Below, piece by piece: positions 1-35,046 of a stretch of DNA of 35,046 bases. Source of the stretch: an uncultured Thermogutta sp. GTDB lineage: Bacteria > Planctomycetota > Planctomycetia > Pirellulales > Thermoguttaceae. The notes under the pieces were generated by a model, which saw nothing but the letters and a program-made list of their open reading frames with translations, was not told the DNA's origin and ran no database searches. The translations under genes were made by a program, and so were the position numbers. The stretch covers positions 1-35,046 of the forward strand of contig CAKZMM010000094.1 of NCBI GenBank assembly GCA_937128505.1, in the 5' to 3' direction. Within the stretch, counting starts at the first letter, position 1. Every line of letters starts with the position of its first letter.

Positions 1-97
1 AGATTTAGGTAAGTGCGAAGATTAGTCTGTTGGACCACTATATAGCGACGGAGATTCGGGTCTCAGCCCGTTCTGCGGCGTTTTCTTTCGGAGGTTC

Positions 98-439
98 GTG
101 GGAGTGAGTGAAGATCAAAGGGTGCAGCGTCGAGTAGTTGTCGAGGGGATGGATGGCCTGCACCTGCGTGCGGCTTCGGCCATTGCCACAGTGGTGAGGA
201 ACGCGGGAATTGAAATTACGCTTACCAAAGGTGATCAGAAGGTGAGTGGCAGCGAACCGCTTCAGATTCTCACCTTGTGTGCCATGGAGGGAGATGAGCT
301 GATTCTAGAAGGTGTTGGAGAATTGGCAGAAAAAGTGCTCGAGGACCTCGTCTGCTTGTTTCGGTCCAAATTCGACCTTTCGGTCGTCCCCGCGGTGACT
401 CAGCAGCCTCCCAGCCAGTCGGGTGAGCAATCGGCTTGA
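98..439 (+). CDS. ptsH: HPr-family phosphocarrier protein
   Basis: This is the small phosphocarrier of the PEP:sugar phosphotransferase system. It accepts phosphate from enzyme I on a histidine and passes it to EIIA proteins in the cytoplasm. The active-site motif is GLHLRAA, with His22 and Arg24; the usual following Pro is Ala. The protein has 113 residues, longer than the usual 85-90, with extra residues at the N-terminus and a Gln/Ser-rich tail. Counting from His22, the position of the regulatory Ser46 of Bacillus HPr (31 residues later) is Glu53, in the context GSEPLQIL. The start is GTG at 98 only 3 bases after GGAGG (90-94); an in-frame GTG at 104, with 9-base spacing, is at least as likely. 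Enzyme I follows 346 bases downstream on the same strand. No EII permease is visible, so the pair may be regulatory (inference). Confidence 0.93.
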   Translation: MGVSEDQRVQRRVVVEGMDGLHLRAASAIATVVRNAGIEITLTKGDQKVSGSEPLQILTLCAMEGDELILEGVGELAEKVLEDLVCLFRSKFDLSVVPAVTQQPPSQSGEQSA

Positions 440-785
440 GTCGGGGTTTCAGGAATCAGATCGCGGCTTTAGTAACCAGATCGTTTGGTAAACCTTTCGG
501 GGAGGAAAGATTAAAAGATTAAGGGAAGTAACGATTTAAACGATTTGTTGGAAGCTTCGAGGGTTAAACAGTTGAAGTAGGGGCACATGGCAAGGGGGCG
601 TGGAATTGTTTCGCGATTCCGGGGTGTACAGCTAAGGGTGCCAGTCCGCGACGAGATCGGGAGCGCGAAACCGCCGATTGGTTCCAAGAACCCGAGCAAC
701 AGATTGGAAAACCGCTTTTTGAAGCGATCACGTTGGCAAGAGATTGCTCGATCTTCTATGACGACGGGCTGACGGCGGAGGTAGC
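440..785. other. HPr-EI intergenic spacer, no gene seen
   Basis: The 346 bases between the HPr and enzyme I genes hold no convincing ORF. Short open frames exist on both strands but lack family resemblance. A purine-rich patch near 500-530 contains two short AAGATTAA-like repeats. No clear promoter or terminator is visible, so cotranscription of the two genes is possible but not shown. Confidence 0.5.
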
Positions 786-2528
786 ATGGAAAAGTTGGTT
801 GGGATCGGAGTATCGCCGGGTGTTGCCATTGGGCACGCGTGGATTGTCAACAGTGAGGGTCTGCGCGTCTCTCGGCGCTCAATTTCCGCCGAGGCTGTCG
901 ATGAAGAAATTCGACGGCTAGATTCGGCCATCGCAGATCTCAGCGATGAGCTTGCGCAAAACCGCGATACGATCGCCGGTCAATTGGGAGAAAAATACGG
1001 AGCGATTTTTGAGGCCCACCGGCAGCTGCTTCAGGATAGCCGGCTCCACGAAGAGCTGGTGGAGATGATTGCACAGCGTCATCATTCGGCGGAATACGCC
1101 GTCTGTGTCGTATTCAACCGGTATGCCGACATTTTTCGTGGGCTAAAAGGACATCGTTTGGCCGAGCGGGCAAGCGACATTCAGGATTTGCAAAAAAGGC
1201 TGGTGCAGCGGCTCTTGGGTTCAAGTCAAATCAGCTCCGAAAAACCGAATGGTCCCGTGCTAGTGCTTGCCCATAATCTCACACCGAGCGAGACCGCTAA
1301 TTTAGACACCCGCTATGTTTTAGGTTTTGTCACGGAAGTGGGCGGGCCCGGTGGCCACACGGCGATCGTGGCTGAGGCTTTGGAGATCCCGGCGGTGGTA
1401 GGAACCGGCTCGTTCCTCGACCAAGTGTCACCCGGCGATTTGGTAATCGTCGATGGCACGCGGGGTGAGGTCATCTTGGCCCCCGATGCCGACACTCTCG
1501 CACGTTATCAGGAGCAGGCTGAACGATGGCGTCGGCGCGCGCAGCAACTAAGTTCGTTGCGCACTTTGCCGGCCGAGACACGCGATGGGGTTCGGATCTT
1601 TCTTCTGGGCAATATCGAGTTTCCGTCTGAGGTTGATCATTGTCTGCGCGAGGGCGCTGATGGGATCGGGCTTTATCGCACGGAATTCCTTTATTTAAAT
1701 GCGCAAACCGAGCCGGATGAGGAGGATCATTTTCGCGTCTACCGGCTGTTGGTGGAACGAATGGAGGGGCGGCCGGTCACCATACGGACCTTCGACCTCG
1801 GGGCCGATAAGGTGCTATTCCTGGGGCGGCCCACGGAAGAAAAGAATCCTTTTCTGGGATTGAGGAGCATCCGGCTTTCGCTGCATAACGTGCCGATGTT
1901 CAGGCGGCAGCTTCGGGCGATTTTGCGGGCAAGCGCTTATGGTGACATACGCGTCATGTTCCCGCTGATTACCACGCTTACCGAATTTCGCCAAGCAAAA
2001 ATGATTCTTCATGATGTCATGGAGGATCTCACCGAGCAGCAAATTCCTTTCAACAAGCGCATCCCCGTGGGGATGATGGTAGAAGTCCCGGCGGCCGTGA
2101 TGCTGATCGACCAATTCGTCGAAGAGGCCGACTTTTTGAGTATCGGGACGAACGATTTGATTCAATACACGCTTGCCGTCGATCGAAGCAACCGCGATGT
2201 GGTCAACCTGTATAATGCGTCGGACCCGGCGGTTTTGAAGTTTATTTCGATGACGGTCACAGCGGCCCAGCGGGCCGGCAAGCCGGTTAGCTTGTGCGGG
2301 CAAATGAGCGCCAATCCCTTGTACACTATGTTGCTAATTGGTCTAGGGCTTAGGCATCTCAGTGTGCCGCCGATGGCCATCTCAGAGGTCAAGAAGGTGT
2401 GTCGTTCGGTAACCGTAGCACAATGCGAGGAGGTAGCTCGCCAGTCACTGGCCATGGAAAGCGCGCAAACGGTTGATAAACTTCTCCGCGGAGAATTGAA
2501 GAGGCACGTTGCGGATCTCAACGGTTAA
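786..2528 (+). CDS. ptsI: PTS enzyme I (PEP-protein phosphotransferase)
   Basis: Enzyme I autophosphorylates from phosphoenolpyruvate and phosphorylates HPr. At 580 residues it is of normal length. The N-terminal HPr-binding helical part is followed by the swivelling phosphohistidine domain with His191 in GGPGGHTAIVAEALEIP, then the PEP-binding TIM barrel with GLYRTEF, the SIGTNDLIQYTLAVDR signature and the active-site Cys504 in LCGQMSANP. The usual CGE at that last site is CGQ here, a mild deviation. The start ATG at 786 follows GGAGG (777-781) by 4 bases. The HPr gene lies just upstream. All residues needed for phosphotransfer appear present, so I read it as active. No EII component is seen nearby; a role in a regulatory phosphorelay or with permeases encoded elsewhere is inference. 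Confidence 0.97.
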   Translation: MEKLVGIGVSPGVAIGHAWIVNSEGLRVSRRSISAEAVDEEIRRLDSAIADLSDELAQNRDTIAGQLGEKYGAIFEAHRQLLQDSRLHEELVEMIAQRHHSAEYAVCVVFNRYADIFRGLKGHRLAERASDIQDLQKRLVQRLLGSSQISSEKPNGPVLVLAHNLTPSETANLDTRYVLGFVTEVGGPGGHTAIVAEALEIPAVVGTGSFLDQVSPGDLVIVDGTRGEVILAPDADTLARYQEQAERWRRRAQQLSSLRTLPAETRDGVRIFLLGNIEFPSEVDHCLREGADGIGLYRTEFLYLNAQTEPDEEDHFRVYRLLVERMEGRPVTIRTFDLGADKVLFLGRPTEEKNPFLGLRSIRLSLHNVPMFRRQLRAILRASAYGDIRVMFPLITTLTEFRQAKMILHDVMEDLTEQQIPFNKRIPVGMMVEVPAAVMLIDQFVEEADFLSIGTNDLIQYTLAVDRSNRDVVNLYNASDPAVLKFISMTVTAAQRAGKPVSLCGQMSANPLYTMLLIGLGLRHLSVPPMAISEVKKVCRSVTVAQCEEVARQSLAMESAQTVDKLLRGELKRHVADLNG

Positions 2529-2952
2529 TTAAGGAGATTCTGATAGCTTTCGGGAATACCTGCGATGCACGCATTCCACAAGTAGGGTTTTTCTTTCCTT
2601 GGTGGATGTGTTAGAATCATCGGGCCGAGCACGGCGAAAGCTGCGTCGGTACCCCAAGGACTTAGCATGCGAACATCGGCTGGTTAGTGAGCCCTCATTT
2701 TAGACTGAGCGATTGCGAAAATTTTAGATTGAGCGATTGCGGCAACTAACCAGGTTTTGAGTTTTCGATTAACGTGGCTGGGCTCAGCCTGCGAGGCTGC
2801 GGCGATGTATTTAGCTGGGTTTGCCGCGAATGCGGCACCGCTTTCGGAGCATCCGTTCGGTGCCGTATTCAAGTTATCAGGGTGTCCGGTGAGCATCGCC
2901 GAGCGAGCCAGTCGTACAAATCTAGTTGGGGGATTCGGCATCCTGAAAAAAG
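2529..2952. other. Intergenic region with tandem repeat and hairpin
   Basis: The 424 bases between ptsI and the TIGR03936 gene hold no supported gene. The region contains a two-copy 24-base tandem repeat (2697-2744, listed separately) and a perfect 6-base stem TGCCGC/GCGGCA with a 4-base loop (2822-2837). No T-run follows the stem, so it is not a standard terminator. Confidence 0.5.
2697..2744. repeat. 24-base tandem repeat, two copies
   Basis: Units at 2697-2720 and 2721-2744 match at 21 of 24 positions. The core is TTTTAGAYTGAGCGATTGCG. It lies about 210 bases before the start of the TIGR03936 gene. Confidence 0.9.
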
Positions 2953-3672
2953 GTGGCCAGGTGGATGTTCCAGGAAATTGAAGCTTCCGTCATGCCAGGT
3001 CATGCCGAGGAGTACCCCGAAAATTGGGAAAATCGGAAGCAGCGAGTACGCATTCGTTTTCGAAAACATGGGGATCTACGCTGGATCGGTCATCGTGATT
3101 TAGTGCGCACAATCGAGCGGGTATTTCGTCGGGCAAACGTCCAGGTGGCGCTCAGTGAAGGTTACCACCCCAAGCCGAGGTTCAGTTTTCCATCGGCTTT
3201 GGCTTTGGGAATCGAAGGCCATGAGGAGGTGTTCGAGGCGATTTTGGTTGATCCGCCTTCCCCGGCGGAGTTACTCAGACGCCTCAATCAGAGCACCGTG
3301 GCAGGTCTGGATTTTCTCGGCGCCACCATTTTGCCTAAAAGGCTCCCGAAGGCACGCGTGGTTCGATGTTCCTACTGCATCGCCATTCCCCGCCAAAATC
3401 GGGAAGCTGTTGCTACTCGGATTCAGCAGCTGCACGAATTAAGCTCTTGCCAGATTACCCGGCCGGGGTCGGGGGCGATGTATGACCTAAAACAATTCTT
3501 GGAAAAGCTTGAGCTTGATCAGGAAATGCTGCATTTCGTCTTGCGTGCCGAATTGGAAGGAGCTCCCGGCCCCCGGGATGTGCTGGGCGCCCTCGGAATC
3601 GAGCACCTCGAAACCGAAGGATGTGTGCTCGTGCGAACCGCGGTAGAGCTTGCCGAGTCCACGGGCGTTTGA
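2953..3672 (+). CDS. TIGR03936 / DUF2344 radical-SAM-linked protein
   Basis: This is a DUF2344 protein of the TIGR03936 family, which usually occurs beside or fused to a B12-binding radical SAM protein of the TIGR03960 type. Its exact function is not established. The conserved block begins near residue 30 with VRIRFRKHGDLRWIGHRDL and continues through SEGYHPKPRFSFPSALALGIEGHEE, both typical of the family. The length is 239 residues from the GTG at 2953. ATG codons at 2965 and 2992 are alternative starts; none has a clearly better ribosome site, and the conserved domain tolerates all three. The next gene, RNase G/E, begins about 105 bases downstream, a pairing seen in many bacteria. The radical SAM partner is not encoded immediately upstream, where ptsI lies, so it is either elsewhere or absent. 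Confidence 0.88.
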   Translation: MARWMFQEIEASVMPGHAEEYPENWENRKQRVRIRFRKHGDLRWIGHRDLVRTIERVFRRANVQVALSEGYHPKPRFSFPSALALGIEGHEEVFEAILVDPPSPAELLRRLNQSTVAGLDFLGATILPKRLPKARVVRCSYCIAIPRQNREAVATRIQQLHELSSCQITRPGSGAMYDLKQFLEKLELDQEMLHFVLRAELEGAPGPRDVLGALGIEHLETEGCVLVRTAVELAESTGV

Positions 3673-3776
3673 GCTTACGGGCAGAATTCGAAGCGGCCCG
3701 TCGACCATAGATCCGGCAATAGTCCTCAGCTGAATCGCGAATGGGTACTCGCCTTAGAGAGGAAGAAGGCGAGTCC

Positions 3777-5435
3777 ATGAAGCAGGAAATTCTCATCAAC
3801 GTTCGTGAGCCCGAGGAATGTCGGATCGCCATTATCGAGGATGGTGTCCTTGAAGAGCTCTACTTCGAGCGAACCGGTCATGCCAGTTACGTCGGGAACA
3901 TCTACAAGGGTGTCATCGTCAATCTGGAGCCGAGTATTCAGGCGGCTTTCGTTGATTTCGGGGTGGGCCGTAACGGCTTTTTGCACATCACGGATGTAGA
4001 GCCGCAATACTTCCGGCAAGCCGGTTATGATCCACGTCAGGTGATGGGGCAGACTTCAGGTCATTCGAGCTCTGGTTCTGCGAGCCAATCCTCGGCGGAC
4101 GTCACGACGGATGCCCTGGCCGATTGGACCGAAGAAGAGGAACCGATGGGTTCCACGAGCCAACGGGTTTACCGGGCTACCGGCCGACCGCGCTTTAAGC
4201 CCCCCATCCAAGAGGTTTTTCGCCGGGGCGATCAAGTCATTGTTCAAGTGATCAAGGAGGCTGTGGGGAACAAAGGCCCCACGCTATCCACTTATATCAG
4301 CATCCCGGGGCGATATCTGGTGCTCATGCCGCCTCTTGGTCGGGTGGGTGTTTCTCGAAAAATCGATGATGAGCAGGCCCGGCGACGTCTCCGGCAGTTA
4401 ATGGCGGAACTCAAGCCGCCGCGGGGCTTGGGGTTCATTGTTCGTACCGCAGGTGCGGACCGAACCAAAAAGGAATTATCGCGAGACTTGGCCTACTTGC
4501 TGCGGTTATGGAAAGTGATTTATCGGCGAATCAAAAAGCTCCCCGCTCCCACCGCCATCTACGAAGAAAGCGACCTCATCATTCGAACCATTCGGGATAT
4601 TTTTACCACCGATGTGGATACGATTTACATCGATGAGCAAGCGGCATTCGAACGTGCCCGCGAATTCCTTCAATTAGTGATGCCGCGGTATGTGAACCGC
4701 TTGAAACTCTATAGCGGTAAGGAGCCGTTATTCCATAAGTATGGCCTCGACAAAGAGATCGCTCGGATTTTTGAGCGCGTGGTGCCGCTCAAGGAAGGAG
4801 GCTCGATTGTCATCGATCAGACCGAAGCTTTAGTGGCGATCGACGTCAATAGCGGGAGTTTCCGCGTCGAAGACTCCGCCGAAGAAACCGCTTTCCGCCT
4901 CAATTTGCTGGCTGCTAACGAAATAGCTCGCCAGATTCGACTGCGGGACCTTGGCGGGGTGATCGTCAATGATTTTATCGACATGCGCAAAGAGAAGCAC
5001 CGGCGAGCCGTTGAGCGCGCATTGCGCGAGGCGGTTCGAAGAGATCGCGCTCGAACTAAGATTCTACGCACAAGTCCCTTCGGACTCATCGAGATGACTC
5101 GGCAGCGGGTGCGGCCCAGTCTTCGCACCACCCTTTTCACCATTTGCCCCACTTGCCGTGGATTAGGCGTAGTGAAAACCACAGAGACCATGGCCATTGA
5201 GGTGATTCGGACTTTGCTTCCATTGACCTTGCGCTCCGATATACGCACTATTCGCGTGACAGTTGCCGACGAAGTCGCCGAATTCCTCAACAACAAGAAA
5301 CGCCGACAGCTTTTGGCCATTGAGGAGGATGGGCAACGCAATATCGAAATCGTTGGGGCCAAAGGCGTTAGTCCGGAGCTGCTGCAAATCGATTGCTTCG
5401 ATGCCCAAGGACTGCCCGTACCATACACGCTTTAG
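3777..5435 (+). CDS. rng: Ribonuclease G/E family endoribonuclease
   Basis: This is a single-strand-specific endoribonuclease acting in rRNA processing and mRNA decay. From the ATG at 3777 it has 552 residues; an in-frame ATG at 3741 would add 12, but the family normally begins MKxEILIN, as here, and AAGG lies 6-7 bases upstream. The S1 domain starts at SYVGNIYKG (about 38) and is interrupted by a low-complexity Ser/Gly/acidic insertion (about 80-140) before resuming at EVFRRGDQVIVQV. The DNase-I-like catalytic region has Asp356 (VAIDVNSGSF) and Asp399 (IVNDFIDM). The zinc-link CPTC is at 457-460. The E. coli RNase E-type C-terminal scaffold is absent, so the protein is G-like. The upstream neighbour is the TIGR03936 gene. 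Confidence 0.95.
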   Translation: MKQEILINVREPEECRIAIIEDGVLEELYFERTGHASYVGNIYKGVIVNLEPSIQAAFVDFGVGRNGFLHITDVEPQYFRQAGYDPRQVMGQTSGHSSSGSASQSSADVTTDALADWTEEEEPMGSTSQRVYRATGRPRFKPPIQEVFRRGDQVIVQVIKEAVGNKGPTLSTYISIPGRYLVLMPPLGRVGVSRKIDDEQARRRLRQLMAELKPPRGLGFIVRTAGADRTKKELSRDLAYLLRLWKVIYRRIKKLPAPTAIYEESDLIIRTIRDIFTTDVDTIYIDEQAAFERAREFLQLVMPRYVNRLKLYSGKEPLFHKYGLDKEIARIFERVVPLKEGGSIVIDQTEALVAIDVNSGSFRVEDSAEETAFRLNLLAANEIARQIRLRDLGGVIVNDFIDMRKEKHRRAVERALREAVRRDRARTKILRTSPFGLIEMTRQRVRPSLRTTLFTICPTCRGLGVVKTTETMAIEVIRTLLPLTLRSDIRTIRVTVADEVAEFLNNKKRRQLLAIEEDGQRNIEIVGAKGVSPELLQIDCFDAQGLPVPYTL

Positions 5436-5639
5436 GCAGATCGGAATTTTGCGACTTTGGTTTTCTGATGGGCTCAAGGCGGGAGGGCCGTCACCCTACC
5501 TCGGAACCTCCTCTATGACCTCACAGAGTGATACCCAACCTTCGATGTCGGGGATTGGACCCTGCCCTTCGAAGATCGAACATCCTTTCGCAAAAGCCCT
5601 CCGCTCCCTTTGCCCTTCGCGCTGCCGGAGCCTTTTCCT

Positions 5640-6689
5640 TCATGGAATTTGTGGTGTCTTCCCCATGAGGTGCTGAAGAACGGCAAGCTCCAGAGCCTCG
5701 TAATCGCGATTTGCGGCGCACTGTTCCTCGATTTCCTTCGGAAAGGTTCTCACTTTTTCGACAAGCATGAGGAAGATGGCTCGACTATTGACCAGGTGTT
5801 GTGTAGCACTTTCCGCGGCTTGAGTTCGCATGGCTTTTACATCCAAGCCCACAAACCGGCCGGTAGCAGGGTAGCCACCCAGTTCGAGAACTCTCACCTG
5901 ATTATAGGCCGCCCGTAAATTCGCCGAGCCGAACGCTTTGTCCTGATCGTATTTCAATCCGTTTTGGTCGTTCAAGTGCACACTCCACAATTTACCCTGA
6001 GCCAAGGCAAAGGCCATTTCATCGGATGGATCCAACCCGGCAAGAACTGCATGGGCCGTTTCGATCAAGCCGCCAACGCGGGTCGGATCAATCGTTTGGT
6101 ATGCTAAGGCCAGAGCATGACCGATGGTTGGCACATAAGCATGGTCCATGGGTTCATTGGGCTTGGGTTCAATTGCGATCGCAATTTCTCGATCGTATTC
6201 CAAAATCCGATTTACCGCATCCAGCAATCGCTCGTATGCCACGATGGCATTTTTCGACTCGCGGATATACGTGCCTTCGCGTGCAAGCCAGAGAACGATC
6301 AGATTCGTCCCCAAAGCACGTGCGATGTCGACGGCCCGATATGTGCGTTCCATCGCCCAATTCCGGCATGCAGGATCGTTGGCCGTGAACCCCCCATCAA
6401 CTCCCTTCGGGTTCTCCCACAGTCGTGGGGCTACGAATTCCGCCACGAGTCCTTCCCCATCGAGTAAGGCCTTAACCGCGCTGGCCTTTTTGATCATCTC
6501 GCTGGGGAAAAGATTCTCCATATCCGGCACGGCGTCGTCGTCGTGAAATTGCACGCCGTCGAATCCCAGTTTTTTATAAAGGGCGAGCTTCTTTGCAAAC
6601 TCGACGTTTGGACGTACCGGCGGACCGAAGGGATCTGCCCCCTCGTGAATATTCCACGGACCAAAAGAAAAACGGTAGTCGTTGCTCAT
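5640..6689 (-). CDS. Xylose-isomerase-like TIM-barrel sugar isomerase
   Basis: This protein closely resembles the actinobacterial-type xylose isomerases that interconvert aldo- and ketosugars in the cytoplasm. Landmarks are FHDDD (His49), VLWLAREG, EPKPNEP (Glu174, Lys176), Glu210, His213, KYDQD (Asp248, Asp250) and LDVKAMRT (Asp283). These map with a nearly constant offset of 7 onto Streptomyces Glu181, Lys183, Glu217, His220, Asp255 and Asp257; Asp283 corresponds to Asp287. At the position of metal-1 ligand Asp245, however, this protein has His238 (SVHLND). At 349 residues it is shorter than the usual 385 or so. The start ATG follows GAGGAG by about 9 bases. A GH127 gene lies upstream on the same strand. 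The substrate may not be xylose; the fold and metal site are sure, the substrate is not. Confidence 0.85.
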   Translation of the reverse strand: MSNDYRFSFGPWNIHEGADPFGPPVRPNVEFAKKLALYKKLGFDGVQFHDDDAVPDMENLFPSEMIKKASAVKALLDGEGLVAEFVAPRLWENPKGVDGGFTANDPACRNWAMERTYRAVDIARALGTNLIVLWLAREGTYIRESKNAIVAYERLLDAVNRILEYDREIAIAIEPKPNEPMDHAYVPTIGHALALAYQTIDPTRVGGLIETAHAVLAGLDPSDEMAFALAQGKLWSVHLNDQNGLKYDQDKAFGSANLRAAYNQVRVLELGGYPATGRFVGLDVKAMRTQAAESATQHLVNSRAIFLMLVEKVRTFPKEIEEQCAANRDYEALELAVLQHLMGKTPQIP

Positions 6690-7228
6690 GGGTTTGGGCT
6701 CCTCGACGACGCCTCTATGCGTGAAAAATCCCTTTGACCTAAAATCCGCTAACCCGCACGAAAGTTCGCGCTCCTAAAGTTTATCGACCGCTGATTGTAG
6801 GGGCACAAAACTCACGCTAATTCTGCCCCTTGATACGAGTTTTGACTGTGGCGGCTAAACCTCGGCCACTAAATCTCGGTGCGCAGGAACATGCACCAAT
6901 ACAATTTGCGACTAAACTTTACTTTTCCCGAATGAATTCCGGTAAACCGATGGCAGAATTCGGGCAAATCCGGCACCCATTACGTGCCGGAATCCTGCTT
7001 TATTTCTTTAACGCCCATTCATTCTTTAGCCTGATTGCTCCTTTAGCCTAATCGCACCGAATTAGTCGTTATCCTGGGGGCGCAAAAAAGGCATCTCCTC
7101 CCTAGCGAGAAAAAACGCAAGGACTTGGTCGCGGTAACGCACAAGAAAAGACAGGTTGCGTTCTCAAAGTGAGTTCCAACTTGTACGGAGCAAATTTCGA
7201 CGGTCATCAGACGACAGCTTTTCCCGAA
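6690..7228. other. Gene-free 539-base gap with short repeats and a hairpin
   Basis: No gene is supported between the GH127 and isomerase-like genes. The gap has CTAAAYCTCGG at 6855-6865 and 6869-6879, a 17-base-period duplication with core CTTTAGCCT (7024-7056), and a perfect 8-base stem TCCGGCAC/GTGCCGGA (6969-6976 and 6984-6991) with a 7-base loop. The stem lacks a good T-run on either strand. Its size suggests that the two minus-strand genes are transcribed separately. Confidence 0.5.
7024..7056. repeat. Imperfect tandem duplication, 17-base period
   Basis: The blocks at 7024-7039 and 7041-7056 share 13 of 16 bases, beginning CTTTAGCCT. Their core resembles that of the 2697-2744 repeat (TTTAG, CTGA and ATTGC elements). 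Confidence 0.6.
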
Positions 7229-9754
7229 TCATTCGCCCTCGAATCGCGGCTCCAGCAGCGTTTCATCATACCGCACGGTACGGCATCCAAATACACCACC
7301 GGCGATGCGGCCCGGTCGCGCTTGAAAACGCAGCGTAACCTCGCTTTTTCCCTGGGTCAATTCTGGCGGAATCGGATAGATTACCTCGAAGAATTCATTC
7401 GGCCTATTGTTTCGAAGCTGCTGGGAGGCAATCGTTTGTCCGTCGACTTGAAGCTGGAAGTCCCTTCCGCCGGCATCACTCCCCCAATAGGTACACCAAA
7501 TAGCCATAGGCTGATCGGGAAGGACCTTCATTCGATAGGCGAACCACCCACCGTCAACGGCATGCCGCCAAGCTCGTCCAGAAAATATTCCAGAGGCAGT
7601 ACGCTCTCCATCAACCCCATGTGCCTGCTCGCTCTCCCGATTCCCGATCTGGACTTCATCGACGACATTGCGCAGGAGGGCTTCCCGCCAAAGGCGCCGC
7701 GCTTCCTCGCGACGTTGCAACTCCTTCCATTGTTCCGGACTCATCATTCGCCAGTAAACGTTGTAGCGACCTTCATACTTTCGATAAAGGGGAATCAACT
7801 CCAAATCCCGTGGCTGTGCAAGCCCGGAAGTGACAAACACCATTTTTGCCGGCTCAGCCCGGACATAAGGAATCGGATCATCTCCCTCGCACACTAATAC
7901 AGGAATTTCCCCGTTATCCACCCCTGCACAGAGAAGAACTGGCCCATAAAAAAACGCGATCATTCGGGGGTCATCGGGCATGCACTCCACGCGTAAGCTC
8001 ATCGGCAGCCGAAGCTCCAACCGATCGCCGTCACACCAGTTCCGCTCGATGGTCAAGTAACTACCGGGACGGCTGTCAACATCTACTGGTTGGCCATTCA
8101 AAGTAATTGTGATCGGTTCCACGGCCCACCATGGATGCCGCAAGTGCAGGGCGAATACCACGGGATTCTTGCAGCGGAGGTGAATTTGCACTCGGTCCTC
8201 CTCGGGATATTCGGTCCGCTGCTCCAAGACGACACCTTTTTCCCGCCAATACGCGCACGAGGCAGCGTACAGATTCACATACAAATCATTGGCACCTCGA
8301 AAATAAATGTATTCGCCGTATCGGGCATGATTCTCCATCCCTGTACCTACGCAGCACCAGAAGGAATCGAACGGGGTGCTGAAATGTTTTACCGCACCGT
8401 AATCCAAAAATCCTTTGTAGACGAACATTCCCGACTCCGGATGTTGATGAGCCAAAATGTGGTTGATCAAAGCACGCTCACAATAATCCCCATAACGAGC
8501 ATCGGGATTCCAGCTAAACAAAGTTCGCGTCAGCTTAAGCATGTTGTAGGTGTTGCATGTTTCCGTCGTGTCTTGAAGCCGCGTAGAAAGCTTGCCGGGT
8601 GGCCCGAAGTACTCACCCGCACTATTCCCCCCGTTGACATAGGTATGATGAGCAACCACGGTATCCCAGAAAAACCCGGCAATCGTTTGATACTTAGGTT
8701 CGCCGGTAAGCTCAAACAGTCGAGCGACCCCAATGACCTTCGGAATTTGAGTATTGGCGTGGTGCCCTGCCAGGCGATCCTCACGCGTTGCCAAAAAATC
8801 GAGCACGGCACGATGATAAAACCGTTGCGACAAAGCCAAATATTCTCTTTTACCGGTCAAGGCATAAAGATTGGCCAAAGCCTCGTTCATCCCCCCATGT
8901 TCGCAGATGAGCATCTTTTGCCATTCATCCTCCGATAGATTACCTGTGACTTTGCCCACCCAATTCGCGAAATCTTCCGCGACCTCGAGCGCCGTCGAAT
9001 TGCCGCAATAGACAAACGCATCGATCAAACCGGCGAGCAGTTTATGCAGCGTGTACCAAGGAACCCAAACACCATTGAGGTTGAAACCATCTGCGCGAAT
9101 CTTTCCCTCGGCCAATTCTTGAAATACCCGATCGCCTTCAGGAATCCCACCCACATAACCGGTTCCCATAGCTTTCTGGCACTCCGCCAATTCGGTCACA
9201 ATGGCATCAACCCGGTCGCGAAAGCGTTCATCGCGTCGCGCCCGATACATTCGCGAAGCAGCCGACAAGTAGTGTCCCAAGCTATGCCCGGCGATTCCCA
9301 TGCTTTCCCAGCCGCCGTAAATAGGGCCTTTGGGCTCGAGCCCAGCAAATTTTCGAAAATTGTGGAGCAGTCGATCCGGCTCTAATCGCAACAAATAGGC
9401 GGCATCGAGTTCCTGTGCGCGATAAAAGGGACCTCCGAGAAGCTCTACCTCGTTGACATCAAAGGGCACGACAGGCGGTTGGAAAGCCTGGGGCACAACA
9501 GGCTTTGGCAGCGGCAAAGAGGAACAATCTTCCGCCAACTCGTCGGAGCATGCATGACAGCCGGCCATAGCCTCATTGCCTCGATAGCCAGTGAAAGTTT
9601 GAATCCCCAGTAAGGCAAGAATGTTGAGGATACCTAGACACCAAATTGCAAAAGCCGAAGATGCTGTTACGGTCTTCCGAAGGCCTATGATGGCCGTTGG
9701 CGTCCCCCCAAAGCAGGCGAATTTGTCGGCGAAGCCAATTACCGGTTTTGTCAT
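7229..9754 (-). CDS. GH127-type beta-L-arabinofuranosidase (DUF1680)
   Basis: This family hydrolyses beta-L-arabinofuranosyl linkages of plant-type glycans using a zinc-bound cysteine nucleophile. The alpha/alpha-barrel region contains WESMGIAGHSLGHYLSA (about 149-165), Glu381 in GEYFGPPG (likely acid/base), TTETCNTYNM with Glu398 and Cys400, and SFWCCVGTGMENH with Cys467 and Cys468. These match the Glu/Cys/Cys/Cys zinc set of the characterised family member HypBA1. A beta-sandwich region follows, and the last 150 or so residues look like an accessory beta domain. A hydrophobic stretch at about 32-52 indicates export or membrane anchoring, followed by a short Cys-containing segment (GCHACSDELAEDC). 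The start ATG at 9754 has GGAGGG 8 bases upstream. At 841 residues it is longer than bare catalytic forms. The exact substrate is unknown. Confidence 0.92.
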   Translation of the reverse strand: MTKPVIGFADKFACFGGTPTAIIGLRKTVTASSAFAIWCLGILNILALLGIQTFTGYRGNEAMAGCHACSDELAEDCSSLPLPKPVVPQAFQPPVVPFDVNEVELLGGPFYRAQELDAAYLLRLEPDRLLHNFRKFAGLEPKGPIYGGWESMGIAGHSLGHYLSAASRMYRARRDERFRDRVDAIVTELAECQKAMGTGYVGGIPEGDRVFQELAEGKIRADGFNLNGVWVPWYTLHKLLAGLIDAFVYCGNSTALEVAEDFANWVGKVTGNLSEDEWQKMLICEHGGMNEALANLYALTGKREYLALSQRFYHRAVLDFLATREDRLAGHHANTQIPKVIGVARLFELTGEPKYQTIAGFFWDTVVAHHTYVNGGNSAGEYFGPPGKLSTRLQDTTETCNTYNMLKLTRTLFSWNPDARYGDYCERALINHILAHQHPESGMFVYKGFLDYGAVKHFSTPFDSFWCCVGTGMENHARYGEYIYFRGANDLYVNLYAASCAYWREKGVVLEQRTEYPEEDRVQIHLRCKNPVVFALHLRHPWWAVEPITITLNGQPVDVDSRPGSYLTIERNWCDGDRLELRLPMSLRVECMPDDPRMIAFFYGPVLLCAGVDNGEIPVLVCEGDDPIPYVRAEPAKMVFVTSGLAQPRDLELIPLYRKYEGRYNVYWRMMSPEQWKELQRREEARRLWREALLRNVVDEVQIGNRESEQAHGVDGERTASGIFSGRAWRHAVDGGWFAYRMKVLPDQPMAIWCTYWGSDAGGRDFQLQVDGQTIASQQLRNNRPNEFFEVIYPIPPELTQGKSEVTLRFQARPGRIAGGVFGCRTVRYDETLLEPRFEGE

Positions 9755-9800
9755 CCTATGAGCCCTCCATCCACCAAACTAAGCCGAGGCCAACTAAACC

Positions 9801-9842
9801 AATCGACGCAAGTTTAAATTGACGCAAAGTCAATCGACGCAA
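9801..9842. repeat. Three copies of AATYGACGCAA
   Basis: Copies lie at 9801-9811, 9817-9827 and 9832-9842, with near-regular 15-16 base spacing. They sit 47-88 bases upstream of the GH127 start codon, a position where operators are found, although simple duplication is equally possible. Confidence 0.8.
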
Positions 9843-9870
9843 GAGTAATGACACTAGCGAATTGACGATA

Positions 9871-9910
9871 TCAATTAGCCGAAAGAATTATCAATTAGCC
9901 GAAGGAATCA
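9871..9910. repeat. 20-base tandem repeat, two copies
   Basis: Units at 9871-9890 and 9891-9910 match at 18 of 20 positions, beginning TCAATTAGCCGAA. They lie 117-156 bases upstream of the GH127 start. Confidence 0.9.
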
Positions 9911-9976
9911 TGGAAAATCCCGGCGAATAAGTGTTCGTATTTTGTGTCAATCGCGCGTGAGCGAAAAGGGGCTTAC

Positions 9977-9982
9977 TATAAT
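9977..9982 (+). promoter_or_regulatory. Possible -10 hexamer TATAAT
   Basis: There is a perfect TATAAT in the intergenic region before the aminotransferase gene. The base window 17 upstream (CGCGTG) does not resemble TTGACA, so this is only a weak candidate and would imply a 5' leader of about 310 bases. Confidence 0.2.
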
Positions 9983-10296
9983 TGGGTGGTTATCAAAGTT
10001 CTCAAACTTTCGGCTTGCGGCGCCGCCGGCCAAACCACTGGAGACTTGTCCAAACCTTAAACCCCCGTAAAGGCTTGCCGCGAGCCTCCTGCTGCCTTCA
10101 GCAAAACGACTACTGCCCTAAGAGGAATGAGTGCCTTAAAATTCTACCCATTGGGCATGGCAACAAAATTTAGACCGGACGAGCACACATTTCAAGGCAC
10201 ACCGATTGGCTAAATAATCCGACTGTCCAGCGATCCGCATGTTGTTCAAGTTTCGTCTCTTTTGAATTTCATTGGGGAGAATGTACCGAGCGTAAC

Positions 10297-11211
10297 ATGA
10301 CTGAACCTTGGGCATATCTGAACGGAGAGTGGCTCCCGGCTTCACGTACAGCATTATCGCTCACCGATGCGGGTTTCATCCTCGGCGCGGCTGTGGCGGA
10401 GCAAATCCGTACCTTTCGCGGTAAGTTGTTTCGGCTGGAGGATCACCTCGATCGCTTATGGAGATCATTAGCGATCGTCGGCATTGACCCAGGCCTATCC
10501 CGGCAGGAAATGGCGGGCATCGCCGAGGAGCTCGTTCGGCGCAACTATGCGCTGGAGGATCCGGCCAACGACCTCGGAGTTTCCGTCTTCGTTACTCCAG
10601 GCCTCTACCCGGGATATAGCCCACCGACGCCGACCACCCCCACGGTGGGTTTACACACCTACCGACTGCCTTTCCGCTTATGGGCAGCCAAATACGCCAA
10701 GGGGCAACCCTTGGTGACTCCCGCCATCGAACAGGTTTCGCCGCGATGCTGGCCACCCCAGCTAAAATGCCGGAGCCGGATGCACTACTATTTGGCCGAC
10801 CGAGAAGCGGCTGCCTTAGACCCCGAAGCGAGGGCATTGCTCCTGACCAGTGAAGGTTGGGTCGCCGAGGCCTCCACGGCGAATATCATCGTGGTTTTCG
10901 GCACAAAACGGTTGGTGTTTCCCCCGCGGACGCGAACCTTGCCCGGCATTAGCCTCGCCGTCACGGTGGAATTAGCTCGGCGAGTTGGGCTCGCGACGAT
11001 CGAGGCCGACCTGAACCTGGGGGATCTCTATGGTGCCTCTGAAATCCTGTTAACGAGCACGCCCTACTGCTTGCTGTGGGTCTGCCGGCTTAATAGCCGC
11101 GTGGTAGGCGATGGCAAGCCGGGCCCCATCTTCCAAAAGCTCTTAACAGAATGGAATAGGCTTGTGGGACTGGATATCGTCGAACAAGCTCGCCAGTTCG
11201 CGGACCAGTAA
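10297..11211 (+). CDS. PLP-dependent class IV aminotransferase
   Basis: This is a fold-type IV PLP enzyme of the family containing branched-chain aminotransferase (IlvE), D-amino acid aminotransferase and aminodeoxychorismate lyase (PabC). The N-terminal half has YLNGEWLPAS and SLTDAGFILGAAVAEQIRTF. The Schiff-base lysine is Lys157 in LKCRSRMHYYLADREA, which aligns without gaps to the family pattern around the catalytic Lys. Glu191 (EGWVAEASTANI) is the conserved PLP-ring glutamate, and LPGISLAVTVELA is the phosphate-binding region. The length of 304 residues is normal. The motifs do not decide among the three activities, so no gene symbol is given. The start ATG at 10297 has only a distant GGGGAG at about 10273, so translation initiation looks weak or leader-dependent. 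No pathway neighbours are seen. Confidence 0.88.
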   Translation: MTEPWAYLNGEWLPASRTALSLTDAGFILGAAVAEQIRTFRGKLFRLEDHLDRLWRSLAIVGIDPGLSRQEMAGIAEELVRRNYALEDPANDLGVSVFVTPGLYPGYSPPTPTTPTVGLHTYRLPFRLWAAKYAKGQPLVTPAIEQVSPRCWPPQLKCRSRMHYYLADREAAALDPEARALLLTSEGWVAEASTANIIVVFGTKRLVFPPRTRTLPGISLAVTVELARRVGLATIEADLNLGDLYGASEILLTSTPYCLLWVCRLNSRVVGDGKPGPIFQKLLTEWNRLVGLDIVEQARQFADQ

Positions 11212-11840
11212 CGACGCTCCCCGCATGTCCGCAATTCCGACCGTCACCGTACTTCGATGCTGCCTTTGATAGGGTCCTATCCTTGATCGGCGTTTATGGC
11301 GCGCGTAATCTCACCCACCCAGGCGAGTGAACGAGACGAAAAGTGGGCCATTTGATCTAGGAAGCTCCCATGTCACAAAAGGATGGAAGCATTGGGTGCT
11401 TGCAGTGATTCCCGGATGCTTCCTCGTGAACTACGCCTGGATTGCCTTCCCCTCAGCAGCTCTCGAAGAGGAGCTCTCGCAAGGCAGAACGGCCGCCCCT
11501 GAGGGATGGACAATTCCTCTGATTCAACGTCAAACCCATTCCCTTGAGAGAGAGCGAATTCACAGGAAAGGAGTGGCTACGCCGGCGTAATTGGAAATCC
11601 CCGCGCGTGGTTTCGAAGCCGCAAATTCTGCTCCCTGTCCACGTCCGCATGGGCTAGAAATCCTTGTGCCACCGCTTTTTTACCATATTGATCTGTGTCT
11701 GAGCCCGCGTGCGCCAAAAACGTAGAGGGCTCGGCAGGGCGGCAGCCTGCCTCTCCAGTATCCCTGCTTAGAGGTTCTGCTCACAACTGTGATTCTATGC
11801 TAATTTGCCGTTTTTCACGTTAGTCGATTCTTGCTGGTGC
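11212..11840. other. Convergent intergenic gap with a GC-rich stem
   Basis: Apart from the doubtful small ORF at 11327-11590, the gap between the convergent aminotransferase and HAD genes contains a 6-base stem GGCAGG/CCTGCC (11733-11738 and 11746-11751), flanked by further partly complementary GAGG/CTC bases. There is no T-run. It could act in transcript ending for either strand, but this is weak evidence. Confidence 0.4.
11327..11590 (+). CDS. Possible small membrane or secreted protein, doubtful
   Basis: This is an 87-residue frame starting with GTG at 11327. Residues 21-45 form a hydrophobic segment (WVLAVIPGCFLVNYAWIAF) after a short basic stretch, as in a signal peptide or single membrane helix. 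A charged, Arg/Glu-rich tail follows. I recognise no family and see no good ribosome-binding site. It is the only plausible coding sequence in the 629-base gap between two convergent genes. It may simply be a chance frame. Confidence 0.25.
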   Translation: MNETKSGPFDLGSSHVTKGWKHWVLAVIPGCFLVNYAWIAFPSAALEEELSQGRTAAPEGWTIPLIQRQTHSLERERIHRKGVATPA

Positions 11841-12764
11841 TCATCCCTTCTCTTTTTCGAAATCCGTGGGGCATTCGTTCCAGAGATAGGCACACAACGG
11901 ACGCCAATCACGATAGTCCGGGATAACGATGTCCGCGCCGGCGCCAATTAATCGTTCGCGTTTCCAGGGGTCAGGCCGCCCGCTGCGTCCCGCTTCATCG
12001 CTCGCCACCGCTACCGCTATCCCCCCCACTGCCTTGATGTTCCGAATTTCAACGTAGCCATCCCCGAATCCTAATAGAGCTTCGCCCGGCACGTGGTGCG
12101 TTTCGAGAATTCGCTCGATTACCTTAGCTTTTGAAAAGGTCTTATATTCATCCACTGCTCCAAACATTTTCTCCCCGAAAAAACGGTCCAACCCCAAAAG
12201 CCTCGCCTCTTCTAGGACGTAAACCTCGTCCGTGCCACTGGCCAAATACAGTTGCACCCCCCGCCGGTGAAGATGCTCCAATAGATCCAAGGCGTAAGGC
12301 ACTAAATAGTCGGTACGCTTAGCCTTGCCGGAGCGTAACGCTTCCCGTCGGCCCGCAATTCTTTCCATTAACCGATCGTGATACCGCCGTTTGTAGGCCA
12401 GAGGATCGTCAGGAATTCCCCCCCGTTTGCCAACCTCCTCCGCGAGCCGAATCATCTGATAGATCGTCTGTTTTCCCGTAAGTTCCATCACGAATGCCAG
12501 TACAATTCGGCGAAGCTCCTCAGCCGACTCGCTTGTACCCGTGGCCTGTAGCACCTCGACCATCATCGGCACCATTACTTCGGGCCAACCCTCACGAATC
12601 AGGCTTAGCGTGCCGTCAAAATCGAATAGGACATGCTTAAACTGTCCGCGGCTCTCAACCGGGCGAATAATTTCGACGGAAGTCCCCGGCAAAAAGAAGC
12701 CTCTAAGCCGCGCCTCCGCGACGGGGGAATAATCGGCCTCCTCGTATTCGTGTTTGGTGGTCAT
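11841..12764 (-). CDS. HAD-superfamily hydrolase (phosphatase-like)
   Basis: This is a haloacid dehalogenase-type hydrolase, probably a small-molecule phosphatase. Motif I is LFDFDGTLS with nucleophile Asp48 and Asp50. Motif II is YLASGTDE (Ser176). The motif III lysine lies in FSKAKVIE (about 212-214). Motif IV is GFGDGYVEI with Asp235, although the second acidic residue is spaced differently from the usual GDxxxD. A helical C1-type cap fills residues 60-155. The 45 or so residues before motif I are an extension. The start ATG at 12764 has no obvious Shine-Dalgarno sequence. The substrate cannot be read from sequence. The cyclase gene lies upstream on the same strand, 188 bases away, and a common transcript is possible. 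Confidence 0.88.
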   Translation of the reverse strand: MTTKHEYEEADYSPVAEARLRGFFLPGTSVEIIRPVESRGQFKHVLFDFDGTLSLIREGWPEVMVPMMVEVLQATGTSESAEELRRIVLAFVMELTGKQTIYQMIRLAEEVGKRGGIPDDPLAYKRRYHDRLMERIAGRREALRSGKAKRTDYLVPYALDLLEHLHRRGVQLYLASGTDEVYVLEEARLLGLDRFFGEKMFGAVDEYKTFSKAKVIERILETHHVPGEALLGFGDGYVEIRNIKAVGGIAVAVASDEAGRSGRPDPWKRERLIGAGADIVIPDYRDWRPLCAYLWNECPTDFEKEKG

Positions 12765-12952
12765 CAGGGGCTAAATGAGCGTTTTAAAGAGATGTCAGTC
12801 CGGTCTCTTCCGAAGGCATTACGGCAGGAAAAATGTGAGCAAATCGGAAAAAACTTCACTGGCCGTAACAACGCAGTTGATGGCAACAATCTCACGGACT
12901 CCAAAGCGATAGTTTCTCTTAAAGCCCAAGTGAGAGTATTTACTCTCTCCTT

Positions 12953-13606
12953 TCAATCCGGCAGGATGGCCACGGCACGCACCGGTGATCCATCACCCCC
13001 AACAAGCCGCAGGGGAAATGCCGCCAACGTGAATTCCTCCGGCAAAAGCTCGAGGTGAGCCAAGCCTTCCAGCAACACAATTTCCACTCCCTTTTTCAGG
13101 AGCGCATAATGACACGCTCGGCCTGCGATCTTGCTTGGTGTGGGCAAATCCATTCCCAGTAGCACAATGCCGGTGGCGGCAATCCATTCCGCTGCTTCTA
13201 ACGTGAGCGATGGAAGATCGGTGAAATACTCCGGGGTGTTAAAGGTTCGATCCCACCCAGTGCGGAGTATTACCCGCCCCCCCGCTTGGAAGCTCGCAGC
13301 ATGCGGCTGGAGCATTTCCGGGGTAATCGGGGTTTTTGGAACCAAGGCACTTCCCGGGGCTAGGTCAACCAATCGAGCCGGTCCGAAGAATCGCCCCAGC
13401 GGAATCTGATCTACCGTTACCCCATCGGCATAAAAATGTGCCGGGGCATCCAAATGGGTCGCCTGATGCGAGCCTAATTTCAACTGGCTCACCCGCACGC
13501 CATGTTCGGCCATGGTCCTGAAGGCCGTTATTTTTAAAGGAGGATCACCGGGGTAACTAAGCTGACCGTCTGCGATCGGGTGGGATAGATCGACTAGCCT
13601 TGGCAT
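12953..13606 (-). CDS. Cyclase-family metal-dependent hydrolase
   Basis: This protein belongs to the family of kynurenine formamidase (KynB) and related 'cyclase' hydrolases, which open amides or lactones using divalent metal. The metal motif is SHQATHLDAPAHF, with His47, His51, Asp53 and His57; the usual HxGTHxDxPxH has Ala in place of Gly here. The N-terminal VDLSHPIADGQLSYPGDP is also typical. The length of 217 residues is normal. The start ATG at 13606 follows GGAGAG by 4 bases. There is no tryptophan-degradation gene nearby, so formamidase activity is not supported by context and the substrate is open. Confidence 0.9.
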   Translation of the reverse strand: MPRLVDLSHPIADGQLSYPGDPPLKITAFRTMAEHGVRVSQLKLGSHQATHLDAPAHFYADGVTVDQIPLGRFFGPARLVDLAPGSALVPKTPITPEMLQPHAASFQAGGRVILRTGWDRTFNTPEYFTDLPSLTLEAAEWIAATGIVLLGMDLPTPSKIAGRACHYALLKKGVEIVLLEGLAHLELLPEEFTLAAFPLRLVGGDGSPVRAVAILPD

Positions 13607-13726
13607 GCAACTCTCCGCTGGTTAGGCAAAAACTACTCAAGAAACTGCTCCGCTTATCCCCAACGAGATCAGGCAAGATTTTTCGCGACGACACATGGCA
13701 CCAGATGCGCAACGATAGTTCATTAC

Positions 13727-13768
13727 CTGAAGTTAACCGCCTGAAATTTACCGCCTAAAAATCACCGA
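13727..13768. repeat. 14-base tandem repeat, three copies
   Basis: Three directly abutting 14-base units lie at 13727-13740, 13741-13754 and 13755-13768, all of the form CTRAAR-TYACCGM. They are 121-162 bases upstream of the cyclase start codon. Confidence 0.85.
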
Positions 13769-14048
13769 CTGTTGAGGTGGTATCGCAAGAGTATACTGCT
13801 GCCGGCAAATGGCGGTTAGAGCCGGCGGCTCCCAATCCATGCTAACTTGTCGGGGATTGTTATTAACGATCTTACTGACGATAGGTTCCGCAAACCTCAC
13901 ATAAGCGCTTACAAGATTAGTAGCGTTTATTCTCAGATGAAGCTTTTCTTAAAATGGAAGGGCTTTCCTTGTTCTGTGTGGTACCTCGCACGACGGAAAG
14001 GGTTGACGAAATTGGTTGGGGAGAGAGCGGAAACGGGCTGCCTTCATT

Positions 14049-14078
14049 TGTATACAGTAACGATGACTTTCGTATACA
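14049..14078. repeat. Inverted repeat TGTATAC-N16-GTATACA
   Basis: Perfect 7-base arms lie at 14049-14055 and 14072-14078 with a 16-base spacer. The shape resembles a binding site for a dimeric regulator, but no gene is positioned to use it. Confidence 0.6.
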
Positions 14079-15406
14079 TTTTTCAATAAATAATAAGGCA
14101 CCGCGGGGAAAATTCCGCACGAAAAAAGAATCTGATGTCCGCGGACGTTAAAGAGGTAGAAAGGGGGTGATTTTCAGACATCGGCAGTGCATGAGCCGCA
14201 AGGTGCTCTTCTCCGGGTGCTCCGACCCCGAAGAAGCCGTGCTTGTACTATCCCCGGTATCGATAAGCTTGGAAGATGAGAGCTGAAGCCTTCGCAAGTC
14301 GCGCATGGAAGAGAGGAAGAGAAAGTGTAACGACGCTCCGAGCTCAGATGGTCGCCCAAAAGTTGTCCGCAGATTTCTTTAAGCTGTGCTGACCCCCATT
14401 TTTGCAGACGGCCGGAGTGCGACTGCAGTGTAAAGTAATAACGTTGACGGGCTTGTCTGTCTCGAATGAAGTGCTTACCCGGCCGCCAGGCGGAGACTGT
14501 TGCGAGAAGTTTCGCGTGACAATTGCACGAATCACTGCATATATCGATATATATCGATGGCCGCACTACCCCGCAATCCCCCACCCGGTGAAATCGAGAA
14601 GCAATCAGTGGAGTCAAAAACAATCAAATAGAATTTCTGAAGTTTAAAATTTGCATGAGTCGCACCAACCCTGTTGCCCTAGCCCAAGGCAACCATGGTG
14701 GGTTGATGACTCGGTCCAAATAATTAGGAATTGTTATTTAAACTACCGCTAGAAGAAACGATTTTAATGCAGTTTGGTTTTTTCCGAGTAAGCCCTTAAA
14801 AGACGAGGTCCGATACATTGAGCTTTGTGAGCCCCTTATTCTGCAGATACTTCTACGGTTCAACCCGTCGAAACCGGCGACTCGCCGGGCGAAAGCTCGC
14901 TGGCTCAGTTCGCTCCAATGGTGGCAACTTTTCCATAAAGCGATCAAGCCGCCCCAAGTCATTTCTTTGAGTCGCCCACCAAACGCCGGCTCATCCCCTT
15001 CGAAACCGGGAACTGGCCCGGCGATCCTCGCTTCAAATTTCCTGTCTTTGGCTAATGGATCGTCTCCTATTGGCAAAGCGTCTTTCCCCCGAAAGGATTT
15101 CGGGCATTCCTTCTTGACTTTTCGTGGGTCAAGAAAAAAATTCCATTAGACTATTTAATATCGTCCCTACGTAAACGGGCGTCCAATATGATGCTTGTAA
15201 TTCTTGGGTGAATCGCTGTTAGGTCTGAAGCGTTTCAGAACCATCGGATCAAGGCCCCTTCAGACAAGATTTGCTGGAATTAGCGGCCGACAGGTCACGC
15301 ATATTTTTAAGCGGAGGTAGCCGAGCTCCACGATATTGTTATTGTTCCCTCGCAAACATTCGGTTGATTTTTGGATTAGTTTTACGTTTTTGCTTTTGCC
15401 TCCCTG

Positions 15407-15436
15407 TTCAAAGCTACTGATTCTTGCTAATATAAC
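15407..15436 (+). promoter_or_regulatory. Possible promoter TTCAAA-N18-TATAAC
   Basis: TTCAAA (15407-15412) matches 4 of 6 bases of the -35 consensus and TATAAC (15431-15436) 5 of 6 of the -10, with an 18-base spacer. A strong hairpin and T-run follow within 70 bases, so a short transcript is conceivable. Confidence 0.25.
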
Positions 15437-15459
15437 TGTATCGTCCCCCTCCCGGTTGT

Positions 15460-15502
15460 GGCCGTGTCCTGAATGGATGTTTGGGGCACGGCCCGCTTTT
15501 TT
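15460..15502 (+). terminator. Stem-loop followed by T6, likely intrinsic terminator
   Basis: GGCCGTGTCC (15460-15469) pairs with GGGCACGGCC (15484-15493) over 10 base pairs, including one G-T wobble. The loop is 14 bases and CGC plus six T follow (15497-15502). There is no supported gene upstream on this strand for more than 4 kb, so what it terminates is unclear; a small RNA is one possibility. Confidence 0.6.
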
Positions 15503-15947
15503 CTATCTGTTTTCGACTTGTTTATCTTCCACCTATCTTCGACCCTTTTTTCGACCTTGCCCGAAAACAGCTATCTGCCAACGATGCTAAACACGTCGAA
15601 GTCTTTCAGCTTTCGACCGTGTCAGCAGTTCGGAGACATCAACCGATATTTCTGAACGCTTGCCGTGCTTCTAGCCGTCGCAAGCCAATTTGCGGCTTTG
15701 CGCATCGGCCTGAGGAGGGCAAAACTCCTTCAGATTACTTTCGGATGAATAGCCAGTTTTCCGCGACGGAATCTTGCTGCCGTCTAATGCCAAGTCGCCG
15801 TGTGCCACAGACTTCACCCTCCGCACAAAAGTAATTCGAGCATTTACTGAAGGCAAGTTGGTCTTTCGTTGTACTATTCGGCTATCGTTCGCCCGGGCAG
15901 GGAGATGATTTCGTTCAAGGAGCATGTGGATCAAGGAGGGCGAACCC

Positions 15948-16097
15948 ATGTCGAAGAAATTCGCCCTGATGCTGAGGGCCAAAGAGCGTGAAACTCTGAG
16001 GGAACTGGCGAAAAAGGGCAAGGAGGCAGGCTGGAAGTTGCGACAAGCCCAGGCAGTTGATCGCGGAGAGGTGGCGGCCCATTCCGGCCCGACCTGA
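15948..16097 (+). pseudogene. IS630-type transposase N-terminal remnant
   Basis: This is a 49-codon frame starting MSKKFALMLRAKERETLREL and running through KKGKEAGWKLRQAQA before a TGA at 16095. The pattern of a basic start, an ERexLxxL helix, a GK turn and a KLxxA helix matches the N-terminus of IS630-family transposases common in planctomycetes. After the alanine near residue 36 the similarity is lost, and no DDE catalytic region follows in any frame within the next 500 bases. The ATG has an excellent ribosome site, AAGGAGGG (15933-15940), 7 bases upstream. It is best read as the left fragment of a decayed element rather than a functional gene, although it is still translatable. Assignment rests on a short segment. 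Confidence 0.5.
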
Positions 16098-16612
16098 TCA
16101 GCCGCAACGCCGAGCGGATCGGTGTGGACTGCCAGCTCAGCACCGAAGAAGCAGGCACGCTACTGAAACATCTCTCTCCGAGAGTTATGACATTATGGTG
16201 CGGTAGTATTTTGATTCGGATCGCCTGAAAAGCGTTTCCGGATTTTTGCGCACTGGATCCTTCCCTAAAAACGCCACCGGAGGCGCTATCAATGTGTCTA
16301 ATAAAGTTCGCGACGAAGCGGCCGAAATCACGCCTACCTGCCCTCTCTGCCCTTTGAAGGAGTTCCTAACAGCTATCTTTCTCCCTCTCCCCCCAAAACT
16401 CGGACTGCTTCATGCAAGGCGATAGTTGCAGCCGAGCTCTCGGTCCCCGTAAAATGATACCACGTCAGTAAACGACATGACAAAAACGCGTAGCCACGGC
16501 TTTGCAGGGTCCACGTTTGGCAAGTAGGTATTTCTTTTCCAGGAGATGCCGAAAGGTCGACCTTCGAGCCGCAACCGCAAATACCGGCCTAAAACGGATA
16601 AGGACCCGATCG
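16098..16612. other. Non-coding stretch between IS remnant and PIMT gene
   Basis: This 515-base segment has no supported gene. An in-frame upstream extension of the PIMT gene to 16502 exists, but it lacks family resemblance and a ribosome site. The PIMT promoter presumably lies here; I see no clear one. Confidence 0.45.
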
Positions 16613-17479
16613 ATGTCCTACTCGAGCCGACTGTTGCCGGTAGTGGCGTGGATTGCAGTGGGAATCCTTCTGATTTTGGGCATTCTAACCGGGGGGGCAT
16701 TCCGCATGTTTTGGTGGGAAAAACCCACGTTGGGCGATCCGATGGTTACACAAGTTTCTTGGGCAAACCAGGCCGAAAAACCACCACTGACTACCGAGCA
16801 AGTTGCTAGCTTGGTCACCTCTCGACTTCCAAATGAAGAGCCGGAATTCCTCGAAGCGCGAAAGCGGATGCTCATCCATCATTTACACGGGCGAGATATT
16901 ACGGACTCCGCAGTCCTTCGGGCTATGGGAAGAGTACCACGGCAGCTTTTCGTCTCCGAACCACTTCGGGAATTAGCTTACGCGGATCACCCGTTGCCCA
17001 TCGGCCACGAACAGACCATTTCGCAACCTTACATCGTCGCTTTGATGACGCAGCTTGCGCAGCCGAGCCCTGAATCTCGGGCTTTAGACATCGGCACCGG
17101 CTCCGGCTATCACGCCGCAGTCTTGGCCGAAATCTGCAAAGAAGTGTACAGCATCGAGATTATTAAACCGCTTGCCGAGGAGGCCGAAAAACGGCTCCAA
17201 TCCCTCGGTTACACGAATATCACGGTACGACATGGAGACGGTTACCGTGGTTGGCCTGAAAAGGCACCGTTTCATGTGATCATCGTTGCGGCTGCCCCGG
17301 ACCATGTGCCGCAACCCCTGGTGGACCAATTGGCCCCGGGGGGAAGACTCGTGCTGCCGGTGGGACGCTTTTACCAACAATTGCTTGTCGTCGAAAAACA
17401 GCTTGACGGAACCGTACGCCGGATCCCCAGCGTACCCGTCAGTTTTGTGCCGATGACCGGCGAAGCTGAACGCCAATAG
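16613..17479 (+). CDS. pcm: Protein-L-isoaspartate O-methyltransferase with membrane segment
   Basis: This enzyme methylates isoaspartyl residues in damaged proteins using S-adenosylmethionine. The PIMT domain occupies about 82-280: the pre-motif QTISQPYIVALMTQL (134-148), SAM motif I ALDIGTGSGYHAAVL (157-171), VYSIEI, and the late motif LAPGGRLVLPVG. The catalytic domain is complete. Unusually, it follows an N-terminal hydrophobic helix (about 7-30, VVAWIAVGILLILGILTGGA) and a 50-residue linker, giving 288 residues against about 210 for the bare enzyme. The start ATG at 16613 has AAGGA 8 bases upstream; a longer frame from 16502 is unlikely. The gene stands alone, downstream of the gene-poor region and convergent with lgt. 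Because SAM is cytoplasmic, the membrane orientation is an open question. Confidence 0.9.
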   Translation: MSYSSRLLPVVAWIAVGILLILGILTGGAFRMFWWEKPTLGDPMVTQVSWANQAEKPPLTTEQVASLVTSRLPNEEPEFLEARKRMLIHHLHGRDITDSAVLRAMGRVPRQLFVSEPLRELAYADHPLPIGHEQTISQPYIVALMTQLAQPSPESRALDIGTGSGYHAAVLAEICKEVYSIEIIKPLAEEAEKRLQSLGYTNITVRHGDGYRGWPEKAPFHVIIVAAAPDHVPQPLVDQLAPGGRLVLPVGRFYQQLLVVEKQLDGTVRRIPSVPVSFVPMTGEAERQ

Positions 17480-17618
17480 GTAGCCGGCACGCGGCCCTAC
17501 CGCCGATACACCAACTATCCGGAGCGAACTTCTGCCCGCGGCATGCAAGCAGATACCGATAGCCCATCGACTACTTTCTTAATCGACGGGATAATCAGCA
17601 CAAAACCGAGCTTGGCAT

Positions 17619-17656
17619 GGCGTTGCTTGGGGAGTGCGGCGTTGCTTCCCGAGTGC
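17619..17656. repeat. 19-base tandem repeat, two copies
   Basis: Units at 17619-17637 and 17638-17656 match at 16 of 19 bases. All three differences are clustered, with GGG in the first copy and CCC in the second. The repeat lies in the gap between the convergent pcm and lgt genes. Confidence 0.85.
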
Positions 17657-17697
17657 TACATTTCATTCCGATAAAGCGCAGCAATCCGAGTGCACGC

Positions 17698-19002
17698 TTA
17701 TCGGTGTGCCCCAAGTGCCGCCATTGCCTTTCCTGGTTTCGCGCCGAGCGTGTATATCCAGATTAATCCAGCACCCACAAGGGCAACGATGCTAATAAGT
17801 TGCGAAATGGTCAGCCCCACGCCCCCCAGAACGAGGAGGCTTGGCTCGTCGTCCCGGATAATCTCCAAAATAAACCGGCTCACAGGATACGCGGTAAACA
17901 TCATTGCCAGCACCTGCCCATCATGACGGCAAAATGGCTCGCAAGCCATTAGAAAAAGACACAAAAGCAACGCGTTGAAGGCACTGTAAAGCTGGGACGG
18001 ATGCACGGGTAAACTCTGCGGTGCTTGATTGGCAATCGACCATCGGTAAACCCGCGTTTGATCCTGAACTGAAATTTCTAAGGTTTCGGTAATCTGATGA
18101 GCCCAAATGAGTTCGGATTGGGCCGCTTCCACCGTCGGTGTCGGCCTTCCATTGATAGCCACCATCCGCTGGCCTGGTTTCAGCCCCTGCCTTTCCGCCT
18201 CAGAGCCCGGTTGTACGGCGCTGACTATCGGGGGATCGCCCCCCGAACCGCGAAATTTCAATCCGTGAATAAAAGCTTGGCCTGATTGAACCTGATGAAC
18301 ATGCGCAAGGCTTCCCGCAGGAAAGCGCACAGCCCACGGCAGTTCGCACACTCCCCCGAAGCAACATCCGTTCAAAAAACAGCCTAATCGACCGATGGCT
18401 AACCCGAGCATAAAACTGGGGGCCATCAGGTCGAGGGTTGCCCAAACCGGAACCCGCCACCAGCGCAGGAAAACGAGGGTGCCGGCAATTCCGCCGATGA
18501 CCGACCCGTAAACCACCAATCCTCCGCGCGTCACATTGAAGACATTGATCGCTGTGCGCAACCAATCGACCTGCCCGCTCGGTGCTTGAACGCGAATGTG
18601 CGACCAGTACTCCACGACATAGAAAAGCCTGGCTCCGATAATTCCAGAAACAAATGCCCAAAAGGCTAGTGACAGGATGAAATCGCTATCAAATCCGCGA
18701 TGACTGCCTCTCCAAATCGCGAGCCCAACCGCAGCAACCACCGCCAGAAGCAACATCACCCCGTACCCGCGAATGGGCAGCCCTTGCGGCTCAAGGAGCG
18801 CCGGCAAAACAAAAATGATGATGAAGGCGACTACCGCCGCCAAAAGAAGCTGATCCCGCAATTCGCCGGTCCAGCCGGTTCGGCGCCAGACTCGATATGC
18901 GATAACTCCCACGCTCAATAACCAAACGGCCAATAACCATCCAAAACCGAACACGGGAATTCCGAGGAATTCCCTAGGGATTAAAAAAAGCGTTGGCCTC
19001 AT
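17698..19002 (-). CDS. lgt: Prolipoprotein diacylglyceryl transferase with PDZ insertion
   Basis: Lgt transfers diacylglycerol from phosphatidylglycerol to the lipobox cysteine of prolipoproteins in the inner membrane. The canonical core begins at GLPIRGYGVML (74-84) and includes RGGLVVYGSVIGG (159-171), the signature GRLGCFLNGCCFGG (204-217), HPSQLYSAFNALLL (334-347) and RFILEIIRDDE (376-386), with several membrane helices. Two features are unusual. An extra N-terminal part of about 73 residues contains two more hydrophobic helices. Between the signature and HPSQLY lies a soluble insertion (about 250-325) with PDZ-like sequence, VSAVQPGSEAERQGLKPGQ and MVAINGRP. The total of 434 residues compares with about 290 in E. 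coli. The start ATG has AAGG about 8 bases upstream. panC and folK follow further along on the same strand but across a large gap. Confidence 0.93.
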   Translation of the reverse strand: MRPTLFLIPREFLGIPVFGFGWLLAVWLLSVGVIAYRVWRRTGWTGELRDQLLLAAVVAFIIIFVLPALLEPQGLPIRGYGVMLLLAVVAAVGLAIWRGSHRGFDSDFILSLAFWAFVSGIIGARLFYVVEYWSHIRVQAPSGQVDWLRTAINVFNVTRGGLVVYGSVIGGIAGTLVFLRWWRVPVWATLDLMAPSFMLGLAIGRLGCFLNGCCFGGVCELPWAVRFPAGSLAHVHQVQSGQAFIHGLKFRGSGGDPPIVSAVQPGSEAERQGLKPGQRMVAINGRPTPTVEAAQSELIWAHQITETLEISVQDQTRVYRWSIANQAPQSLPVHPSQLYSAFNALLLCLFLMACEPFCRHDGQVLAMMFTAYPVSRFILEIIRDDEPSLLVLGGVGLTISQLISIVALVGAGLIWIYTLGAKPGKAMAALGAHR

Positions 19003-19061
19003 GCAGCAACCTTGCCCTTTTATTTGACGTCGAAATCTGGCGGCTAATCTTTTCCGAGGTC

Positions 19062-19117
19062 TATGAAGCCCCTCTCCTCCGAAGTTTATGAAAGCCCCGG
19101 TTTATGAAGCCCCTCTC
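19062..19117. repeat. 15-base direct repeat plus partial middle copy
   Basis: TATGAAGCCCCTCTC occurs at 19062-19076 and exactly again at 19103-19117 (41-base period). A related partial copy, TTTATGAAAGCCCC, lies between them at 19085-19098. The set is 60-115 bases upstream of the lgt start codon. Confidence 0.85.
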
Positions 19118-19156
19118 AATCACCCCCGGAAAGCCTAATGTGAACAACCTACCCCA

Positions 19157-19191
19157 CCAAAAACCGACCGATTTGCAATCGGAGCTTTTTT
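19157..19191. terminator. Possible bidirectional terminator
   Basis: CCGATT (19168-19173) and AATCGG (19177-19182) form a 6-base stem with a 3-base loop. On the plus strand AGC and six T follow (19186-19191); on the minus strand TCGG and five T follow. The minus-strand copy is placed to end transcription after panC, about 370 bases beyond its stop. The short stem makes it modest in strength. Confidence 0.45.
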
Positions 19192-19469
19192 CGCAACAGT
19201 AGTAAGCTATCCGTAATTGATACCCTGCTTGTTGTTGCCGGACACCGGCGATCCGCCTACCGTTCCGAATCCCCGCCGTTTTGATCTATCTATTTCTCTG
19301 CCACAAACACCTTGGACTTGCCACGAAAATCCCCTTCGATAAGCGGTAGCACACCTTACGATCAACGTTCTGGCAGCTCACAATCGCGCATCATTTTTGC
19401 GGAAAGGCCCCCGTCGTAACACAGCATTCGGGCTGCAAATTCACGCACTCTAGGTTCCCCAATATCAGT

Positions 19470-19513
19470 TCCTTTAGTTCCCCATTGAAAGTCCTTTAGT
19501 TCCCCATTGAAAG
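19470..19513. repeat. Perfect 22-base tandem repeat, two copies
   Basis: Units at 19470-19491 and 19492-19513 are identical, beginning TCCTTTAGTTCCCC and ending GAAAG. A diverged part copy (GGTTCCCC) precedes them near 19454. The repeat begins 41 bases past the panC stop codon. Confidence 0.95.
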
Positions 19514-19554
19514 GAAATCCGGCAGCGGCTGCCTGACGCCATTAAGCCCCTGCA

Positions 19555-20415
19555 TCACGGCTCGAGTAACAAGTTATCGATTAGTCGGGTTTTCCCTAAG
19601 CGAACTGCCACGGCAGCCAGGGTCTTTCCGGTAATAGCGTCAACCGGCTGTAAAGTCTCAGGATTCACCAGCGCAACGTAATCGGTTCTTGCGTTGGGAA
19701 TCGCATCGATAACCTGTCGCATTTCCCGAAGAATCACATCGGCACGGCGTTCCCCGTTTCGTAAGCACTCGGCCGCCCGACAAAGGCTCCGCCATAAGAC
19801 CGTCGCCTGTTTCCGGCTTTCAGGATCCAGGTAGCTATTCCGGGAACTCATGGCGAGGCCATCAGACTCGCGGACCGTGGGCAAAACGCGGAGGATGATC
19901 GGAAGATCCAAATCGCGGATCATCTTCTCAATCACCAGGGCTTGCTGATAGTCCTTTTGCCCGAAATAGGCTACGTCCGGTTGAACGATGTTAAAAAGCT
20001 TCAGTACAACTGTGGCAACCCCGCGGAAATGCCCCGGGCGACAGACCCCTTCGAGCGGTTCCGATACACCTTTGACCTCGACCCAGGTGTCAAAACCCGG
20101 AGGGTACATCTCCCGCGCCTCCGGGGCGAAAACAAGCTCCACACCACAGGAACGAAGGCCGGCGAGGTCCCGATCCAAGGTTCGCGGGTAGCGTTCAAAA
20201 TCCTCCTGGGGCCCGAACTGCGTGGGGTTCACAAAAATGGAAACAACCGTGCAATCGCACTCGGTCTTGCAGGCCCGCACCAAGCTCAGATGCCCCTCGT
20301 GAAGTGCCCCCATTGTCGGCACGAAACCAACCCGTTTCCTTTCCCGCCGAATAAGGGTTAAGGCCTCCCGCAGTTCCGCGATTTTCCGAATCAATCTGGG
20401 TTCCCGTGCGGCCAT
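19555..20415 (-). CDS. panC: Pantothenate synthetase (pantoate-beta-alanine ligase)
   Basis: PanC joins pantoate and beta-alanine with ATP hydrolysis in pantothenate (coenzyme A) synthesis in the cytoplasm. The family motifs are all present: PTMGALHEGHLSLV (the HIGH-like nucleotide site, about 34-47), SIFVNPTQFGPQEDFERYPR, CRPGHFRGVATVVLKLFNIV, YFGQKDYQQALVI, and MSSRNSYL near the KMSKS-equivalent loop. From the ATG at 20415 the length is 286 residues, normal for the family. GAGGG lies 4 bases upstream of that ATG; a TTG five codons earlier (20430) is less likely. folK lies upstream on the same strand about 209 bases away, so the two coenzyme genes may share a transcript. Confidence 0.97.
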   Translation of the reverse strand: MAAREPRLIRKIAELREALTLIRRERKRVGFVPTMGALHEGHLSLVRACKTECDCTVVSIFVNPTQFGPQEDFERYPRTLDRDLAGLRSCGVELVFAPEAREMYPPGFDTWVEVKGVSEPLEGVCRPGHFRGVATVVLKLFNIVQPDVAYFGQKDYQQALVIEKMIRDLDLPIILRVLPTVRESDGLAMSSRNSYLDPESRKQATVLWRSLCRAAECLRNGERRADVILREMRQVIDAIPNARTDYVALVNPETLQPVDAITGKTLAAVAVRLGKTRLIDNLLLEP

Positions 20416-20623
20416 ACCACCCTCTACCAAAGAATCTGCGGCACTTTTCCTCCGATGTCTCAGCTTACAATCTCCAGATTGCCTGTAACCCCAGAATCAA
20501 CAACTTGTTGATACCGCATGGCACGGGCATCACCGCTTCAAAAGGTATTAAGACTGTAAAATATGCAGGATTAAGTGCCGGTTTGAACTATTCGCTTCTT
20601 GGACGAACTCCGCCCGGCCAGCT

Positions 20624-21724
20624 TTACTCCATCGCTTGGATAGCCGCGGCAAGTTCCCGGTAACATTCCTGTTTAGAGACTCCTGTCAGCCGAAGCACCG
20701 GCCCCAGCCCCGGTCGAGTTGCCTCACAGGCGATCGCCTCGCGCAATAGGGAAATCAGGGATCGATTGCTTGCACCTGAAAGCCGAAGCTTATCCGTTGT
20801 TTCAACACCCTTGAAGCAGTCGGCACCCAGCCCATCCGCGGCAAGGTCCTCTAATAACACCAAAAGCTTAGGTTGGGGAAACCGACTTATCGCTTCGAGC
20901 AAGGTGACTCGCGCTTGCTCATAAGCCGCCACCTCCACAGATCCCAAACTACTCCAATAGTTTAGATAGCCCAACGATTGTCCGAGCCAAAAATCACTCA
21001 CAAGCCAACACGCTGACCCCGTCTCATGCTCCCCTCTAGCCAGCATCCGTTTAACGATCTGGCCCCGAGTTTGAACGATTGCTAATTCCTTTTCTACCGC
21101 TTTCGCAAAATTTAGACAACCGGACTCGGGACACTGAAAGGCTTCACTTTCGTTGGACCGGGAATCATATAGACGCCCAATGGAGCCCCCAAAATCCACC
21201 TCGGCTACGAGCGACTTTTTGCCCACCCGCGGCGGGCCGGTAATCGCCACGTATCGGGGGCTTAGCTCTAGGTGGTTCAGCAAGCGTTGTAATGACCAGC
21301 CAATCTTGGGATGAATCAAATCGGGGGCAATTTCACAGGCAGGCTCCAGCACAAACCGCCGAAATGCCATCCGCGGGTGAGGGACCTGGAGGTCTTCGCC
21401 CTCGATCACTAGCGCGTCATAGAGGAGCAAATCCAAATCAATAGTCCGCGATTCCCACCGCTGAGTGCGGTATCGCCCCATTTGCTTCTCGATTTTGTGG
21501 AAAATTTGAAGAAGCCATCGTGGCGGCAGATCTGTTTCCATCAACAGCGCACCGTTAAGGTAGTTCAGTTGATGGGGCGGCCCTCCCACCGGCCTAGTTT
21601 CAATCCACCGGCTTGCTCGGATGATTTTGATCCCCGGCTGCTGCCCCAAAAGCTGGATCGCTTGGCGGAGATTCCTATCGCGATCACCGAGGTTTGTACC
21701 AATTCCGACGAGGGCAATTGCCAT
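20624..21724 (-). CDS. folK: HPPK (FolK) fused to nucleoside-kinase-like domain
   Basis: The N-terminal half (1-155) is 6-hydroxymethyl-7,8-dihydropterin pyrophosphokinase, a folate-synthesis enzyme. It has VGIGTNLGDRDRNL, the signature RWESRTIDLDLLLYD (89-103), and VPHPRMAFRRFVLEPACEIAP. The C-terminal half (156-366) resembles the deoxynucleoside kinase fold: YVAITGPPRVGKKSLVAEV at the P-loop (163-171), then VSDFWLGQSLGYLNYW and AAYEQARVTLLEA, and a beta-strand segment KLLVLLEDL. The Walker A ends GKK-S rather than GK[ST], and the arginine-rich lid (RxxxRGRxxE) expected of active kinases is not seen, so this half may be non-catalytic. Fusions of FolK with such kinases are known in Bacteroidetes. 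The ribosome site is weak (GGGAA, about 11 bases upstream). Confidence 0.9.
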   Translation of the reverse strand: MAIALVGIGTNLGDRDRNLRQAIQLLGQQPGIKIIRASRWIETRPVGGPPHQLNYLNGALLMETDLPPRWLLQIFHKIEKQMGRYRTQRWESRTIDLDLLLYDALVIEGEDLQVPHPRMAFRRFVLEPACEIAPDLIHPKIGWSLQRLLNHLELSPRYVAITGPPRVGKKSLVAEVDFGGSIGRLYDSRSNESEAFQCPESGCLNFAKAVEKELAIVQTRGQIVKRMLARGEHETGSACWLVSDFWLGQSLGYLNYWSSLGSVEVAAYEQARVTLLEAISRFPQPKLLVLLEDLAADGLGADCFKGVETTDKLRLSGASNRSLISLLREAIACEATRPGLGPVLRLTGVSKQECYRELAAAIQAME

Positions 21725-22455
21725 GGGTGCAACGTTCCCACATTCAACCTATGACTCAACGCGACCGTAAGCCGCCTCCACCTTCCGAAGCCAGAAATTG
21801 TCGGACAATCCCCCGGGACCGGTCGGTTCGAAAGCTGGAAAATCGCCCAGACGGCTACACTAACCCCTTCTGTGAATAAGCGTTGCAAATCGCCGCAAGC
21901 GAAATCCCCCCAGCGTATAGGTTTCCAGAGGTGCACTCCCCCGCAAGCCGATTCCCCACCTCCTCAAAGGATGGGCAATCCGTTGATTTCCCGGGAGGTA
22001 TTTGCTCGTGTTGTTAGAGTCTCCTTTACCAATTCGATCCGTTCAACCGCCCGTATCGGCCGCGCAGCTCCAACTGTCTCACCGTATCGGGAAGCGACCT
22101 CTTGGGGCAGGAAACTTTAGCTTTCTATCATTAACGACTGCTTTTATTCTCCCCGGGCCTCAAGCGACGATTAATCCAAATACCAAGTATTTTAGAGATT
22201 TATGAATTGCCCCTTACCCCACGCTCGCCCATGAAGCCGAACCTTCTGCCCTTTCGCTCTAACGCGGTGTCCCCAGGTGATCCAGCAGGACATACGGATT
22301 TTCGATGGATTTTCTGGGAGTCTTTCTATCTGAATTGAATATGACGATATAATTCGAGAAAGGATAACGAAAATCAATTGCAAAATCGAATTCCGCGGAA
22401 AGGAAGCAACTGGGCTTACGGCTCCATGCGAGTCCTGAAAAGCTGCAAGTGATCC
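21725..22455. other. Divergent folK-mqnA intergenic region
   Basis: The 731 bases between divergent folK and mqnA hold no firmly supported gene. A 67-codon frame at 22002-22205 starts TTG shortly after GGGAGG, but it has no recognisable features. Near mqnA an A+T-rich segment contains TATAAT (22348-22353) within an imperfect inverted repeat (GAATT, ATAT, GACG, ATAT, AATTC; 22332-22354). Confidence 0.45.
22332..22354 (+). promoter_or_regulatory. Possible mqnA promoter or operator
   Basis: TATAAT at 22348-22353 sits in an imperfect palindrome with arms GAATT..ATAT and ATATAATTC around GACG. No good -35 hexamer lies 16-18 bases upstream, so an activator-dependent promoter or a repressor site is possible. 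The mqnA start is about 100 bases downstream. Confidence 0.3.
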
Positions 22456-23277
22456 ATGAATGATTTGACCGTGCTGACAAGCGCTCCCCAACCGGAAAAA
22501 ACGTCCCAGCTAAGAATCGGCGGTGCTAACTACTTAAATTCGTGGCCCTTGACCCGTTACCTGCGGGATTGGTTTCCGGATGCTGAGATTAACTTTGACG
22601 TTCCCAGCCAATTGGCCGAGGACTTGGCCGCCGGCAAGCTTGATGTGGCGTTAATCCCCTCCATTGAGTTTTTCCGCATTCCCGGTGCGAACGTCGTTTC
22701 GGATGCATGTGTGGCCTGCCAAGGGGAAGTGCGGAGTGTCAAGCTGCTCAGTCGTGTTCAGCCCAATAAGATCCGCACGTTGGCATTGGATCAAACTTCG
22801 CGAAGTAGTGTTGTTCTGGGTCAATTGTGGCTTCGGGAACGCTGGCAGTGTTGGCCGCAGACCGTCCCATTGAGTGCTGATTTTCCTTTGGGAAGCTCGG
22901 CTTGCGACGCCGCCATCCTCATCGGTGACCGAGCTATGCAGACAGAGGGGAATTGGGACGGGTTTACCTTAGTCTATGACTTGGGGAGCGAGTGGTACAG
23001 TTGGACGGGGTTACCCTTCGTTTTTGCCCTGTGGGTGTGCCGCCCCGGGATCGATGCCAATCAGCTTCACCAAGGGTTTGCGGCAGCCCGGGATGAAGGA
23101 ATTCGAAAGATTCCGCAGCTTTCCCGAGAGGCCTCCGAGCGTTTGGGAATCCGCGAAGAGGTCTGTTGCACCTATTTGGCAGAAAAGCTGAGATTTCACT
23201 TCGATGAAGCGGCTCAGGCCGGTCTGGAGCGCTTTCGCCAGTTGGCAGTGAAGCATCACCTTCTCCGGCCGCGTTGA
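22456..23277 (+). CDS. mqnA: Chorismate dehydratase (menaquinone, futalosine route)
   Basis: MqnA converts chorismate to 3-enolpyruvoylbenzoate, the first step of the futalosine pathway to menaquinone. The protein has a periplasmic-binding-like fold. Family features are LRIGGANYLNSWPLTRYL (about 19-36), DVALIPSIEFFRI (64-76), SVKLLSRVQPNKIRTLALDQTSRSSV, and DAAILIGDRAM with the typical ligand-pocket segment, followed by YDLGSEWYSWTGLPFVFALW. The length of 273 residues is normal. The start ATG at 22456 lacks a strong Shine-Dalgarno sequence. mqnC, a later step of the same pathway, follows on the same strand after 525 bases. The other pathway genes are not in the window. Confidence 0.94.
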   Translation: MNDLTVLTSAPQPEKTSQLRIGGANYLNSWPLTRYLRDWFPDAEINFDVPSQLAEDLAAGKLDVALIPSIEFFRIPGANVVSDACVACQGEVRSVKLLSRVQPNKIRTLALDQTSRSSVVLGQLWLRERWQCWPQTVPLSADFPLGSSACDAAILIGDRAMQTEGNWDGFTLVYDLGSEWYSWTGLPFVFALWVCRPGIDANQLHQGFAAARDEGIRKIPQLSREASERLGIREEVCCTYLAEKLRFHFDEAAQAGLERFRQLAVKHHLLRPR

Positions 23278-23802
23278 GATGTTGCGCTAAGACGTATAGG
23301 CCGGTGACGAAGGCGCACTTGGCAAGAACGCGCCGGACCGTGGTTTAAGCAATCGGTTTAGCTTGATCCACCCGGATAGGATTGAAGAGATCGTTTCGGA
23401 TAACCGCAAATACCGGAGCGAGACCGCTCGGTTTAGCGTGGCTCGGCCGATCGTAGGAGAGGCAATTCCTTTTTTACGTGTGTGTGGAGGCATTTCCGAT
23501 CCTATCCGAGTTTATGGAGAATTGGGTGGCATTTCCCAAGGCGGCGGCATGAAAATCCGAAAAGCCTTCAGCTCCCGCTTTCGGGGCAAGCGTTGATTAT
23601 GGCTCCTCAGTTTTTGATTTTCGCCTAAAAGAAGCTCGTTTTCATTTTCGGCTGGAACAAATTCGCTGGTATCGAACCGGTTATTGACGCAAGCCTTTCG
23701 CCTTGCCCAAAAATCAACGGTACTGGGATTTATAAAACTTGTTTGGTGGTCAGTAACTTCTTGTTTTCTTGTTGGGTTCTTTCAGGCGGTAAATTTGTTT
23801 CA
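23278..23802. other. mqnA-mqnC gap, no gene supported
   Basis: These 525 bases separate two genes of one pathway. A 77-codon TTG-started frame (23363-23596) has no recognisable family. The 12-base CGGTTTAGCKTG-like element occurs twice, near 23354 and 23430. TATAAA near 23731 could be a -10 for mqnC but lacks a matching -35. Nothing else is seen. Confidence 0.4.
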
Positions 23803-24933
23803 ATGAAACTTCAGGCCATGAATCGTGATATTTTTAATCTGCTCGAATATGCGGCGGGTGGCGGTCGGATTAGTCCGAGGGATGCCCTTCGATTATTGAA
23901 CGAGGCCCCACTAACGGCCCTAGGTGCTGCTGCCGATACACGGTGCCGGCAACTCCATCCGGATGGTTATCGCACTTATCATATCGATCGGAATATCAAC
24001 TACTCCAACGTGTGTGTAGCCGGATGCCGGTTTTGTGCATTCTGGCGGGGGAAAAATTCGCCGGAGGCCTATGTGCTTTCCTTCGAAGATCTCTTCCGGA
24101 AAATTGAAGAGACCATTGCCCTTGGCGGCGATCAAATTCTTTTGCAGGGCGGATTGCATCCGGATTTGCCACTGGATTGGTACGAAGATCTGCTCCGTGC
24201 CATTAAGGAAAGATTTCCTCAAATCAATATTCATGGGTTTAGCCCCCCAGAAATCGAGCATTTCAGCCAACTTTCGGGCTTGCCGATTCGCGAGGTTTTG
24301 ATCCGTCTGCGCCGTAGCGGCCTCGGGAGTCTTCCAGGCGGCGGAGCCGAGATTTTAGTCGAGCGGATCCGTTCCCAGCTTAGTCCGAACAAGGTTTCTG
24401 CCGAGAAATGGTTAGAGATATGTCGGACTTGGCACGAACTTGGAGGGCGAAGTTCAGCCACCATGATGTTCGGTCATGTCGAGACTTTGGCCGACCGGGT
24501 AGAGCACTTGGAACGGATTCGTGAGCTTCAGGACGAAACGGGTGGTTTCACGGCGTTTATACCCTGGACATTTCAACCCGGTGACACGCCCATGCGCGAA
24601 GTTCCGCGGGTCGGCGCGTTTGATTACTTGCGCACCTTGGCGGTTGCCCGGCTTTTCCTGGACAATTTTCCCAATATCCAGGCAAGTTGGGTGACCCAGG
24701 GCCTCAGAATTGGACAGTTGGCCCTGCGATTCGGGGCCAATGACATGGGAAGCCTCATGATTGAGGAAAACGTGGTGGCGGCTGCCGGCGTGCGCTTTCG
24801 CTGTACAGAAGCCGAGCTGCGGCAAGCTATCCGAGATGCGGGTTTCGAGCCCCGGCGACGCAATGTTTTTTACGAGCTCTTAGAGCCTGAAGTGACGCAA
24901 GCTACGCAAAACTTAATTCCGGCTAAATCGTAA
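23803..24933 (+). CDS. mqnC: Cyclic dehypoxanthinyl futalosine synthase, radical SAM
   Basis: MqnC is a radical SAM enzyme that cyclises dehypoxanthine futalosine in menaquinone synthesis. The iron-sulfur cluster motif is CVAGCRFC (Cys71, Cys75, Cys78 from the start chosen), preceded by YHIDRNINYSNV and followed by AFWRGK and LLQGGLHPDLPLDWYEDLL. HGFSPPEIEHFS and SSATMMFGHVET are also typical of the family. From the ATG at 23803 it has 376 residues, near the usual size; the frame extends to a TTG at 23743, but that adds residues without similarity, and an ATG at 23818 is also possible. There is a poor ribosome site (AGGCGG about 14 bases upstream). mqnA upstream supports the assignment to MqnC rather than the related MqnE. 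Confidence 0.94.
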   Translation: MKLQAMNRDIFNLLEYAAGGGRISPRDALRLLNEAPLTALGAAADTRCRQLHPDGYRTYHIDRNINYSNVCVAGCRFCAFWRGKNSPEAYVLSFEDLFRKIEETIALGGDQILLQGGLHPDLPLDWYEDLLRAIKERFPQINIHGFSPPEIEHFSQLSGLPIREVLIRLRRSGLGSLPGGGAEILVERIRSQLSPNKVSAEKWLEICRTWHELGGRSSATMMFGHVETLADRVEHLERIRELQDETGGFTAFIPWTFQPGDTPMREVPRVGAFDYLRTLAVARLFLDNFPNIQASWVTQGLRIGQLALRFGANDMGSLMIEENVVAAAGVRFRCTEAELRQAIRDAGFEPRRRNVFYELLEPEVTQATQNLIPAKS

Positions 24934-25714
24934 ATAGCTTCATGTTGGCCCAGGAGCCACTTGGAAAAGTATCTTGGAGACCGGAGTCGACTTTGAGCAG
25001 AAGGCATCAACTTCGTGCGGGAATAGTGCTTCGGGGCGTCAGCGATTTCAGCAAGATTGTGCCTCACCATTCCTTTTTACGGGGTTCAGATGGAACCCTT
25101 CGCCACGTCATGAGAGAGCAGCTTGCCGTATCTGCGATTCCCTAAGTGCAGTATTCATTAAGGCCGTTTTTGGCGTGCAAGTTGCTTTCTCTCTCAGCTT
25201 GCTTTGGGAGAGAAGTACTCCAAGGGCTGAGGGATACAAGTTGGCTGAGATTGGCCGAGTTTCCCGCTCCAGCTTTGCCCCCATATGCCGCCGCCTTCGG
25301 CTGCCCAATTTTCTCCTACGGGCTGTCTTCCTGCCGCCACTAGCGCATCTCAGTTTAAAGCTCATTGGTGCTTGTAGATCACGAGACTTACGCTTAGCCC
25401 TGCCTGGTAGCATGTTCCGTGGCGAGCTGCGAGCCACGGCCTGCCTTGAAAGGAGTCGCGCTTCGCTAAGAGAGGTTACAGCCGAGCTTTGCCCAAGGGT
25501 GGCACGATGCTCGTGACGGGAGCTCCACGGTCGATTGCCGCGTTCGCGGCACGCCATTAAGGCTGCTCGTGGCAAATCGACTTCCGACGAAACCTTCACC
25601 TGCAAAGACCTTGCTTTGGGGCCAGCACCGTGGTATGTGTTTCACTGGTCAAAGGAGCCGGATTGAGTCCAGTCAAGCGAGTTTTTCGGGGGCTTTGCCG
25701 AGAAGGGAGGGCAA
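24934..25714. other. Hairpin-rich 781-base gene-free region
   Basis: Frames on both strands here lack family resemblance and are Arg/Ser-rich, as in non-coding GC-rich DNA. Perfect stems include CCGTGGC/GCCACGG with a 9-base loop (25417-25439), CACGA/TCGTG with a 3-base loop (about 25502-25514) and GCCGCG/CGCGGC with a 2-base loop (about 25537-25550). A purine-rich ribosome site precedes the next gene. Confidence 0.45.
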
Positions 25715-28700
25715 GTGGCCATGAAATGCACCATGGGTGCCGGCACGAGGCTAATCGATGTGCAACCCCTTGGTATGACGTTCGGGCGTAAACCGTCCGA
25801 GGTCCCCAAAAATCATGACGGCATGAAGCCGCTTTTCGGGGCAAGGTTCCATTGGTCATCGAGTAGGCGGCGGTCCACATTCCTACTTCTTATCTCGGTG
25901 CTGTCTTGCTCCGTAACGCTCTTCGAATCACCGTTTTACGTTCCTACATTGGCTCAAGATCGGCTTCGGCTTCCCGTGACCCGAGATGTTTGGGTTTCCT
26001 GCGTGGGTCAGGAGGCTTTTTGTAACACCGGCGGATCATCGCGGGTGAAGCTAAAATCCATTCAAGAGATGACTCTGGTGGATTTTGATCCTCAACCGCT
26101 TCGTGGACGAATCGTTCGTCGGGCGTGGTTGCATCTTAAACGTGCGGGCAATGAAAGGTTGCACCGGGTCACGGTGAGCAGTATTACGGCAGATTGGGTC
26201 GAGGGAACGGCCTCCAGCTATGCCCCGCAAGAGGGTAGTTCTTGTTTCTTATGGCGGCGATACCCGCGCGTGCCCTGGGCCTATCCAGGAAGCGATTTGA
26301 CGGCGGTTGTCCTGTCGCAAGGTGGCTCGATTTGGCGAATGGCAGACGCCAGCGATCCGGATTCCGAAGGGTGGCAGCGGATACCCGTAGATCCCAAGGT
26401 AATTGCGGCCCGTGTTGCTGGGATTAGCTATGGTTTCTTCGTCTTTGATGACACAGGCTCCGAATGGACGCGTGACGGCGAAAAGTTCGAATATCGTCTG
26501 TTTCCCAATCGCTTCTTCTTTTCCAAAGATTCGAGACGAGACGATGCTCCATACTTCATTGTGGAGTTGGGGCCCAGGGATGATCAGCCTCCCTTGCCAC
26601 CGGTCGACTTTGAAGTATCGGAGAGGGACCTCCCCGCAGGTCAAGCCCGCATTCGATGGCAAACGCCGGAGGACCGTGGCGGGGGCGAAGTTGTGGGCTT
26701 TCGTGTGACCCTTCAGGGCGATCCGGTACCGCAATATCTTGTTCCTAACGCGGGCAAGGCTGGATCTACGGTCGAGATGCATCTTCGCGATTTAGATCTC
26801 GTGGCGGCAGAGGTAAAAACCCTAGAAGTTGCTGCGGTCGACACAGCGGGTAATGTCGGATCGCCAGGAAGGTGCGAGATCCGAACCTCGGCGAGGAAAC
26901 CGCTGGTTATCCCGGCGTGGAGTACTATCGGGAGTTCTGCCGGCTCCACGATAGCCCCACCATTTTCCACAGATTCTTCGCGGGCAGGTTCGAGGGCAAA
27001 CCCTTCTTTGCCCCAACTCGGTTCCGCGATTATTGCCGTGGTTGATGAGCTGGATAAAGTCGAGGTTACAACCGGCAGATTTGTCCCTGAACAACCCGAC
27101 GAATATCAGTTCTCCAATCACCTATGGAACGCTGCTCAGCGGAGCATTCGACTTTTTGGGGCGCGCAACGAGTTTGTTGCCTTTCAGATACTTTTTCGGG
27201 GGAGCGTTCGGGGATTACGGCCGACCCTTGTGTTCGAGAAAAGAGTTGCGGGGATTCGTGCACAATTCGCTCAATTAGTGCCCGTGCCCACTAAGGCCGG
27301 TCTGTTTCCAGACGTGGCCCTGCCGCTAAGTGGGCCGATCGATCTTCCGATTGCCCCGGTGGTTGACCTTACCCCCGCTGGGGCAGGAGCCTCTCGGCCG
27401 GTCTGGAGCGCACTTCTGTGCGAGCTTTATATCCCTCATACCGTACCGAGCGGCCAATACAGGGGGGATCTGACATTTCGCACGGGAAGCGAATCGTTGC
27501 GGATCGAGGTTTCCTTACGGGTATGGGATTTTACATTGCCGGATTATTTGAGTTTTATCCCCGAAATGAATTGCTACGGCTTACCGGAAAATGAGCGCGA
27601 TTACTACCGCCTCGCACATCTTCACCGCACGGTGCTCAATCGATTGCCCTATTCTCAACGGGGAACCCTTGCACCCGGATGTGCACCAGCTTGGGACGGC
27701 CGGCAATTGAATTGGGCTGATTGGGACAAACGTTTCGGTCCTTATCTTGACGGCTCGGCCTTCAGCGATCTTCCCCGCAAAGGAGTCCCATTAGAGGTTT
27801 TTTACCTGCCACTTCACGAAAATTGGCCCACCCCGATCGACGATCGTCATTACAACGGCAGCTATTGGGCGGATCAGGCCTTCAGTCAAGAGTACCGGAA
27901 AACTTTCGTAGCGGTTTCGCGGCAATTTGCCGAGCACATCGACAAACAGGGTTGGCATGACACACTGTTTCAATTTTATCTCAATAACAAGGTGGACTAT
28001 AAACGGAGCGGATGGTCTCGCGGTTCTTCTCCGTGGTTACTGGATGAGCCAGCGAACTTTCAGGACTTTTGGGCCCTTCGTTGGTTCGGAGAGGCATTCC
28101 ATGAAGGGATCAATCAGGTTTCGGGCACGCGATCCCGGCGCGCGAAGCTCGTTTTTCGTTGCGATATTTCGCGCCCCCAGTGGCAGCGGGATGCTTTGGA
28201 CCATGTTTTAGACTATAACGTTGTTAATGGCGGAGTGTTCAGACAATACCACCGCTTGGTGACGGACCGAAAGGAGCGATTAGGGCATATCGTCGTCGAT
28301 TACGGGTCGGCTAATCCCTTGGATCAGAGCAATGTGCAGCCCACCGCCTGGTGCTGGGATTCTTGGACCTTGGGTAGTGATGGGGTGATTCCGTGGCAGA
28401 CGATCGGTCGAGACCAATCGTGGCTTGAAGAAGATGAGCTGTCGTTGTTTTATCCGGGTTCGCGGGTGGGGCTTCGAGAGCCGGTCCCCTCGATTCGGTT
28501 GAAAGCATTTCGACGGGGTCAACAAGACGCCGAATACCTTACGATCCTGCGCGAGGTGCTCAGCGAGCCCCGTTGGGCGGTGGGGGAGATGGTCCGCCAG
28601 GCGTTGAACCTCCAGGCCGTTTGGGAGGGAACCGGATTTGCCGGTGAAGACGCTGGTCGTGGCGGTTACCGTGCTTTGCGGCCCCAGGATCTTTGGCAAG

Positions 28701-28834
28701 CCCGCGGGCGAATCGCCGAGCGAATCGCGCTTGCAAAACCCGAGCCCAAACGCCGATTAGTTGATTTTCGGACACCACCGCGGCTTCCTCATGATTCTCC
28801 AACTGCTTATGCGGAAAACGCGTTTTCGCAATAG
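25715..28834 (+). CDS. Secreted DUF4091-type protein with DNRLRE-like N-domain
   Basis: This is a large exported protein (1039 residues), probably polysaccharide-associated. An N-terminal leader of about 50 residues precedes a signal-peptide-like core, STFLLLISVLSCSVTLF, ending near LAQD (about 81). Residues 85-290 resemble DNRLRE-type structural domains (VWVSCVGQE..NTGG, RAWLHLKRAG, ITADWVEGTASSY). A fibronectin-like segment follows (about 300-400). The second half starts with RNEFVAFQILFRG and ends with the DUF4091 motif around FYPGSRVGLREPVPSIRLK and RRGQQDAEYL (about 911-945). No catalytic residues can be named with confidence. AAGGGAGGG lies just before GTG 25715 (4-base spacing) and ATG 25721 (10-base spacing), so either start is possible; a start at ATG 25823 would shorten the leader but lacks a ribosome site. 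The exported oxidoreductase follows 111 bases after the stop. Confidence 0.85.
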   Translation: MAMKCTMGAGTRLIDVQPLGMTFGRKPSEVPKNHDGMKPLFGARFHWSSSRRRSTFLLLISVLSCSVTLFESPFYVPTLAQDRLRLPVTRDVWVSCVGQEAFCNTGGSSRVKLKSIQEMTLVDFDPQPLRGRIVRRAWLHLKRAGNERLHRVTVSSITADWVEGTASSYAPQEGSSCFLWRRYPRVPWAYPGSDLTAVVLSQGGSIWRMADASDPDSEGWQRIPVDPKVIAARVAGISYGFFVFDDTGSEWTRDGEKFEYRLFPNRFFFSKDSRRDDAPYFIVELGPRDDQPPLPPVDFEVSERDLPAGQARIRWQTPEDRGGGEVVGFRVTLQGDPVPQYLVPNAGKAGSTVEMHLRDLDLVAAEVKTLEVAAVDTAGNVGSPGRCEIRTSARKPLVIPAWSTIGSSAGSTIAPPFSTDSSRAGSRANPSLPQLGSAIIAVVDELDKVEVTTGRFVPEQPDEYQFSNHLWNAAQRSIRLFGARNEFVAFQILFRGSVRGLRPTLVFEKRVAGIRAQFAQLVPVPTKAGLFPDVALPLSGPIDLPIAPVVDLTPAGAGASRPVWSALLCELYIPHTVPSGQYRGDLTFRTGSESLRIEVSLRVWDFTLPDYLSFIPEMNCYGLPENERDYYRLAHLHRTVLNRLPYSQRGTLAPGCAPAWDGRQLNWADWDKRFGPYLDGSAFSDLPRKGVPLEVFYLPLHENWPTPIDDRHYNGSYWADQAFSQEYRKTFVAVSRQFAEHIDKQGWHDTLFQFYLNNKVDYKRSGWSRGSSPWLLDEPANFQDFWALRWFGEAFHEGINQVSGTRSRRAKLVFRCDISRPQWQRDALDHVLDYNVVNGGVFRQYHRLVTDRKERLGHIVVDYGSANPLDQSNVQPTAWCWDSWTLGSDGVIPWQTIGRDQSWLEEDELSLFYPGSRVGLREPVPSIRLKAFRRGQQDAEYLTILREVLSEPRWAVGEMVRQALNLQAVWEGTGFAGEDAGRGGYRALRPQDLWQARGRIAERIALAKPEPKRRLVDFRTPPRLPHDSPTAYAENAFSQ

Positions 28835-28945
28835 AAATGTTTTGCGTAAAGACGTCGCACTTTGAACGTATAAGCTTTGTGCTTCTTCGAACTCAACCCG
28901 GCCAATAGAACAAGAAATAACCGGGAAAAAAAGGGAGAATCACCG

Positions 28946-30268
28946 ATGCAACGACGCCGATTTTTGAAGTGGTCTGCGGTGGCTGGAGCAACCGCTTGGG
29001 CTTTGCCCCAGTTTGTGCCGGCTTCAGCTAAACAAGCAAACGATCGCATCGGCGTAGCGGCAATGGGGCTGCGGGGCCGCGGCGGTCAGCTCTTAAACGC
29101 CTTTGCGGAGCAGCCGGAGGTCGAAATTCGCTACGTGTGCGACGTAGATCGAAGAGTGCTCCTCGCCGCGGCAGAAACCACGGAAAAGCGCACAGGCCGC
29201 CGCCCGAAAGCGATCAAGGACTTTCGCGAAGCACTCCAAGATCCCACGGTGGCGGTGCTGGTCAACGGTGCCCCCGATCACTGGCATGCCATCCCCACCA
29301 TCATGGCCTGTCAAGCGCGGAAAGATGTTTATGTGGAAAAGCCGGATGGCCACAACATCCTTGAAAGCCGCGCGATGGCGCATGCCGCCGAGAAGTACCA
29401 GCGGATCGTACAACTGGGTACTCAGGCCCGAAGCGAAGCTGTGATGTTTTCTGCCGTGAAGTTCATTGCGGAAGGGAATATCGGAAAGGTACGCTTTGCC
29501 AAGGCTTGGGAAAGTGCGTATCAGGGTGATATCGGCCGGCCAGCCGACTCTCAGCCCCCCGAGGGGGTGGATTATGACCTGTGGTTAGGGCCGGCTCCTC
29601 AGCGGCCTTTCAATCTGCGCCGCTTCCACGGGAGTTGGCGTTGGTTTTTCGACTACGGTACGGGCGACCTCGGCAACGACGGCGTTCATCGGTTGGATAA
29701 AGCCCTTTGGGGTGTGCAAACCGCCCTGGCCGGCGAAGGAAAGTCGTTACCGAAGCTGCCGGAGGCTGTGTCGGCCCATGGAGGTAAGCGATATTATGAC
29801 GACCTCCAGGAGTGGCCCGATACGATGATGGTTACCTACGATTTTCCTGAGGTCGTGATAACCTACGAATTACGCTTATGGAGCCCGTACCACCTACACG
29901 AGGAAAGTGAAGGGGCCCAAGTGCTTGGCGATCAGGGCTTCATCACCATCGGCAACGGGCGCTGGAGGGCCTACGATCGCCGTGGCCAGTTAATCAAGCA
30001 GGAACTTGGCGAGGACGGCACCATAGCCCACATCCGAAACTTCCTGGAGTGTGTTCGAAGCCGGAAGCGTCCCAACGCCGATCTGCCCACGGTAGGTCAC
30101 ATTTGTAGTATGATGTGCCATTTGGGCAATGCGGCTTGGCGAGTGGGACGCACCGTGCGATTCGACCCGAACACCTACCGGTTTATCGGGGACGAGGAGG
30201 CCAACCAGTTCCTTACTCGGCGAGTTTATCGCGAACCTTGGCGGCTACCCTCTCTCGAAGAAATCTAG
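28946..30268 (+). CDS. Tat-exported Gfo/Idh/MocA oxidoreductase
   Basis: This is an NAD(P)-dependent sugar-type oxidoreductase of the Gfo/Idh/MocA family. The N-terminus MQRRRFLKWSAVAGATAWALP carries a twin-arginine signal, cleaved near ASA-KQ, so the folded enzyme with its cofactor is likely exported. The Rossmann start is IGVAAMGLRGRG (35-46), and the conserved EKP (131-133) holds the catalytic lysine of the family. GTGDLGNDGVHRLD contains the usual C-domain Asp/His pair. The length is 440 residues from the ATG at 28946, which has GGGAG about 8 bases upstream; the frame extends 23 codons further without similarity. The substrate is not predictable; planctomycetes hold many paralogues. It may be cotranscribed with the DUF4091 gene. 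Confidence 0.93.
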   Translation: MQRRRFLKWSAVAGATAWALPQFVPASAKQANDRIGVAAMGLRGRGGQLLNAFAEQPEVEIRYVCDVDRRVLLAAAETTEKRTGRRPKAIKDFREALQDPTVAVLVNGAPDHWHAIPTIMACQARKDVYVEKPDGHNILESRAMAHAAEKYQRIVQLGTQARSEAVMFSAVKFIAEGNIGKVRFAKAWESAYQGDIGRPADSQPPEGVDYDLWLGPAPQRPFNLRRFHGSWRWFFDYGTGDLGNDGVHRLDKALWGVQTALAGEGKSLPKLPEAVSAHGGKRYYDDLQEWPDTMMVTYDFPEVVITYELRLWSPYHLHEESEGAQVLGDQGFITIGNGRWRAYDRRGQLIKQELGEDGTIAHIRNFLECVRSRKRPNADLPTVGHICSMMCHLGNAAWRVGRTVRFDPNTYRFIGDEEANQFLTRRVYREPWRLPSLEEI

Positions 30269-30306
30269 GCACCAACGCAGAAATATTAGGTGCCAATGAA
30301 GAAACA
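30266..30306. repeat. Imperfect tandem repeat starting in the stop codon
   Basis: Units at 30266-30285 and 30287-30306 (period 21) share 15 of 20 bases, starting TAGGYRCCAA. The first unit contains the TAG stop of the upstream oxidoreductase. A shorter third copy, AAGGTACCCATG, follows near 30307. Confidence 0.65.
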
Positions 30307-30699
30307 AAGGTACCCATGCGGGCTGCGCGGAAATTGAATTGCCGCGATCCCAAGGACGGTTTGAATTACTTTTCGCAGCTAGCGAAGGTACCTTCGGGAA
30401 ACGAAGTTCGGAATCATGATACGACGTGCCCTGGGATGGTGCTCGGGCATACCCTCCGCCAGATCATCGAACCAGGCGTGCGACTCATGACAACGCGTAT
30501 CCTGGCTGAGGGTACTCTTCCCCTGCTATGTCTCCTCGCATCGCAACCATCGTTTCCATTGCAATCGTTGTTGGGCTAAGAAGAAGGCCCAAGCCAATCG
30601 AGCCTCGTTATATCCAGAGTTGATGAACACCATCGGAAACTGCGCTAGCCGAGGAAGTTGGGAGGACCATTTTTGCTCGACGTAGGAGAGAGCCATTTT
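30269..30699. other. Convergent gap with a 14-base palindrome
   Basis: There is no supported gene in these 431 bases between convergent genes. The region contains the repeat above and a perfect 14-base palindrome, CGAAGGTACCTTCG (30383-30396). No standard terminator is visible. Confidence 0.45.
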
Positions 30700-32871
30700 T
30701 TACTCGGCGGCATCGACCACTTTGAAACCGACCGCAAGCCAGCCGTTTTGGGCAATGAGCTCCTGCCAGCGGAGTACCACCGCTTTGTTGCCCGAAGCCG
30801 TCGGTTGGAGTCGCAAGACAGTTGGGCGCCATTCCGCATCAAAGACCTTGCTTAAGCGCCTTTCGATTAAAGTCCGGAGCACCTGCTCGCGGGCCGATAG
30901 TCGGCGTTGGCCCGGTCGAAAACCCGGGGGATAGATCTCCAGCTCGCCGACCCGTTTGGCTACCACCCCTTCCGCGTCTGAAACCAGCAAGTAGGTAACC
31001 GTGATATCCATGCCGGGGTAGCTGCGGTCGCCTCGGCGGTAGGAACGGCCCCGAAAAGTTATCCGGATTTGGTTGTCTCGAAAACTCACGAAAAGGGGAC
31101 CTTTTTCTGCCAAGACGACGGTCCACGCCTCCTCATCCGGGGGGCGCTGAAATCGCTCGGGAATTCTGCCCCAAACGGCTTCCGCCTGCCGTAATAGTCC
31201 CTCCTCTTCGAGGATTCTTCCGGCCAGCACCCCAAACCAAGCGATGTTTGCCATCGATTCATGGAGGCAGACGAAACAGTCGGTTTCCGGACCCAACTTC
31301 GGCGGTGCACTTGTAGGACCTAGCGGACGAAGCGGAAGCGTGCCGGTGGCAAAAATCATTTTGTCAGTGGTCCAAAACCGAAAGTCTTTGGGGTAAAGTC
31401 CGCGATCCCGTAGGGGCACAACCACTTGTGTGTTAAACCACTGATTGGCCCGGTCCACTGCCTCGCGGAGCTGCCGGTCAATTCGCCGGTTGAGGCGATC
31501 CTCCGCATGTCGCGCGGCAATATACTCGGCCAGCGGTTTCTGACTCATTGCCCGACGCCAGGCCAGGGTTTCCACCAATGCTCCCCCGCGAACTGCGTAT
31601 AGCCATTCCAGGTGTGAACTGGTCTGTGCCGCAGTTTCCGCGTGCCAAGCGGTTAGTCCTCTGCCGGTAATCTGTAAGAGTGACTTTGTTTCAAAAGAGG
31701 TGTTACCTTTGCTAAAAAAGCGAACCGGCCCATTGTAGCCGTTGGATTCTGTTTGAACTGAACCTTCGATTACCAGTGCAAGAAGCGCCCGCTTTGACGA
31801 TGGAACAAGCTCTGCCCCCAGCTGGCCCCGGGTCCGGCCGGTGCCGTACAAATGCGAACCCAAGATAACGTCATAGACCGGTGAGACATCTTCCACTGGT
31901 CGCGAAAGCACCTCATGAACCAATCTTTCGGAAATCCCTGCAACAAGCGCCGGTTGATGGGCAAGTTCCGCAGGCACAGGAGCTAAACCGTCGGCCAGTC
32001 CAAGCTCTTCGAGCCACCGATAAGCTTCCGCAGCCTCGACCAATGCCTGAGGAGAGCCGGTTTGAGCATATTCGCGCAGCCAAGCGACCAACCGGGTCAG
32101 CATTTCCCGGCGGGTAAGCTCCAGTTGGTTGGCGTCGGCAGTCTTCGTGGCTTGCCTCCGTAGAAGCAGCCTGCGGACGGATTCGCGCAATTCCGCGAAG
32201 CAGCGTAGTTCTAAGCCGGCATGACCCGCTGCCAAACGGCCGAACATCCGCTGGAGCGACTGTTCTGAAAGCTCCTCCGGTTTTTGAAGTGCGCATTCGA
32301 AAGCGTCGAAATCGAGGTACTTTATCCAGCCTTCAGCCGTTCTACCGGCCCGGGAGAATCGGGCCCGAAGATTCTGCGTGCCCTTTTTGACTTCTGCCAC
32401 AGCCTGGCTTTCGGCCCGACGCAGTACCGAGCTGAGGGTCAGACTGTCCATCGGTGTAGAGGCCAAAGCCTCCGCCCGCTGGACCAATTGATCCAAAGCC
32501 TGACGCGCAGCTTTTTCGTCGAAAAACTGAACCTCAAACGGCATGCGCTCGTCTTTTCCTGGCCAAGGGGCACGCGGTACGACCTGCCCCGAATCGTAAG
32601 GACAACGTGCCTGCGTGGTCGCGCAATCAGCGGAACGCTGCTCGTTTGCCTGAGACCATGGAGCCCAAAAAAGGACAAGAATTATCGCGCCCAGTTTTGC
32701 GACGGAAAGGTTTCTTGAAAGAGATGTCTTTCCGATGGCTTTCGCAGAACACACGGTGGTCGGCGGCTTTCCATAAACCCCCACCAAACTGTTTACACGT
32801 AGGATTTCCCGCACTTTCGAGCCGGTTTCATTACGCCAATCTGCAGCGACGCAGCTCTTACTTATCTTCAT
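30700..32871 (-). CDS. Large exported protein of unknown function
   Basis: I do not recognise a family for this 723-residue protein. A signal-like hydrophobic core (VAKLGAIILVLFWAPWSQA, about 58-76) follows an unusually long leader. Then comes a short Cys-containing stretch (DCATTQARC), a predicted helical region with many Arg/Glu/Leu (about 120-330), a mixed region with repeated aromatic residues (about 330-560), CLHESMANIAWFGVLAGRILEE (near 545-570), and a beta-rich C-terminus including ITFRGRSYRRGDRSYPGMDI. No catalytic motif is evident. The start ATG at 32871 has a purine-rich GGAAAGGCGGGAA about 7 bases upstream, which supports the long leader. Composition matches neighbouring genes. It stands alone on the minus strand between an oxidoreductase and the Trx-CAP gene. 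Confidence 0.75.
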   Translation of the reverse strand: MKISKSCVAADWRNETGSKVREILRVNSLVGVYGKPPTTVCSAKAIGKTSLSRNLSVAKLGAIILVLFWAPWSQANEQRSADCATTQARCPYDSGQVVPRAPWPGKDERMPFEVQFFDEKAARQALDQLVQRAEALASTPMDSLTLSSVLRRAESQAVAEVKKGTQNLRARFSRAGRTAEGWIKYLDFDAFECALQKPEELSEQSLQRMFGRLAAGHAGLELRCFAELRESVRRLLLRRQATKTADANQLELTRREMLTRLVAWLREYAQTGSPQALVEAAEAYRWLEELGLADGLAPVPAELAHQPALVAGISERLVHEVLSRPVEDVSPVYDVILGSHLYGTGRTRGQLGAELVPSSKRALLALVIEGSVQTESNGYNGPVRFFSKGNTSFETKSLLQITGRGLTAWHAETAAQTSSHLEWLYAVRGGALVETLAWRRAMSQKPLAEYIAARHAEDRLNRRIDRQLREAVDRANQWFNTQVVVPLRDRGLYPKDFRFWTTDKMIFATGTLPLRPLGPTSAPPKLGPETDCFVCLHESMANIAWFGVLAGRILEEEGLLRQAEAVWGRIPERFQRPPDEEAWTVVLAEKGPLFVSFRDNQIRITFRGRSYRRGDRSYPGMDITVTYLLVSDAEGVVAKRVGELEIYPPGFRPGQRRLSAREQVLRTLIERRLSKVFDAEWRPTVLRLQPTASGNKAVVLRWQELIAQNGWLAVGFKVVDAAE

Positions 32872-33535
32872 ACGAAATTCCCGCCTTTCCTTTAAATTCT
32901 CAATATTGACATGACACTCAGTCCTCTTTATTTATCTGTTTTACCCATTATGCCGTTTATGCTTTGCATTCCCCACATTGTTCAGATTACCAAGGTGCCT
33001 TTATCGAGACTCAGTGAACAACGAAAATGGCGGGTGCAGAATTGGAAATTTTAGATGAGTGAATAATTTAGAAAGAATAGGTAAAACACTTCCCAAATTT
33101 CTGAAACTTAAACTGAATCATTTTTGCTAGTGAATTTCCCACTCGACCTCCTTGGACCGCGCCAGCTTGACATCTAATTCAGAATTCCTATGCTACCCAG
33201 ATACCGCAGATTTTTCAAACGATAATATTTACCCGGCTGATGCCTTGTTTCTCATTTTATCAAGGCGATTGCTTGTACCATCTCGGATCCGCGAACTAGC
33301 TCAAGCTGTTTTCGGTAGATCGCCGAACGCATTCCGTTTCACCGATGGAGTGTTGCCGGAACAGGGTGGTAGGTGGGCGAAAGATGACACATGGCTTTTC
33401 GGTAGATGAACTAAGTTTGCCGGCAATATCGATTTCCGGCCCTCTTCGGCTGCAGGTTCTGGCAACAGCTCCCGGCATGAAGAGTTTTGAAGTGTTGGCT
33501 TATCACATTTGATCTTTAGCCTGAGAGGCTCTGCC
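32872..33535. other. A+T-rich divergent intergenic region
   Basis: These 664 bases separate two divergent genes for exported proteins and should contain both promoters. The part from 32880 to 33140 is clearly richer in A+T than the rest of the window. A 12-base direct repeat, TTTTCGGTAGAT, occurs at 33309-33320 and 33396-33407. A small TTG-started frame (33152-33409) has no supporting feature. I cannot place a confident promoter. Confidence 0.45.
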
Positions 33536-34474
33536 ATGCTGATCATGTGGCTTATGTGTTTGCTAGTGGTGATGGTGCTGGCGCCTGCACTTTGCGGGGA
33601 GGAAATATCTGAGAAAAAAGGACTCCCGCTTGAGCCCACAGGAGAGGCTAAAAACAAAGGAGGACTCGGCCCCGGCGAATTAAATATCTGGTGGGAGGAT
33701 TACCGTGAGGCGATGAACCACGCGGAAAAGGAGCAGCGAATGCTCCTGATTTACTTCTACGATGGTAGCCCTGCCTGCCGGGATTTCGAACGGCTAACCC
33801 TCAAAAACGACGCGATTCAGAAAAGCTTGTTGCCCTACGTCTGCTTGAGGGTTCCCACCACTCGTACGATCCGCCATCAGGGAGAGTCGATAATCCTCCT
33901 CAAACACCAGGCCTTCGCGGAGATGCTAGGCAAGCCGGGGATTGCCATTGTGGACTTTGCCCACCCAGGAAGGGACTTTTACGGCACGGTGGTCAGCACT
34001 TTTCCGTTTCTAAACGGTACTTTTTACTCACCTGACCAGATGCAAGTCATCCTTGGATTGCCGCCCGGAACCTTGACCCAGCGCACGCTCATTTACGCCG
34101 TCAGGGTGCACCCCGAGCGACCGCGCAGCGCCGATGGTATACCCGATCCAATTCTTATGGAGGAAGCTACACGACACGCCGATTATCAGGCGCGAATCGG
34201 CCTTCAAGGTCACCACCATTGGGAAACGCGCTTTCAGCGACTTTTGTCGCTTTTGCCGGGTGGTCTTACTCCGCAAGAAGTTTGCGCCGAGAGCTGGCCG
34301 GGCCAAAACCTTCTGGAGGCAGCCATCGAGTGCGTCCGCAGTTGGCGGGTTTCGTCGGGTCATTGGAGGGCGGTAGCGGCTCCCCATTCCCGATTCGGAT
34401 ACGACATGAAAAAAGGGGCGCGCGGAGTATGGTATGCCACGGGGGTTTTTGCCCGGGATCGACTATGGCAATAA
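33536..34474 (+). CDS. Exported thioredoxin-like / CAP-domain fusion
   Basis: This is a 312-residue exported protein with two recognisable parts. A signal peptide, MLIMWLMCLLVVMVLAPALC, starts it. Residues 50-180 look like a thioredoxin fold (RMLLIYFYDGSPACRDFERL, LLPYVCLRVP, GKPGIAIVDF), but the usual CxxC has only one cysteine, Cys81. Residues 210-308 resemble a CAP/SCP domain: HHHWETRFQRLL, EVCAESWPGQNLLEAAIECVRSW, SSGHWRAV and RFGYD..GVWYATGVFA. A redox role through a CxxC pair is unlikely with one cysteine; CAP domains often bind surfaces or lipids. The start ATG at 33536 follows GAGAGG by 7 bases, better than an upstream TTG. The function is not known. Confidence 0.75.
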   Translation: MLIMWLMCLLVVMVLAPALCGEEISEKKGLPLEPTGEAKNKGGLGPGELNIWWEDYREAMNHAEKEQRMLLIYFYDGSPACRDFERLTLKNDAIQKSLLPYVCLRVPTTRTIRHQGESIILLKHQAFAEMLGKPGIAIVDFAHPGRDFYGTVVSTFPFLNGTFYSPDQMQVILGLPPGTLTQRTLIYAVRVHPERPRSADGIPDPILMEEATRHADYQARIGLQGHHHWETRFQRLLSLLPGGLTPQEVCAESWPGQNLLEAAIECVRSWRVSSGHWRAVAAPHSRFGYDMKKGARGVWYATGVFARDRLWQ

Positions 34475-35046
34475 CAGCCGGTTATCGCAGCTTCAAAGTG
34501 GGCTTGCTGGAAAAGTTCAAAAAACTTTGGAGAGCTCATTCCCTAGCCGTTTCGAACAAGCACGCCCGGCATGTTGACAAAAACGTATGAAGGACCTGTC
34601 TCCCCACAAATTTTGATTTCTTTAACCCGAGATTTGACCGCTCTTCGCTTAACGCGGTGCGTATTTATGTCGACGCTTACCACATGCGAAGCTCTTCTTC
34701 AAGGCAGGAAATTATCGAATAATGACCGATGCAGTTCAACAATACTCAGGGAATTCCTAGTTTCCCGTGTGGGTTGGCGTTTTCGCGGATCTGATGGATT
34801 CAGGCCAACTCGGCGAGATAGTTTCCCCTGTGGGTTGGGGCTCTCGACTAAACGATAAGGAAGGGAAAGGTTAGGTCCCGGAGGTCGTAAAGATTCCGCG
34901 TTGTAATCGCATCCTCTTCTTTAGCTAACTCCTCCATCTGCCAAGCCAAACCCTAAAAAAGGCGTAAAAGTGTGTGCGTCAGTTTTGTAGGTAGGCGTTT
35001 TGGGGTGGCGGGTGCCAGAAGCTGTCCCAGCAGGAGCGTTCACTCA
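34475..35046. other. End-of-window region with a spaced direct repeat
   Basis: No gene is supported here. A 95-codon frame (34571-34858) has no family features. Imperfect 22-base repeats with core TAGTTTCCC-TGTGGGTTGG begin at 34758 and 34819 (20 of 22 identical, 61-base period). The right edge is cut by the window. Confidence 0.45.
34758..34840. repeat. 22-base direct repeat, 61-base period
   Basis: Copies at 34758-34779 and 34819-34840 match at 20 of 22 bases. They are separated by 39 bases of unrelated sequence. Confidence 0.8.

Follow-up and report, generated by a model that had tools for sequence, protein, structure and literature searches.

Xylose isomerase (XI) is a textbook and industrial enzyme in which Asp245 is one of the four ligands of metal 1. 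The D-tagatose 3-epimerase-type enzymes carry a His at the matching metal position, with a single metal site and two catalytic Glu. Metal 1 of the Streptomyces XI binds O2 and O4 and is held by Asp245, which comes within 3.18 Å of O4 of xylitol (PMC8070043, in the part describing this site). In the passages of PMC10908623 that deal with the active site, Mn1 of the L-rhamnose isomerase from L. rhamnosus is held by Glu228, Asp261, His288 and Asp328 and is engaged by O2/O3 of L-rhamnose and by O3/O4 of D-allose; a metal-mediated hydride shift involving two metals is proposed there, and an excerpt of PMC11194214 also contains the shared two-metal mechanism. Since D-allose binds Mn1 through O3/O4, a His ligand at metal 1 fixes no single binding mode.

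We analysed a stretch of 35,046 nucleotides from an uncultured Thermogutta sp. (contig CAKZMM010000094.1), hereafter the window, which encodes on the minus strand a xylose-isomerase-like protein, P0001 (5640..6689). The open reading frame runs from an ATG at 6689 to a stop codon ending at 5640 and gives 349 aa; a GAGGAG motif (6699..6704, minus strand), located 9 nt before the ATG, is a putative ribosome-binding site. Between positions 5400 and 7400 no promoter-like site was detected and three terminator-like sites were found, against 2.9 by chance, while scans of the whole window for RNA families and tRNAs found nothing. The sole Pfam match of P0001 is to PF01261, a broad family (76.9 bits, cut-off 31.1), and in the NCBIfam scan the protein passed the cut-off of no model. 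By sequence, the solved structures most similar to P0001 are class I XIs, including the Streptomyces enzyme 1muw (phmmer E 2.7e-53), and the identity of P0001 to the Streptomyces XI is about 36% (Foldseek). The AlphaFold model, built from 42 alignment rows, is a TIM barrel (mean pLDDT 87.4, pTM 0.88). Among the matches listed, its closest solved structures are also class I XIs (Foldseek, VIA-align 2), with the Thermus XI 1bxb as the best (VIA-align 2: Z 38.6, rmsd 2.3, 341 residues); the 50 VIA-align rows listed are XIs only, one per entry, and the ranking is therefore one among XIs and not one of XI versus L-rhamnose isomerase.

A preliminary description of this DNA had recognised P0001 as XI-like with Asp245 replaced by His, from residues aligning mostly at a constant offset of 7. 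Both points hold in the alignment with 1muw: the offset is exactly 7 from E181 to D257 (E181, K183, E186, E217, H220, D245, N247, D255 and D257), 5 at H54 and D57, 4 at W16, D287 and K289, and 3 at W137. Six of the seven ligand residues of the two-metal site are kept, as are the catalytic Lys, His and Asp of XI, and the sole change among the metal ligands relative to the Streptomyces enzyme is that of D245 to His238, the codon of which lies at 5976..5978 (minus strand, computed from the start of the open reading frame). His occupies the D245 column in all 98 homologues that cover it, out of 99 rows of which one is a gapped fragment, and in 107/107 of a wider de-duplicated set (108 rows, again including one gapped fragment), these homologues having been chosen by similarity to P0001 and being 55-80% identical to it, with the zone between 55% and 37% unsampled. 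With such constancy, neither chance nor a sequencing error accounts for the His. The conservation across orthologues that had been suggested as a check is thus found, and orthologues with Asp are absent from the homologues sampled, of which those from named genomes are the best 80 of 564 confirmed stretches and more came from other genome sets. Both Glu, the Lys, the metal-2 His/Asp/Asp, the metal-1 Asp and the ring-opening His/Asp are likewise kept in P0001 and in 106/106 full-length homologues. Among the XIs aligned, all 5 class I sequences have Asp in this column. Twelve rows were initially assigned to class II, and Asp is present in 11 of them; the remaining one, L103, shows His, but its alignment is unlike that of a class II XI and it was excluded, leaving 11/11. 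The contact of His238 with a metal is one that we infer, because the model contains no metals and the loop carrying Asp248 and Asp250 has low confidence (mean pLDDT 57 over residues 241-250).

Compared with class I XI (Streptomyces/Thermus type, TIGR02631), P0001 presents the same fold and the same ring-opening His/Asp and isomerisation Lys, the metal-2 ligands, Lys183 and His54/Asp57 all having their counterparts. The metal-1 set, in contrast, is Glu, Glu, Asp, Asp in class I XI and Glu174, Glu210, His238, Asp283 in P0001, and the score against TIGR02631 reaches only 212.7 bits for a cut-off of 447. The family of P0001 also differs by T90A, N92R and F94W, the resulting Ala87, Arg89 and Trp91 being fixed in 107/107 homologues (one fragment gapped). 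Trp20 is absent, and P0001 is shorter than the class I enzymes, which have about 387 aa. With class II XI, P0001 shares the other metal ligands, the Lys and His54/Asp57, but the identity is about 29%, the D245 site is Asp in all the class II rows kept, and the score against TIGR02630 is 68.6 bits (cut-off 533.25). Against the L-rhamnose isomerase model TIGR02635, P0001 scores 28.9 bits (cut-off 531.35). The His that the preliminary description had named at the metal-ligand position of L-rhamnose isomerase is nevertheless present, both as His288 on Mn1 in the passages of PMC10908623 cited above and in L192, an L-rhamnose-isomerase-like protein from a genome of the same order that has His in the His238 column, as P0001 does. 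L192 itself stays under the TIGR02635 cut-off (487.1 bits against 531.35) and aligns badly outside the core, with Arg at His49 and Glu at Asp283; the residue matching XI Glu217 is Asp in L192, whereas P0001 has Glu210 and lacks this L-rhamnose-isomerase Asp. Judged by its residues, P0001 combines an XI scaffold with a predicted metal 1 of rhamnose-isomerase-like type.

The phylogeny agrees with a separate group. After masking of the His column, P0001 and its 106 homologues (107 rows) fell on one side of a branch with an SH-aLRT of 99, apart from 5 class I and 11 class II XI rows, in a quick search without bootstrap from which two long-branch rows, the L-rhamnose-isomerase-like L192 and L103, were left out. 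When both were kept, the L-rhamnose-isomerase-like row was placed inside the P0001 family, its branch having a length of 10, and L103 grouped with class I, odd placements that we took for a long-branch effect. The identities to P0001 also show a gap, as matches in 60 genomes are either at least 58% or at most 34% identical and those in eight genomes either at least 55% or at most 37%. The family looks set apart on this basis, intermediates being of a kind that the searches at stricter E could not have shown. Its carriers, counted with the centre genome of each set, are 19 of 60 relatives and, at stricter E, 15 of 294 genomes in a phylum sample, 5 of 148 in the Paenibacillus family and 1 of 158 in the class of locus L072, this one being L072's own genome. 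By bin label, which may be wrong, other carriers among the best 80 of 564 belong to Verrucomicrobia, Hydrogenedentota, Sumerlaeota, Poribacteria, Kiritimatiellae, Lentisphaerae and Bacteroidetes.

The genomes carrying this gene mostly contain another one of XI type. The host holds an ordinary class II XI elsewhere (C27), of 450 aa by its first start codon, scoring 721.9 bits against TIGR02630 (cut-off 533.25), and 18 of the 19 carriers among the 60 relatives, the host included, have a second match, 26-31% identical and of class II XI type, although only that of the host was compared with the XI model. All host matches to the xylulokinase model are under the cut-off. The preliminary description had proposed a sugar isomerase or epimerase of different specificity, and its first half gains from these data: with a complete class II XI encoded elsewhere in the host, it is plausible that P0001 has changed in specificity. 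If instead P0001 were an ordinary D-xylose (glucose) isomerase tolerating the change of Asp245 to His, it would be a second, redundant XI. This we regard as unlikely: class I XIs are its closest solved structures among the matches listed, its other metal ligands and its catalytic Lys, His and Asp are those of XI, and in L072 (6807-10601, a Herpetosiphonaceae metagenome-assembled genome) the gene is located between xylA and xylB, but the His swap is fixed in the family together with three further changes around the pocket, the score is less than half of the XI cut-off, and 18 of the 19 carriers have the other, class II-type match. The L072 locus itself has two sides, as its order of class I xylA, P0001 homologue and xylB (gaps of 24 and 36 bp, with xylA and xylB over their cut-offs) was seen once and places a canonical xylA only 24 bp upstream of the family gene.

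In the window, the upstream neighbour is a GH127 beta-L-arabinofuranosidase-like gene (7229..9754, minus strand; PF07944, 424.2 bits), about 540 bp from the P0001 gene, and the convergent neighbour encodes an RNase E/G family protein (3741..5435, plus strand; PF10150, 343.4 bits). A functional link to the arabinofuranosidase, as earlier suggested, has to be abandoned: a GH127 match occurs in the flanks of 1/80 loci (best 80 of 564), L040, and it is a weak one of 27% over 196 aa, so that this gene was ruled out as a conserved partner. The RNase E/G gene adjoins the family gene also in L009 (77%), the single such case among the best 80 of 564 loci; directly before it lies a gene for a TIGR03936 radical-SAM-associated protein (the two spanning 2965-5435 of the window, plus strand), and this pair is also found in L009. 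Elsewhere in the window, a prolipoprotein diacylglyceryl transferase, Lgt (17698-19002, minus strand), has its Pfam match at residues 70-417 and PDZ matches at 249-296 inside it; it seems to carry an inserted PDZ domain and scores 116.5 bits against TIGR00544 (cut-off 118.9). Menaquinone-type genes, VitK2_biosynth (PF02621) followed by a CofH/MqnC-like radical SAM protein, occupy 22456-24933 (plus strand), and about 3 kb at 13514-16633 have no called gene and only short open reading frames on both strands.

Across the family, a single common operon was ruled out, as the contexts differ by clade, with dehydrogenase, aldolase, dehydratase or deacetylase genes as neighbours, and no common substrate is therefore visible. 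Phycisphaerae-type loci present the order FAD_oxidored, P0001 homologue, PIG-L, NagB-like, PfkB, DUF4432 and mannitol-dehydrogenase-like, in which the families were scanned for L051 and the clusters comprise 8 to 13 loci. The NagB label comes from a conserved 309-aa family (L051 9839-10768 and six relatives) having no Pfam or NCBIfam match at E 1e-5 and with a remote resemblance to glucosamine-6-phosphate deaminase (profile E 6.4e-4 to 7lqn). Four loci have GntR, a DeoC-type aldolase and Gfo/Idh before the P0001 homologue (families scanned for L155), and two have the homologue followed by a galactarate/altronate-dehydratase-like gene (families scanned for L154). In the Paenibacillus locus L062, the order is DegT, levoglucosan-dehydrogenase-like, P0001 homologue and IolE-like.

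Some of these contexts bear on another explanation, in which P0001 would be a lyase, hydratase or dehydratase acting on oxidised (3-keto) sugars or cyclitols beside Gfo/Idh dehydrogenases, in the manner of LgdB1/LgdB2, enzymes of the levoglucosan pathway (in the parts of PMC10066097 and PMC7676230 devoted to it). A Gfo/Idh gene cluster lies within 6 kb in 26/97 loci, on the same strand in 24 of these 26, and the neighbours in L062 include the levoglucosan-dehydrogenase-like protein (424.9 bits, cut-off 650) and, on the other side, a protein about 30% identical to putative LgdB1 proteins. We nonetheless give this explanation slightly less credit than that of a plain XI, since the full isomerase residue set would go unexplained and the Gfo/Idh background is high, judged by the 63 NF052479 matches in the host genome. 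The identity with LgdB that the Paenibacillus neighbours suggested was tried against the neighbourhoods of 8 genes over the lgdA cut-off, in which LgdB-type proteins were recognised by position and size only, and rejected for want of a meaningful match, the best one to lgdA-adjacent proteins being that of a homologue (31% over 39 aa, E 0.001), with E 0.6 for P0001. The window has a Gfo/Idh protein of its own at 28946-30268 (plus strand), nearest to the model of BT_2158-type glycoside 3-dehydrogenase (138.8 bits, cut-off 750), with a protein of about 1000 aa showing a trace of GH123 similarity only encoded upstream.

The epimerase half of the earlier proposal fares worst, a ketose C3-epimerase of the D-tagatose 3-epimerase type being very improbable, because P0001 keeps all the isomerase metal-2 ligands and the isomerisation lysine and has Asp283 where the second catalytic Glu of such enzymes would be expected, against which stand the His that P0001 would share with them at the metal position and a low score with the 5-keto-L-gluconate epimerase model (27.1 bits, cut-off 300).

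Sugar kinases recur near the gene. PfkB was found in the examined flanks of 25 of 106 non-redundant loci (window excluded), the other 81 being without it; in 23 it lies within four genes on the same strand, and in 9 it is directly adjacent on the same strand. One PfkB cluster groups 11 loci in planctomycete relatives near the window, and in L205, L206 and L209 the kinase sits further downstream by one or two genes, a HAD-type gene preceding it in L205. The 113 PfkB matches in about 105 Mb of 20 relatives correspond to a density that predicts about 1.5 for the 1.39 Mb of flanks. In this comparison, six of the PfkB neighbours seeded the model applied to the flanks, the threshold there was laxer, the background came from planctomycetes with some of the 113 matches being fragments, and related loci were counted several times. 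The pairing with a kinase arises in at least three clades, to which the FGGY pair of L072 is added. On the contig of the P0001 gene there is no PfkB match in the host or in two relatives of the same genus, and the three host matches to the L026 kinase (best 34%) are all on other contigs.

Taken together, we put at roughly 0.6 the probability that P0001 is a two-metal aldose-ketose isomerase with an L-rhamnose-isomerase-like metal 1 and a specificity other than D-xylose, and that part of the family supplies its product to a ketose kinase. An isomerase of other specificity is indicated because the residues of the hydride shift are intact and the metal-1 replacement is located in the region that recognises the hydroxyls of the substrate, and because most carriers possess a further XI-type gene and kinases are repeatedly found close by. 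From these features we infer the activity, the mechanism and the changed specificity as follows. The protein would be a cofactor-free isomerase of the XI fold belonging to a separate branch, in which metal 1 would be held by Glu174, Glu210, His238 and Asp283 and metal 2 by Glu210, His213, Asp248 and Asp250. His49/Asp52 would perform ring opening, and the 1,2-hydride shift would be carried out by Lys176 together with a mobile metal 2. His238 and the fixed Ala87, Arg89 and Trp91 would alter the way the substrate is bound in favour of an aldose other than D-xylose, which the enzyme would convert to its ketose. Some members of the family would pass this ketose on to a PfkB or FGGY kinase encoded nearby for phosphorylation.

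A bolder version of the aldose-ketose isomerase can be put forward only tentatively: the family may form a third branch of XI, neither class I nor class II, with a Glu/Glu/His/Asp metal 1 gripping the substrate by O2/O3 rather than O2/O4, and with Arg89, at the place of XI Asn92, reading a new group at the distal end of the sugar, which would make P0001 an entry enzyme for an uncommon sugar. The target of Arg89 would be, for example, the acid group of a uronic acid, as the adjacent altronate/galactarate-dehydratase-like gene in two loci could indicate, or an amino sugar, in keeping with the PIG-L deacetylase and NagB-like deaminase of some Phycisphaerae-type operons. If true, this third branch would be an unrecognised enzyme passed sparsely among planctomycetes, Verrucomicrobia, Chloroflexota, Paenibacillus and others. 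Our literature search, which covered few subscription journals and is not proof, found, among the papers listed, no XI branch with His at the Asp245 site. A natural branch with a ligand of L-rhamnose-isomerase type fixed in an XI site that is otherwise largely intact provides a convenient test case for the role of metal 1 in specificity. Because genes of this type score far below the XI cut-offs and yet are nearest to XI, they are open to mislabelling, and knowing their substrate would allow sugar use by planctomycetes and other environmental bacteria to be predicted more correctly.
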